A stretch of DNA of 53,663 nt, taken from contig NZ_JHVJ01000018.1 in assembly GCF_000620085.1 (NCBI RefSeq), forward strand, positions 1-53,663. The letters are read 5' to 3'. Under the pieces are notes generated by a model. The model was not told where the DNA came from and ran no database searches. It saw nothing but the letters and a program-made list of their open reading frames with translations. A program made the translations under genes and the position numbers. Shown here in pieces: positions 1 through 53,663 of this stretch (position 1 is its first letter; each line of letters opens with the position of its first letter). This DNA comes from Marinobacterium jannaschii DSM 6295 (GTDB lineage: Bacteria; Pseudomonadota; Gammaproteobacteria; Pseudomonadales; Balneatricaceae).

Positions 1-16
1 CTATGGGACGCCATCC

Positions 17-330
<314 letters not shown>

Positions 331-744
331 TTTTACTGTTCCAATTATTCAGACCAGAACGATATCAGCCAGCCATATACCGGTCTGGAACCAGCTTCCT
401 TTTATCTGGCTTGCTGCGATTGCCCTGTATCTGATTTCAGCTTTTCAGTGCTGAATTACCACCTATACTGCTGTGCATGTTGTTACTGTTTCCCTTGAGC
501 CGGATATGTGGTCTTAAGGGACTTATTGAAGCAGGCTTTCGGGGAGATGCGTATCAGCTTAAGCAGGGAGGCTGTTGTCGGACCGGTTATAGCAATTTGA
601 GCCGCCGTTCTTTCCTGAAACAGGAGTTTCAGTTACCTTTGCGTATCTATTTATCGTTACGGGGCTGTCAGTACCGGTCTCCGTTCCAGGTCGTTATGAT
701 TTTCAGGGATGCTCTGGTACGCAGATAGGATTGGAGGAGGCGCT
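331..744. other. No convincing gene; spacer after the tRNA repeats
   Basis: The open frames here carry no recognisable protein features, and none has a good ribosome-binding site. The short dyad TTCAGTGCTGAA lies near 442-453. The next supported gene starts at 745 behind GGAGGAGG. Confidence 0.5.
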
Positions 745-1170
745 GTGACAAGAGCCGGATTCACATTATTCATTTTATTGTCTGCTTTCTCGTATAGGGC
801 AGTTGCAGAAAGCATGGTTATCACCCATCCGAAAGTCCCACTGGAGGCTGTGAGTAAGCAGTTCCTCCTCTCTGTGTTCGCAACTCAGAATAAATTCTGG
901 AGCAATGGCTTGCCGATCCAGGTATTTGTTTTACCTGATGAGCACCCACTGCATGTTGAGTTTGCCAAAGGGACCCTGGGCGTCTTTCCCTATCAGTTGC
1001 GGAACATCTGGGACAGAGTTATTGATGCCGGCGCCGGAATAACCCCTGAGCAGGTGGTGAGCCCCGCTGAAATGATGCGTCGGGTACAGAGTACCCCGGG
1101 AGCTGTCGGGTATCTGTATGATCAACCACTCGGATCACTGTCCCGCGTTAACAAGCTGGACGTATACTAA
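745..1170 (+). CDS. Small periplasmic substrate-binding-like protein (PstS/PBP-like fold)
   Basis: Product of 141 residues. I chose the GTG at 745 over the in-frame ATG at 709 because GGAGGAGG (733-740) lies 4 nt upstream and because this start places a clean Sec signal peptide (TRAGFTLFILLSAFSYRAVA) at the N-terminus, with cleavage after AVA. The mature part has the look of short phosphate-binding-protein-like domains: a KQFLLSVFATQNKFWSNG segment, then PVEMMRRV-type helix residues and a GAVGYLYD segment near the C-terminus. Such stand-alone domains often sit beside membrane-bound c-di-GMP or sensor proteins. Here the next gene, 54 nt downstream on the same strand, is exactly that, so a ligand-sensing partnership is a reasonable inference. 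The ligand is unknown. Confidence 0.72.
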   Translation: MTRAGFTLFILLSAFSYRAVAESMVITHPKVPLEAVSKQFLLSVFATQNKFWSNGLPIQVFVLPDEHPLHVEFAKGTLGVFPYQLRNIWDRVIDAGAGITPEQVVSPAEMMRRVQSTPGAVGYLYDQPLGSLSRVNKLDVY

Positions 1171-1224
1171 TTTACTGCGGTCATATCATTGTCGTCATCG
1201 CGGCAACATTCTAAGACAGGTTAT

Positions 1225-4092
1225 ATGCAGGGAAATCAGGGCATAAAAGGAACATCATTTCTCAGCCTGCGCTGGAAAACGTTTTTATTGTTGGTATTGA
1301 TACTGCTGGTTGTTCACGGCAGCTATTCGTTTATTGCTTACTATCAACTGGAACAGCGTTTTGAGCAGGAACGGGAGCGAATTAACCAGCGCGATCTTGC
1401 CGTGCTGGAAGGCATGATCTCGTCATCCTACCAGCGTCTGCTGGAGGTCGGTGAGATGCTGCCGCTGATCGTCGAGAACCAGGCCGGGCATGATGTTGAT
1501 GAACTGCTGTTGATGAGCCAGGAGCTGAACCTCAACTTTAACCGTTTCACCCTCAATGGATCGTTAGACGCGCTTTATCTCTATAACGAGAGGGCCCAAC
1601 TGGTTGGTGCCTGGGGTAAGCCGATCGGCTTACCACTGTCGGTGGTGCGGAATGTGCTGCGCACGGAAAAGCCGGTGCGCAGCCTGGAGTGTTCCTATGA
1701 TTGCCTGCGTTATGTCGCGTTACCTTTACGCTTATCAGCACAACGCACCGGTGTTCTGGTGGTGGGCCGCGCACTGGTTGATATTATTCTCGCCTTTAAC
1801 CAGCAAAACAGCCGGGATGTTGGCTTGGCGCTGCGGGTCGACGGCCAGAGTAGCGAACTGCCGGACTGGGGGCTGAATCTCAAGTTTCTGACCCATAAAG
1901 TTGCCAGCCTTGAGGTCCTGCAGGGGGCGGTGCTGAGTTCCGGGCTGCCATTGGAAGGCGGACGCTTTTCGGTTGATTCTCAGGGGCGCCACTATGAAGT
2001 ACTGTTGCGCCCGCCTGCCGCATTGCCGGGCGAGAAAGTGTACTGGGTGCTGATGGAAGACCTGACCCAGAAGCAGAGTGAGCTTCGGCGTGAACTGTTT
2101 TCCAGCCTGGCTCTGGCTGCCGCTGGTCTGTTTGTTGCTGCGGTATTACAGCTCTCCGCGTTGCGAAAGCCTTTTGTTCAGCTATCCCATATTGCACGTC
2201 ATCTGCCGCTGCTGGCGGACAGCTCCTATGACAAGGTTAAAGAGGCACTGGACGTCAAGCGCAAGCCACTGCTTGGTTTTCATGACGAGCTGGATGTGCT
2301 GAGGGATAGCAGTCTGGAGCTGACTGATCAGCTTCGTGGTCTGGAACTGTCAGTTCTGGAGCGAACACAAAGCGCCCTGCAACGCAGCGAGGAGCTGGAG
2401 CGCGAGCGGGACTTTGTGACCAGCCTGCTGGATACCGCACAGGCGGTGATTCTGACGCTGGACTACAACGGCTACATTACATCGATCAACAGCTTCGGTC
2501 TGCGGGCGCTGGGAGTCGAGGAAGAGATACTGAACAAAGTCCGGTTTCAGGATCTGAACCATGATGAGCAGCATCTGCAGGAGCATTTTCAACAACTTGA
2601 CCGGTTAAGCAAGGGGCTGGAGCTGCAGGTACAGTTTGAGGGACGTCTGGAATCCAGCGACGGCTTTCAGCGTGATCTCACATGGCTTCATTCCCGCTTA
2701 AATCATCCGGGGGGCGATGGCAGCCGAATTCTTACCATAGGTATGGATATTACCGAGCGTAAGTCCGCTGAGCGCCGTCTGTTCTGGCTGGTCAACCATG
2801 ACCCGCTTACCTCCTTGCCCAACAGAATGCTTTTCAACGAACACCTCTCGGAGCAGCTGCGCAAGGTCAGAGTCGCCGAACGGGATATCGTTATACTGGC
2901 CTGTGACCTGGATGGCTTCAAGGCGGTGAATGAAGCGCTGGGCTATGTACTGGGAGATGACCTGCTGCGTCAGGCTGCTCAGCGCATACTGACTACCATG
3001 CCTGCCGGAACCATGGTGGCGCGCATGGGCAGTGACGAGTTTATGGTGACGCTCAACCTGCCGCGGGGCAGTGCGCTGACCGAGACCTGTCCGGCAGCAC
3101 TTCTGCAGGCGTTTCAGAAGCCTTTCCTGCTGGATGGTTACGAGATTTTTGTCACCCTAAGTATTGGTATCGCCCGCTACCCTGAGCATGGTGAAGATGC
3201 CACGACTCTGGTGAAAAGTGCCGATATGGCGATTTTCCAGGCTAAAGATGACGGCCGTAACCGGGTGCGTTTCTTTAATTCCTCCCTGGGTGTCGAGCGT
3301 GATGAGCGCTTCTCGCTGGTCAATGATCTGCATAAAGCGATTGAGAATAAGCAGTTGCTGCTTCACTACCAGCCGCAGATCAATGCGATCACCGGCAAGG
3401 TCGTGGGACTGGAAGCGCTGTTGAGGTGGAATCACCCGGTAGCCGGAATGATTCCTCCGGGTAAGTTTATTCCGGTGGCTGAAGAGCAGGGCTTGATTGT
3501 GCCCATTGGCGATTGGGTATTGGAACAGGCGTGTCTGCAGTTACAGCGGTGGCAGGCTGACGGTGTCTGCGATGTTCAGGTCGGTGTTAACCTGGCAGGG
3601 CAGCAGTTGATGCATGAGGGTATTCTTGGCTCCGTCGAAAGATCGCTGCAAAAAGCCGGACTGGATGCGACCGCGCTTGATCTGGAGGTGACAGAGAGCT
3701 TCCTGTTACGCCACACTGAGTCAACGATCAGCAAGCTTTACCAGTTACGGGAGATGGGGGTAACCCTGTCGATGGATGACTTCGGTACCGGATACTCCTC
3801 CCTCAGTTATCTGAAGAAATTACCGATGGACCGGCTTAAGATCGATCAGAGCTTTGTCCGCGACATTGGACGGGATGCCGATGATGAATCGATCGTGCGC
3901 GCCATTATTGCGTTATGTCAGAGCCTGGGACTTGAGGTACTGGCGGAAGGTGTCGAAACTGCCGAGCAACTGGCATTCCTGCGGATGCAGGGCTGCCATC
4001 TGATTCAGGGCTACTATTACAGTAAACCTCTGGAAGCGGAGGAGGTACTGCCGTACCTCCTGGAAAAAAACGCCGTCGCAGAGTCAGTTTAA
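1225..4092 (+). CDS. Membrane sensor PAS-GGDEF-EAL protein (c-di-GMP metabolism)
   Basis: 955 residues from ATG 1225, which follows AGACAGG; an in-frame TTG at 1189 would add 12 residues but has no clear ribosome-binding site. Order: transmembrane helix at about 20-40, a ~250-residue periplasmic sensor region, a second transmembrane helix at about 293-311, a coiled-coil/HAMP-like stretch, a PAS domain (~395-510), GGDEF (~525-680) and EAL (~700-945). The GGDEF signature reads RMGSDEF, so the second glycine is serine and cyclase activity is doubtful. The EAL domain looks intact: GLEALLRWNHP, DLEVTESFLL, DDFGTGYSSLSYL, LKIDQSF and AEGVET. The likely net role is c-di-GMP hydrolysis at the inner membrane, controlled by the periplasmic region and perhaps by the preceding binding protein. 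The 3' end overlaps the convergent gene by 9 bp. Confidence 0.9.
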   Translation: MQGNQGIKGTSFLSLRWKTFLLLVLILLVVHGSYSFIAYYQLEQRFEQERERINQRDLAVLEGMISSSYQRLLEVGEMLPLIVENQAGHDVDELLLMSQELNLNFNRFTLNGSLDALYLYNERAQLVGAWGKPIGLPLSVVRNVLRTEKPVRSLECSYDCLRYVALPLRLSAQRTGVLVVGRALVDIILAFNQQNSRDVGLALRVDGQSSELPDWGLNLKFLTHKVASLEVLQGAVLSSGLPLEGGRFSVDSQGRHYEVLLRPPAALPGEKVYWVLMEDLTQKQSELRRELFSSLALAAAGLFVAAVLQLSALRKPFVQLSHIARHLPLLADSSYDKVKEALDVKRKPLLGFHDELDVLRDSSLELTDQLRGLELSVLERTQSALQRSEELERERDFVTSLLDTAQAVILTLDYNGYITSINSFGLRALGVEEEILNKVRFQDLNHDEQHLQEHFQQLDRLSKGLELQVQFEGRLESSDGFQRDLTWLHSRLNHPGGDGSRILTIGMDITERKSAERRLFWLVNHDPLTSLPNRMLFNEHLSEQLRKVRVAERDIVILACDLDGFKAVNEALGYVLGDDLLRQAAQRILTTMPAGTMVARMGSDEFMVTLNLPRGSALTETCPAALLQAFQKPFLLDGYEIFVTLSIGIARYPEHGEDATTLVKSADMAIFQAKDDGRNRVRFFNSSLGVERDERFSLVNDLHKAIENKQLLLHYQPQINAITGKVVGLEALLRWNHPVAGMIPPGKFIPVAEEQGLIVPIGDWVLEQACLQLQRWQADGVCDVQVGVNLAGQQLMHEGILGSVERSLQKAGLDATALDLEVTESFLLRHTESTISKLYQLREMGVTLSMDDFGTGYSSLSYLKKLPMDRLKIDQSFVRDIGRDADDESIVRAIIALCQSLGLEVLAEGVETAEQLAFLRMQGCHLIQGYYYSKPLEAEEVLPYLLEKNAVAESV

Positions 4093-4482
4093 ACCGAGCA
4101 GGTTAGCGCGGGCTTCCTCATAGCGGAAGCTTTCGTCACCACGCTGCTCGGCATCATGGCGCATCTCGTCCAGCCTCTGGTAGATAGCGATCTCTTCGTC
4201 CGGCATGTAGTGCAGACAATCACCGCCAAAATACCACAGCAGGTCGCGTGGGATCAGGGGAACCAGATGAGGATAGGCACGTACCAGGTGCAACATCAGG
4301 TGCTGGCCATCTTCATAGATATGCTCTTCCTGACGGGCAACGTCCTCTACCAGCGTGCGGTAGCGCTCCAGAAACTCCATATCGGCCGAATTCGGCGCTT
4401 CGAAGTTGAAAGGCTCCTGCTTGATCAGATTGTTATAGGTCAGTTTCAGGAAATTAAGGTGGAAGACGTGGTAGGGGGTCAC
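4084..4482 (-). CDS. Conserved hypothetical protein, PA2817-like
   Basis: 132 residues, GTG start at 4482 (an ATG gives M35 if the shorter form is used). A soluble, acidic, mostly helical protein with no signal peptide or membrane segment. The stretch YNNLIKQEPFNFEAP, the run HLMLHLVRAYPHLVPLIPRDL and the segment WYFGGDCLHYMPDEEI look conserved and match my memory of the pseudomonad PA2817 family, whose function is unknown. It is transcribed toward the preceding gene and overlaps its last 9 bp. The family name is recognition from memory; no function is assigned. Confidence 0.75.
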   Translation of the reverse strand: MTPYHVFHLNFLKLTYNNLIKQEPFNFEAPNSADMEFLERYRTLVEDVARQEEHIYEDGQHLMLHLVRAYPHLVPLIPRDLLWYFGGDCLHYMPDEEIAIYQRLDEMRHDAEQRGDESFRYEEARANLLGLN

Positions 4483-4748
4483 CGGGTACTCCGTTGCTCG
4501 AATTGGTCTGTACAGCTGAAAATAGCGTAACTGAGGTTACCGCCACAACGACGGACAACAGATTGTTGCACCAGCTGTGCGGAAGGAGACTTGAAAAGCT
4601 GCGATAATAGCGCCATTCAAAACAGCATTATATCTGAGTAGGGCTTTGGATGCTTCCGTTGAGCGTCCGCCGTAGCGGCCCCGGGCGTATCTTCCAAATT
4701 GCTGCCTGCCACTCAGTCATCGCTTTCTTAATCCAACAGGATCTGTAA

Positions 4749-5681
4749 ATGACAACCGCCTTATCAATTCGTGACCTGCGTAAGGTCTATGGTAATGGTT
4801 TTGAAGCGTTGAAGGGCATCAGCCTCGACGTACAGCAGGGGGATTTTTTCGCTCTGCTTGGCCCTAATGGGGCTGGTAAATCAACCACGCTGGGTATTGT
4901 TTCATCGCTGGTGAATAAAACCTCCGGATCGGTTTCTGTTTTTGGTTACGATCTTGAAACCCATCTGTCGCAAGCAAAGAAATGCCTGGGGGTTGTACCT
5001 CAGGAGTTCAACTTTAACCAGTTTGAAAAAGTGCTGGATATCGTTGTAAATCAGGCAGGGTATTACGGTATAGCGCGTAAGGATGCGCTGCAGCGGGCTG
5101 AGTTCTATCTCGGCAAACTGGGGCTATGGGAAAAGCGTAACCAGACTTCGCGTATGTTGTCCGGCGGTATGAAGCGCCGGCTGATGATTGCCCGTGCCCT
5201 GGTCCACAGTCCTAAACTTCTGATTCTGGATGAGCCGACAGCGGGTGTGGATATAGAGCTGCGCCGTTCTATGTGGGAGTTTCTGCAGGAGATCAATGCC
5301 GCCGGAACCACCATTATCCTGACCACCCATTACCTGGAAGAGGCAGAAAGCCTGTGCCGCAATATCGCCATCATTGATCAGGGCGCTATTGTGAAAAACA
5401 CCAGTATTCGCAGTCTGCTGCAGCAACTCAATACCGAAACCTTCCTGCTCGACCTGTCACCGACGCCCGCCGAATCCTTTGCGCTTGATGGCTATGAGGT
5501 TGAACTGGTGGACGGGCATACGGTGCAGGTCGAAGTGGAGAAAAGTCAGGGCCTGACTCCGGTCTTTGTGCAGCTGCGCGAACGCGGCTTCGAAGTGACC
5601 AGTATGCGTAACAAGGCTAACCGGCTGGAAGAACTGTTTGTCTCGTTAGTGGATAAAAATCTGGAGCAGCAACCCGCATGA
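4749..5681 (+). CDS. yadG: ABC transporter ATP-binding protein YadG
   Basis: 310 residues, ATG start at 4749. Walker A GPNGAGKST (~residues 38-46), Q-loop in VVPQEFNFN, signature LSGGMKRR, Walker B LLILDEPTAGVD and switch histidine in TTHYLEEAE are all present. Sequence and length match E. coli YadG closely, including the C-terminal MRNKANRLEELFVSLV. It energises the ABC-2-type permease encoded next; the two genes overlap by 4 bp (ATGA), which suggests translational coupling. The exported substrate of YadGH is not established. First gene of a run that also carries queF, a nitroreductase and a thioesterase. Confidence 0.96.
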   Translation: MTTALSIRDLRKVYGNGFEALKGISLDVQQGDFFALLGPNGAGKSTTLGIVSSLVNKTSGSVSVFGYDLETHLSQAKKCLGVVPQEFNFNQFEKVLDIVVNQAGYYGIARKDALQRAEFYLGKLGLWEKRNQTSRMLSGGMKRRLMIARALVHSPKLLILDEPTAGVDIELRRSMWEFLQEINAAGTTIILTTHYLEEAESLCRNIAIIDQGAIVKNTSIRSLLQQLNTETFLLDLSPTPAESFALDGYEVELVDGHTVQVEVEKSQGLTPVFVQLRERGFEVTSMRNKANRLEELFVSLVDKNLEQQPA

Positions 5682-6451
5682 ATTCACAGGAACTGTTCAT
5701 CGCTTTCTGGACCATTGTTACCAAAGAGATCCGCCGTTTCACCCGTATCTGGGCGCAGACCATGCTGCCACCGGCGATCACCATGACGCTCTATTTTGTG
5801 ATCTTCGGTAACCTGATTGGCAGCCGTATCGGCGATATGGGCGGCTTTGATTATATGGAGTACATAGTGCCGGGGCTGATCATGATGTCGGTGATCACGA
5901 ACTCCTACGGCAATGTTGTGTCCTCCTTCTTCGGCACCAAGTTCCAGCGTAATATTGAAGAGCTGCTGGTCTCACCGATACCCAACTGGATTATCCTCAG
6001 CGGCTATGTTGTTGGCGGTGTGGCCCGGGGGCTGGCCGTTGGCCTGATCGTTACCATGCTGTCGCTGTTCTTCACCGACCTGCAGGTACAGAACCTGATG
6101 GTGACAGTATCGGTGGTGTTCCTGACCGCGGTGCTGTTTTCCCTGGGCGGCTTTATCAATGCGGCCTACGCCAACTCCTTTGACGATATTGCGATCATTC
6201 CGACCTTTGTCCTGACGCCGCTGACCTATCTGGGCGGTGTGTTTTATTCGATCCAGTTGTTGCCGGAATTCTGGCAGAATGTATCCTTGCTTAACCCGAT
6301 TTTGTATATGGTCAACACCTTCCGCTTTGGCATCCTCGGGGTAAGTGATATCAGTATTGGTTTTGCATTCGCTATGATACTGATCTTTATCGCGGCGTTG
6401 TTTACCTACGCGCTGCATCTGCTGAACTGTGGTAAAGGTATTCGAAACTGA
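5678..6451 (+). CDS. yadH: ABC-2 type permease YadH
   Basis: 257 residues with six predicted membrane helices. Conserved family stretches include ITMTLYFVIFGNLIGSRIG, VPGLIMMSVITNSYGNV, KFQRNIEELLVSPIP and the permease motif FVLTPLTYLGGVFYS. It pairs with YadG to form a homodimeric-type exporter in the inner membrane. The start overlaps the yadG stop by 4 bp, and its own TGA shares one base with the queF ATG at 6451, so the three are probably translated together. The substrate is unknown. Confidence 0.95.
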   Translation: MNSQELFIAFWTIVTKEIRRFTRIWAQTMLPPAITMTLYFVIFGNLIGSRIGDMGGFDYMEYIVPGLIMMSVITNSYGNVVSSFFGTKFQRNIEELLVSPIPNWIILSGYVVGGVARGLAVGLIVTMLSLFFTDLQVQNLMVTVSVVFLTAVLFSLGGFINAAYANSFDDIAIIPTFVLTPLTYLGGVFYSIQLLPEFWQNVSLLNPILYMVNTFRFGILGVSDISIGFAFAMILIFIAALFTYALHLLNCGKGIRN

Positions 6452-7275
6452 TGAAACAGGATCAGATCCTCCAAGACGCACCGCTGGGACAGGATACTCA
6501 GTATGTGAACAGCTATGACCCGTCGCAGCTGTTTCCCATCGAGCGCCATATTAAATGGGCCGAGAAAAGTATCGATCGTGCTGAGCTGCCGTTCGATGGC
6601 GTTGATATCTGGAACGCCTACGAGATTTCATGGCTGAACAGCAAAGGCAAACCGATCGTATGCCTGGCTGAATTCCGCATTCCGGCCAGCTCCCGCTGCA
6701 TAATAGAATCCAAGTCATTCAAGCTCTATCTCAACTCCTTCAACCTGAGTCGCTTCGACAGCGAGGAGCAGGTGCGCGGGCTGATGGCAAAAGACCTGAG
6801 CGCGGCGGCCGGTGGTGAGGTGGAGGTGATTCTCTATCACCCGGATCGCGCCCCGGCTTTTGGTCAGTTCACCGGCTTCTGCCTCGACGATATGGATGTC
6901 GAAGTTGAGCACTACGAGCCTCAGCCTGAGCTGCTCAGGGCCGATCACGACGTCGTCGAAGAGGTGCTCTACAGTCATCTGCTGAAATCCAACTGCCCGG
7001 TGACCGGTCAGCCTGACTGGGCTTCCGTGGGCATCAGCTACAAAGGCCGCGAGATCGATCGCGAAGGCCTGCTGAAGTACCTGATCTCCTATCGTGAGCA
7101 TGGCGACTTCCACGAGCAGTGTGTCGAGAATATCTTTATGGATATCTGGAACCGTTGCCAGCCGGAATCGCTTAGTGTCTATGCCCGCTACGTGCGTCGT
7201 GGTGGCCTGGATATCAACCCATACCGCAGCTCCGAAGATCCGGATGTAGGCAATCTGCGCCTCAGCCGGCAGTGA
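6451..7275 (+). CDS. queF: NADPH-dependent 7-cyano-7-deazaguanine reductase
   Basis: 274 residues, the long two-module form of QueF typical of gammaproteobacteria (E. coli protein 282 aa). It reduces preQ0 to preQ1 in queuosine biosynthesis, in the cytoplasm. The QueF motif appears as ESKSFKLYLNSFN (~residues 88-100). The active-site cysteine lies in SNCPVTGQPDWASV (~185-198), with the catalytic aspartate following in PDW. The helix containing HGDFHEQCVENIF closes the substrate pocket. The ATG overlaps the yadH stop by one base (TGATG), so expression is tied to the transporter genes although no functional link is known. Confidence 0.97.
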   Translation: MKQDQILQDAPLGQDTQYVNSYDPSQLFPIERHIKWAEKSIDRAELPFDGVDIWNAYEISWLNSKGKPIVCLAEFRIPASSRCIIESKSFKLYLNSFNLSRFDSEEQVRGLMAKDLSAAAGGEVEVILYHPDRAPAFGQFTGFCLDDMDVEVEHYEPQPELLRADHDVVEEVLYSHLLKSNCPVTGQPDWASVGISYKGREIDREGLLKYLISYREHGDFHEQCVENIFMDIWNRCQPESLSVYARYVRRGGLDINPYRSSEDPDVGNLRLSRQ

Positions 7276-7291
7276 TTCAGGGAGAGAAAAA

Positions 7292-7852
7292 ATGAATGCT
7301 ATTGAAGCCCTGCATAACCGGGTCTCCTGTCCGTTGCTGGAAGAGCCAGGTCCGACTCAGCAACAACTGGATAATATGTTTCAGGCGGCGCTACGCTCGC
7401 CGGACCATGCCGGCCTGCACCCCTGGCGTTTCCTGCTGGTCAGCGGGGAGCAGCGTGAGCAGCTCGGAGAGCTGTATCTGGAAGCCGCGCTGAGAGGTAA
7501 TCCAGAGCTGTCTGTCGAGCGCCAGGAGAAAACCCGCAGGATGCCGCTACGGGCGCCGACCATGGTCGTGGTGATTGCCCGGCTGTGCGAACATCCCAAA
7601 GTACCTCAGTCTGAAATGCTGATCTCTGCCGGCTGTGCTGCGCAGAACATCCTGCATGCGGCACATGCACAGGGGATTGGTGCAATGTGGCGTACCGGTG
7701 AGCTGGCCTATGATGCTCACGTCAAGAGCGGCCTTGGCCTAACAGACAGCGAAGAGATTGTCGGGTATATCTATCTGGGAACACCGGCGCGAATCCGTAA
7801 GGTGCCGCAGCTGGAGCAAGACGATTATGTACAGACCTGGCAGAGAAGCTAA
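7292..7852 (+). CDS. Nitroreductase family protein, YdjA-like
   Basis: 186 residues behind the good ribosome-binding site GGGAGAG (7280-7286). The family's FMN-binding N-terminal motif is SPDHAGLHPWRF (~residues 35-46), and GCAAQNILHAAHAQGIGAMWRTG is the typical central helix. The short length, the Pro/Trp pattern and the C-terminal GYIYLGTPA match E. coli YdjA-type minimal nitroreductases, which use FMN and NAD(P)H. The substrate in vivo is unknown. It follows queF by 16 nt and precedes a thioesterase by 2 nt, so it belongs to the same transcription unit. Confidence 0.9.
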   Translation: MNAIEALHNRVSCPLLEEPGPTQQQLDNMFQAALRSPDHAGLHPWRFLLVSGEQREQLGELYLEAALRGNPELSVERQEKTRRMPLRAPTMVVVIARLCEHPKVPQSEMLISAGCAAQNILHAAHAQGIGAMWRTGELAYDAHVKSGLGLTDSEEIVGYIYLGTPARIRKVPQLEQDDYVQTWQRS

Positions 7853-7854
7853 AG

Positions 7855-8316
7855 ATGTCCCGGCAACAGAATACCGATGAATTCCTCGAATGGCTGCGAG
7901 GCCAGATTCCGCTGATCAATTATATGGGATTTAAACCTCTGCAGTTTGACGGTAACAGCCTCACCATGTCAGCCGAGCTGGCGCCAAATGTGAATGACAA
8001 GGGAACCGGCTTTGGCGGATCTCTAGCCACGGTGGCCACTTTGTGTGGCTGGAGCCTGATTACCCTGCACCTTCGCAGCCTGGGACGGGATGACGATGTG
8101 GTTATCCGCGATAGCCATCTGGAATACTTCCTGCCGGTCACCGAAGATTTCGCAGCTGTAGCGACGCTGCCCGATGCGGAAGCCCTGAGTGCTTTTAACC
8201 AGCGGATGGACAGAAAAGGCCGCGCCCGGATGGATCTGGTTATCGAGATCCGCCAGGATGATAAAGTGGCCCTGCGTCTCTCCGGTAGCTATGTGGCGCT
8301 GGAGAAAAAACGCTGA
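7855..8316 (+). CDS. Thioesterase-like hotdog-fold protein (YiiD C-terminal type)
   Basis: 153 residues, ATG two nt after the nitroreductase stop. Sequence features of the YiiD C-terminal/hotdog thioesterase group: FLEWLRGQIPLINYMGF at the N-terminus, then APNVNDKGTGFGGSLATVATLCGW, where the conserved N-x-x-G-T-x-F-G-G loop leads into the hotdog helix. C-terminal strands include DLVIEIRQ and ALRLSGSYVAL. It probably hydrolyses an acyl-CoA or acyl-ACP in the cytoplasm; the substrate cannot be read from sequence. Last gene of the yadG unit, followed by a terminator at 8323-8351. Confidence 0.85.
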   Translation: MSRQQNTDEFLEWLRGQIPLINYMGFKPLQFDGNSLTMSAELAPNVNDKGTGFGGSLATVATLCGWSLITLHLRSLGRDDDVVIRDSHLEYFLPVTEDFAAVATLPDAEALSAFNQRMDRKGRARMDLVIEIRQDDKVALRLSGSYVALEKKR

Positions 8317-8322
8317 CCTGCC

Positions 8323-8351
8323 GCGGAGGCGCCGTCCTCCGCCGGATTTTT
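8323..8351 (+). terminator. Rho-independent terminator after the yadG-queF-thioesterase unit
   Basis: Stem GCGGAGG (8323-8329) pairs with CCTCCGC (8336-8342) around loop CGCCGT. Four bases later comes T5 at 8347-8351. It lies 7 nt after the thioesterase stop. Confidence 0.8.
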
Positions 8352-8401
8352 CCCTTTCCGCTCTCAATCCTTTCCCTGAATGGCAGTTATCACTGTGACT
8401 G

Positions 8402-8433
8402 TTGACTCTAAAGCTTGCTTCAGGGTTTAAACT
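8402..8433 (+). promoter_or_regulatory. copA promoter with MerR-family (CueR-like) operator
   Basis: A -35 box TTGACT (8402-8407) and a -10-like TAAACT (8428-8433) are separated by an over-long 20-bp spacer, or 19 bp to TTAAAC. Within the spacer lies the dyad ACTCTAAAGC-TT-GCTTCAGGGT (8405-8426), with two mismatched pairs. Stretched spacers filled by such dyads are the hallmark of promoters activated by CueR, ZntR or CadR. No copper-type MerR gene is in the window, so the regulator must act from elsewhere. Confidence 0.72.
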
Positions 8434-8478
8434 GGACTTAATTGCATCATCCGGTTTCTGATTCAGGAGATTTATCTA

Positions 8479-10713
8479 ATGTCCCAGCTGCAGGTCCATC
8501 ACTACGCTTTACAGGGAATTAAATGCGCGGGCTGTGTGCGCTCGCTGGAACGTGCCTTGGGCAGTGCCGAGCAGATCAGTGATTTCTCGGTTAACTTTGC
8601 CGACCGTACCGCCTCAATCCAGAGTGACTCCGACCCGGCACAGGTGATCAGTGTGATCTCTGCGGCGGGTTATGGTGCGGAGGTGCTGGAGAACGAGCAG
8701 GACCAGGCACGGGTGGAAGCGGCAGAACAAGCTCACTATCAGCAGAAGAAAAAGCACAGTCTGATCGCCCTGGCAACCGGGGCTCTGATGATGTTGATGG
8801 CGTTGCTGGGCTGGATGCCGGATATCACTACCACGGCGGGCCGCTGGCTGGGGGCCGCGATGGGGCTGGCCAGTCTGTTGGTGATGTTGGTAAGTGGTGC
8901 AGAGATTTATCGTGGCGCCTGGAGCAGCGCGCGTCAGCTGCGCTTCAATATGGACACGCTGATCGGCCTGGGTACCGGGGCCGCCTGGCTCTATTCCAGC
9001 GGACTGCTGCTGGTGGCCGCGATAAGCGACACGGTGCTGCCGCAGGCAGCGACCCATCTGTACTATGAAGCGGCGGTGATGATTCTGGGCTTTATCCTGC
9101 TGGGGCAGATGCTGGAAACCCGGGCCCGGGGCAAAACGGCCGAAGCGCTGCGTAAGCTGGTTAAGCTGCAGCCCGAAACCGCACTGCGCTTAAAAGCGGG
9201 AGAGGAGAAAGAGGTACCGGTAGCGCTGCTGCAACCGGGGGATCAGGTGCGTATCCGCCCGGGGGAGAGCGTCCCGGTGGACGGAATTGTGGCTGACGGT
9301 CACAGCTACCTTGACGAGTCGATGCTGACCGGAGAATCCCGCCCGGTGTCCAAAGCTGCCGGTGATGCACTGGTTGGCGGGACGATCAACGGCAGCGGCA
9401 GCCTGCTGATGACGGTCTCAGAGGTGGGGCACAACACGGTGCTGGCAAAAATCGTTGAAACTGTGCGCCAGGCCCAAAACAGCAAGCCCGCGATCGGCAA
9501 GCTGGCGGATGATATCGCGGCCGTCTTTGTTCCGGCTGTTATGGTTGTTGCCCTGATTACAGCACTGGCCTGGTGGTGGTTGGGACCGGAGCCGCAGTTA
9601 ACCTATGCCATCGTTACCATGATGACCGTACTGATCGTAGCCTGTCCCTGCGCCCTTGGGCTGGCAACGCCGATGTCGGTGATGGTGGCGGTCGGGCGGG
9701 CAGCCGCGACGGGCGTGCTGATTCGTAATGGTGATGCACTGCAGCGGGCGCGCGAAATAACCACCGTCGTACTGGATAAAACCGGTACCGTGACTCGGGG
9801 AAAGCCAGCGGTAACTGCGGTCAGTTACTTCGACGAACCGTTACCGCAGACGACACTGAACGGCTGGATCAGTGCGCTTGAGGCCCGCTCTGAACATCCG
9901 CTGGCGGCCGCGCTGACAGAGCACCTGGGCCCGGCAGCAGAGGTCCGGATTGAGGATTTTCAGGCGCATGCCGGTAGTGGCCTGTCCGCCATCGTCGAGG
10001 GTCATCAGCTCGTGCTGGGAAACGCCGGGATGATGAACCAGGCGTCTGTCGATATTGCCGTTGCGGAAGACGATGCGCTCAGCTACAGCCAGCAGGCCTG
10101 CTCTCTGGTTTATGTCGCGCTTGATCAGCAGTTGGTGGCCCTGTTTGCGGTCGCCGATCCGTTAAAAGAGGATTCGGCTGCTGCGCTGGCGGAGCTGCGT
10201 CGACGGGGAGTAAAGCTGGTTCTGCTCTCCGGGGATAATCAGCGTACCGCGGAGGCGGTGGCTACACAGGTGGGAATTGACCAGGTGATTGCCGAGGTTA
10301 AGCCTGAGGATAAGCTGAAACAGATACAGGCGCTGCAGGCCAGGGGTGAGGTCGTGGCAATGGTGGGGGATGGCGTTAACGATGCGCCAGCGCTGGCCCA
10401 GGCTGATGTGGGGATGGCGATCGGCTCGGGCACTGATGTGGCGATTGCCAGCGCTGATATCACCCTGATGTCAGGCTCACTGACATCGGTTGCGGCGGCG
10501 ATCGATATCTCAGCCGCGACAGTGCGGAATATACGCCAGAACCTGTTTGGCGCTTTTATCTATAACACACTGGCGATCCCGCTGGCGGCGGGCATACTGT
10601 TTCCGGCATTCGGGCTGCTGCTGAACCCGATGATTGCCGGTGCCGCCATGGCTATGTCGTCAGTCACCGTGGTCAGCAATGCCAACCGTCTGCGCTGGCA
10701 AAAACTGCACTGA
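8479..10713 (+). CDS. copA: Copper(I)-exporting P1B-type ATPase CopA
   Basis: 744 residues behind CAGGAGA. It has a single N-terminal heavy-metal-associated domain with C16-x-x-C19 (KCAGC) and eight membrane helices. The CPC metal site is in ACPCALGLATP (~388-398). The phosphorylation motif is DKTGTVTRGK (~432) and the hinge motif is GDGVNDAPALAQAD (~629). The Cu+-specific helix residues YN (IYNTLAIPLAAG) and MSS (AMAMSSVTVVSNA) at the C-terminus favour copper(I) over zinc or cadmium. It exports cytoplasmic Cu+ to the periplasm. The upstream MerR-type operator fits copper induction. It is a single-gene unit, followed by the convergent cyclophilin gene. Confidence 0.96.
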   Translation: MSQLQVHHYALQGIKCAGCVRSLERALGSAEQISDFSVNFADRTASIQSDSDPAQVISVISAAGYGAEVLENEQDQARVEAAEQAHYQQKKKHSLIALATGALMMLMALLGWMPDITTTAGRWLGAAMGLASLLVMLVSGAEIYRGAWSSARQLRFNMDTLIGLGTGAAWLYSSGLLLVAAISDTVLPQAATHLYYEAAVMILGFILLGQMLETRARGKTAEALRKLVKLQPETALRLKAGEEKEVPVALLQPGDQVRIRPGESVPVDGIVADGHSYLDESMLTGESRPVSKAAGDALVGGTINGSGSLLMTVSEVGHNTVLAKIVETVRQAQNSKPAIGKLADDIAAVFVPAVMVVALITALAWWWLGPEPQLTYAIVTMMTVLIVACPCALGLATPMSVMVAVGRAAATGVLIRNGDALQRAREITTVVLDKTGTVTRGKPAVTAVSYFDEPLPQTTLNGWISALEARSEHPLAAALTEHLGPAAEVRIEDFQAHAGSGLSAIVEGHQLVLGNAGMMNQASVDIAVAEDDALSYSQQACSLVYVALDQQLVALFAVADPLKEDSAAALAELRRRGVKLVLLSGDNQRTAEAVATQVGIDQVIAEVKPEDKLKQIQALQARGEVVAMVGDGVNDAPALAQADVGMAIGSGTDVAIASADITLMSGSLTSVAAAIDISAATVRNIRQNLFGAFIYNTLAIPLAAGILFPAFGLLLNPMIAGAAMAMSSVTVVSNANRLRWQKLH

Positions 10714-10794
10714 CAGCAAGCATCAGGACGAAACCGGGGGAGAGGCCCATCAGCCTTTCCCCTTTGGTTTGCGGCCCGAGATTCTGACGGCGAC

Positions 10795-11367
10795 TTATTC
10801 TGCGTCGGCGCGGTAGGCTTTCTCGATAATCACCGGTGACTTCGGAACATCACGGTAGTGGTCCACCGTGGTGGTTGGCACGCGGCTGATCTGCATGACC
10901 ACATCCATCCCCTTGGTCACTTTGCCAAACACCGCATAACCCGGACGCTGGCTGCTGCCATTCAGGTTGCGGTTGTTGACCGTATTGATAAAGAACTGGG
11001 CGGTAGCACTGTGTGGGGCACGGGTGCGGGCCATGGCAATAGTGCCGGGTTCGTTTTTCAGGCCGTTATCTGACTCGTTCTTAATCGGTGCCTTGGTGTC
11101 TTTCTTTTCCATGGCCTGCGTAAAGCCGCCGCCCTGAATCATAAAACCGGCGATCACCCGGTGAAAAATGGTGTTGTTGTAGTAACCGCTGTCGACATAG
11201 CCGAGAAAGTTTTCGACAGATATCGGGGCTTTTTCTGCGTTCAGCTCCAGCTCGATATTGCCCTGATTCGTTTCAAAGATTACCACCGCTGAATCGGCCT
11301 GTGCGGTAGCGGATGCCAGTGCTATTACCAGACCGCCCAGCAGGGCAGATACTTTGCCTTTAAACAT
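10795..11367 (-). CDS. ppiA: Periplasmic peptidyl-prolyl cis-trans isomerase, cyclophilin type
   Basis: 190 residues with a signal peptide (MFKGKVSALLGGLVIALASATAQA) that sends it to the periplasm. The cyclophilin core is clear: NIELELNAEKAPISVENFL, FHRVIAGFMIQGGGF with the catalytic Arg, IAMARTRAPHSATAQFFIN, and GYAVFGKVTKGMDVV. It accelerates proline isomerisation during folding of exported proteins. Size and architecture match PpiA of enterobacteria. It runs toward copA with 81 bp between the two stops; no clear terminator was found there. Confidence 0.93.
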   Translation of the reverse strand: MFKGKVSALLGGLVIALASATAQADSAVVIFETNQGNIELELNAEKAPISVENFLGYVDSGYYNNTIFHRVIAGFMIQGGGFTQAMEKKDTKAPIKNESDNGLKNEPGTIAMARTRAPHSATAQFFINTVNNRNLNGSSQRPGYAVFGKVTKGMDVVMQISRVPTTTVDHYRDVPKSPVIIEKAYRADAE

Positions 11368-11914
11368 ATCAATTAAATCCTTTCTGTAAGGTAATCGCTC
11401 TAGGCTGCCAAAAATCGGCAGCCTTGGGAAGGTTTAACCCGGATACATCCCGCTGATGTACACAAAACCAAACAAAGATGCCTGGTCAGGCCGTGTCCTG
11501 AGTGACTATTCATAATCCGCGAATAGTCCGACATTGTCGGCCCGTCTGTTATGAAGCGCTGCTTTGGATCGGTCTGCGGCCTTAATCCGGCGTTCGTCGG
11601 GAGTCCGGGGTACTTCAGAGTTGCAGATGCTGCTGCCTGAAATACGGTGTGATTTCAGTAGCAGCAATGCCGCGAATTGATTGCCGGGACGGTCTGAGTT
11701 GCTGAATTAGCTTTCTGAAATTCTTATTTCTTTTCGTATTAAACAAATAACTTTTTTATATTTTTTTGCGGCAGGCAGGGTGATTACTTTGTTTATCGGC
11801 CTGTTTTTTATCCAGATATTTACTAGGGTGTAAATGCTATTTGTCTGTTTTATGACCGCTTCCGGTTATTAAATGAACAGATCTTCTTGAGTCGCGGCAA
11901 AAAGCCTTTCTATT
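11368..11914. other. Gene-free region with three inverted repeats
   Basis: No coding frame is convincing over 547 bp. Three dyads stand out. GGCTGCC/GGCAGCC lies at 11403-11409/11417-11423 (loop 7). GACTATTC/GAATAGTC lies at 11504-11511/11521-11528 (loop 9). CCGACATTGTCGG lies at 11528-11540, directly abutting the second dyad. The second half (about 11700-11880) is very AT-rich, with T-runs. None is followed by a T tract typical of a terminator. Confidence 0.6.
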
Positions 11915-12379
11915 ATGTGGCTTAAAAATATTTACTTAGTTTTATGTCTAATGGAATTTCAGGATATGCCGATAAATAATCTGTTCAGTATTGTCGCACT
12001 GGACCATGTTGTATTGGTCGCAACAGATCTTCCCGGGATGGAACTGTTTTACACCCGACGTTTGGGCTGTCAGGTGGTAAGGCGTGTGGAAGAGATCGGA
12101 CTGGTGCAGCTGAAAGCCGGGTCTTCACTGATTGACCTGCTACCCGCAGCCACCGCCAGAGTGGCAGGGGAAAGGTACAGCAATATGGATCATCTCTGTA
12201 TTCAGATCACACCGTTTGAAGTACCGGCCCTGATGGAAGCCTTCCACGACTGCCTGGAGGGTGAAGTCGAGACACGTTTTGGTGCACAGGGCTTTGGCTT
12301 ATCGTTATATATCCGTGATCCGGAAGGTAACAAAGTTGAGCTCAAAGAAGGACAGGGTCAGCGTCATCACATGACCTGA
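11915..12379 (+). CDS. VOC-family (glyoxalase/dioxygenase fold) protein
   Basis: Up to 154 residues. The start is uncertain: ATG 11915, 11951 and 11966 are all in frame and none has a well-spaced ribosome-binding site; the conserved domain only begins after residue 22. The fold shows as paired beta-alpha-beta-beta-beta units: ALDHVVLVATDLPGMELFYT, then MDHLCIQITPFEVPALMEAF, ending with SLYIRDPEGNKVELKE. Possible metal ligands are the His in LDHVV, the His in MDHLC and the Glu in KVELK. Such proteins include glyoxalase I, dioxygenases and antibiotic-binding proteins; the substrate cannot be assigned. Confidence 0.85.
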   Translation: MWLKNIYLVLCLMEFQDMPINNLFSIVALDHVVLVATDLPGMELFYTRRLGCQVVRRVEEIGLVQLKAGSSLIDLLPAATARVAGERYSNMDHLCIQITPFEVPALMEAFHDCLEGEVETRFGAQGFGLSLYIRDPEGNKVELKEGQGQRHHMT

Positions 12380-12442
12380 TTCAGTAACAATGTCACCGGA
12401 CGAGCAAAAACTACTATAAACCACGTATTAAAGTGGAGTCGC

Positions 12443-14137
12443 TTGCAGATGGGGAACATGTCGTTAAAAACCAAAATACTGTTGCTGACGGTAATACCAT
12501 TATTAGTGGCTACAGCCATTATCATGATGGTGACCCGGCTTCAGTTACAACAGCTTGGCGAAAATGAAATCGCACAGATCCGCCAGGATATGATGCAGGA
12601 CAAGCAGGAAACTCTGAAAAACTTCATGGATATGGCTGTATCGGCCGTCGCTCCTATCTATGATGATGCCGCCTCGGATGATATGCAGGCGCGCGAAACT
12701 GTGTTGAATACCCTGCGAAACCTGAGCTATGGAGAGAAGAAAGACGGCTATGTTTTCGTCTACGATTACGACGGTACGGCGCTGGCAATGCGGGCAAAGC
12801 GCTCGCTTGAGGGTAAGAACATGCTCAACCTTACCGATAAGAACGGCGTCAGGCTGATTGCTGAACTTATCTCAGAGGCGCGGCAGGGTGGCGGTTTCGT
12901 TACCTACATCTGGGATAAACCCTCTAAGGGAATGGCAGTGGAAAAACTCAGCTATGCCGTTGGTTTCCCCAAGTGGAACTGGATGCTGGGTACCGGTTTC
13001 TATATCGATGACATAGAAGACCGGGTCGCGGCGACCCGGGCCGAACTGAACAGCAAAATCACCGAAACCATGTGGTTTATTTTTCTTATCGGTGTCGTGC
13101 TGATCGTGCTCTTTGCATTCCTTTCGATGATGTCTGCCAAGAAGCTGATGCAGCCGCTGACAGAGGTGGCTGATGCCCTGCAGGATCTCGGACAGGGAGA
13201 AGGGGATCTGACCCGCCGCCTGAATGTCGTTGCCAATGATGAGGTTGGACAGGTAGCCAAGGGCTTTAATGACTTTGCCGATAAGATCCATACTCTGGTA
13301 CGGGAGCTGAAAACCGGGATTGATGACCTGTCGGTTTCTACCCAGCGGATGCAGGGTGTTGTCGATAGTACTCACGCTGAGGTCAGTAAGCAGAAACAGG
13401 AGACCGAGCAGGTTGCGGCGGCAATTCATGAGATGGCGACCGCTGTTCAGCAGGTGGCCGGAAGTGCTTCCCAGGCGGCATCCTCCGCGTCTAATGCCGA
13501 TGAGGCCGCCGTCGCCGGTCAGCATCTGTTTACGGAAACGATCACCTCCATCCATAACCTGTCAGATGGTGTTAATCGCGCCGGCGATGTTATTACCGAA
13601 CTGGATCGCAATGCCGAACAGATTGGTACCGTGGTGAACGTGATCAAGGAAATTGCCGATCAGACTAACCTGCTGGCGTTGAACGCGGCAATTGAAGCAG
13701 CGCGTGCCGGTGAATACGGTCGTGGTTTCTCCGTTGTGGCCGATGAGGTCCGGACCCTGGCTAACCGTACCCAGCAGAGCACTGAAGAGATTCAGAGCAT
13801 GATTGAAAAGCTGCAACAGGGGGCGCGCTCAGCCGTAGGAGTGATGGAGGACAGTCGCAGCAATACGGAAAATACTGTCACCCAGGCCCGTGAAGCCAGC
13901 AGTTCGCTGCAGAGTATCACCGGCGCTGTCGGTACTATCAATGAGATGAATACCCAGATTGCCTGTGCCGCCGAGGAGCAGACCTCGGTTGCGGAGGAGG
14001 TTAGCCGCAGTATCCATCACATTGCAGATATTGCCGAGAGCGCAGCCGGTAATGCCAATGACCTGTCGCATACCGCAACAGAGATGTCTGACCTGGAACG
14101 CCGCCTGACCCGGCTGGTGGAACAGTTCCGGATCTGA
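12443..14137 (+). CDS. Methyl-accepting chemotaxis protein with single Cache domain
   Basis: Up to 564 residues. TTG 12443 has GGAG 5 nt upstream; ATG 12449 and 12458 are alternatives and the N-terminus probably reads [12 protein letters not shown]. Order: transmembrane helix (~10-30), periplasmic sCache_2 domain (~35-195, with [14 protein letters not shown] and the [13 protein letters not shown] end motif typical of pyruvate/acid sensors), second transmembrane helix (~205-230), HAMP (~230-285) and the methyl-accepting signalling domain. The latter carries the CheA/CheW-binding hairpin tip [20 protein letters not shown]. It couples a small periplasmic ligand to flagellar chemotaxis. No che genes are nearby, so it is an orphan receptor gene. 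Confidence 0.95.
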
Positions 14138-14147
14138 TCAACAAACG

Positions 14148-14185
14148 CCGGAGCTGCGAAGCCGCAAACGGTTTCGCAGCTCCGG
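14148..14185. terminator. Strong hairpin between convergent genes (likely bidirectional terminator)
   Basis: CCGGAGCTGCGAA (14148-14160) pairs perfectly with TTCGCAGCTCCGG (14173-14185) across a 12-nt loop. It lies 10 nt after the chemoreceptor stop and 20 nt before the end of the convergent DUF255 gene. Flanking T-richness is modest (CTTCCTTTC on the plus side). Confidence 0.65.
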
Positions 14186-14205
14186 GCATCTTCCTTTCAG
14201 CCGCT

Positions 14206-16419
14206 TCACAGTTGCATCACCCTGATTTCCGGTGGCAGGCAATGACGCTGGTTACAGGCCTGGTAACGAACCTGCAGCAGGGGAGCCGGGGTTGAAATCG
14301 CATTGAGCTTACCCCGTACCAGAACCCTGCCGCTGTAGAGCGGAATGACCTTTCCATCCACACACTCTGAGTCATTGGCCTCGGGGTAATCAATATCGGC
14401 GCCGCTGATATTCAGTTGCAATCCCATCCGCTGCTCGGTAGGGCTGTTATGGGCCTGGAGGTGCCAGCCTTCCTGCAGTGACAGCGACAGCTCGAAGCGG
14501 TTGCGGCGTCGTCGCAGTGATAACCACAGCGCCCCCGCGGCACCGTATTGTAAGCTCTCCCGTCCACCTTCAAGCCGTTGTGCCAGTACCCTGAGCAGGT
14601 AGCTGTAGGCAGAGGGGTAGCGCAGTACATTGGCCTGCATATTGTTGAGTAACTGATCGGCCCGGTGCAGGTAATGCGGCTTTCCGGTACGCTGGTTCAG
14701 CATCAGCAGTACTTCATAGGCGACGGAATTTCCGGCGGGATAGGCGTTGTCGTCCAGCTGGCGGCTGGGGCCGGGCAATAGTGGATTGTTGTCTGACAGG
14801 AAAAAGCCGCCGCTGCTGTTATCCCAGAAATGTTCCCGCATCTCCTGATTCAGCTCTTCAGCCCGCTGCAGCCAGCATTCGTCTTCAGTCAGGTCATAGA
14901 CCGCCAGACAGGCCCGGCAGAACCAGGCGTAATCCTCCTGGCTGGCAATCACGCCGTGGCGGCCATCGCGACTATCACGCCACAGCTGGTTATCCTTGAC
15001 CCGGTGCTGGTGCCAGAGAGCCGTGGCCGCGCGTTCAGCTGCCTGATGGTACTGGCGCTCGCCCAGCTGTAAGGCAGCTTCAGCCAGGGTTGAAATCATC
15101 ATGGCATTCCAGGCGGTGACGATCTTATCGTCAATCAGGGGCGCAATCCGTTGCTGCCGCAGCTGTTGCAGGCGCTGGCGGATACCGTCGAGAAACCTGA
15201 GTGCTTCCGGGTCTTCTGCCAGTTGCTCAGCGATCCCCCGCCGCAGGGTAAAGAGGCTGCGGTTTTCCAGCTCGGGGATGATATTCAGTTGCAGCATTCC
15301 GGTGGCTCGCTGGCACTCCGCGCCACTGAGCGAGCGGGCCAGTTCCTTACGACTCCAGCTATAGTAGCGACCCTCACTGCCTTCGCTGTCGGCGTCGATA
15401 GCGGAGTAGAACAGTCCGTCTTTCCGGCGCATCTGCTGCAACACAAACTGCAGGGTCAGCTCGGCGGCATGGCGGTGTAACCGGTTACCACTCAATTGCC
15501 AGCTGCGCAGATAAAGCGCGCTGAGCTGGGCCTGATTAAACAACATCTTTTCAAAGTGGGGCAGTTGCCATTGCCGGTCCGTGGTATAGCGATGGAAGCC
15601 GCCGCCGATATGATCAAACAATGCCCCCCTGACCATGCTATCGAGACTGTTCTGCACCTGTTGCCAGCAACGCCGGTCTCCCTTGCGTATCGCCCAGTCC
15701 AGCAGCAGGTGAAGCGCCGCTTCACGGGGAAACTTCGGCGCTGAGCTGAAGCCGCCATGCTTGTTGTCGAAGCTTTCCTGTAGTTGTTCCACCGCATCCC
15801 GGGTCAGGGCGATTGAGGCGTGTCCGCTGGCTTTCTCCGGCTGGTTCAGTTCGCGGATAGTCGTAATAACCTGCTCCGCCTCCCGTTCCAGCTGGTCCCG
15901 GCTGTTGAGCCAGAGCTGGTGGATCTGAGACAGGTAGTGGATGAATTGTTGCGGCGGCCAGTAGGTGGCCGCGTAAAAGGGCTTGCCCTCAGGAGTCAGG
16001 AACGCCGACAGCGGCCAGCCACCCTGTCCGCTCAGCAGGCTGCAGGCGATCATATAGTAGTTATCCACATCCGGCAGTTGCTCCCGGTCTACCTTCACCG
16101 GCACAAAGTGGTGGTTCAGAAAGCTGGCAATCGCCGGATCTTCAAAACTCTCCCGTGCCATCACGTGGCACCAGTGGCAGGTTGCATATCCGATGGAGAG
16201 AAAAATCGGTCGCTGGCTGTTTTGTGCCAGCAGGAAGGCCTGTTCATCCCAGGGATGCCAGAGCACGGGGTTGGCAGCGTGTTGCAGCAGATAGGGTGAG
16301 CTGCTGTCTGCCAGACGATTACGGGACATACGACGAGCACCGGCCTGACCGGAAGAGCTGAGGGTATTGCGCCCGCTGGCGACAGCGCCTGATCCGCCGC
16401 GGGGATTTGCGTGATTCAT
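14206..16419 (-). CDS. DUF255 thioredoxin-fold protein (YyaL/SPATA20 type) with DsbD-alpha-like C-terminus
   Basis: 737 residues from ATG 16419, chosen because CGGAG lies 7 nt upstream; an in-frame ATG at 16446 would add 9. Family motifs: [19 protein letters not shown], then the thioredoxin-like [17 protein letters not shown] (CHWC) and [16 protein letters not shown], followed by the six-hairpin glucosaminidase-like region with [22 protein letters not shown]. The last ~115 residues differ from ordinary family members. They read like the DsbD N-terminal domain: [14 protein letters not shown], then [11 protein letters not shown] and the closing [13 protein letters not shown] with paired cysteines. 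No signal peptide is visible. Biochemical function is unknown. Convergent with the chemoreceptor gene. Confidence 0.88.
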
Positions 16420-16524
16420 GGGGCAACTCCGGGTGAGAGTCATCACCGCAGGCAGCCTGACGGGGCCTGACGCGGTGGATTACGCACTCTTCAATCCCTG
16501 CTGGATGCGCACCAGCCCACTACC

Positions 16525-16552
16525 TGATCTGTGTTGTTCCCTAAATCGTAAA
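16525..16552 (+). promoter_or_regulatory. Predicted ECF (RpoE/ChrR-type) promoter for the SDR unit
   Basis: TGATCT (16525-16530), 16 bp, CGTAAA (16547-16552). The element and spacing are shared with the two promoters between the flavoprotein and sigma-factor genes. Transcription would start near 16558-16560, just before a GGAGG at 16561-16565. Confidence 0.68.
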
Positions 16553-16567
16553 CCATATACGGAGGTT

Positions 16568-16720
16568 ATGAGACGAACAGTTATGAGTTTCATGTTACTG
16601 CTGACCTCCATGCATGGCATTGCAGCCACAGCGACTGCCGCTGGCCGTTTAGCGATAGGTTTGAGCATTATTGCCCGGGGCGCGCAGAGGTGCGTCTTAG
16701 CTATAGCCGGAACGGTGTGA
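16568..16720 (+). CDS. Possible 50-residue exported small protein, first gene of the SDR unit
   Basis: Not recognised as any family. The ATG at 16568 has an ideal ribosome-binding site (GGAGG, 2 nt spacer TT) and lies ~8-10 nt after the transcription start predicted from the ECF promoter at 16525-16552, so the message would be nearly leaderless. The peptide starts MRRTVMSFMLLLTSMHGIAA and continues TATAAGRLAIG; it has the basic N-region, hydrophobic core and Ala-x-Ala end of a Sec signal peptide, leaving a ~25-residue product with one cysteine (ARGAQRCVLAIAGTV). It is followed after 61 nt by the SDR gene. It could be a genuine small stress-response protein or only a translated leader. Conservation has not been tested. 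Confidence 0.5.
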   Translation: MRRTVMSFMLLLTSMHGIAATATAAGRLAIGLSIIARGAQRCVLAIAGTV

Positions 16721-16751
16721 CTTCTCTATGCAGCAGATGTTCGATAACCCT

Positions 16752-16785
16752 AAAGGAGTCAATCATGGAAAGGAGTCAATAATGG
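16752..16785 (+). repeat. 17-bp tandem duplication of ribosome-binding site and start codon
   Basis: Copy 1 (16752-16768) and copy 2 (16769-16785) are AAAGGAGTCAAT followed by CATGG or AATGG, with one difference (C16764/A16781). Copy 1 opens a five-codon reading frame, ATG 16765 to TAA 16780-16782, whose stop overlaps the SDR ATG (16782) as TAATG. Copy 2 supplies the SDR's own Shine-Dalgarno. Confidence 0.9.
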
Positions 16786-17561
16786 GTCAGGCTGTGCGAT
16801 CCCGCCTTCCCTGGAAGCATTGCTGGATAACCGGTGGCAGCAGTGGTATTGGCCGGGCGCTGGCACTGGCGATGGCCTCACAGGGAGTCAGCGTAAGCAT
16901 CAGCGGCCGCCACCCCGGGGCTCTGGCCAAAGTGCAGGCGGAAGCCGCCGATCTGCCCGGGCGGATCTGTAACCTGCCGCTGGATATCACCGATTCCGCT
17001 GCCGTGCAGGCGCTGGTAGATGGTTGGCAACCGGAGGCGTTCCCTGATCTGATCATTCTGAACGCGGGCACACACCAGCCCGATTCGGCGCAGAATTTCT
17101 CGCTGCATCAGGCCCGTCGGCTGGTGGATATCAACTTACAGGGGACGCTGAACTGTCTCGCGGCCGTGCTGCCGGGGATGACCGCCAGAGGCTCCGGTCA
17201 GCTGGCAGTGATGGCGTCGGTGGCGGGTTATCGGGGACTGCCGGGGGCTGCCGTCTATGGCGCCACTAAGGCTGCCCTGATCAATCTGACTGAATCGCTG
17301 CAGCCGGAGCTGGCTGAACAGGGGATCCGTCTACAGCTGATTAATCCCGGTTTTGTGAAGACACCGCTGACCGATCGTAACAGGTTTCCCATGCCCTGGC
17401 TGGTTCCGGCAGAAGCGGCCGCAGAGGCGATTCTGAAGGGATTGCGGAGCCGGCGCTTCGAGATCAGCTTTCCCGGACGCTTTGTATTCTGGCTAAAGCT
17501 GGCAAGACTGTTACCCTACAGACTGTACTTTTCAGTTGTGGCAAGGATTACCCGAGCATGA
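16782..17561 (+). CDS. Short-chain dehydrogenase/reductase of the photo-oxidative stress set
   Basis: 259 residues from ATG 16782, preceded by AAGGAG; the longer frame from 16728 lacks a better site. Rossmann nucleotide motif TGGSSGIGRA (~residues 17-26), NAG-type motif in ILNAGTHQ, catalytic Ser in VMASVAGYRG and Tyr-x3-Lys in YGATKAAL are present, followed by NPGFVKTPLTDR. A classical SDR, NAD(P)(H)-dependent, substrate unknown. In proteobacterial RpoE-ChrR regulons an SDR of this kind accompanies the CFA-like methyltransferase, DUF1365 and flavoprotein genes, as it does here. It overlaps the next gene by 4 bp and is expected to be driven from the promoter at 16525. Confidence 0.92.
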   Translation: MGQAVRSRLPWKHCWITGGSSGIGRALALAMASQGVSVSISGRHPGALAKVQAEAADLPGRICNLPLDITDSAAVQALVDGWQPEAFPDLIILNAGTHQPDSAQNFSLHQARRLVDINLQGTLNCLAAVLPGMTARGSGQLAVMASVAGYRGLPGAAVYGATKAALINLTESLQPELAEQGIRLQLINPGFVKTPLTDRNRFPMPWLVPAEAAAEAILKGLRSRRFEISFPGRFVFWLKLARLLPYRLYFSVVARITRA

Positions 17562-17992
17562 TGATACCCCCTGCGGTTGTACGCTATTGTGAACTGTTTA
17601 GTCATCTGAGCCTTGATAACGTCGACCTGCTGGGAGAACTGGTCAGCGATGATATTGAGTTTAGGGACCCGTTTAATCATCTCAGCGGCCGCGATGCGTT
17701 TATCGGCGTGATGCGTGAGATGTTTGAGCAGCTGGAGAGCCCGGTGTTTGAGGTCGAGCAGATCGATGCGGTGGCAGATGGTGCTTACGTGATCTGGCAG
17801 TTTAAGGCCCGCGCGCCCCTGATCGGTTTATGGCGTCAGCCCGGCCTGAGCCGCATAAGGGTGAATGAGGCCGGACTGATCGATCAGCATCTGGACTACT
17901 GGGACAGCGCCGGTTTTTACAGCCGTATCCCGCTGCTGGGGGCCGTGCTGCGCTGGCTTAAAGCACGAATCGCTTACGCATCTGATCGCTGA
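17558..17992 (+). CDS. NTF2-like (SnoaL-type) protein
   Basis: 144 residues, ATG 17558 overlapping the SDR stop by 4 bp. The fold is recognisable from YCELFSHLSLDNVDLLGELVSDDIEFRDPFN at the N-terminus, the FIGVMREMFEQLE helix, and the strands IDAVADGAYVIWQFKARAP and GLIDQHLDYWD. NTF2-like proteins include small isomerases, hydrolases and binding proteins; no catalytic pair can be assigned with confidence. It is coupled to the SDR gene, which suggests that both act on one substrate or process. Its last 35 bp overlap the convergent DUF3833 gene. Confidence 0.88.
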   Translation: MMIPPAVVRYCELFSHLSLDNVDLLGELVSDDIEFRDPFNHLSGRDAFIGVMREMFEQLESPVFEVEQIDAVADGAYVIWQFKARAPLIGLWRQPGLSRIRVNEAGLIDQHLDYWDSAGFYSRIPLLGAVLRWLKARIAYASDR

Positions 17993-18539
17993 GATTGTCC
18001 TCGCGCATAAAGAACAGCGTCACTTCTCCTAGCCCTAATCCCCATTTCGACACTTTGGCCCGGTTGATCAGGCTGCCGTCCGGCTGCAAAAACATCCAGT
18101 CATTGAACCTGACCCGCCACTCCCTATCGCCCACTTTCAGATCCATCTGGTAGCGCCAGTTCAGCGCATTTCCCGCCGCAAGCCCGGCCGCTGCACCGAC
18201 GATATCCGGGGCCGTGCCTGAATACCGACCGTTGCCCTGAGGCCGGATGGTCCAAATACGGCGCTGTTTCTCGCCGTCGCTGTAACTGAAATACTCCTTC
18301 AGCAGCAGTGTCTGACCGTCCCAGCGGCCATCGATATCCACCCTGAACTCCCGGCGCAGGGTGCCAAAGCGGTCTTCGAAAATCCCCCAGGCCATGACCC
18401 GGCCATCAAAATACTCTTCCGGCAGCAGGGTTGGGCTGCGGCCGGAAAACTGTTCAACGTTCATGGGCGTACACCCGCTTAATATCGAAAGAATCAGCAG
18501 TACGCATAGGCTTACCCGTTTCCCTATTACAATGACCAT
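17958..18539 (-). CDS. DUF3833 lipoprotein
   Basis: 193 residues. The N-terminus MVIVIGKRVSLCVLLILSILSGC is a lipoprotein signal peptide with lipobox LSGC, so the mature protein is anchored by Cys23 and should sit in the outer or inner membrane facing the periplasm. The body matches DUF3833: YFDGRVMAWGIFEDRFG, FRVDIDGRWDGQTLLLKE, and WRVRFNDWMFLQPDGSLINRA. Function is unknown, but the family recurs with DUF1365, CFA-like methyltransferase and GPH transporter genes. ATG 18539 directly follows the TAG of the upstream transporter, with AGGAGG inside that gene's end. Last gene of the minus-strand unit starting at 23273. Confidence 0.92.
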   Translation of the reverse strand: MVIVIGKRVSLCVLLILSILSGCTPMNVEQFSGRSPTLLPEEYFDGRVMAWGIFEDRFGTLRREFRVDIDGRWDGQTLLLKEYFSYSDGEKQRRIWTIRPQGNGRYSGTAPDIVGAAAGLAAGNALNWRYQMDLKVGDREWRVRFNDWMFLQPDGSLINRAKVSKWGLGLGEVTLFFMREDNLSDQMRKRFVL

Positions 18540-19856
18540 CTACCCCTCCTGCTGGTGTTGAAGGCGGGATTGCACCGCGCGCTGGGCGTCCCGGTCCAAC
18601 GGAAAGCGCCACAGGATAATCAGCGATCCTGCCTTTAATACGCAGGGCAGCAGGGCGTAGATCAGCAGCAGAGGCAACTGAGAGTCCGGATAGACATACT
18701 GCAGCAGTTCCAGCAGGGGCAGCGCGATACCGACCGCCAGTGCCAGCGCCAGCTTGGTGGCCATATTCCAGCAACCATAGAGGACGCCGGCCCAGTCGCG
18801 GCGATAGCGGTAGCGGTCCCAGTCCACCACATCCGCCTGCATGGCCGGTGGCAGGGTCAGGTCGGCCCCGAGCATGGCGCCGGTGACCAGGCATATCAGC
18901 ATAAACAGCGGCTCGCCGTACGCCGGTACCCAGAGTGTCAGGACAAAGGCGCTGATCGCAGTCATCATCGCCAGACACCAGAGACGATGTTTGTTATAGC
19001 GCTGGCACAGATGTAACCAGAGCGGCAGGCTAAGTACGGCAGAGGCAAAGTACAGCAGCAGGAACAGGGCGCGGGCACGGTCATCACCGTCCAGCACCTG
19101 ACTGATAAAAAGCGGAAACACCACCGCCGGAATGCCGTTTGCCATACCATTCAGGCCCCAGCAGGCGACGAGCCGCACAAACAGCTTATTCTGCCGAATC
19201 AGCTTAAGGTCTTTCCGGGGTTGCTGCCTGGCAGGTGGGCGGGTCGTGGGCTGGGACAGTAACAAACCGATAAAGACCGCGCCCAGTATCAGCGTCAGCC
19301 AGACCAGTGACTGCAGGGCAGCCTGGCTGCTGCGCCCGTTCTCGATCAGCAGCAATGGAATTGCCGCTGAAAGCAGCAGCCCGGCCAGGCCGAAGCTCTC
19401 GCGCAGGGTGATCGCCCGGCTGCGCTGGAAGCTGTCGCGGTTAAAGTCGCTCAGCCAGGTGATATAGGGAACCTGAATCAGGCTCCAGCCAAGGTAGAGC
19501 AGGCTGCTGGCGAGAAACAGCAGCATTCCCGGAGGCAACAGAATCTGATCAGGGTAGACCAGCGCCAGCAGGGTCGGTGTGCAGAACATGGCACCGATTA
19601 CCATTAGCAGCTTGTGCGGGGGCGCCCGCATCTGATCATCGAAATAGCCAGCCAGTGGATCACTCAGCATATCCAGCAACCGGCTCAGTAGCAGGATGAT
19701 GCCCACCAGGGTCAGCGAAAGCCCCATCTGTTCGACATAGAAGGTCGGCAGCAGGATGTAGAGCGGCAGGGTGGGCAGGGTCAGAGGTAGCGCCGGCAGT
19801 GCATAGATCAGCATCTGCATCTGTCCCAGAGGGTATATCTTGCGCTGGCTAGTCAT
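18540..19856 (-). CDS. MFS/GPH-type membrane transporter
   Basis: 438 residues, about 12 membrane helices. The glycoside-pentoside-hexuronide (GPH) cation-symporter signature is visible in the first half: LSRLLDMLSDPLAGYFDD, a variant of the D-x3-DP-x3-G pattern, then YLGWSLIQVPYITWLSDF. Related proteins are standard members of photo-oxidative stress clusters. The cargo is unknown and need not be a sugar; lipid-related cargo is conceivable given the fatty-acid-modifying neighbour. It is separated from the CFA-like gene by 26 nt and abuts DUF3833 with no gap. Confidence 0.9.
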   Translation of the reverse strand: MTSQRKIYPLGQMQMLIYALPALPLTLPTLPLYILLPTFYVEQMGLSLTLVGIILLLSRLLDMLSDPLAGYFDDQMRAPPHKLLMVIGAMFCTPTLLALVYPDQILLPPGMLLFLASSLLYLGWSLIQVPYITWLSDFNRDSFQRSRAITLRESFGLAGLLLSAAIPLLLIENGRSSQAALQSLVWLTLILGAVFIGLLLSQPTTRPPARQQPRKDLKLIRQNKLFVRLVACWGLNGMANGIPAVVFPLFISQVLDGDDRARALFLLLYFASAVLSLPLWLHLCQRYNKHRLWCLAMMTAISAFVLTLWVPAYGEPLFMLICLVTGAMLGADLTLPPAMQADVVDWDRYRYRRDWAGVLYGCWNMATKLALALAVGIALPLLELLQYVYPDSQLPLLLIYALLPCVLKAGSLIILWRFPLDRDAQRAVQSRLQHQQEG

Positions 19857-19882
19857 AGTCTGTGGCCCGGAAACTCATACCA

Positions 19883-21127
19883 TCAGCAGTCAGGCGCTTT
19901 TAGCACGAAGAAGCCGACATCGATGCTACCGCTGCGAAAGCCCCCCTCGCAGTAGCCCAGGTAATACAGCCACATACGCCGGAAGCGTTCGTCGAACCCC
20001 TGCCGCTCGATCTCCGGCCACTGTTGCAGGAAGGCCTGTCGCCAGATCTCAAGCGTTCGGGCATAGTCCTGACCAAACATCTGCTGGTGCTCCAGCTCAA
20101 ATCCGGCATCGGCCACCTGCTGGCGCAGTACTTTGACGCTGGGCAGCATACCGCCGGGGAAGATATAGCGCTGGATAAAATCGGTCTGCAGGCGATAGCG
20201 ATCGAAGCGCTGGTCGTCGATCGTGATGATCTGCAGCACGGCCCGCCCGCCCGGCTTCAGGCAGCGCTTCAGGGTTTCAAAGTAACCCGGCCAGTGGCTT
20301 TCCCCCACGGCTTCGAACATTTCGATGGAGGCGATCGCATCGTACTGTCCCTGAAGGTCCCGATAGTCCTGCAGCTTAAGCTGGCCGCGTTCGCTGAGGC
20401 CCGACTGCTGCAGCTGCTGTGTTGCCCACTGTAACTGCTCTTTTGACAGGGTGATTCCCTGCAGCCGGATATCGGGACGCTGCTGCAGTATATGTCTGGC
20501 AAAACCGCCCCAGCCGCAGCCGATCTCCAGCAGCCGGGCATCAGGCAGCAGCGCCAGCAGTTCGCCGATCCGGTCAAACTTGTTCTGCTGTGCTGCCAGC
20601 AGGTCCTGTTCCGGATGGCTGAACAGGGCACTGGAATAGGTCATACTCTGGTCGAGCCAGCGCCGGTAAAAGTGATTGCCCAGGTCATAATGGTAAGCGA
20701 TGTTGCGCTTACTGCCCCGGCGACTGTTGGCGCGCAGGCGGTGCACAAGCCGGTCGCGCAGCCGGCCCAGGGCGCTGGCCCTGCCCAGTCCGCTGAGGGC
20801 GCGTTCATTTTCCAGCGCCCACTGCACCAGCACGGTGATGTCGGGAGAGTCCCATTCGTCGGCCATATAGCTTTCTGCCCAGCCGACCAGGCCGCCGAAC
20901 AGGAAACGGCGCAGGGCGCGGTAGCTGTGCAGGCGAACCTCTGCATGCGGTTGGCTCAGATCCCCCACCTGCAATTGCTGGCCGTTGGGGAAGCTCAGGC
21001 GCAGTGAGCCTTCAGTCAACCGTGGCAATACCCGGCGCAACAGGTTCAGACACAGCTTATCCAGCCAGTGGCTGCTTTCAGGCAGGGCGTTTTGGGAAAA
21101 GTCAGCGGAGTAATCAGCGGGCTTCAT
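19883..21127 (-). CDS. Cyclopropane-fatty-acid-synthase-like SAM methyltransferase
   Basis: 414 residues. SAM site EIGCGWGGFA (~residues 201-210), preceded by IAYHYDLGNHFYRRWLDQSMTYSSA, the family's substrate-binding signature; then GITLSKEQ, DYRDLQGQYDAIASIEMFEAVGE and FIQRYIFPGGMLPS. It modifies unsaturated acyl chains of membrane phospholipids using S-adenosylmethionine. In Rhodobacter, related ECF-controlled enzymes are tied to cyclopropane or furan fatty acids that counter singlet oxygen (from memory). ATG 21127 overlaps DUF1365 by 14 bp, with GGAG nine nt upstream. Confidence 0.93.
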   Translation of the reverse strand: MKPADYSADFSQNALPESSHWLDKLCLNLLRRVLPRLTEGSLRLSFPNGQQLQVGDLSQPHAEVRLHSYRALRRFLFGGLVGWAESYMADEWDSPDITVLVQWALENERALSGLGRASALGRLRDRLVHRLRANSRRGSKRNIAYHYDLGNHFYRRWLDQSMTYSSALFSHPEQDLLAAQQNKFDRIGELLALLPDARLLEIGCGWGGFARHILQQRPDIRLQGITLSKEQLQWATQQLQQSGLSERGQLKLQDYRDLQGQYDAIASIEMFEAVGESHWPGYFETLKRCLKPGGRAVLQIITIDDQRFDRYRLQTDFIQRYIFPGGMLPSVKVLRQQVADAGFELEHQQMFGQDYARTLEIWRQAFLQQWPEIERQGFDERFRRMWLYYLGYCEGGFRSGSIDVGFFVLKAPDC

Positions 21128-21914
21128 CGTGAGCGTCTCCTGAGGGGGCGGCAGGGTGATCGGCGTCAGGCCGGGGTTGCAAAGGTGTTTTCTTCAGCCA
21201 GAGTCGCAGCGCTTCCCAGTGAATCGCAGCAATCACCTTCAGCGTCATCAGCGGATAGCGCAGGAACAGGCGGATCAGCTGGCGGTCGCTGAGGGGCTGC
21301 TGTGTGCCGCTAAAGCTGGCAAGCAGCAGAGGCTGGTTGTGTTCCGATTGATGAATCCTTATGGCTACCTGTTCTGCCGGGGGGCGGATTTGAAAGCTGT
21401 AATCGCACTGCATGCCGATAAACGGTGAAACATACATCGCTTTGTCGCAGCGCTGGCGCAGGGGGGGATTGTCCTCTGTTTCAGTCAGCTCGGCCGGCAA
21501 CACATAGCTGTGGCGCTCACCAAAGGTATTGCTGACCTCATAGATGATAGCGCCGGGCCGGTTCTGCTGGTCGTAGCAGAACCAGACACTGAGCGGATTA
21601 AAGACATAGCCCAGAATCCGTGGGTAGCAGAGCAGTTCGATCCGTTGGCTGAACTGCTGCAGGCCGTTTTTCCGCAGCAGGGTTTCGGCGTGGTCGCGTA
21701 ACCCGCCTTCCTGACCGTTACCGTAATCGCGGTCGTAAAAGGCGAACAGGTTACGACGATTATGGCCGAACAGGCGCAAGCGCTGATGCAGCTGTGGCAG
21801 CTCGTCGATATCGACACAGAGGCTGAATACCCGGTAGATAAATCGGTGCTGGCGGGGACGGTAGCGGTGGTGCATCACGCTGCCGGTATAGATTCTCGAC
21901 AGGAACTGCGCCAT
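21114..21914 (-). CDS. DUF1365 family protein
   Basis: 266 residues. Family features are strong: SRIYTGSVMHHRYRPRQHRFIYRVF at the N-terminus, LLCYPRILGYVFNPLSVWFCYD in the middle, VSNTFGERHSYVL, and KAMYVSPFIGMQCDYSFQI. DUF1365 proteins are nearly always encoded beside a flavin-containing amine oxidase-like protein and a CFA-like methyltransferase, exactly as here, and probably act with them in modifying membrane fatty acids; the reaction is unproven. The start overlaps the flavoprotein stop (ATGA) and its 3' end overlaps the methyltransferase start by 14 bp, which indicates tight coupling. Confidence 0.94.
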   Translation of the reverse strand: MAQFLSRIYTGSVMHHRYRPRQHRFIYRVFSLCVDIDELPQLHQRLRLFGHNRRNLFAFYDRDYGNGQEGGLRDHAETLLRKNGLQQFSQRIELLCYPRILGYVFNPLSVWFCYDQQNRPGAIIYEVSNTFGERHSYVLPAELTETEDNPPLRQRCDKAMYVSPFIGMQCDYSFQIRPPAEQVAIRIHQSEHNQPLLLASFSGTQQPLSDRQLIRLFLRYPLMTLKVIAAIHWEALRLWLKKTPLQPRPDADHPAAPSGDAHDEAR

Positions 21915-23273
21915 CAGCTGGCTTCCCGGCGTAACTGGCGACGCTGTATGTTTTCCACTTGGATACGCGAATTGGGACTGTCCAGCGTCCAGGGGCGGGG
22001 AATACCGCCGAGCGCTTCTGCTACCGCCAGTCCGGACTGGATACCGTCTTCATGGAATCCGTAGCCGAAATAGGCACCACAGAACCAGGTGCGCTGTTCG
22101 CCCTGTAATTGCCACAGATGCTGCTGGGCCATGACACTGTCGAGCTTGAATGCCGGATGGTCGTAGAGGAAGCTGCGATAGATGCTGCCTGCTGCGGGCT
22201 CCTGCAGCGGATTCAGGCTGACAAAGAGGTTGTCTCCGGTAGCCAGAGGCTGCAGCCGGTTCATCCAGTAGGTCACCGATACCGAGGGCTCAGGCTGCCT
22301 GAAGTTGCCCATATAGTTCCAGCTGGCCCAGGCACTGCGTCGTAATGGCATCAGGCTTTCATCCCGGTGCAAAATGGCGCGGTTGCGTTGATAAGGGAAG
22401 CATTTAAGCAGTGCCTCCTCGCGCAGGGTCGGCTGGTCAAGCAGTGACAATGCCTGATCGGCATGGCAGGCCAGCACGACTTCATCGAAGTGCATCCGCT
22501 TACCGTAGCGGTCTTCCAGCCAGACGCCGTCGCTCTGACGCACAATTCGATTGATGTGGCTGTTCAGCTGCACCTTATCGCCCAGGATCGCGGCAATTTT
22601 ATCGACGTAGTTTTTGCTGCCTCCCGGCACGGTGCGCCACTGGGGGCGATTTTTCAGCTGCACCAGGCCGTGGTTCTGGCAGAAGCGCAGAAAGGTCAGG
22701 GCCGGATAGCTGAGCATCCGGTCGACCGGCGTTGACCATATGGCAGCGCCCATCGGCACCAGGTGCTGATAGATAAAGGCATCGCTGTAGCGTTCTTTTT
22801 TGCAGTAACTGCCCCAGCGTCAGGTCGGCAAACTCCGGCTCGCTACTGTAGCGGCCGGCATTCAGGTAGAAGCGCCGGAGATCCTTCAGCAGCGTCCAGA
22901 AGCCCGGCCTGAGCAGGTTGCGCCGCTGGGCAAACAGGCCGGCGAACCCGCAACCACTGTATTCGAGCGCTCCCTGATCAAGCGAAACAGAAAACGACAT
23001 ATCGGTGACGGCACTATCGACATCGAGATGCTCGAAAAAGCGCACCAGGTTGGGGTAGTTCTTCGGGTTATAGACAATAAACCCGGTGTCGACATCCACC
23101 GGCTGGCCGCTGCTGTCGTCGATACGCACCGTATTGCTATGGCCGCCCAGGCGCTCATCTTTCTCAAACAGCGTGATATCGTGCACCTGGTTCAGCAACC
23201 AGGCGCAGCTGAGCCCCGAAATGCCGGAACCGACGATGGCGATCTTCTTCCTGTGGATGGCAGCGACGTTCAT
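21914..23273 (-). pseudogene. FAD-dependent amine-oxidase-like oxidoreductase, split by a frameshift
   Basis: Two overlapping frames encode one family protein (~452 aa). The upstream part (from ATG 23273) has the dinucleotide site IAIVGSGISGLSCAWLL and continues FEKDERLGGHSNTV. The downstream part continues VPMGAAIWSTPVDRML and ends with FCGAYFGYGFHEDGIQSGL. On the coding strand the sequence reads CTGCAAAAAAGAACGC. Removing one A from the six-A run (plus-strand T run 22796-22801) gives LQKERYSDAFIYQHLVPMG, which joins both halves seamlessly. So a +1 change in a homopolymer breaks the gene: a real mutation, phase-variable slippage, or a sequencing error. It heads the unit with DUF1365, the CFA-like enzyme, the carrier and the DUF3833 lipoprotein, behind the promoter at 23350-23375. 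Confidence 0.88.
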
Positions 23274-23349
23274 CTTATCTCCCTCTGAGTCATTACCGTT
23301 GCCCCTGAGATGTTGGCGGGCATAATACTTTGCTTATTTTCCATGGCTG

Positions 23350-23375
23350 TACGAAGCTGAACGCCAACAGGATCA
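23350..23375 (-). promoter_or_regulatory. Predicted ECF promoter for the flavoprotein-DUF3833 unit
   Basis: On the minus strand TGATCC (23375-23370), 16 bp, CGTA (23353-23350). It is the same element and spacing as at 23402 and 16525, and diverges from the sigma-factor promoter. The flavoprotein ATG is 77 bp downstream. Confidence 0.72.
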
Positions 23376-23401
23376 CAATTATTAATTCACTCACTTTGCA
23401 G

Positions 23402-23427
23402 TGATCCGGATGCCGCATAAGGACGTA
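23402..23427 (+). promoter_or_regulatory. Predicted autoregulatory ECF promoter for the sigma/anti-sigma operon
   Basis: TGATCC (23402-23407), 16 bp, CGTA (23424-23427, followed by TCG). Predicted transcription start is about 23434. That is downstream of the ATG at 23431, so translation probably begins at GTG 23464 instead. Confidence 0.72.
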
Positions 23428-23463
23428 TCGATGGGTAAGGATAACAACGAGGCAGGAGACGAT

Positions 23464-24051
23464 GTGAACAGAGTCGTCGAAAACAGCGCCCTGAAGGTGG
23501 CCAGAGAGAGTGGCGAAATGCAGCAACAATGGAGCGCTAAGCTGGTGGTACTGGGCGAGCGGAAGGATAGAGCGGTCTTCGCCGAGCTGTTCAGCCATTT
23601 TGCGCCCCGGCTTAAGTCCTATGTCATCCGCCTGGGTCTGCCGGATGCGGCGGCTGAGGAGGTGGTGCAGGAAGCGATGCTTTCTGTATGGCGTAAAGCG
23701 CATCTCTACCGGCCGGAAAAAGCGGCCGCCAGCACCTGGATCTTTACCCTGGCGAGAAACCTTTGTATCGACCGCATGCGCAAAGATCGCTATCCGATGT
23801 GTGAACTCCCGGAAGAAGAGCCCGACCCGTCGGAGCGGCATGCCGGTACGGATAGCCTGGTCGCTGACCGCATCTCGGCGGCTCTCTCACGCCTGCCGGA
23901 AGCGCAGGCGCAGGTGGTGTACCTCTCCTTTTATGAGGGCCGCAGCCACAGTGAAATTTCTGAGCGGCTGGGTGTGCCTCTGGGCAGTGTCAAATCCCGG
24001 ATGCGACTGGCATTCGATAAGTTACGGGAGTTGTGGGGGGATGAAGCATGA
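23464..24051 (+). CDS. rpoE: ECF sigma factor of the RpoE-ChrR type
   Basis: 195 residues from GTG 23464, selected because GGAG (23455-23458) lies 5 nt upstream and because earlier in-frame starts fall inside the promoter itself. Region 2: FAELFSHFAPRLKSYVIRLG, AEEVVQEAMLSVWRKAHLY and STWIFTLARNLCIDRMRKD. Region 4: ALSRLPEAQAQVVYLSFYEGRSHSEISERLG and VPLGSVKSRMRLAFDKLRE. It directs RNA polymerase to TGATCY-N16-CGTA-type promoters and is held inactive by the zinc anti-sigma encoded next (4-bp overlap). In Rhodobacter and other proteobacteria this pair answers singlet oxygen. This is not the RseA-partnered envelope-stress RpoE; the symbol follows Rhodobacter usage. Confidence 0.93.
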   Translation: MNRVVENSALKVARESGEMQQQWSAKLVVLGERKDRAVFAELFSHFAPRLKSYVIRLGLPDAAAEEVVQEAMLSVWRKAHLYRPEKAAASTWIFTLARNLCIDRMRKDRYPMCELPEEEPDPSERHAGTDSLVADRISAALSRLPEAQAQVVYLSFYEGRSHSEISERLGVPLGSVKSRMRLAFDKLRELWGDEA

Positions 24052-24710
24052 ATATCCATCACCATCTTGATGATGCAACACTGCTGAGCTATGCCGCCGG
24101 CGCTCTGCCTCAGGGCATGGCGTTACTGGTCGCTTGCCACCTCTCCTGGTGTCCGGGGTGTCGTGAGAAAATGCATCAGGCAGAAGCGCTGGGTGGTGCC
24201 TTACTGGATACCGTTGAAGAGACGGCGATGGCCGAAGATGCACTGGAGCAGATGATGGCGTTGCTGGATCAGCCTGACAGCAAGGCCCCGGTGGTGACCG
24301 AACTGAAGCGTAATCCGGCTGCACAGGACAGCGCGGTGCCCGGGCCGCTGGAACACTATATCGACCAGCCGCTGGATCGCTTATCCTGGAAGATGCTGGC
24401 ACCCGGTATCCGCCACTATGATCTGGGTATCAAGGGTGAGGGCAGCTGCCGCTTACTGCGAATCGCACCGGGAACGGCGGTGATGCCGCACGGTCACAAA
24501 GGCAATGAACTGACGCTGATCCTGCGAGGTTCCTACAGCGATGAGTTTGGCCGCTTTCGCGCCGGTGACGTGGCTGATCTCGACAGCGAGGTGAATCACC
24601 AGCCGATTGCCGACAGCGGAGAGGATTGTATCTGCCTGATTGCCACGGATGCGCCGCTGCATTTCAACAGCATCGTCGGGCGACTGGTACAGCCGCTGAT
24701 CGGCCTCTGA
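24048..24710 (+). CDS. chrR: ChrR-type zinc anti-sigma factor with cupin domain
   Basis: 220 residues. The N-terminal anti-sigma domain has the zinc ligands His6, His31, Cys35 and Cys38 (HLSWCPGC), in the same spacing known for Rhodobacter ChrR. The C-terminal cupin (~115-210) has a second metal site: His148, His150, Glu154 (MPHGHKGNE) and His184 (EVNHQP). The N-terminal domain sequesters the sigma factor; the cupin is needed to sense singlet oxygen and release it. ATG overlaps the sigma-factor stop by 4 bp. Followed after 27 nt by the DUF523/DUF1722 gene with GGAG upstream, so the four genes to the photolyase likely form one operon. Confidence 0.95.
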   Translation: MNIHHHLDDATLLSYAAGALPQGMALLVACHLSWCPGCREKMHQAEALGGALLDTVEETAMAEDALEQMMALLDQPDSKAPVVTELKRNPAAQDSAVPGPLEHYIDQPLDRLSWKMLAPGIRHYDLGIKGEGSCRLLRIAPGTAVMPHGHKGNELTLILRGSYSDEFGRFRAGDVADLDSEVNHQPIADSGEDCICLIATDAPLHFNSIVGRLVQPLIGL

Positions 24711-24737
24711 ATATGGAAATGTTAACGGAGATTAAAC

Positions 24738-25694
24738 ATGGAAATGACTCATAAAATTCCGGTAGGCATCAGCGCCTGCCTCACCGGTCAGAAGGTGCGC
24801 TTCAATGGTGGACACAAGCAGTCCCGTTATTGCCTCGACGTGCTGAGTGATTGCTTTGATTTTATGCCGTTTTGTCCCGAGGTGGCGGTAGGGCTGGGAG
24901 TGCCGCGCCAGCCCATCCGGCTGGTGGGCGATGTGAAGGCACCGCGCGCCGTGGGTACTAATGATCCGTCGCTGGATGTGACCGAAGGCTTGCTGGCCCA
25001 TGGCCGGCGCGTCGGCAATGAGATGGCTGAACTCTGTGGCTATGTGGTGATTAAAGGCTCACCCAGCTGCGGCTATGAGCGGGTAAAGATCTATCAGGAG
25101 AACAACTATCCGGCACCGGGTGGTGGCCGGGGACTCTTTGTACAGGGCCTGATGGAGACCAACCCGGTGCTGCCCATCGAAGAGGAGGGACGGCTGAATG
25201 ATCCGGTGCTGCGGGAAAACTTTATCACCCGGGTATTTGCCTTCTACAGCTGGAAGCAGGCGGTGGAAGCTGATCCCAGCTACCACAACCTGCTGGAGTT
25301 TCATGCCTGTAACAAGTACCTGTTGATGGCCCACTCCTACGACGGCTACAAGCAGCTGGGCCGCTTTCTGGCAGAGGCGCATGAACAGCCGCTGGAAGAC
25401 GCGATGGCGGAGTATATCCGCCGCTTTATGGCCTATATCGGCCAGCCGGCAGAGCGAAAGACCCATGTCAATGTACTGATGCATATGATGGGCTATATGA
25501 AGAAGGCGCTGGATTCTGAGTGCAAGCAGGAACTGCTGGAGAGTATCGAACAGTACCGCCGTGGCGAGGTTCATCTGGTGGTGCCGCTGACGATGCTGAA
25601 GCATTACCTTAAGCGGCACGGCAGCGAATATATTCTGAACCAGGCCTACCTTGATCCCCATCCTCACCAACTGGGGCTGCGTAACTACATATGA
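24738..25694 (+). CDS. DUF523-DUF1722 (YbgA-like) protein
   Basis: 318 residues. N-terminal DUF523 (~1-160) shows ISACLTGQKVRFNGGHK, FCPEVAVGLGVPRQPIRLV and KGSPSCGYERVKIY, with the conserved cysteines that bind an iron-sulfur cluster in TudS-type thiouracil desulfidases. C-terminal DUF1722 (~185-300) corresponds to E. coli YbgA, with LMAHSYDGYKQLG, HVNVLMHMMGYMK and LVVPLTMLKHYL. In E. coli ybgA is next to phr, and here too the photolyase follows with a 4-bp overlap. Membership in ECF-ChrR regulons suggests a role in repairing or clearing photo-damaged bases, but that is inference. Confidence 0.93.
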   Translation: MEMTHKIPVGISACLTGQKVRFNGGHKQSRYCLDVLSDCFDFMPFCPEVAVGLGVPRQPIRLVGDVKAPRAVGTNDPSLDVTEGLLAHGRRVGNEMAELCGYVVIKGSPSCGYERVKIYQENNYPAPGGGRGLFVQGLMETNPVLPIEEEGRLNDPVLRENFITRVFAFYSWKQAVEADPSYHNLLEFHACNKYLLMAHSYDGYKQLGRFLAEAHEQPLEDAMAEYIRRFMAYIGQPAERKTHVNVLMHMMGYMKKALDSECKQELLESIEQYRRGEVHLVVPLTMLKHYLKRHGSEYILNQAYLDPHPHQLGLRNYI

Positions 25695-27073
25695 AACTGC
25701 TTTGGTTGCGAAATGACCTGCGGCTGGGTGACAACCCGGCCCTTTTTTATGCCTGCAGTACCGGCCAGCCGGTAACGGCAGTCGTGGCAGAGACGCCGGA
25801 ACAGTGGGCCGTGCATGACGATGCACCGGCGAAGATCGGCTTCTGGCGCGATAATCTGGCGGCGCTGCAACCCCAGTTGGCAGCGCTGAATATACCGTTG
25901 AAGCGACTCCGGGTGGCGCGCTTCGATCAGGTCGCTGAGGCAATCGCCGGTCTGGCGGCTGAACTGGGTGCCAATGCGTTATTTTTCAACAATGAGTACC
26001 CGCTTAATGAGCAGCGCCGTGACCAGCAGGTGGCAGATATGCTGGCCGGACGTGGCATTGGCTGCCAGCGCTTCGATGGCGACCTGGTGATGCCGCCGGG
26101 TTCGGTACTGAACGGCCAGGGTGCGATGTTCAAGGTATTTACACCGTTCAGCCGTGCCTGGCGTCAACGTTACCTGCAACAGTTACCGGGCTGTCTGGGA
26201 ATGCCTTCGGCTGTGCCACCCTCTCCGGTGACCTCAGATCCGTTAGCGGCCAATGACGCGAATTACCGTCGAGACCTCTGGCCTGCCAGCGAAGATGTGG
26301 CCCACCGGCGCTTACAGAATTTTGTTGCCCAGCGGGTGCAGGGCTATGGTGAGCAGCGTGACTATCCGGATATCAACGGCACTTCGCTGCTGTCGCCCTA
26401 TCTCAGTTGCGGGGTGTTGTCGGTGCGTCAGTGTATTGCGGCCCTGCAGGCGGGCTGCGATGGCGATAGCTGGCTGGAGAGTCAGTGGCTGACCGAGCTG
26501 ATCTGGCGTGAGTTTTACCGCCATCTGCTGCTCGCCTTTCCTGAAATGTCGAAGTTGCAGCCGTTTCGGCCTGAAGTCGAACAGCGTATCCGTTGGCGCC
26601 ATGAACCCGAGCTGTTCCAGCGCTGGTGCGAGGGCGAGACCGGCTTCCCGATTGTCGATGCCGCTATGAAGCAGCTACAGCAGACCCACTGGATGCATAA
26701 CCGCTTACGTATGGTAACCGCCTCATTCCTTACCAAGCTGCTGGGGGTAGACTGGCGCCTGGGTGCCGGGTTCTTTATGCGGAACCTGATCGATGGCGAC
26801 TTTGCCTCAAACCTCGGTGGCTGGCAGTGGAGCGCCTCAGTCGGTGCTGATGCCGCGCCTTATTTCCGCATCTTCAGCCCGCAGCGTCAGGCTGAACGGT
26901 TTGATCCTGAAGGCCGTTTTGTCAAACGTTTCCTGCCTCAGCTGGAGCCGCTGCCGGCGAAAAAGCTCCATCTGCCGGGGGCGGGCGCTGCGGAAGGGTT
27001 ACGCCCGGAAGCACTGGTCGATTACAGCGCGGCGCGCAAACGGGCGTTGCAGGAGTATCAGGACGGCGCCTGA
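25691..27073 (+). CDS. phrB: Deoxyribodipyrimidine photo-lyase
   Basis: 460 residues. N-terminal antenna-binding domain MKLLWLRNDLRLGDNPALF, then the FAD-binding catalytic half: GTSLLSPYLSCGVLSVRQ, LIWREFYRHLL, IVDAAMKQLQQTHWMHNRLRM and the closing DFASNLGGWQWSASVGADAAPYF, split over the family's conserved Asn/Trp positions. It is a class I CPD photolyase that repairs UV cyclobutane dimers with blue light. It is the last gene of the sigma-anti-sigma operon; photolyase is a core member of singlet-oxygen regulons. Its ATG overlaps the upstream stop by 4 bp. Confidence 0.95.
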   Translation: MKLLWLRNDLRLGDNPALFYACSTGQPVTAVVAETPEQWAVHDDAPAKIGFWRDNLAALQPQLAALNIPLKRLRVARFDQVAEAIAGLAAELGANALFFNNEYPLNEQRRDQQVADMLAGRGIGCQRFDGDLVMPPGSVLNGQGAMFKVFTPFSRAWRQRYLQQLPGCLGMPSAVPPSPVTSDPLAANDANYRRDLWPASEDVAHRRLQNFVAQRVQGYGEQRDYPDINGTSLLSPYLSCGVLSVRQCIAALQAGCDGDSWLESQWLTELIWREFYRHLLLAFPEMSKLQPFRPEVEQRIRWRHEPELFQRWCEGETGFPIVDAAMKQLQQTHWMHNRLRMVTASFLTKLLGVDWRLGAGFFMRNLIDGDFASNLGGWQWSASVGADAAPYFRIFSPQRQAERFDPEGRFVKRFLPQLEPLPAKKLHLPGAGAAEGLRPEALVDYSAARKRALQEYQDGA

Positions 27074-27140
27074 TACTGCCCCGCCTGTGGCCGGCGATAG
27101 GACTTCGTCGGCCGCATCCGGCTACAGGCGTGCCCGCTGA

Positions 27141-28499
27141 TCAGACCGCGGCGGCCTCTTCAGCGGCAAAGACAAACACCTGCATCGCCACCTCCTCCTC
27201 GACCTCGTCGATGGTCCGCAGGCGGCTGATAATCGCTTCGCTCAGAAGGCTACCCTGAGGCAGCAGCATAATCTCATTCTGGTTAAACAGGTTGCGTGAT
27301 AGCTGCATACCAGGTTCCAGCTGGTGGCTGCCAAGCATTTTCTCGTTGGCATGCAGGCTGTTTTCGCTGTTCAGGCTATCCAGTAGCGGCTTCAGGGCAT
27401 TAATCACGGCCGGGTCGTAGAGCGTGCCGGCCCCTGCGGCGATGACCTCATAGGCACCGGCCGCGCTGAGCCGCTCCTCCTGCTGAATACCTTCCATATA
27501 GTTCACCAGATCCCTGATCGGACTGATGATGCGGGCGGCTGCCGGGATCTTCTGTCCCTGCGGCTGTTCTGCGGTGGCATTCTGACCATCAAACCGGGCA
27601 TATTGCATTGCGATGGCGTTGGCCACCGGGACCAGGGTATCGACCGGCGTCAGCGCGGTCCGGGCGGCCAGGGGATGGCTATAGAACTGCTGGCGCTCGG
27701 TTTCGCTGAGACTGTTCCTCTGTTTGCATAACAGCTCTTCGGGCAGGCCCAGCATGCCGAGCTCATGCAGCATCCCGGTGAGATAACAGTGCTGGGTCAG
27801 TTCCTTGTCCAGTTTCAGCTGGGTGGCAAGCTTCGCTGCCGTATCGGCGATCATCTGCGTACGTTTACCGCCCAGGTATGGGTTCAGGCTGATCAGGTTG
27901 TAAAAGGTGCGGATACTGGCGCGATAACTTTCATTGATCCGGCTGGCCGTTCTCTTCAGTTTACTGTGGGCCAGCTGGATCTGTTCGGTACGCAGCCTGA
28001 CCTTCTCTTCCAGTCCCTTGTTCATCTCCTGAAGCTGGGCATTCTGCTTCTGGGTCAGGCTATTGAGGCGCTCATTTTCACTGCGCAGTTTCATGAGCGA
28101 GAAGGCTTTATCCACCTTCAGCAGCAGGTCCTGGTTGTCCCATGGCTTATTGATGTAGTGCTCAATACGGCCCTGATTGATCGCCTGAACGGTGCTTTCC
28201 ATATCGGCATAACCGGTCAGCAGGAAGCGGCAGGTCTGGGGATACATTTCGGCAACCTGTTGCAGAAATTCGGCGCCCGACATCTCCGGCATGCGCATAT
28301 CGGAGATAACCACGGCGATATCGGAGTTGTCGGCAAGGGCTTCCAGCCCGGCATGACCGCCCTGTGCAATCACCACTTTATGGCCGGCGCCGCGCAGTAA
28401 GCGGCGCAGGGCAGACAGAATACTGTGTTCATCATCAACGCAGAGGATAGCGGCTTGTGGTGTTGGCTGACTGGTCTGGGCTGTGCTGGTGGCTTCCAT
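27141..28499 (-). CDS. Response regulator with degenerate HD-GYP-like output domain
   Basis: 452 residues. REC domain (~17-135) with acidic pair DDE, phosphoacceptor Asp in VVISDMRMPEM, and LLTGYADMES/NKPW for the Thr/Ser and Lys positions. A long coiled coil follows (~135-190), then an HD-type helical domain. That domain has MLHELGMLGLPEEL where active HD-GYP proteins have HD-x-GK, and it keeps SHPLAARTAL but lacks a GYP loop (YARFDGQN is followed by no GYP). It therefore probably does not hydrolyse c-di-GMP; a binding or scaffold role is more likely. It faces away from the HTH-REC gene across a 250-bp divergent spacer. No sensor kinase is nearby. Confidence 0.85.
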   Translation of the reverse strand: MEATSTAQTSQPTPQAAILCVDDEHSILSALRRLLRGAGHKVVIAQGGHAGLEALADNSDIAVVISDMRMPEMSGAEFLQQVAEMYPQTCRFLLTGYADMESTVQAINQGRIEHYINKPWDNQDLLLKVDKAFSLMKLRSENERLNSLTQKQNAQLQEMNKGLEEKVRLRTEQIQLAHSKLKRTASRINESYRASIRTFYNLISLNPYLGGKRTQMIADTAAKLATQLKLDKELTQHCYLTGMLHELGMLGLPEELLCKQRNSLSETERQQFYSHPLAARTALTPVDTLVPVANAIAMQYARFDGQNATAEQPQGQKIPAAARIISPIRDLVNYMEGIQQEERLSAAGAYEVIAAGAGTLYDPAVINALKPLLDSLNSENSLHANEKMLGSHQLEPGMQLSRNLFNQNEIMLLPQGSLLSEAIISRLRTIDEVEEEVAMQVFVFAAEEAAAV

Positions 28500-28749
28500 G
28501 GCGGCTCCGGATCCTTAAATATCAGTAATTGCATCTGAATGCCGGACCGGCCCTCGCGCGGCGTCCGTATCTAAAGCTATAGCATAGATGCTGAAATTGT
28601 CACAATTGTCGCGTTTGACCTATTTGTCATTACTGCTATACCTAAAGCTTCGGGATTCAGATCTCTTTCATGCCGCTTGGAACTGACTTTCTGCTCAGAT
28701 ACAGGCTTTACAGAGGATAGATCTGATCGCTCAGTTTCGGGAGACGAAT

Positions 28750-29319
28750 ATGACATCAGCGCGTACCTACAGCAGTGGCGACGTCGCTAAAATCTGTGAT
28801 GTTAACCAGCGTACGGTGATTCGCTGGATCGATCGGGGCGAGTTAATTGGCTTCAAACTGCCCGGCAGGGGCAACAACCGTATTACCTCCGAAGAACTGT
28901 TTCGCTTTCTGCAACGTAACGGCATGCCGCTTCCGCCTGAGCTTCAGCCGGCAGAGCGGCGAGTTCTGATCGTGGATGATGATAAGAACGTCGCGCTGGC
29001 GCTTCAGCGCGTTCTCAGGCGGATTGGCTATCATACAAGGGTTGCAGATGATGGATTCAGGACCGGGGCCTTGCTAGGCGCCTACCAGCCTGATCTGATC
29101 ACGCTGGACTTGAGTATGCCGGGGCTGGATGGCTTCGATGTAATACGCTTTATACGTCACCATGAGAGTTACCGGCATATCCGCATTCTGGTTATTTCCG
29201 GTCTGGATGATATTCAGTTGCAACGGGCACGCGAGTCAGGCGCCGACGCCTGCTTGCCTAAACCATTTGATAATCAGGAGCTTGCCGATCAGGTCTGTGC
29301 GCTGACGGCGAGATCCTGA
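28750..29319 (+). CDS. HTH-REC protein: N-terminal MerR/excisionase-like helix-turn-helix, C-terminal receiver
   Basis: 189 residues behind GGGAG. Residues ~4-55 form a MerR/HTH_17-like DNA-binding unit (YSSGDVAKICDVNQRTVIRW, then GRGNNRITSEELFRFL). Residues ~70-188 form a complete receiver: VLIVDDDKNVALALQRVL, phosphoacceptor Asp in LITLDLSMPGLDG, VISGLDD and the Lys in LPKPFDN. The order is the reverse of common response regulators, where REC comes first. It is the first gene of a plus-strand run with REC-GGDEF-EAL and REC-HDOD proteins and could regulate that run. Confidence 0.88.
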   Translation: MTSARTYSSGDVAKICDVNQRTVIRWIDRGELIGFKLPGRGNNRITSEELFRFLQRNGMPLPPELQPAERRVLIVDDDKNVALALQRVLRRIGYHTRVADDGFRTGALLGAYQPDLITLDLSMPGLDGFDVIRFIRHHESYRHIRILVISGLDDIQLQRARESGADACLPKPFDNQELADQVCALTARS

Positions 29320-29377
29320 GCGCTGTCAGCCACCGCGCTGGCAGAACCGATAATAATTACACCGCAAGGGCGATATC

Positions 29378-31393
29378 ATGGAACGAGTTCTGCTTCTGGT
29401 GGATGATGAACCGATGATCCTGAAAGCGTTACAACGGGTATTTCGCCGTTCAGGATACAAAGTAGTAACCGCAGAAAGCGGTGCCAGGGCACTTGAAGTG
29501 ATGGCATCGCAACCGGTCGCCGTTGTCCTGTCGGACTTCCGGATGCCGAATATGAACGGCGCTGAACTGATGTCGAAGATCCGCAGGGACTATGCCGACA
29601 CCGTACGTATGATATTAAGCGGCTATGCCGACCTTGATTCGATTATGCAGGCGATCAACAGCGGTGCTGTGTATAAGTTTCTGGCCAAACCCTTCGACGA
29701 GGCGGAACTAAGGTCCGCCGTGGAAGAGGCGTTTAACCTCTGGGCCGAGAACAGCCGCCTCAATACCTATCGCGAATTCGCCAACACCACCACCGATGCC
29801 ATGATCCGGCTGGATGCCGAACACCGCATCGTGCTGGCGAATCCCGCAGCTGGCGATTTGATCGGTGATGATAGCCGCACTTTGCAGGGACATCTGCTAA
29901 GCAACTGGTTTCTTAATGCCGACGACCTCCTGTCCCGGGAAGGCCTGCTCGACGGCGATATGCTCTCTTTCCAGCGGCCGGATGGTTCCCTGCTACAGGC
30001 GTTCTATACCGCGATGCCGGGCGGTTGCCAGCTAACACTGGCGCTGGCACCGCTGAATACACCGGTACATAACGCTATGGGGGTCAGTAATCTGATGACC
30101 CGCGATCAGATGATGGGATTTCTCGATCAGCAGCTTGAAAGTGCTGTCGACAAGGCGGCCCTCTTCTATCTGGATATTCACAACTTCACCCAGATCAATC
30201 ACAGCTTTGGCTATCGCTCTGCCGATCAGCTGCTGAAGGTGGTGGCCGATACGCTGATGGATCAGCTGGGTCAGGAAGACCGGCTGGCCTATATGGGCGG
30301 GGATGAATTTCTGTTGTTCAAGCCCGGAATCTCACTCAGCCATCAGGGACGGGACCTGATCACCCGCATACTGCAGCCGTTCGAGGCGATCATTCGCTGG
30401 GATGACAATGAGTGTTACCTGCGCTTTAACGCCGGATATGCGCTGGCGCCGGAGGATGGCGATACGCCGGAGGAGCTGGTGCGCAATGCGCAACTGGCCC
30501 TGAAAAGCGCCAAGGCCAGCGGTCGCAACTATTGCCCGCGTTACCAGACCGCGATGAACCTGCCGGGGCGAGAGATGCTGGAACTGCAGAACGGCCTGTT
30601 CCGCGCGCTTGAGCGGGATGAGCTGAGGGTCTATTACCAGAGCAAGGTCGATCTGAAAACCGGGTATATCGAAGGTGCCGAAGCGCTGTTGCGCTGGGAT
30701 CGCTCGCAGCAGGGGGTGGTGTCCCCGGCCGTGTTTATCCCGTTGGCTGAGGACTCCGGACTGATCAACCCTATTGGTGAATGGGTATTACAAAGCTCGG
30801 TATCCCAGTCCCGCATCTGGCATATGGAAGGCTTGCCGGGATTCCGGCTGGCGGTCAACCTGTCTTCGGTGCAGTTGCAGCATCCGGGTATAGTCGATGC
30901 CATTACCAACATACTCAACCTCAGCGGCATGCCGCCGGAGTATCTGCAGCTGGAGATTACCGAGTCGGTGTTTCTCGGCGATGTCGAGGCCTGCAAGCGG
31001 TTACTGGAGACACTGAAAGGTCTGGGAATAAGCCTGGCGATTGATGACTTCGGGACCGGATACTCTTCATTTAACTATCTGCGGGATCTGCCGGTGGATG
31101 TGCTGAAAATAGACCGCTCTTTTGTAACCGGAATAGAGCAGGATAAGGAACGCCTCAGTCTGGTCTCCAGCATGATCCGGATGGGACATGACCTCGGTAT
31201 GAAGGTTGTGGCTGAGGGCATCGAAAATGAACAGCAGTTGCAGTACCTGGCCGAGGCGGGCTGTGATCTCGGCCAGGGATTTCTCTTCAGTCCGCCGGTT
31301 CCGGCCGATTGTTTCCGGCGACAGCTGGAGCAGCAAACCTATCCGGTCCGCTTCAGGACAGAACCCAGGCCGTTGGCAGAGGCAGAGCAGTGA
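29378..31393 (+). CDS. Response regulator REC-PAS-GGDEF-EAL (c-di-GMP enzyme)
   Basis: 671 residues, ATG 29378 after CAAGGGCG. REC (~1-120) with phosphoacceptor in VVLSDFRMPNMNG, and FLAKPFDE. PAS-like segment (~130-230, TTDAMIRLDAEHRIVLANPAA). GGDEF (~245-405) with an intact YMGGDEFLLF. EAL (~415-660) with GAEALLRWDRS, LQLEITESVFL, DDFGTGYSSFNYL, LKIDRSF and AEGIEN. Both catalytic motifs look usable, so it may switch between making and degrading c-di-GMP under phosphorylation. The stop overlaps the GTG of the next gene by 4 bp. Confidence 0.93.
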   Translation: MERVLLLVDDEPMILKALQRVFRRSGYKVVTAESGARALEVMASQPVAVVLSDFRMPNMNGAELMSKIRRDYADTVRMILSGYADLDSIMQAINSGAVYKFLAKPFDEAELRSAVEEAFNLWAENSRLNTYREFANTTTDAMIRLDAEHRIVLANPAAGDLIGDDSRTLQGHLLSNWFLNADDLLSREGLLDGDMLSFQRPDGSLLQAFYTAMPGGCQLTLALAPLNTPVHNAMGVSNLMTRDQMMGFLDQQLESAVDKAALFYLDIHNFTQINHSFGYRSADQLLKVVADTLMDQLGQEDRLAYMGGDEFLLFKPGISLSHQGRDLITRILQPFEAIIRWDDNECYLRFNAGYALAPEDGDTPEELVRNAQLALKSAKASGRNYCPRYQTAMNLPGREMLELQNGLFRALERDELRVYYQSKVDLKTGYIEGAEALLRWDRSQQGVVSPAVFIPLAEDSGLINPIGEWVLQSSVSQSRIWHMEGLPGFRLAVNLSSVQLQHPGIVDAITNILNLSGMPPEYLQLEITESVFLGDVEACKRLLETLKGLGISLAIDDFGTGYSSFNYLRDLPVDVLKIDRSFVTGIEQDKERLSLVSSMIRMGHDLGMKVVAEGIENEQQLQYLAEAGCDLGQGFLFSPPVPADCFRRQLEQQTYPVRFRTEPRPLAEAEQ

Positions 31394-32574
31394 AGATTCT
31401 ATTTATTGATGACGAAATTAATATCCTCAATTCGCTGCGCCGCCTGATGAGGCGATACCGGCAGGACTGGGAGTGCGAGTTCTGTAATGACCCGTTTCAG
31501 GCGGTCGAGTTGTTTACGCAGCAATCCTATGATCTGATCGTCAGCGATATGCGGATGCCGGGCATGAACGGCAGCAAGGTGCTGGCAGAAGCGAGCCGGC
31601 TGCAACCCGGCAGTATCCGGGTCATATTGTCAGGTTATTCCGAGCAGGACAGCTTTATCGAGGCCAGTAAGTGGTGTCATATTTTCATGCCCAAGCCCTA
31701 TGACGAGGAGAGTATTCAGAGCCTGCTGAAGCGGGCGCGGGTGTTGAAAGAGATGCATCTGGAGCAGAGCGAAAAGCAGCGGCTGGGAGGCCTGTCCGAG
31801 CTGCCGGTGTTGCCGGAAATCTATCAGGAGGTAGACCTGCTGCTGGGACAGGAGGATTTCAGCGCAGCGCAGCTGGGGGCTCTGATTACCCGTGAGCCGG
31901 TGATGCTGGCGAAGATCATCCAGCTGGCAAACTCGGCTTTTTTCGCCCTGCCGGAGCCGGTTGCCAGCGCCGAAGAGGCCGTGGTCGCGCTGGGGACTGA
32001 TGTCATTCGCGGTCTGGTGCTGAATCTCGGTCTGTTGAAATCCAACCGTCTGATTGACGAAAGCAGTCATCGGTTATTTCTGAATCGCAGCCTTGAGATC
32101 GCTGCGATGGCGATGCAGGTCGCCGATGTTGCAGGTGGAGGGCGTGCAGAGCGCGAAGCGGTGTTTAATGCCGGAATGCTGAATTGTCTCGGGAAGCTGG
32201 TGCTACTCTGTGAAGCCTCAATGGATACAGAGCAGATGCGTCATTATGTCAACCTGGCAGGGCAGCCACAGCGGATCTACGAAACGGAGCGTGGTTTATG
32301 TCACAGCAACGATGTGACGGCCTATCTGTTGCGTCTCTGGAGCTTTCCGGAGGGCCTGATCCGGCTGGTGACCGGAGAGGGTCTGGAGCAGGACAACCTG
32401 AGCCGCAATGCGCCTGCACTCTGGCTGCATTGCGCCATTGCATTCAGCCAGCCAGAGCCGCGCCCGATTGATTGCCTGTTCAGCGAAGGCTGGTTATCCC
32501 CGGCACTGAGTGACGGGGCGTTGCGAGCCGATATCGTCGAATGGTACGACCAGCTCGTTATCCAGCCGGCCTGA
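31390..32574 (+). CDS. Response regulator REC-HDOD
   Basis: 394 residues from GTG 31390, whose GTGA overlaps the upstream stop; a longer in-frame extension to 31309 lies inside the previous gene and is rejected. REC (~1-120): ILFIDDEINILNSL, phosphoacceptor in LIVSDMRMPGMNG, VILSGYSEQDS and MPKPYDEE. HDOD domain (~135-330): ELPVLPEIYQEVDLLL, ITREPVMLAKIIQLANSAFF and ALGTDVIRGLVLNLGLL. HDOD domains resemble HD phosphohydrolases without catalytic residues and usually act as regulatory scaffolds in c-di-GMP pathways. It is coupled to the REC-GGDEF-EAL gene. Convergent with the DUF2063 gene, 2 bp between stops. Confidence 0.92.
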   Translation: MKILFIDDEINILNSLRRLMRRYRQDWECEFCNDPFQAVELFTQQSYDLIVSDMRMPGMNGSKVLAEASRLQPGSIRVILSGYSEQDSFIEASKWCHIFMPKPYDEESIQSLLKRARVLKEMHLEQSEKQRLGGLSELPVLPEIYQEVDLLLGQEDFSAAQLGALITREPVMLAKIIQLANSAFFALPEPVASAEEAVVALGTDVIRGLVLNLGLLKSNRLIDESSHRLFLNRSLEIAAMAMQVADVAGGGRAEREAVFNAGMLNCLGKLVLLCEASMDTEQMRHYVNLAGQPQRIYETERGLCHSNDVTAYLLRLWSFPEGLIRLVTGEGLEQDNLSRNAPALWLHCAIAFSQPEPRPIDCLFSEGWLSPALSDGALRADIVEWYDQLVIQPA

Positions 32575-32576
32575 AG

Positions 32577-33350
32577 TCAGGCCTGTTCCTCAATCAGGTG
32601 ATAGCCGGACAGCCAGTTGCGGGCCAGCAGGTCGGGCAGGTGGCAGCTGATATCCAGTGACTGCTGGGCCATCTCGCCCAGACTGTAGCCTTTCAGCAGG
32701 GCACCCAGAACTGCCGCCAGCGTATCATTGATCTGTTCGATGCGGGTGGCGTTTTCGTAGCGGTAGATGCAGACCCACTGCTGACAGCCGCGCGCTTCCA
32801 GGGGCTTATCCGGTACGCCGTTCTCAGCCTGAAGAAACTCCATCACCGGCCAGATACAGTACATCAGCCGCAGATTGCGACAGACATCAAAGGCCAGCAT
32901 CGGGCTGAGTATCTCCGGCAGCGCAGCCAGTTGCTCGGTATCCAGCGGCCTGTCTTCCGGTGAGTGGCGACAGCTGTAGAGGTGCCACTCCATCAGGCTG
33001 AGTTCCGGCAGCATCTTCAGACTGTCCAGTTCAGGGTGTTCCTGGCACAGCTGTACCATCAGCATCGGAAAGCGGTCGCCGAAATGCATCAGGTCGTCCG
33101 TCTCGCTGCCGAAGCGCTGGGAATAAGTGACACATAGCTGATCAAAGAAGCTGTCGCCCAGTAACGCCTTGCTGGCCGGATAGAGCGACGCCAGGGCACC
33201 TTTTTGCAGGCGCAGGTTCTGCTCGCGGCAGATGCCGAGACACTCGGCCGGTTCCATATGCAGGCTGCCGATCTCGCTGCTGAGTTCGGGATGGGGTTTG
33301 CCGTTTATCTCGTCCAGCAGTGCCTGTTCGATCTGTTGCAACATAGTCAT
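32577..33350 (-). CDS. DUF2063 family protein (HvfC-like partner of DUF692)
   Basis: 257 residues from ATG 33350, which overlaps the DUF692 stop as ATGA; a longer frame to 33449 lies inside DUF692. N-terminal helical region (~1-110) fits the DUF2063 'putative DNA-binding domain': LQKGALASLYPASKALLGDSFFDQL, YSQRFGSETDDLMHFGDRFPMLM. The C-terminal part includes LSLMEWHLYSCRHSPEDR and ARNWLSGYHLIEEQA. In characterised systems this protein recognises the precursor peptide for the MNIO enzyme. The coupling supports that partnership here. Recognition of the family is moderate, by pattern and context together. Confidence 0.75.
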   Translation of the reverse strand: MTMLQQIEQALLDEINGKPHPELSSEIGSLHMEPAECLGICREQNLRLQKGALASLYPASKALLGDSFFDQLCVTYSQRFGSETDDLMHFGDRFPMLMVQLCQEHPELDSLKMLPELSLMEWHLYSCRHSPEDRPLDTEQLAALPEILSPMLAFDVCRNLRLMYCIWPVMEFLQAENGVPDKPLEARGCQQWVCIYRYENATRIEQINDTLAAVLGALLKGYSLGEMAQQSLDISCHLPDLLARNWLSGYHLIEEQA

Positions 33351-34219
33351 CGGCTTGCCCTCATCTTGCGCTGACGGCCCACCATCAGCTGTTCCAGCAT
33401 ATGTACTTCCTGCACCAGGGTATGCAACAGCGGCAGGTTGTAATCCCATTCCAGCGCCACCGGGACCGGACCGAACTGTTCCAGCGCGGCTTCATACAGC
33501 GCCAGTACGGCATCCTGCGGCTTACAGTCGCGGCTGGCGGTGAGGTAGCGCGAGCAATCGGTGAAACCACTGAGGTGAATCTGCCTTATCCGGCTGGCAG
33601 GCAGCTGGTCGAAGCAGTCCAGCGCATTGCGCCCGAGGTTGTACTGGTTGATGTAGCTGTTGCTGAGATCCAGTATCAGCAAGCAATCGGCGCGTTGCGC
33701 CAGTGCGGCCATAAACTCACCCTCGCTCAGGGTACTGTGGGTATAGCGGAAGTAGCAGGCCGGGTTTTTCAGCAGTATCTGTTGGCCGAGATAGTCCTGC
33801 ACTTCCTGTATCCGCGGTACCAGATGATCCAGCGCTTCTTCAGTCAGCGGCAGTGGCAGCAGGGTCTGGCTGAACTGGCCGTCCAGCGAACTGAAGGCGA
33901 TATGATCAGAGATACAGCTGCTCTCCAGCCGGATGGCCAGCTGCTTCAGCTGCTTCAGGTAGCGGTAGTTGAGCGGTTCGGCAGATCCGAGAGACATACG
34001 GCTGCCGTGCAGGCTGAGGGGGCTGAAGCAGCGGATCTGCTCCAGCAGTCTCATCTCCGGACCGAGCATATCCACATGCAGGTCACTGAGAATCTCCAGC
34101 CAGCTGAGGCCGGGTTTATGTTGCAGAAAGTCCCTGTAGTGCCCCTGGCGCAGGCCGAGTCCTGCGCCAGCCAGTGTCCACTGGTTATAGTTCTGTATCG
34201 GCGTGGTCCGGTCCGACAT
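33347..34219 (-). CDS. DUF692 (MNIO-like) protein with altered metal-ligand motifs
   Basis: 290 residues, TIM-barrel family DUF692 (MbnB/HvfB-like). Recognisable landmarks, in order: WLEILSDLHVD, LSLHGSRMSLGS, SDHIAFS, LLPLPLTEEALDHLV, RIQEVQDYLGQQILLKNP, SEGEFMAALAQRADCLLILDLSN, IRQIHLSGF and ALEWDYNLPLL. Compared with my memory of active multinuclear non-heme iron oxidases, ENPS has become KNPA, D-x-N-N has become DLSN, HLAGH has become HLSGF, and the D-x-H pair has become ASRD, while the SLHG and S-[ED]-H histidines and the EWD glutamate remain. Loss of several iron ligands suggests altered metal content or a non-catalytic role. No DUF2282/bufferin-like precursor gene lies beside it. Confidence 0.8.
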   Translation of the reverse strand: MSDRTTPIQNYNQWTLAGAGLGLRQGHYRDFLQHKPGLSWLEILSDLHVDMLGPEMRLLEQIRCFSPLSLHGSRMSLGSAEPLNYRYLKQLKQLAIRLESSCISDHIAFSSLDGQFSQTLLPLPLTEEALDHLVPRIQEVQDYLGQQILLKNPACYFRYTHSTLSEGEFMAALAQRADCLLILDLSNSYINQYNLGRNALDCFDQLPASRIRQIHLSGFTDCSRYLTASRDCKPQDAVLALYEAALEQFGPVPVALEWDYNLPLLHTLVQEVHMLEQLMVGRQRKMRASR

Positions 34220-34596
34220 ATCAACACCTCCCCCGACTTGACTGTTTCGGTTGTGAGGTGCCGTCTGACTGGCTTTGGTCCTCCTCCCTGTACTGGCCTC
34301 AGGAAACTGCTGCGGGACACTGCGAATAAGTCTATTCGGGTCTCTGAATGTCAGGCAGAGCGCTTCGGAGGCTTATTCGCAGGTTCCCCTCGTATACTGC
34401 TATAGCAATATACGGCAGATATGATTTAGCTTAGAACATAATCTCCCGCCAACGAGCGCCTGAAAGTGCGCGGCATACAGTTCTGGCGGGCACGGCCGAT
34501 ATATCATAAAAATTACCTAAGGAACCTGCCGCGGGTTGATGAGTGAACGTTCGCAGGTGACCTGAAGATCAGGACGAATGGTGAGGGAGTCGATCT
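34220..34596. other. Divergent control region between the DUF692 pair and dgt, with palindromes
   Basis: No gene seen. CGTATACTGCTA (34391-34402) is followed at once by TAGCAATATACG (34403-34414), a 24-bp palindrome with one mismatched pair. A perfect 10-bp inverted repeat, TGCGAATAAG (34321-34330) and CTTATTCGCA (34372-34381), flanks a 41-nt spacer and could form a stem in the leader of the DUF692 transcript. I found no short cysteine-containing precursor ORF on the minus strand here. Confidence 0.65.
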
Positions 34597-35916
34597 ATGA
34601 AAATGACCTGGGAAGCCCTTCTCAGTACCAAACGTTACGGCCATAAGGCGCTGCCACCCCAGGAGGTGGGGCGTAGCCACTTCCATAAAGACCATGACCG
34701 CATCATCTTCTGCAGTGCGTTTCGCCGCCTGGGAAGGAAAACCCAGGTTCATCCGCTGGCACTGAACGACCATATCCATACCCGCCTGACTCACTCGGTT
34801 GAAGTTGGCAGTGTGGGACGCAGCCTGGGCATCCGGGTGGGTGAGCTGCTGGCGGATGAACTGCCGGGCTGGATCACCGCCGCCGATCTGGGAATGATCG
34901 TGCAGTCGGCCTGCCTGGCCCACGATATCGGTAACCCGCCGTTTGGTCATGCCGGTGAATACGCCATTCGTGACTGGTTCCGCCATCGCCTCAACGGCCC
35001 CCTGCTGGAGGGACTGAGTGAGATCGAAATCAAAGACCTGCAAACCTTTGAAGGTAATGCACAGGGATTTCGGGTGGTGACCTGTATCGAAAATAACCTC
35101 TTCGATGGCGGCCTGCGCCTGACCTATCCGACGCTCGGCACGCTGCTGAAATACCCCTGGACGGTTAAGGACGCCACGGCCAAGGGCAAGTTCAGCTGCT
35201 ATCAGGCGGAAATTCCTATACTCAATGAGCTGGCCCGCGAGCTTGGGCTGGTGCCGCAGGATACTGACCGCTGGTGCCGCCACCCCCTCAGCTGGCTGCT
35301 GGAGGCGGCGGATGATATCTGTTACGCCATCCTTGATCTGGAAGATGCCATTGAGCTGAACATCCTGACGTTTGAGGAGGTCAGGCCTATCCTGCTGGAG
35401 CTGTGTGGCGATCAGGCCCATGAAGCCGAGTTGCTCAGCAGCGAAGTCTCGGCGCGACGTAAGATCTCGGCCTTGCGCGGCAAGGCGATGGAATCGATGG
35501 TGAACTCGGCGGTTGCCGCCTTTATGGATCATCGCGATGCGATTATGCGTGGTATCTATGCCGGAGAACTGCTGGCCGACGGTGACCCGGGCGTCCGTGA
35601 CGGCCTGCATAAGGCCAAGACCCTGGCGCAGCAGCGGGTGTTTCCGGACAACCGCAAGGCCGAGCTGGAAGTCGGCGCTTACACCACGCTGGGTATCCTG
35701 CTGGAGCAGTTCTGTATGGCGGTCCATGAAAATCACACTAAGGGCGGTGTCGATCTCAGCTATCGCACCCAGAAGATCAAGAGCCTGATGGGCGTCCATG
35801 CGCCGCCGTCCGAGATGCCGTTGTACAACGCTTATATGCGGGCGCTCGATTTCATCAGCGGGATGACCGACAATTACGCCTCATATCTGGCGCGTCAGAT
35901 CGGCGGCCTGGGATAA
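34597..35916 (+). CDS. dgt: Deoxyguanosinetriphosphate triphosphohydrolase-like protein
   Basis: 439 residues, ATG 34597 after GAGGGAG. HD-superfamily metal site: His in HTRLTHSVEV (~residues 52-61) and His-Asp in CLAHDIGNPPFGHAGE (~107-122), with further Asp in ADDICYAILDLEDA. The N-terminal GRSHFHKDHDRIIFCSAFRRLGRKTQV is the family's conserved entry. It hydrolyses dNTPs (dGTP in the type enzyme) to deoxynucleoside plus tripolyphosphate, affecting dNTP pools. Length fits the Pseudomonas-type group rather than the ~505-aa E. coli Dgt. A housekeeping neighbour (yciH) follows; nothing around it points to phage defence. Confidence 0.92.
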   Translation: MKMTWEALLSTKRYGHKALPPQEVGRSHFHKDHDRIIFCSAFRRLGRKTQVHPLALNDHIHTRLTHSVEVGSVGRSLGIRVGELLADELPGWITAADLGMIVQSACLAHDIGNPPFGHAGEYAIRDWFRHRLNGPLLEGLSEIEIKDLQTFEGNAQGFRVVTCIENNLFDGGLRLTYPTLGTLLKYPWTVKDATAKGKFSCYQAEIPILNELARELGLVPQDTDRWCRHPLSWLLEAADDICYAILDLEDAIELNILTFEEVRPILLELCGDQAHEAELLSSEVSARRKISALRGKAMESMVNSAVAAFMDHRDAIMRGIYAGELLADGDPGVRDGLHKAKTLAQQRVFPDNRKAELEVGAYTTLGILLEQFCMAVHENHTKGGVDLSYRTQKIKSLMGVHAPPSEMPLYNAYMRALDFISGMTDNYASYLARQIGGLG

Positions 35917-35945
35917 ATTAGTCAGCTTAAGCGCAGGAGTAGTCG

Positions 35946-36320
35946 ATGGCTTCAATGAAAGACCAGTTACGGGGACTGGTGTACTCAACCGAACATGGCC
36001 GTACCTGTCCACAGTGCGAGCAACCGGAAGACAGCTGTATCTGTGACCAGCTGCAGGATCAGGCCCGCCTGGAAACGCTGGACGGCATAGTGCGCATTCG
36101 CCGCGAAACATCCGGCCGCAAGGGCAAAGGTGTGACTACACTGAGTGGTATCCCGTTGTCTGAGCCGGAACTGAAAGCACTGGCGAAGAAGCTGAAAAAG
36201 GTCTGTGGTACCGGTGGCGCACTGAAAGAGGGTGTGATCGAGATACAGGGCGATCACCGGGATAAACTGAAGCTGGCACTGGAAAAGGAAGGCTTCAAGG
36301 TGAAACTGGCGGGCGGCTGA
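35946..36320 (+). CDS. yciH: SUI1/eIF1-like translation factor YciH
   Basis: 124 residues, ATG 35946 behind GCAGGAG. An N-terminal zinc-binding-like segment, TCPQCEQPEDSCICD (two CxxC-type pairs), is followed by the SUI1 domain: GIVRIRRETSGRKGKGVTTL, LKALAKKLKKVCGTGGALK and EIQGDHRDKLKLALEKEGF. The family resembles eukaryotic eIF1 and influences start-site selection on the 30S subunit in E. coli. It lies 29 nt after dgt and is followed after 1 nt by a tiny membrane peptide. Confidence 0.94.
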   Translation: MASMKDQLRGLVYSTEHGRTCPQCEQPEDSCICDQLQDQARLETLDGIVRIRRETSGRKGKGVTTLSGIPLSEPELKALAKKLKKVCGTGGALKEGVIEIQGDHRDKLKLALEKEGFKVKLAGG

Positions 36321-36321
36321 T

Positions 36322-36432
36322 ATGGCTAAAAAGAAGGCCTGCCGGGTCTGCCTGATACTGCGTTTTATCGCCCTGTTCGGCGTGGTGGTGGCCGTTTTCG
36401 TAGCCAATGGGTTATTTGAATTCTTGAATTAA
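36322..36432 (+). CDS. 36-residue single-pass membrane peptide
   Basis: Not a recognised family. The ATG at 36322 begins one base after the yciH stop. The peptide opens MAKKKACRVCLILRFIALFG and continues VVVAVFVANGLFEFLN: a positively charged N-terminus, a CxxC pair at residues 7-10 and one ~20-residue hydrophobic helix, so N-in orientation is expected. No strong ribosome-binding site of its own is visible (GGCGGGCGG precedes), so translation may depend on coupling to yciH. Could be a genuine small membrane protein; conservation is untested. Confidence 0.5.
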   Translation: MAKKKACRVCLILRFIALFGVVVAVFVANGLFEFLN

Positions 36433-36486
36433 AGTCAGAGGATCTGATCAGCGTTAAAGGGAGTTACCGTTGTAGAGGGTAGCTGA

Positions 36487-37041
36487 ATGAAGACACTGTT
36501 AGGCGGGCTGGGGCTGTTCCTGCTGATCCATATGCTGCCACAGGTGCGGCCATTACGTTATTGGCTGCGTCTGCGTATCGGCAACGAACGCTATCTGGCG
36601 TTCTTTAGTTTTTTCACCCTGATTGCGCTGATGCTGGTGGGGATCGGCTATTCACAGACCGAAGTCCAGCTGCTCTGGCAGCGACCGCAATGGACATCGT
36701 TGCTGACACTGGTGTTGATGCCGTTCTCTCTGGCGCTGATCCTGGCCGCTTTTCAGCGCTGTAATCTGAAACGCCTGACCCTGCACCCGATGATGTGGGG
36801 TATCAGCCTCTGGGCACTGGCCCATCTGATCAGCAACGGTTCGCAGCGCTCGCTGATACTGTTCGGCACTTTGGGCTGTTTCGCCCTCTACAAGCAGTGG
36901 GTTCTGCGTCGACGCTGGCCTGAGCTGAAGTTTGCCCGCGCCCCGTTGTGGCGCGACCTGAGTCTGGCTCTGCAGGCTCTGCTGCTGACCTACCTGATGC
37001 TGCAGATACACCCCTGGCTGTTCGGGGTGGCGGCACTCTGA
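36487..37041 (+). CDS. NnrU family integral membrane protein
   Basis: 184 residues with five or six membrane helices. Family landmarks: LFLLIHMLPQVRPLRYWLRLRIGNERYL at the N-terminus, then LTLHPMMWGISLWALAHL and the closing short helices. NnrU-type proteins are linked to nitrogen-oxide metabolism in some denitrifiers and to carotenoid isomerisation in related Z-ISO proteins; here there is no denitrification cluster next to it (nirBD lies 7 kb away), so function is open. ATG 36487 has only a moderate ribosome-binding site (GGGTAG). Confidence 0.85.
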   Translation: MKTLLGGLGLFLLIHMLPQVRPLRYWLRLRIGNERYLAFFSFFTLIALMLVGIGYSQTEVQLLWQRPQWTSLLTLVLMPFSLALILAAFQRCNLKRLTLHPMMWGISLWALAHLISNGSQRSLILFGTLGCFALYKQWVLRRRWPELKFARAPLWRDLSLALQALLLTYLMLQIHPWLFGVAAL

Positions 37042-37205
37042 GCATCAGCCCAATAGTACGGTCAGCCCGATAGCCTCCATATCGATGATGACGGCCTGAT
37101 CGCGGGTTACCCTTAGCGCCGTCACACTTTCAGTATCCCGTCCGGCTAGTATCAGTCCGGACCGGTATCGCCGGCCGTAGTGGCCGCCCCGCAACCGCAA
37201 CGGTT

Positions 37206-37994
37206 TCAGGCGAAGCTGTTCTGAATAAGTCCGATAATACTGGTCAGTACCAGAACCGAGCCGATCACCCGGTAGAACAGCGGCGACTCTGCTGCCACGA
37301 TGCGGGCGTGGAAGCGCATGCCGATCAGGTGGCCGATTGCGGCACAGGGCAGCAGCCAGAGGTGATGGATCAGCTGCAGGTCCACCCCGGCAATGATGAA
37401 TGACGCCATCTTGATCACCACCAGAATAAACCAGAGCACAAACAGCGTATCCCGTAGCTGATGCTTGGCCACATGGGAGGCATAGACGGCGACAATCAGC
37501 GGCGCCCCGATCAGCGAGGTTCCGCTGACATAGCCGCCGAGCATCAAAAACAGGGTATCCAGCCATTTATTGTTACTGCGAAACGGCTTATTGAGGATAT
37601 AGGAGGTGGCATACACCATCACAATGCAGAAGATAATGCCGCTCATCAGTTCGGCGGGCAGGGTTAACAGTCCCAGTACGCCAACCAGTTTCGGGACAAT
37701 CATCACACCCAGTGAGTACTTCAGGTACGCCCAGTCGATACTGCTCTCGACACCCGGCTGGTTCCGTCGCCGGGCCTGCCAGTTTTTGAGTTGTTCCGGC
37801 CCGGTGATAATCAGCGAAAATACCAGCAGGTGCATGCCGATCAGAGGCAGAAACAGCAGCGGGTCATTATTAATCAGCAGCAAAAACGGCAGTGACAGTA
37901 CCGCTCCGCCAAAGCCGAGGCCTGCGCGGACGAAGCCGCTCCAGATAAAAATCAGGCCGATTAAAGCATATTGTGACCACAGCAGTTCGTTCAC
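37206..37994 (-). CDS. TauE/SafE-family membrane transporter
   Basis: 262 residues, about seven or eight membrane helices. The signature pair of half-repeats is visible: GLIFIWSGFVRAGLGFGGAVLSLPFLLLI near the N-terminus and GGYVSGTSLIGAPLIVAVYASHV in the second half. Family members export sulfite, sulfoacetate or other organic sulfur or carboxylate anions; the substrate cannot be read here. It is a stand-alone gene on the minus strand, 192 bp beyond the cysteine-rich-tail gene; ribosome-binding site AGGGAACT precedes the ATG. Confidence 0.9.
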   Translation of the reverse strand: MNELLWSQYALIGLIFIWSGFVRAGLGFGGAVLSLPFLLLINNDPLLFLPLIGMHLLVFSLIITGPEQLKNWQARRRNQPGVESSIDWAYLKYSLGVMIVPKLVGVLGLLTLPAELMSGIIFCIVMVYATSYILNKPFRSNNKWLDTLFLMLGGYVSGTSLIGAPLIVAVYASHVAKHQLRDTLFVLWFILVVIKMASFIIAGVDLQLIHHLWLLPCAAIGHLIGMRFHARIVAAESPLFYRVIGSVLVLTSIIGLIQNSFA

Positions 37995-38186
37995 GAGAGT
38001 TCCCTGAAAGTGAATTAGACGATGTAGAAGGAGGGCATGGGACTTTACTCCCGCTGCCGGCTGGCTGCAATCCGTGGCGCACAGCTGGCACAGCCGAACG
38101 AAGTTTCTCAGGTGTGATTAAGCGCCGGGCAGATACCCGGGGCCGATGCTCAGACTGATCGTCGGCATCGCCGCCCGCTGATCGAT

Positions 38187-38843
38187 TCAGTCGCCGCCAC
38201 AACCTCCGCCGCCGCAACCGCTGTCACTGCCGCTATCGCTGCTACAGCCCCCGCCACAGCCGGAACTGCAACCAATATGGGTTGCGCAGTAGTTGTTATC
38301 GCTGCGTTTGCCGAGGCAATCGAGAGAGTAGTGAAAGCCGTCCGGTATCAGCAGCAGGGCATCCAGCGCGAACAGCAAGGGCAGGCTGGAGGGTTTATGG
38401 GGATCGATCCCTTCCCTCAGGCAGGCGATGCGCCAGGCGCGTTTAATGCCCTGCTGGGCTGAGGTGCGGGCCTGCATCGCTTCGGCCGGGGTATGGTGCA
38501 GGAAGCGTCCCAGTCCCTTGCGGCAGAACTGATCGTATTCGCGGGTAAAGAGAATAAACTCATGCCAGACCAGATCCACCGCCTGAGACGGCATAGCGAT
38601 CATCCGGCCCCGGGCTTCGCGACAGATCTGGAAATACTCGCGCAGGGACTGTAGCACCAGATCCTGCTGAGCCGGCGTCAGGTGGGGGTAAGTGGTGGCC
38701 AGTCGTTGCTGCAGTCGGGCACGGAAGGCATAGTCCTCAATAAATGCCTGCCGTGCCTTGTTTTGTCGCTTGCGCCAGCCAGCCACCAGTGCAACGGTTG
38801 CGACCAGGGTGGTGGCTGCCTCAAGCCAGTACTCGGCCAGCAT
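38187..38843 (-). CDS. Membrane-anchored protein with WHEF motif and Cys/Gly-rich tail
   Basis: 218 residues. One N-terminal membrane helix (~8-24), then a soluble helical region with AVDLVWHEFILFTREYDQFC, followed by GLGRFLHHTPAEA. This WHEF-x-Y pattern recalls the helical domain of bacterial 'glycine-rich domain-containing' proteins. The last ~30 residues are almost only Cys, Gly, Ser and Asp, with CSSGCGGGC and CGGGGCGGD, nine or so cysteines in pairs. The tail could bind metal or form disulfides. Forms a minus-strand unit with the 73-aa protein and ChrA upstream (3-bp gaps). Biological role unknown. Confidence 0.72.
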   Translation of the reverse strand: MLAEYWLEAATTLVATVALVAGWRKRQNKARQAFIEDYAFRARLQQRLATTYPHLTPAQQDLVLQSLREYFQICREARGRMIAMPSQAVDLVWHEFILFTREYDQFCRKGLGRFLHHTPAEAMQARTSAQQGIKRAWRIACLREGIDPHKPSSLPLLFALDALLLIPDGFHYSLDCLGKRSDNNYCATHIGCSSGCGGGCSSDSGSDSGCGGGGCGGD

Positions 38844-38846
38844 CGC

Positions 38847-39068
38847 TCAGTCCGGCTTATAGCGAGCGGCGCTGATAATGCTGATCAGGTGCACCACGGC
38901 CGCGATAATCGCCGGGAAGATCAGCCAGTACATGGCATAGCCGCCGGCGGTAATGACGAAAAACAGGATCGCCGCCAGCAGCCGTCCCTGAATCAGCTGG
39001 CCAAGCCCGGGAATAAACACATTACATAAAGCGGCAATGACATTACCGGCACTACCTTGTTGACTCAT
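38847..39068 (-). CDS. Small TM2-like membrane protein
   Basis: 73 residues with two membrane helices. VFIPGLGQLIQGRLLAAILF resembles the TM2/DUF5683-type motif (P-G-x-G-Q-x-x-x-G), then a second helix YWLIFPAIIAAVVHLISII. Function unknown. It lies between chrA (2 bp after its stop) and the Cys/Gly-tail protein gene (3 bp), so the three are probably co-transcribed. Confidence 0.78.
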   Translation of the reverse strand: MSQQGSAGNVIAALCNVFIPGLGQLIQGRLLAAILFFVITAGGYAMYWLIFPAIIAAVVHLISIISAARYKPD

Positions 39069-39070
39069 AT

Positions 39071-40237
39071 TTAAACTCCGTAGAAATAGTTGCCGGCACC
39101 GTAAGCGATAAACAGGCTTACCAGCAAAAGAATGTTCAGTTTCAGTCCGCGCAGTAACAGCAGGCCCAGCAACACGATAGCGAAGTCCTGAGCACTGCTG
39201 ACGGCAGTGGCAAATACCGGCTGGTAAAGCGCACTGATCAGCAGGCCGACCACTGCAGCATTCACCCCTTTAATCGCCGCCGCGATACGGGGCTTCTGGT
39301 TCAGGCTGACCCAGCTGTCATGAAAGGCGATCAGCAACAGGAATCCGGGCAGGAAGATCGCCAGTGTCGCCAGCAAGGCTCCCAGGAAAGGGGATTGCTG
39401 CCACATCTCGGCCCCCAGGAATGAGGCCAGGGTAAACATCGGCCCCGGTACGGCCTGTGCGGCGGAGTAGCCCAGCAGGAAGCGGTCGGTGTCAATGCTG
39501 TCGCCGACCAGTTCCTGCAACAGGGGCAGCACCACATGGCCGCCACCAAACACCAGAGAGCCACTGGTATAGAAGGCCTGAAACAGCTCAAGCAGCGGCT
39601 GGCTGAAGGCCAGCGGAACCAGGCCGCAGATCAGGAACAGTATCGCCGCGCCCTTGCGCGGCCTGACCACCGAGGCGGGTGACGCCGGTGCCGGGTCATA
39701 GCCGGCCTGACTGCCGATCAGTGCGGCCAGCAGCAGGATGATCATCTGGCTGGCGATTCCGGGGATCAGCAGCAGTACCGCGGCGGTGACCACCGCGACG
39801 CAGGCGCTCCAGCGCTGCTGGCAGAAATTGCTGAACATGCCGTAGGCCGCATCGGCGACCACCACCACCGCCAGTAGCTTCAGGGCGTGGATAATACCGT
39901 CGGTAACGGCCGAGGGCTGCTGCAGCAACAGGCTGGTGGCCAGCAGATACATCAGCAGGAAGGAGGGCAGGGTAAAGCCGATAAAGGCGCTCATGCCACC
40001 CAGGACACCGGCCCGGCGCATACCGACGGCAAAGCCAACCTGGCTGGAGCCGGGCCCGGGCAGGAACTGACTCAGGGCGACCAGACCGGCATAGGATGAA
40101 TCGTCCAGCCAGCGGTGTTTTTCAACAAAGTACTTACGGAAATAGCCGATATGGGCGGCCGGTCCGCCAAAGCTGACAAAGCCCAGGCTGAAGAAACGCA
40201 GGAAAATTTCGACCAGTGCAGCCGGTGTCGCTTTCAT
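39071..40237 (-). CDS. chrA: Chromate transporter ChrA (CHR family)
   Basis: 388 residues from ATG 40237, chosen over TTG 40261 because GAAGGA lies upstream. Two homologous halves, each with a CHR signature: LGFVSFGGPAAHIGYF with QFLPGPGSSQ in the first, and SGSLVFGGGHVVLPLLQ with YSAAQAVPGPMF in the second; about ten membrane helices. It is the long bidomain type that exports chromate, probably driven by proton motive force and competing with sulfate. No chrB regulator is present. Two small genes follow immediately, so the unit may have an additional role. Confidence 0.92.
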   Translation of the reverse strand: MKATPAALVEIFLRFFSLGFVSFGGPAAHIGYFRKYFVEKHRWLDDSSYAGLVALSQFLPGPGSSQVGFAVGMRRAGVLGGMSAFIGFTLPSFLLMYLLATSLLLQQPSAVTDGIIHALKLLAVVVVADAAYGMFSNFCQQRWSACVAVVTAAVLLLIPGIASQMIILLLAALIGSQAGYDPAPASPASVVRPRKGAAILFLICGLVPLAFSQPLLELFQAFYTSGSLVFGGGHVVLPLLQELVGDSIDTDRFLLGYSAAQAVPGPMFTLASFLGAEMWQQSPFLGALLATLAIFLPGFLLLIAFHDSWVSLNQKPRIAAAIKGVNAAVVGLLISALYQPVFATAVSSAQDFAIVLLGLLLLRGLKLNILLLVSLFIAYGAGNYFYGV

Positions 40238-40334
40238 TGCAGATAGGTCCTTCTGAAACAACTTTTTAAAAGTAATCAGCTTTCAGGTTTATACCAGATC
40301 TGTATGAAGCTCGTATAGCGGGGAATGCGCCTAT

Positions 40335-40367
40335 AAAAAAGCCGCACCAGGACGGGCCCGGTGCGGC
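40335..40367 (-). terminator. Rho-independent terminator after the methylenetetrahydrofolate-reductase-like gene
   Basis: Plus-strand GCCGCACC (40341-40348) pairs with GGTGCGGC (40360-40367). Six A (40335-40340) precede it, which gives a U6 tail on the minus strand. It lies 38 bp after the stop at 40405. Confidence 0.9.
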
Positions 40368-40404
40368 GCAATGTTCTGTTGAACAGGGAAAACTGCCAGC
40401 GATT

Positions 40405-41367
40405 TTACTCGGATTCGACCAGCTGTTCAGCTAGCTTAAGGTCTAGGGTCGCTTTCAGTAACTTGTAAAGACGGATAGAGGCATCTATCTCATCCTTGCG
40501 GTTTGTCAGGCTTTCGATGTTCAGGCCCAGCGGGATGCCGAGGGAGATAACGGCTTCCAGAATCTGGTCCAGGCTGTTACGGCAGACCCGGATCGACTCA
40601 GCCAGCGGGTCCTGCGCATCCAGGATACGGTAACGGGTGGCGACCGGGATGGAGATCCCCAGCCACTCCATAAACTCCAGCGTCTTGGCGCTGCCGCAAG
40701 GGGTGAAGGTAAGGATCACCCGCTTCGGTGCTTCACCTTTTTCTCGGCACTCACGGGCGTAGCTGCTCAGCAGGTCGATAGTCGCCTGCGGGTTGTATAC
40801 CGCCTGGGAAACGAAGAAGTCACAGCCCTGTTCGACCTTACGTGACAGGCGCTGATGCTCATCGCCTTTGACCGCGTGGCGCTCAGCGATAGTCACCCCA
40901 CCAAGGTGGAAGGGCTGTTGGTGCTCGGCCAGCACATCGTAGGCATCATTCAGGCTCAGCTTGATATCGCCGTCCGATGACGGGCTGCCGACCATCACGA
41001 TGTCGCGCACGCCGTAGGTATACCAGGCTTCGCTCAGCCATTCGTTGAAGTCTTCGCGGTTACGCTGTGAGACGCTCTTATAGGTGATAACCGGCGTATT
41101 GGACTTATCACGCAGCAGTCGGGAATACATTCGTGGATCGTGAGTATGCGCAAACGGAAACGGCCGTGGTGAATCAATACGGCTGCTCTCATCCTGAATG
41201 TCATAGACGATCAGGCCGTCATAATCGAGCTGTCCCAGGCGGGCCAGCAGCTTGTCGGCGATTTCGTTAACCTGCGCCATTTCAGTGCTTTTCTTCGGTG
41301 GACAAGTACCAATGAAGTAAACACCCCGGGTTGGGTCAGCGAATTTTTCTCTCAGATCCTGGTTCAT
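40405..41367 (-). CDS. Methylenetetrahydrofolate reductase-like protein
   Basis: 320 residues from ATG 41367; a TTG at 41379 would add four residues. The MetF-like barrel shows in VYFIGTCPPKK at the first strand (with T-x-P-P-K), LIVYDIQDESSR, VITYKSVSQRNREDFNEWL, DIVMVGSPSSDGD, FHLGGVTIAERH and GCDFFVSQAVYNPQ, followed by RVILTFTPCGSAKTLEFMEWLGI. These correspond to the MTHFR family, which uses FAD to interconvert methylene- and methyl-tetrahydrofolate. The protein is divergent from E. coli MetF (KPP instead of the usual PP-x-T/E pattern), so it may be a paralogue with another C1 role. Stand-alone gene with its own terminator. Confidence 0.82.
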   Translation of the reverse strand: MNQDLREKFADPTRGVYFIGTCPPKKSTEMAQVNEIADKLLARLGQLDYDGLIVYDIQDESSRIDSPRPFPFAHTHDPRMYSRLLRDKSNTPVITYKSVSQRNREDFNEWLSEAWYTYGVRDIVMVGSPSSDGDIKLSLNDAYDVLAEHQQPFHLGGVTIAERHAVKGDEHQRLSRKVEQGCDFFVSQAVYNPQATIDLLSSYARECREKGEAPKRVILTFTPCGSAKTLEFMEWLGISIPVATRYRILDAQDPLAESIRVCRNSLDQILEAVISLGIPLGLNIESLTNRKDEIDASIRLYKLLKATLDLKLAEQLVESE

Positions 41368-41574
41368 GATTCTATGCAATGTGGTTTTGTCGTTTTAATT
41401 GCTATGCATTCTAACAATTAACTCTATTCATGTGATTAAGTTATAAGTTGAAAGTTTTTGCAGTTAAGGTGAGTGATTCTAATAAGCCTTCTGCGACAGT
41501 CCCTGTATCAGGATAGTTGAGTCGCTCTCACGCAGGCCCTAAAGTAACTTTAAATACGAGATGGGAGAGAGACA

Positions 41575-42141
41575 GTGACCGAACGTGGTTTTGACCTGGC
41601 GGCTGCCAGCAAGCAGATAGAGCAGGGCAGTGGCGAGGGCATTCCGCCACTGGAAAAGTGGAACCCGGACTTCTGCGGCGATATCGATATGCGTATCGCC
41701 CGGGATGGCAGCTGGTACTACAACGGCACCCCGATTGGCCGCCCGGCGATGGTGAAGATGTTCTCCCGGGTGCTGTGGCAGGAGGAGGGCCGGTTTTTCC
41801 TTAAGACACCGGTAGAGAAAGTCGGGATCGAAGTGGAGGATGCGCCATTCCTGTTTATCAGTGTGGAGCAGCGTGAGGGCGAGTCGGGCCGCGAACTGCT
41901 GTTCCGCAGTAAAACCGATGATGTGGTGGTGGCCGGGCCAGCCCATCCGCTGCGGGTTGAGGTCGATGCGCACAGTGGTGAGCCCTCTCCTTACCTGATG
42001 GTGCGCTTTGGGATGGAGGGGCTGATCGGCCGCTCACTGTTCTATCAGCTGGTGGAGATGGCTGAGGAGCGGGAAGTGGAGGGTGTCAGCCATCTGATGC
42101 TACAAAGTCAGGGCGAGTGGTTTAGCCTGGGCACACTGTAA
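41575..42141 (+). CDS. DUF1285 family protein
   Basis: 188 residues, GTG start at 41575 behind GGGAGAG. Family landmarks: PPLEKWNPDFCGDIDMRIARDGSWYY broken by the conserved G-x-W-Y-Y-x-G-T-P-I-G-R motif, MVKMFSRVLWQEEGRFFLKTPVEKV, and the C-terminal SHLMLQSQGEWFSLG. DUF1285 is a soluble cytoplasmic family with lipocalin-like and PH-like subdomains in solved structures (from memory); function unknown. It precedes the sigma-54-type response regulator by 66 nt on the same strand. Confidence 0.92.
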   Translation: MTERGFDLAAASKQIEQGSGEGIPPLEKWNPDFCGDIDMRIARDGSWYYNGTPIGRPAMVKMFSRVLWQEEGRFFLKTPVEKVGIEVEDAPFLFISVEQREGESGRELLFRSKTDDVVVAGPAHPLRVEVDAHSGEPSPYLMVRFGMEGLIGRSLFYQLVEMAEEREVEGVSHLMLQSQGEWFSLGTL

Positions 42142-42207
42142 TTCGCCGGCAGAAAACCCATTCAAAAATTTGATGTCTATGCTTAGCAGAGACCGGTTTA
42201 TGGATGG

Positions 42208-43554
42208 ATGGGCATGGCGAAGCGATCGCTTGAAGTGTTGCTGGTGGATGATGACGTTGCCGTATTGAATGCGCTGGAACGTGTCTTGCGTGCCCTGCCA
42301 TTACGGATAACCCGCTTCTCGGACCCCCGTGAGGCCCTGGCCCGATGCCGGCAACAGCAGTTTCAGGTGGTGCTGTCTGACCAGCGGATGCCCTGGATGC
42401 AGGGTACCGAACTGTTGCAGGAGATCGCCAGGCTGCAACCTGATAGCACCCGCTTAATCCTCAGTGGCTATGCTGATTTCGACCAGATTATCGCGGCCTT
42501 CAATCAGGGCACCATTCAGCAGTTCCTGCAAAAGCCCTGGGATGATCAGCAACTGATAAGCCTGCTCAATAAACTTTGTAGTGAGCGGCTGCCCTCGTCC
42601 AGCGAGGAAGAGGCTCAGCTGTTCAACGGCATGCTGAGCGGCGACGCGGTGATGCAGAACCTGTTTTGCCAGATTCCCCGGATTGCGTTGGCAAATGCCC
42701 CGGTATTTATCCACGGTGAGACCGGCACCGGTAAAGAGCTTGTGGCACGGGCGATCCATGCCGAAAGCACCCGTTCTGAAGGGCCCTTTGTCGCCGTCAA
42801 TTGCGCCAACTTCAGTGAGCAACTGATGGAGGCCGAGCTGTTTGGCCATAAGAAAGGTGCTTTTACCAGCGCCACTGCCGATCGTGACGGGCTGCTTAGC
42901 GAAGCCGATGGCGGTACCCTGTTTCTGGATGAGGTAACAACCTTGCCGATGCCGCTGCAGGCCAAGCTGCTACGGGTTCTGCAGGAGCGAAACTTCCGTC
43001 CGGTTGGCAGTAACCGGGTTGTCAGCTTTGATGCCCAGATCGTCTCGGCCTCGTCCACCGCACTGGCCGAGGCGGTGGCGCAGGGAAACTTTCGTTCCGA
43101 CCTGCAGTATCGCCTGGGGGTCTTGCCCCTGCAGTTGCCGCCACTCTGTCAGCGCGGAGATGATCCGGTACGCCTACTGATGCTCTTCCTGCAACAGCTG
43201 GATCCAAAGCGGCAGTTCCGCCTCAGCGAAGGGATGGCAGCTTGTCTGCTGCAACACCGATGGCCCGGTAACGTGCGGGAACTCTACAATCTGGCTCAAT
43301 ACCTCTGTGCTATGACGGATTCTGAATTGCTGCAGCGGCATATGCTGCCGGAGTACTGGAGCCAGGACGTTATCGCAGCCGATGCCGTCAGCGGGCTGCC
43401 ACATAAGATTCAGCTGGATCTGCAGAAGCTGGAAGCAGAACAGCTGGAGGCGTTACTTAACGAGCATGAAAATAACCGCAGTGCCCTGGCGCGGACGCTG
43501 GGCGTGAGCCGTATGAGCCTGTGGCGCCGGATGAAAGCACTGCAGCTTTCCTGA
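42208..43554 (+). CDS. Sigma-54-type response regulator (REC-AAA+-Fis) with GAFTSA loop
   Basis: 448 residues. REC (~5-125) with phosphoacceptor in VVLSDQRMPWMQG and FLQKPWDD. AAA+ domain (~145-375): Walker A GETGTGKE (~169), the sigma-54 contact loop GAFTSA (~217-222, usual GAFTGA), Walker B GGTLFLDEVTTL, arginine-finger region FRSDLQYRLGVLPLQLPPL and HRWPGNVREL. C-terminal Fis-type HTH (~410-446): ENNRSALARTLGVSRMSLWRRM. The second Gly of GAFTGA touches sigma-54 and region 1; Ser here may weaken or retune that contact, or the protein may work without sigma-54. It directly precedes the predicted sRNA gene and could be its regulator. Confidence 0.92.
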   Translation: MGMAKRSLEVLLVDDDVAVLNALERVLRALPLRITRFSDPREALARCRQQQFQVVLSDQRMPWMQGTELLQEIARLQPDSTRLILSGYADFDQIIAAFNQGTIQQFLQKPWDDQQLISLLNKLCSERLPSSSEEEAQLFNGMLSGDAVMQNLFCQIPRIALANAPVFIHGETGTGKELVARAIHAESTRSEGPFVAVNCANFSEQLMEAELFGHKKGAFTSATADRDGLLSEADGGTLFLDEVTTLPMPLQAKLLRVLQERNFRPVGSNRVVSFDAQIVSASSTALAEAVAQGNFRSDLQYRLGVLPLQLPPLCQRGDDPVRLLMLFLQQLDPKRQFRLSEGMAACLLQHRWPGNVRELYNLAQYLCAMTDSELLQRHMLPEYWSQDVIAADAVSGLPHKIQLDLQKLEAEQLEALLNEHENNRSALARTLGVSRMSLWRRMKALQLS

Positions 43555-43599
43555 AACCGGTGACCGCCTGTTTCCTCATTGAATCACTTCTTTAAATAC

Positions 43600-43653
43600 C
43601 TGTAACAGTAGTGTGACAGCTGTAACAGCTGATACAGGTAAAGGCTGTAACAG
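43600..43653 (+). promoter_or_regulatory. Cluster of TGTAACAG direct repeats upstream of the predicted sRNA
   Basis: CTGTAACAG occurs at 43600-43608, 43620-43628 and 43645-43653, and a variant TGTGACAG at 43612-43619. 43620-43637 reads CTGTAACAGCTGATACAG, an 18-bp palindrome with one mismatched pair. 43601-43618 (TGTAACAGTAGTGTGACA) is a partial match to the GacA-type box TGTAAG-N6-CTTACA. A weak sigma-54-like TGGCACG-N4-CTGTA lies at 43715-43730. Confidence 0.55.
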
Positions 43654-43739
43654 CACCTGTTCCTTTTTCTGTCATATTTTTGTAACTCATTGAATATTAA
43701 TATCTTAATCAGACTGGCACGTAATCTGTATTAAGTAAT

Positions 43740-44205
43740 ATGCCTCAGTCGGAAATAAAACTGGCAGTCAGGATACAACCCTTAGTGAGGGCAAAGCGGG
43801 AGTATCTGATATCTGTCACCGGTTGCCGTAACGTCACGTCGGGACGACACAGACAACCACATCCCACCTCTGAGACGGCGGCTATTGTTTTCGTCTGGGG
43901 CGCCAGAATGCAATGCTCGCCGGGGACAGAAGCCCCGTTGAGCTGCCACCGGGAGGTGAATTGGTAAGGCTACGAGCTGCTGCTACGGAGAGGATTCAGG
44001 GAGGCGTCAGCCAGGGAGCGGCTGTTCAGCAGGGATGCTGTGATCGGGAGCTAAAGCAAAGGAAATTCTCAGTGAATAACGGGCCGAGGGACACGCCCGG
44101 CACAGGGATGTGCCCAGACCTAAATCTGTCGTTTGCTTAACCCGTGCCCATCGCCTGGGCTGGCTCAGGCCAGCCGGGCACGGTCTCCATTCTTCTTTTC
44201 TTGCC
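43740..44205 (+). ncRNA. Candidate CsrB/RsmZ-like sRNA (CsrA-sequestering)
   Basis: No protein is encoded here. The plus strand carries about fifteen GGA motifs, eleven of them between 43924 and 44108. Several are loops of small perfect hairpins: CACC-GGGA-GGTG (43947-43958), CAGCA-GGGA-TGCTG (44027-44040), GGCACA-GGGA-TGTGCC (44099-44114), and CAGCC/GGCTG with AGGGAGC (44008-44024). Others, such as CGGGG/CCCCG with its GGA on the stem edge, lie between. Repeated A/C-GGGA in loops is the hallmark of CsrB, RsmY and RsmZ RNAs, which titrate the translational repressor CsrA/RsmA. The 3' end is marked by a long hairpin and T-rich stretch. The 5' end is not fixed; the RNA could begin anywhere from about 43730 to 43900. 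Its identity is inferred, without database comparison. Confidence 0.75.
44142..44202 (+). terminator. Terminal hairpin of the predicted sRNA
   Basis: Outer stem CCGTGCCC (44142-44149)/GGGCACGG (44176-44183), inner stem GGCTGGC (44158-44164)/GCCAGCC (44169-44175) with loop TCAG, an 8-nt one-sided bulge, then the pyrimidine-rich TCTCCATTCTTCTTTTC. The T tract is interrupted, so termination efficiency is uncertain. Confidence 0.62.
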
Positions 44206-44290
44206 GGATTTCGTGCCAGGTCGTCACAGGGAGGTGACACCGCTTTTTCATTCCTCTGCTCCAGCCTTCAGGTTTCAATCCGCTGAAAAT

Positions 44291-44310
44291 AAAAAACCGC
44301 CCGAAGGCGG
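44291..44310 (-). terminator. Rho-independent terminator after nirD
   Basis: Plus-strand A6 (44291-44296), CCGCC (44297-44301), CGAA, GGCGG (44306-44310). On the minus strand this is a GC stem with a UUCG tetraloop followed by U6, ending the nirBD message 38 bp after the nirD stop. Confidence 0.9.
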
Positions 44311-44347
44311 TGGAAGGGCTTGCTTCATTGACGCAATTCAGCGGCGT

Positions 44348-44689
44348 TCAGGCGCAGATTTCGACCTGCTGATCCTTCAGGCGTACCGGCCATGTCTGCA
44401 GTGTAATGTCCTCTTCCAGGCACTCACCGCTCTGCAGGTCGTAATGTTGCTTATACAGTGGTGATGCGACCACCAACTTACCCTGCAGGTCGCCGACGAT
44501 ACCGCGGGCGATGACGTTGGCTTTGGCGATAGGGTCATGGTTACTGACCGCGAACACCTCGTTGTCCTGCCCCGGCAGGTAGAACAGGGCGATCTGCTCG
44601 CCGTTATGCAGGGCGGCAACGCCAGAGTCCGGTACCAGATCGTTCAGGTCGCAGAGGGGTTTCCAGTCAAGCTTTGCTTTGGTTGTCAT
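44348..44689 (-). CDS. nirD: Nitrite reductase (NADH) small subunit
   Basis: 113 residues. Rieske-like fold of the NirD family without the cluster-binding Cys/His pairs: WKPLCDLNDLVPDSGVAAL, IALFYLPG, VFAVSNHDPIAKANVIARGIVGD and KLVVASPLYKQHYDLQSGECLE, ending with TWPVRLKDQQVEI. It partners NirB in the cytoplasmic siroheme nitrite reductase that reduces nitrite to ammonium with NADH. ATG 44689 lies 31 bp after the nirB stop, preceded by GGGAGA; the operon ends in the terminator at 44291-44310. No nasA nitrate reductase gene follows, unlike many assimilatory clusters. Confidence 0.95.
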   Translation of the reverse strand: MTTKAKLDWKPLCDLNDLVPDSGVAALHNGEQIALFYLPGQDNEVFAVSNHDPIAKANVIARGIVGDLQGKLVVASPLYKQHYDLQSGECLEEDITLQTWPVRLKDQQVEICA

Positions 44690-44720
44690 TTTTTCTCTCC
44701 CAATCTGAAGGTGCGATGAG

Positions 44721-47700
44721 TTATGCCGGACGTGGCTGGCTGCGTTCCTGAATCATGACGATCTGGCTATCGGCGCTGTCATCATTGACGAAGGTGCGGA
44801 AGCGTTTCAGTTTTTCCGGATCTTCCAGGGTGGCTTTCCACTCACACTGATAAGTGCCCACGACCTGGGCCATCTGCTGTTCCAGTTCGGCGCTGATCTC
44901 CAGCTTGTCGTCGATCACCACTTCGCGCAGGTAGTCGAGGCCGCCTTCCAGGTTGTCCATCCATACCGAGGTACGCTGCAGGCGGTCAGCGGTCTTGATG
45001 TAGAACATCAGCAGGCGGTCGATATACCTGATCAGCGTCTCGTCATCCAGGTCGGTGGCAAAGAGGTCGGCATGGCGCGGTTTCATACCGCCGTTACCGC
45101 AGACATAGAGGTTCCAGCCGTTTTCGGTAGCGATAACGCCGATATCCTTACTCTGGGCTTCGGCACATTCACGGGTACAGCCGGAGACGGCGAACTTGAT
45201 CTTGTGCGGTGAACGCAGGCCCTTGTAACGGTTCTCCAGGTTCAGTGCCATGCCGACACTGTCCTGCACGCCGTAGCGACACCAGGTGCTGCCGACACAG
45301 GATTTCACCGTACGCAGGGATTTGCCGTAGGCGTGGCCGGTCTCGAAACCGGCATCCACCAGCGCTTTCCAGATCTCAGGCAGTTCATGCAGCTGGGCAC
45401 CAAACAGGTCGATACGCTGGCCGCCGGTGATCTTGGTGTAGAGGTCGTACTTCTTCGCTACCTCACCCAGCACGATCAGCTTGTCTGGGGTGATCTCGCC
45501 ACCGGCGATACGCGGCACGATGGAGTAGGTGCCGTTCTTCTGCATGTTGGCCATAAAGGTATCGTTGGTATCCTGCAGGCCGACATGCTTCTCATCCATC
45601 ACATGTTCGTTCCAGCAAGAGGCCAGGATAGAACCGGCCGTCGGCTTACAGATATCGCAACCCAGCCCCTTACCGTGCCTGGCCAGCAGCTCTTTAAAGC
45701 TGCGGATGCCTTCGACGCGCACGATGTGGTACAGCTCTTCGCGGGTATAGGCAAAGTGTTCACACAGATCGGTGCAGACCTCGACGCCGCGCTTCTCCAG
45801 CTCGCATTCCACCACGCTCTTCAGCAGGGCGGCACAGCCGCCGCAGCCAGAGGCGGCCTTGGTTGCCGCCTTCACGCCGGCGACATCGGTTGCCCCTTCG
45901 TCGATGGAACAGCAGACCTGGCCCTTGGAAACGTTGAGGCAGGAGCAGATAGTGGCGGTATCGGGCAGCGCATCCGGACCCAGGGCCGGAGAAGCGCCAT
46001 CGCTCTGCGGCAGGATCAGGCTTTCCGGCTGGGCCGGCAGCTCGATACCGTTAAGGGCGTACTGCAGCAGGGTATCGTAGAGGCTGTTATCGCCCACCAG
46101 TACCGCACCCAGCAGGGTCTTCTTATCTTCACTGACGATGATGCGACGGTAGATCTGCTCGTCATCGTTGCTGTAGCGATAGCTGATGGCGCCCGGGGTA
46201 TGGCCCTGGGCGTCGCCGATCGAGCCGACATCGACGCCGAGCAGCTTCAGCTTGGTACTCATATCGGCACCGAGGAACTGATCATCACCGCCGTTGAGGT
46301 GAGTGCCTGCTACCTTGGCCATGCTGTAACCCGGGGCTACCAGGCCAAAGATACGGCCGCTCCAGAGGGCGCATTCGCCGATGGCGTAGATATCCTTATC
46401 GGAGGTCTGGCAGTTGCTGTCGATCACGATACCGCCACGCTCACCGATCTCCAGGCCGCTCTGGCGCGCCAGCTCATCCTGCGGCCGGATACCGGCAGAG
46501 AACAGGATCACATCGGTCTCCAGCACTTCGCCATCGGCAAAGTTCATGCGGTGAACATGGTTTTCGCCATCATCGATCAGCTGGGTATTCTTGCCGGTAT
46601 GCACGGTTACGCCCAGGTCTTCGATCTTACGACGTAGCAGGGCGCCGCCATCCTCATCCAGCTGCACCGCCATCAGACGCGGGGCAAACTCCACCACATG
46701 GGTTTCCAGTCCCAGATCACGCAGCGCCTTGGCGGCTTCCAGGCCAAGCAGGCCGCCGCCGACCACCACGCCGACCTTACCCTTAGCGGCGGAAGCGGTG
46801 ATCTGTTCCAAATCTTCGATGGTGCGGTAGACCAGGCAGTGCTCACGGTCATGGCCCGGTACCGGTGGTACGAAAGGGAATGAGCCGGTCGCGAGTACTA
46901 ACTTGTCATAGCTGATCTGCTCGCCGTTGGCGGCGGTGATCAGCTTATTGTCACGGTCAATAGCGGTCGCCTTGTCGCCCAGACGGACATTCAGCCCCCA
47001 GCGGGCATAGAGTTCCGGCTTACCCATGGCCAGGTCGTCCGCCGTCGAGCCTGAGAAGTAGGCGCTGAGGTGGACGCGGTCGTAGGCCAGGCGGGGCTCT
47101 TCACAGAATACGGTGATATCCCAGGCTTCGCTCTGTCCGGTTTCCACCAGGTTTTCCAGAAAGTGGTGGCCTACCATGCCATTACCGATGACGACCAGTT
47201 TAGATTTGTTCATTGGGTAGCTCCTGTCGGAAATCTCAGCCCGCAGCTCTTTCTCCAGAGCCTGTTCGGGACGTGACGGGTTTAGCTCAGCCGCATTGTT
47301 ATTGTTGTCAGCGGGGACCGGGCGGGTGTTATCTGCCGGGCGTGCCAGGGTGGCGGCTGCCGCAGCGTTTTCAGGGGAGTTAGGTGCAGCACTGAGGGCA
47401 TCGTTGCCATACAGGTGCAGTGCCATCTCACGTCCGAACATCAGGGTCGGACGCAGCTGGCTGATATCCGGCTGCTGCCGGATCAGGTCGAAATACCAGT
47501 TGCCGTCAGTGACGTCGCCATAAAGCACGGCTCCGACCAGGCGGTCATTCCTGAACAGCAGTTTTTTGTAGTGGCCGCTGATACGGTCTTCAAACCGCTG
47601 TGATTCCAGGCCTTCGGCATCCAGGTATTCACCCGCCGAGAACAGGTCGATACCGGAAACCTTCAGCTTGGTGGCCACGGTTTCGACCTCATAGCGGGCG

Positions 47701-48626
47701 TTGCTGTAGTCACAAAGCTGATCGGCCAGTATCCGGGTCTGATCCCAGATCGGCGCCACCAGACCAAAGGTTTCGCCGTTAAACTCGCAACATTCGCCCA
47801 GCGCATAGATTGCCGGGTCGCTGCTGCACAGATGCTGATCGACCAGGATGCCGCGGTTGCACTCGAGGCCGGCGCGGGCCGCGAGTTCGGAATTCGGAGT
47901 GATGCCGATGGCAATCACCACAAGTTGCACGTCCATTGTGCTGCCGTCAGCAAGTGTGACGGCCTCCACTTGTCGTTGACCGGAAAAATGGCTGGCTTCG
48001 CTATCCATCAGAAAATGGATGCCGCGTGACTCTAATGCCTGCTTAAGCAGGTCTGCTGCACGGGCATCCAGCTGACGGTTTAGTAACCAGCCACCGCGAT
48101 GTAACACCGTCACATCGCAGCCTGCCTGACGCAGGCCATAGGCGGCTTCCAATCCCAACAGGCCACCGCCAATGACCAGCGCGTGGTCGCAGTTAGCTGC
48201 GCCACGGCTGATCGCCTCCACATCATCCAGGGTACGAAAGCTGAGGATGCCCTCCAGTTCTGATTCTGCTGCCGCCGCGGGCAGGGCCGGATCGGAACCG
48301 GTAGCGATGACCAGCTTGTCATAGTGAAGGACGATGCCGGAGCTGCTGATCACTCGTTTATTATTGCGGTCGATCTCCTGCACTGGGTCGCCGCTGTAGA
48401 GACTGATACCGTTGTCCGCGTACCAGTCCAGAGGATTCAGCATAATCTCGTCCGCATTCGCCTCACCGGCCAGCACCGGCGATAGCATGATGCGGTTATA
48501 GTTTCCATAAGGCTCAGCACCAAACACCGATATCTGATAGCGACCGGCATCGCGCTTGAGGATCTCTCCCAGCAGCCGACCGGTTGCCATGCCGTTGCCT
48601 ATCAGTATTAAGTGCTCTTTAGCCAT
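44721..48626 (-). CDS. nirB: Nitrite reductase large subunit NirB with extra N-terminal FAD/NAD module
   Basis: One uninterrupted frame of 1301 residues. Residues 1-~405 are a complete FAD/NAD(P)-binding reductase (LILIGNGMATGRLL, KLVIATGSDP, VIGGGLLGLEAAYGL, IYALGECCEF). A low-complexity Ala/Pro/Asn linker follows (~415-465), then a full NirB from Met472: VVIGNGMVGHHFLENLV, a second FAD/NAD core, the BFD-type [2Fe-2S] motif CSCLNVSKGQVC with GCGGC, a further Cys pair GLGCDIC, and the siroheme/4Fe-4S ligands CVGSTWC and CTREC. Ordinary NirB is about 840-850 residues. A ribosome-binding site before Met472 may allow a separate NirB. The N-terminal module resembles NasB-type electron-transfer subunits of assimilatory nitrate reductase. 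Nitrogen-control signals lie upstream (sigma-54 promoter, leader terminator). Confidence 0.92.
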   Translation of the reverse strand: MAKEHLILIGNGMATGRLLGEILKRDAGRYQISVFGAEPYGNYNRIMLSPVLAGEANADEIMLNPLDWYADNGISLYSGDPVQEIDRNNKRVISSSGIVLHYDKLVIATGSDPALPAAAAESELEGILSFRTLDDVEAISRGAANCDHALVIGGGLLGLEAAYGLRQAGCDVTVLHRGGWLLNRQLDARAADLLKQALESRGIHFLMDSEASHFSGQRQVEAVTLADGSTMDVQLVVIAIGITPNSELAARAGLECNRGILVDQHLCSSDPAIYALGECCEFNGETFGLVAPIWDQTRILADQLCDYSNARYEVETVATKLKVSGIDLFSAGEYLDAEGLESQRFEDRISGHYKKLLFRNDRLVGAVLYGDVTDGNWYFDLIRQQPDISQLRPTLMFGREMALHLYGNDALSAAPNSPENAAAAATLARPADNTRPVPADNNNNAAELNPSRPEQALEKELRAEISDRSYPMNKSKLVVIGNGMVGHHFLENLVETGQSEAWDITVFCEEPRLAYDRVHLSAYFSGSTADDLAMGKPELYARWGLNVRLGDKATAIDRDNKLITAANGEQISYDKLVLATGSFPFVPPVPGHDREHCLVYRTIEDLEQITASAAKGKVGVVVGGGLLGLEAAKALRDLGLETHVVEFAPRLMAVQLDEDGGALLRRKIEDLGVTVHTGKNTQLIDDGENHVHRMNFADGEVLETDVILFSAGIRPQDELARQSGLEIGERGGIVIDSNCQTSDKDIYAIGECALWSGRIFGLVAPGYSMAKVAGTHLNGGDDQFLGADMSTKLKLLGVDVGSIGDAQGHTPGAISYRYSNDDEQIYRRIIVSEDKKTLLGAVLVGDNSLYDTLLQYALNGIELPAQPESLILPQSDGASPALGPDALPDTATICSCLNVSKGQVCCSIDEGATDVAGVKAATKAASGCGGCAALLKSVVECELEKRGVEVCTDLCEHFAYTREELYHIVRVEGIRSFKELLARHGKGLGCDICKPTAGSILASCWNEHVMDEKHVGLQDTNDTFMANMQKNGTYSIVPRIAGGEITPDKLIVLGEVAKKYDLYTKITGGQRIDLFGAQLHELPEIWKALVDAGFETGHAYGKSLRTVKSCVGSTWCRYGVQDSVGMALNLENRYKGLRSPHKIKFAVSGCTRECAEAQSKDIGVIATENGWNLYVCGNGGMKPRHADLFATDLDDETLIRYIDRLLMFYIKTADRLQRTSVWMDNLEGGLDYLREVVIDDKLEISAELEQQMAQVVGTYQCEWKATLEDPEKLKRFRTFVNDDSADSQIVMIQERSQPRPA
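47211..47226 (-). promoter_or_regulatory. Internal ribosome-binding site and start codon inside nirB
   Basis: On the minus strand AGGAGCTACCCAATG: AGGAG at 47225-47221, 7-nt spacer, ATG at 47213-47211 (Met472). The peptide starts MNKSKLVVIGNGMVG, the usual NirB N-terminus. It would give an 830-residue NirB from the same mRNA. Confidence 0.7.
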
Positions 48627-48682
48627 TGCTCTGCCGTTATCCGTAGTGGGTGATGGGACGAGTTCACCGGACAGCAGCCAAT

Positions 48683-48734
48683 AAAAAAGGCGTTCCTCTG
48701 CTACACCGGTGAGGTGGTGTAGAAGATGAACGCC
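48683..48734 (-). terminator. Leader terminator (attenuator) ahead of nirB
   Basis: On the minus strand GGCGTTC (48734-48728) pairs with GAACGCC (48695-48689), the inner stem CTACACC/GGTGTAG stacks inside (48722-48716/48707-48701), and U6 follows (48688-48683). It sits between the sigma-54 promoter and the nirB ATG (48626), where it can only act as a conditional terminator. A weak upstream hairpin CCC-ATTATT-GGG lies around 48755-48766. Confidence 0.85.
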
Positions 48735-48777
48735 TTTGTTCTTTAGCTGTGTCCCCCAATAATGGGTACAAGGGTTA

Positions 48778-48795
48778 TAGCAGGGTACGTGCCAA
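48778..48795 (-). promoter_or_regulatory. Sigma-54 promoter of nirBD
   Basis: Minus strand TTGGCACGTACCCTGCTA: GG and GC elements 10 bp apart, matching TTGGCACG-N4-TTGCT with one difference in the -12 box. Expected start about 48768, giving a ~140-nt leader that contains the attenuator. Confidence 0.86.
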
Positions 48796-48872
48796 TAAAT
48801 ATAATTACTTATATTTCAATTGGTTATAATTTATTTATTGCTCTGTAAAGTGTGTGGCTGATGTTGTAGGGG

Positions 48873-48897
48873 GCACCCAATGAGCGCTGCTGGTGCA
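48873..48897 (-). promoter_or_regulatory. Possible NtrC enhancer half-sites
   Basis: GCACC (48873-48877) and GGTGC (48892-48896) are inverted halves of the NtrC box (GCACC-N-GGTGC) about 85-105 bp upstream of the sigma-54 promoter, the usual enhancer distance. The 14-bp gap is longer than the canonical 5-7, so this may be two weak half-sites. Confidence 0.4.
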
Positions 48898-48951
48898 TCA
48901 GGGGAAGCGGATGCACCGGTTTGTAGCGTCCATTGTCTGGCGTTGGGTGGA

Positions 48952-49551
48952 TTATCGGAGATGCGACCGAGTAAGAAGAACAGGGCGTATATCCGGAAGG
49001 TGCCGGCCAACCTCTTCAGCGGTACTGTGTTGCTCCAGGGCATCGGTGACCTCTGGCAGTGGTGCCGGGTGGCGCAGCGGCAGGTCTGCTTCACCTTCAG
49101 TTTCGGCGATGTATGCCAGCTTCTCCTGCGGCGGACAGAAAGCACTGTTCACCCCTTCCTTGTTGCCGCGCGGATCGATGCGGTACCAGCCCCAGGGTTC
49201 CAGATAAACTGCATTAAGGCCGTGCAGGCAGAACTGGCGGCTATCGTCGGAACAGCTCAGGCGCTGGTAGCACAGCGCCGCTGGAATGCCGTTGGCGCGC
49301 AGCAGTGCCGCCAGCAGGTGGCTCTTTGCATAGCAGAAGCCATGGCCGCGTTGCAGTACCTCGGAGGCTTTGCAGGTGGTTGGGCTGAGTCGGTAGTCCC
49401 AGCTGTGTTTGATCTGGTCGCGGACAAACAGAAAGCAGGCGCGGGCGATCTCAGTTTTATCCTCTGACCCCTGTGCAAGTTCTGCAGCCTTGGCGCGGAT
49501 ATCGGGGTGCTGCCAATCGATAAATTCGCTGGCCTCTAAATAAGCTTGCAT
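48952..49551 (-). CDS. Transglutaminase-like cysteine protease-fold protein
   Basis: 199 residues from ATG 49551, which has AAGGAG six nt upstream; an in-frame start at 49578 overlaps the upstream terminator. The catalytic triad of the transglutaminase-like superfamily is visible: Cys in GHGFCYAKSHLLAALLR, His in CLHGLNAVYLEPWGW and Asp in YRIDPRGN. The N-terminal IDWQHPDIRAKAAEL helix and ARACFLFVRDQIKHSWDYR are typical of stand-alone bacterial members. Probably a cytoplasmic protease or amidase-like enzyme; substrate unknown. It is read toward nirB, with the nirB control region starting right after its stop. Confidence 0.88.
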   Translation of the reverse strand: MQAYLEASEFIDWQHPDIRAKAAELAQGSEDKTEIARACFLFVRDQIKHSWDYRLSPTTCKASEVLQRGHGFCYAKSHLLAALLRANGIPAALCYQRLSCSDDSRQFCLHGLNAVYLEPWGWYRIDPRGNKEGVNSAFCPPQEKLAYIAETEGEADLPLRHPAPLPEVTDALEQHSTAEEVGRHLPDIRPVLLTRSHLR

Positions 49552-49576
49552 CAGACTCCTTCCCCGTAAATTAAGC

Positions 49577-49603
49577 AAAGGCCCAGCTTAGCGCTGGGCC
49601 TTT
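49577..49603 (-). terminator. Terminator after the CBM2/beta-helix gene
   Basis: AAAGGCCCAGC (49577-49587) and GCTGGGCCTTT (49593-49603) form an 11-bp perfect stem with a 5-nt loop. It lies 34 bp after the stop at 49637 and just ahead of the transglutaminase-like gene; symmetric A/T ends would let it work in both directions. Confidence 0.85.
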
Positions 49604-49636
49604 CTGGGGTACAGCTCAGTTCCGGTTAAATCGTCA

Positions 49637-52600
49637 TTACTGGCAGCTGGTGCCTGTCAGAACCGGAACAGAGGCTGGCTGGTTGTAGACCGGCTTCACG
49701 GCGGTGAAGCCGAAGGAGTAGGTCTCACCGGCGGCGATATTGCCATTCCAGCTGAAGTTACTGGCGGTGACCGGGTTACCGGCGGTCATCTGGGCGCGCC
49801 ACATGCTTTCGATAGTGGTGCTGTCGCCGAAATCGAGCCCGACATTCCAGCCACTGACCGCTTCGCTACCATGGTTGGTCATCAGCACCTCGATGGTATA
49901 ACCATCCTGCCACTCAGCTGCCACATTAACCTGGCAGCTCAGGGCGCCGCTATCAGTTCCGGTGCCAGTGCCAGTGCCAGTGTCGGTGCCGGTGCCGGTA
50001 TCAGTACCAGTGCCGGTATCGGTGCCAGTATCGGTACCAGTATCGGTACCAGTATCGGTACCAGTATCGGTACCAGTATCGGTACCAGTATCGGTACCAG
50101 TATCGGTACCAGTATCAGTGCCGGTATCGGTACCAGTATCAGTGCCGGTATCGGTGCCAGTATCGGTACCAGTATCAGTGCCAGTATCAGTGCCAGTATC
50201 GGTGCCGGTATCAGTGTCGGTGCCGGTATCAGTGTCGGTGCCGGTATCAGTGTCGGTGCCAGTGTCGGTGCCAGTATCAGTGCCGGTATCGGTGCCGGTA
50301 TCAGTTCCGGTATCAGTTCCGGTATCAGTCCCAGCCCCGACCTGAACGACCAATTCATCAGACCAGTACTCGTTCGTGGAGGAGTGGTTACCCCAGACCT
50401 TGATGCGGTATTCACCGGCCTGTGGGAACTGGTAGCTGAACTCATACGGAGCGTTAGTCCAGGCCTGGTAGTCGCCGTTGACGTACAGGTCCATGGCGTA
50501 GAACGGGCCGGCAAAGCCATCGCCATTGGCGACGATGGTGACGCTATCACCCGGGTTCAGGTTATCGGTGCCGCCGAGGATACCGACGGTGATCTTATTC
50601 GGTTCCGCCGCAGGGCGGCCGTCGCTGGTATCGGTTGTATCGCCGGAATCTGTATCCGGATCGGGCGTGGTGCTGGTGTAACTGTAGAACCAGTCGTAGG
50701 CGGGCAGGGTTTCGCTGTCGATATCACTGCCCAGGGCGGGCCAGCTGTAGCCCTGCATAAAGGTCGGGGCGTTATCAAACAGGTAGGAAGCCGGGATTGA
50801 GGTACCCTCATAACCGGTTTGCTGGTCAGTGGTACCGGAGTAGCTGGTGTAGTTGCCGTGCAGCACCCAGGTGGATTCATCGATGGTGTCCTGTCCATCG
50901 GAGCCTGGTACCCCCCAGACTTTATCGATACCGATCTCTCCATTACTGACCCGGTTACCACTGAGGTACTGGTAGTCGGAGGAATCGCCGGCCAGGATTG
51001 ATTTAGTCCGAACGCTGTTACGCAGGAAGGTGTTGTCAGGCCCGGTTGGTCCCCAGTAGTCGCTGATAATAAAGTACTGGCCGATATTGGACTCAAACAG
51101 GTTGGAATAGGAGTAATGGCCGTGTAGTGAAACATCTGCCGGTATCCAGTTTCCGCCCTCGCTTTGGTGTGGTTCAAGTGAGTAGTTGTAGGCAAAGACG
51201 TTACCGTTGGCACCCAGATGGGTCATCATGGAATGGCGCAGGTGGCGGAATACGTTGTTCAGCACCAGCGTACCTGAGCTGCGGAAAGTGAGTTCGACCC
51301 CGTAACCGTGGCCGCCAGTGCCGTGATCGGTAGCATCCTCAAAGTAGCTGTCGCGTATCTCCACCCGACGTGAGCGCCAGACACCCACATGGCTCTTGCG
51401 CGCCAGTTTAGAGTGAATCCCTTTTATCCAGGTATTGCTGGCATAGTTTAGGCAGAATATATTGCTTTCACTGATGTCCTGACGAACAACTGCGAAATCC
51501 TCAAATCCTGCACTCTCGACCAGGCTGGCTGGCGTTGCCCAGACTCCGAAATTCTGATCCATATCGATACGGATCGGATCGGCCAGGGTGATCCAGTTGC
51601 CATCAATGCTGATGACTTTATTAAACTGCCCAATCAAACGGCCGGCCCAGCTTTCCTGACGCCAACCTGGCATGGTTTCATGCACTGAAGCGTCATAACC
51701 CTGCACCAGTTCTATGCCGGAACCCAGGCTAAAAGCAGATGGATCATTAACGCGGATTCGCAGCGAGCCGTTCGTAGCACCCTCCAATACCTTCGGATAG
51801 CCGTTGGCTGCGGTAACCGCTCTTTCAGCTTGCGGCTTACACTGTCTCGATAGTTGGAGGGCATGCTGATTGTGGTTTACGTTGAGGACCGTTTTATCCA
51901 TGCCTGCACCACGTAATACGATGCCTCCGGGCAGGTACAGCGGTGTATTCAACTGGTAGGCACCTTCCTGAAGAGAGACTGCACCGGTGCCGGAGATACT
52001 GTCAATCGCAGCCTGAATAGCCGCGGCATCATCGTTACCGTCGTCAGGATTGGCACCGAAATCCAGTGCATTGGCGCGTACAGGAATATCAGGAATACCT
52101 CCCTCTATACCGGCCTGCCATTTCGGTACCTGATGACCGAAGATATCCAGCATCTCCGCCTGTAGAGGCCCGACATTGGTGCCGTTATCACTGTTTCCGC
52201 TATCACCGTTGTCTCCTGAACCGGTATCGGTGCCAGACGCATCCGCAACCTGCAGCACCAGTTCATCAGACCAGTACTCGTCACCTGAGGTATGGCCTGC
52301 CCAGACCTTAATCCTGGCTTCTCCGGCGCTATCGAGCAGCAGGTCGAATTCATACGGTGCCTTGGTCCAGTTGATCCAGTTGTCATTCACGTAGAGGTCC
52401 ATGGCGTTGAAGCTGCCACCAATCGCATCGCCATTGGCAACCACCTTCACTGTATCACCGACCTGCAGGCCGGTTGTGGAACCGGCCAGGCTAATGGTGA
52501 CATTTGCTGCAGGGACCGGATCGCCCCCACTGCCAGTTGAGCCATCACCACAGAGGGCTCCGGTGAGTTGAGGCAGGTTAGGAGCCTGGCCGGTAACGCC

Positions 52601-52909
52601 TTTATTGACAGTGCCGCCAAATGAGATGGTCTGGCCTGCAGCGATTGTGCCATTCCAGGCTGCGGGGGTTGCACTGGCCGGGCCGGAAAGGGTGGCACTC
52701 CAGAGTTTGTTGATCGCTGAGCTATCACTGAAAGCGAATCCGATCTGCCAGCCTTCGATAGCTGCGGTGCCGTTATTGGTGATGGTTACATCCATGTTGT
52801 AACCGCTTTGCCACTCTTCTGTAGCGGTTATGGTACAGACCGCATTCGCGGCCAGAGCAACTGCTGGTTGCATGAGTAGCAGCGGAAAAACGTATCTTGC
52901 GGAAGGCAT
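49637..52909 (-). CDS. Secreted multidomain protein: CBM2, Ig-like, right-handed beta-helix, Ig-like, DTGT linker, CBM2
   Basis: 1090 residues from ATG 52909 (AAAGGA upstream), giving signal peptide [20 protein letters not shown]. Order: CBM2 (~23-125, [19 protein letters not shown]), a module with [13 protein letters not shown] and [10 protein letters not shown] (~135-225), a beta-helix of the pectate-lyase/GH28-related type (~275-740, [31 protein letters not shown]), a second copy of the module (~775-860, [23 protein letters not shown]), a ~120-residue Asp-Thr-Gly-Thr repeat, and a C-terminal CBM2 (~990-1090). CBM2 domains bind cellulose or chitin, so it is probably an extracellular polysaccharide-active enzyme; cleavage chemistry is not readable. 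Start at 52978 would add residues without a signal peptide. Confidence 0.9.
49960..50335 (-). repeat. ~12-bp tandem repeat coding the Asp-Thr-Gly-Thr linker
   Basis: About thirty degenerate copies of a 12-bp unit (plus strand GTATCGGTACCA and variants with GTGCCGGTATCA). Variation is largely silent at third positions. The array stays open in several frames on both strands, so apparent ORFs over it are artefacts. Such arrays change copy number by slippage in multiples of one unit, which would alter linker length without a frameshift. Confidence 0.92.
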
Positions 52910-53300
52910 GAATCCTTTCACGATATAAATCCTCGTGTTCAGGTCAGACTTCATGCGTAGAGATTGATGCCTACACAACTTAACCGGTTTTTTGGGTACT
53001 TGCAGGAGAGGAATTTATATCATGCTTATCCATCTTAAGTAATTGTTATTTAAGGCTAAATTCTTCTTTTTTCTTTAATGATCTTTCGGTTTTTAACGGT
53101 CAGCTAGCGGGATTTTTATTGAAGGCTTTTGCTAAAGCAGCGTCCCGTCCTGAATCACGTTGACACTTCTCGACCGATCAAATCGGAAGGGCGTTTTCGA
53201 AGGCGGTGCAGAAAGAAAAAAGCCGGGCAGCTTTCGCCACCCGGCAACAGGAGCTCTCCGACAGGAGACTGTGATGAAGGAAATCCCTGGCTGAGAAAAC
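52910..53300. other. Intergenic region with terminator 53216-53245
   Basis: No gene seen. On the minus strand GCCGGG (53245-53240) pairs with CCCGGC (53227-53222) and U6 follows (53221-53216): a rho-independent terminator for the partial gene ending at 53301. The AT-rich part 53000-53100 probably holds the promoter of the 52909 gene; no clear boxes were assigned. Confidence 0.7.
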
Positions 53301-53663
53301 TCAGTTGCAGCTCTCTCCCAGCAGGATTGGCAGTACCGGCGGCTGATTAAAGCTTCCTTTCTCTACGGTAAAGCCAAAGTACTTACTCTTTCCCGGTTGA
53401 ATGGTGCCATTCCAGCTATAGCTGCTGGCAGTGTCCGGGTTGCCCTTACCCCACTGGGCCAGCCACATATTGGTGATCCGGCTGCTGTCAGCAAACTGCA
53501 TCGCGACGTCCCAGCCGTTGATGGTTTCGCTGCCGTTATTAGACAGGGTGATTTCCAGCGTATAACCGGCATTCCAGTCAGTCTGAACGTGCATGGAACA
53601 ACTCAGGCCTTCGCCGCTATTACCGGAATCAGTACCGGAATCAGTACCGGAATCAGTACCGGA
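53301..53663 (-). CDS. C-terminal CBM2 of a secreted protein, cut by the window edge
   Basis: Only the last 120 residues are present; the frame is open to base 53663. The visible N-terminal part is a Ser-Gly-Thr-Asp repeat linker (SGTDSGTDSGTDSG), followed by a complete CBM2: LSCSMHVQTDWNAGYTLEI, ETINGWDVAMQF, NMWLAQWG, SYSWNGTIQPGKS and PVLPILLGESC, with terminal disulfide cysteines. It resembles the linker-CBM2 end of the next gene downstream, so both are probably carbohydrate-targeting exoproteins of one degradative set. The catalytic domain lies outside the window. Terminator at 53216-53245. Confidence 0.88.
   Translation of the reverse strand, partial: SGTDSGTDSGTDSGNSGEGLSCSMHVQTDWNAGYTLEITLSNNGSETINGWDVAMQFADSSRITNMWLAQWGKGNPDTASSYSWNGTIQPGKSKYFGFTVEKGSFNQPPVLPILLGESCN

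Follow-up and report, generated by a model that had tools for sequence, protein, structure and literature searches.

A group of hairpins that carry AGGGA in their loops, in numbers beyond what chance provides, lies behind a sigma-54 activator gene in the window, by which we mean the whole stretch of 53,663 nucleotides of DNA analysed here. The best reading of these hairpins, judged from the sequence, is a CsrA/RsmA-type sponge RNA, and we consider it probable that this RNA is the dedicated output of the adjacent activator, in a layout like that of CbrB and CrcZ. The hairpins, the repeats behind the activator gene, a conserved control region and an intact CsrA are all present, and a predicted promoter and a predicted terminator flank the GGA-hairpin region at 43741-44258 (Table 1).

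From these features we infer a transcribed, sigma-54-dependent, untranslated and CsrA-binding RNA that would work as follows. The phosphorylated activator (42208-43554) would bind the CTGTAACA repeats at 43600-43653 and open the sigma-54 promoter at 43714-43730; an RNA of about 520 nt that is not translated, with its end near 44258, would then be made, and about five AGGGA sites in its 3' half would bind CsrA dimers. In this way the RNA would take CsrA off its mRNA targets and, with CsrA titrated, the regulator's signal would relieve CsrA control.

Table 1. Coordinates, in the window, of the predicted RNA, its hairpins and its control region
Feature	Position	Strand	Basis or remark
NtrC-type sigma-54 activator with receiver, AAA+ and Fis-type HTH parts; probably switches on the RNA	42208..43554	+	Pfam, orthologues
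Three exact CTGTAACAG repeats (43600, 43620, 43645) and TGTGACA (43612)	43600..43653	.	Probable activator sites (predicted)
Sigma-54-like promoter CTGGCACGTAATCTGTA	43714..43730	+	-24 element good; -12 element TGTA, not TGCA
Untranslated GGA-hairpin RNA, about 520 nt (predicted)	43741..44258	+	Start from promoter, end from terminator-like hairpin (both inferred)
Hairpin cagcc AGGGAGC ggctg (cagccAGGGAGCggctg)	44008..44024	+	GGA 44015 unpaired 0.94
GGGA-tetraloop hairpin cagca GGGA tgctg (cagcaGGGAtgctg)	44027..44040	+	GGA 44033 unpaired 0.98
AGGGA	44087..44091	+	GGA 44089 unpaired 0.93 in long folds; paired in the isolated 43-nt fold
Hairpin ggcacaGGGAtgtgcc	44099..44114	+	GGA 44106 unpaired 0.98 in long folds; partly paired in the isolated 43-nt fold
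Strong hairpin, rich in GC; may be a first or partial terminator	44142..44183	+	-30.2 kcal/mol, z -3.7
GGA-bearing hairpin, then T-rich tail; likely both terminator and final CsrA site (predicted)	44220..44248	+	GGA 44230 unpaired 1.0

The locus and the extent of the predicted RNA

The gap at 43555-44347, in which no protein gene is recognised, sits between the activator gene on the plus strand and the nirD and nirB genes on the minus strand (44348-48626). From the stop of the former to the end of nirD at 44348 it measures 793 bp, in agreement with the gene-free gap of about 790 bp given in a preliminary description of this DNA, which had read 43740-44205 as a regulatory RNA similar to CsrB and RsmZ. 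That extent does hold the GGA motifs described, but a second GGA hairpin and a T tail, together terminator-like, follow, and the RNA probably reaches about 44258. The terminal hairpin of the same description, at 44142-44183, is strong; it was not among the sites reported by a terminator scan. Terminator-like sites number two in 43500-44400, against a mean of 1.1 in shuffles.

GGA hairpins and chance

The stretch 43740-44205 holds 15 GGA on the plus strand and two on the minus strand, matching the earlier count of about fifteen on one strand, and the slightly longer stretch 43741-44260 holds 17 on the plus strand, six of them as AGGGA. At 43842, 43952, 44015, 44033, 44106 and 44230 a GGA sits in the loop of a perfect hairpin. 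The GGGA loops on perfect stems noted before are present in caccGGGAggtg (GGA at 43952), cagcaGGGAtgctg (44033) and ggcacaGGGAtgtgcc (44106). Longer loops are found in cagccAGGGAGCggctg (GGA 44015) and in gtcacAGGGAGgtgac (GGA 44230, past the end drawn previously), and the hairpin gtcgGGAcgac (GGA 43842) has a loop shorter than a GGGA tetraloop.

The raw number of GGA is unremarkable: at least 15 are present in 67 of 1000 shuffles of 43740-44205, the 17 in 43741-44260 are reached by 90 of 3000 dinucleotide shuffles, and similar counts occur at several other places in the window. The hairpins are a different matter. None of 3000 dinucleotide shuffles gets to six AGGGA in 43741-44260, none of 3000 shuffles has four GGA loops on stems of at least five Watson-Crick pairs, and eight of 3000 have six GGA loops on stems of at least four pairs. 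In the loop counts GGG equals GGA, and with stems of 5 bp AGG does so too, a tie that is expected because the sites are AGGGA.

A similar picture comes from the genome itself, of which 0.8 Mb was sampled as 40 stretches of 20 kb. Four GGA hairpins with stems of 5 bp occur in none of 78,640 segments of 350 nt and in eight of 78,000 segments of 520 nt, while six with stems of 4 bp occur in 50 of 78,000 segments of 520 nt, the top place being coding sequence in a kinase-like gene. When stems of 4 bp are counted over 350 nt, two other places in the window are richer or equal, 1880-2460 (plus strand, seven) and 30140-30590 (plus strand, six), both of them within long open frames.

Folding and exposure of the sites

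Folding predictions give five of the 17 GGA an unpaired probability above 0.9 in the ensemble (44015, 44033, 44089, 44106 and 44230), every one of them within an AGGGA; of the 15 within 43740-44205, four exceed 0.9 and 10 have a probability below one half. Of the GGA in perfect hairpins, those at 43842 and 43952 are largely inaccessible, with unpaired probabilities of 0.10 and 0.26. Averaged over all GGA, the predicted exposure is 0.45; E. coli csrB has 0.80, and two RsmZ-like RNAs from the same family of bacteria have 0.67-0.74. An isolated fold of 44080-44122 paired parts of both its GGA, contrary to the long folds, and an isolated fold of 43840-43860 cut through its hairpin and is uninformative. 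With the well exposed GGA numbering five, the RNA would be a small sponge at most.

Searches for known families and homologues

Over the whole window, the gathering score is reached by no Rfam family except tRNA, at 17-89. Among the families that fall short are CsrB, CsrC and RsmX/Y/Z/V; the Rfam models do not uphold the CsrB/RsmZ-like identity first proposed, and the RNA is therefore assigned to no Rfam family. The closest model is RsmV (RF04320), which matches 44083-44257 on the plus strand with 23.9 bits and an E value of 2e-4, below its gathering score of 100. A relaxed Rfam search of 43300-44700 returned RsmV as the best match and the sole one below E 1, six others having E values of at least 2.7. 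Across the whole genome, with strict filters and 34 of 65 candidates scored, this was the sole match reported for the RsmV model at E <=0.1 (E 1.8e-4), and in 60 genomes the locus at 43741-44258 gave the best match, four others matching at E 0.1, the best of them with 0.0066. For the CsrB model (RF00018), 30 of 161 candidates in the genome were scored and none matched at E 0.1; PrrB_RsmZ (RF00166), with 78 of 119 scored, had six weak matches with E values up to 1, all elsewhere. The best of these six (L165) does not look like a sponge by eye and was set aside.

A DNA search of 56 other genomes, in which at most nine candidates per genome were scored, found no homologue of the RNA. The two best matches hit the control region and not the RNA; those to the RNA part were short, at most 55 bases, with a best E value of 0.006. 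A DNA search of plasmids gave no match to the region, and Rfam gave nothing at E 0.5 on the loci of seven relatives. That the search brought up no conserved RNA sequence, and that the whole RNA folds in an ordinary way (z -1.13, with 15 of 100 shuffles folding as well), would suit a reading in which no functional RNA exists and leftover DNA behind a conserved promoter happens to form GGA hairpins. We consider this very unlikely, given that the AGGGA and 5-bp hairpin counts are reached by none of 3000 shuffles, that the RsmV match has an E value of 1.8e-4 for the genome and that an ordered control region lies upstream.

The activator and its control region

The product of the gene at 42208-43554 has the motifs SDQRMP, a Walker A GETGTGKE and a loop GAFTSA instead of GAFTGA, and none of the 25 NCBIfam models shown for it reaches its cut-off. 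Sigma-54 activators usually carry GAFTGA, and the promoters they act on are of the GG-N10-GC type and have activator sites upstream; both the GAFTSA loop and the imperfect -12 element make sigma-54 dependence less certain. Among orthologues of the activator, the loop reads GAFTHA in L113-L115 and GAFTGA in L116-L118, and TGTA at -12 is common to the promoters of L116-L118, L186 and the window. The pattern TGGCAC-N6-TGTA has two matches in the window, where 0.07 are expected, the other being at 47410 on the minus strand, inside nirB. The CTGTAACAG repeats lie about 90-140 bp before the inferred transcription start.

Six orthologues of the activator, at 54-61% identity and from two genera, were found among 115 other genomes of the family, and all six of these genomes have CTGTAACA-type repeats and a TTGGCAC-like, sigma-54-like promoter behind the activator. 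When the search for orthologues was widened to 389 other genomes of the order, four had one at E 1e-92; the repeats and the promoter are present in one of them, G182 (L186), and absent in L185, L187 and L188. A relative at 46% identity (L119) is also without them. The control regions of the six orthologues, G182 and the window align as eight sequences, L185, L187, L188 and L119 being left out, with TAA, TGA, GGC and G invariant and the sigma-54-like promoter conserved in place. Searching genome contigs with the activator yielded matches of 33-39% identity only, and these were not used.

The pair pattern CTGTAACA-N4..34-TGTAACA was designed after viewing these promoters, and its presence in them is thus by construction; its absence elsewhere alone is informative. 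In the window's own genome it occurs at 43600-43652 only, as two overlapping matches. It is found behind the activator in the six family genomes that hold orthologues, and further CTGTAACA pairs lie away from the activator at two places each in G011 and G025. It is absent from G182 and from all four genomes of the same genus, in which the best matches to the activator have 36-39% identity. A reversed control pattern gave three matches across the 12 genomes.

In the relatives, the promoter precedes protein genes. The gene behind it resembles that of a secreted protein in G182 and in six of six family relatives. L113-L115 have a small secreted protein there, L116-L118 a signal-peptide-bearing protein together with a second secreted protein that by eye resembles a PapD-type chaperone, and L186 a secreted protein whose C-terminal tail is sorting-like. 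The same position in the window holds the GGA-hairpin RNA. Because a protein gene follows the promoter in the relatives, the strongest rival is an mRNA for a small protein, the promoter driving a short or lineage-specific gene and the GGA hairpins being leader structure or chance. Two open frames of 75 aa, at 43740-43967 and 43913-44140, lie within the gap and could be such a gene; on the other side, a Pfam scan at E 1 of three plus-strand frames and one minus-strand frame of the RNA region gave no match, no signal peptide was seen by eye at the start of the region's frames and the AGGGA hairpins go beyond shuffles. The Pfam test is a weak one, as four of the relatives' own secreted proteins were also tested and have no match above the cut-off. 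Taken together, we regard a small-protein mRNA as unlikely and prefer a sponge RNA. How such a sponge could have come under this control is a more tentative matter, but one possibility, to which we give somewhat less than even weight, is that an activator with a single target, whose conserved promoter precedes secreted-protein genes in related genera, has gained a CsrA-sponge RNA as its sole output in this lineage, so that the Csr system would have an input apart from GacA/UvrY.

Csr components and the usual route of control

The genome has one intact csrA (L001:1468-1656, minus strand, over the NCBIfam cut-off), which by eye lies downstream of a lysC-like gene. In a CsrA sponge the hairpin loops should carry several GGA, with ARGGA the preferred form; here such loops exceed chance, and a csrA lies in the same genome. 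The sponge reading of the preliminary description holds in these two respects, the hairpins fitting it well; it is weakened by the lack of an Rfam score at threshold and of a GacA box in the gap and by the exposure of about five of 17 GGA, and it had missed the sigma-54-type control region. The link to carbon-storage and motility control drawn there is hypothetical.

CsrA sponges are usually taken to be outputs of BarA/UvrY or GacS/GacA, and the GacA box is TGTAAG-N6-CTTACA. The RNA could be a CsrA sponge whose transcription starts at a promoter of the sigma-70 or GacA/UvrY type, independently of the adjacent activator. The genome encodes a UvrY/GacA-like regulator, the best match of its kind, 43% identical to E. 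coli UvrY and under the NCBIfam cut-off, and known sponges such as RsmY and RsmZ are GacA controlled (PMC8249394). Set against this are the position of the sigma-54-like site, conserved in place, the finding of no sigma-70-like site in 43500-44400, where 0.6 are expected, and that of no GacA-box-like site within two mismatches in the gap. A scan of the genome showed no enrichment of GacA-box-like sites, with 73 against 87 in the reversed control, and is uninformative. We think such a promoter quite unlikely and retain the sponge driven by the adjacent activator as the preferred reading.

The genome may have a second sponge elsewhere. In two other genera of the same family, RsmZ-like RNAs lie directly behind an epimerase-like gene (L149 and L150, in G009 and G017). 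This gene is present in 61 of 69 genomes, and 30 of its loci were fetched. The other 28 have no such RNA by same-strand GGA count, two of them being partial and four being read by eye, and these include the locus in the window's own genome, where no such RNA lies behind the orthologue. A strong CsrB-like RNA, with 33 GGA and 18 GGA-loop hairpins, was seen in a further genome (L148:1251-1740, G042); at 55.3 bits, it too is under the Rfam gathering score of CsrB, which is 71.

Comparison with known systems

RsmV of Pseudomonas resembles the window RNA in having AGGGA hairpins in a similar order and in closing with a GGA hairpin and a pyrimidine-rich tail. The window RNA differs from it in score, its 23.9 bits falling short of the gathering score of 100, and in its sigma-54-type control region, and since the RsmV model covers 44083-44257 only, the predicted RNA has an additional 5' part. 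With CsrB/CsrC and RsmY/RsmZ (RF00018, RF00166) it shares an intergenic position, many GGA in loops and a CsrA in the same genome; unlike these sponges, it has fewer exposed GGA, no GacA box in the gap and, among the candidates scored, no match to the CsrB or PrrB_RsmZ model at this locus.

Sigma-54 activators that drive regulatory RNAs include LuxO, with Qrr, and GlrR, with GlmY, but these RNAs act by base pairing or as RapZ decoys and are not known to be CsrA sponges. The nearest precedent for the layout is CbrB with CrcZ/CrcY of Pseudomonas, where a sigma-54 response regulator likewise controls a decoy RNA. The crcZ gene adjoins cbrB, and CrcZ is a decoy for Hfq/Crc with A-rich motifs (AAYAAYAA). 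CbrB is a sigma-54 response regulator that activates decoy RNAs through GTAACA/TGTTAC sites (PMC6296734, PMC8871633). The window RNA could itself be a CrcZ-like decoy for Hfq/Crc, since its gene immediately follows that of a sigma-54 response regulator and the CbrB subsites GTAACA/TGTTAC (PMC6296734) are similar to the TGTAACA found here. We judge this extremely improbable because the A-rich motifs are absent: the RNA contains neither AAYAAYAA nor AANAANAA, and the feature that is enriched in it is the GGA hairpin.

For an RNA that is under sigma-54 control and binds an RsmA-type protein, a partial precedent comes from a review in which RsmA and RsmN are said to bind CrcZ as well (PMC8871633). 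In P. stutzeri, an rpoN mutation raised rsmZ, the opposite direction to that of a sigma-54-driven sponge (PMC8249394). A sigma-54-driven CsrA sponge was not found in the open-access literature covered, including PMC5109040, PMC8249394, PMC8871633 and PMC11882849. If our reading is correct, a dedicated sigma-54 activator that switches a sponge would provide a second input to the Csr system, and the locus would show a decoy RNA taking over an existing promoter of a protein gene and would point to sponges below the Rfam thresholds.

The neighbouring nir region

On the other side of the gap, a near-consensus sigma-54 promoter, TTGGCACGTACCCTGCT, lies upstream of nirB at 48779-48795 on the minus strand and is preceded by a block, TTGAAATATAA, that resembles a block of the aligned activator promoters. 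The nirB leader (48689-48806, minus strand) matches Rfam P11 (RF00625, a Pseudomonas sRNA) below threshold, with 25.8 bits and an E value of 0.001 against a gathering score of 70, and by eye it has a terminator-like hairpin with a T run; it is perhaps a nitrate-assimilation leader. The nitrite reductase frame itself (44721-48626, minus strand, 1301 aa) has two stretches of Pyr_redox_2 and of Rubredoxin_C ahead of NIR_SIR, which gives NirB the look of a fusion with an additional oxidoreductase.
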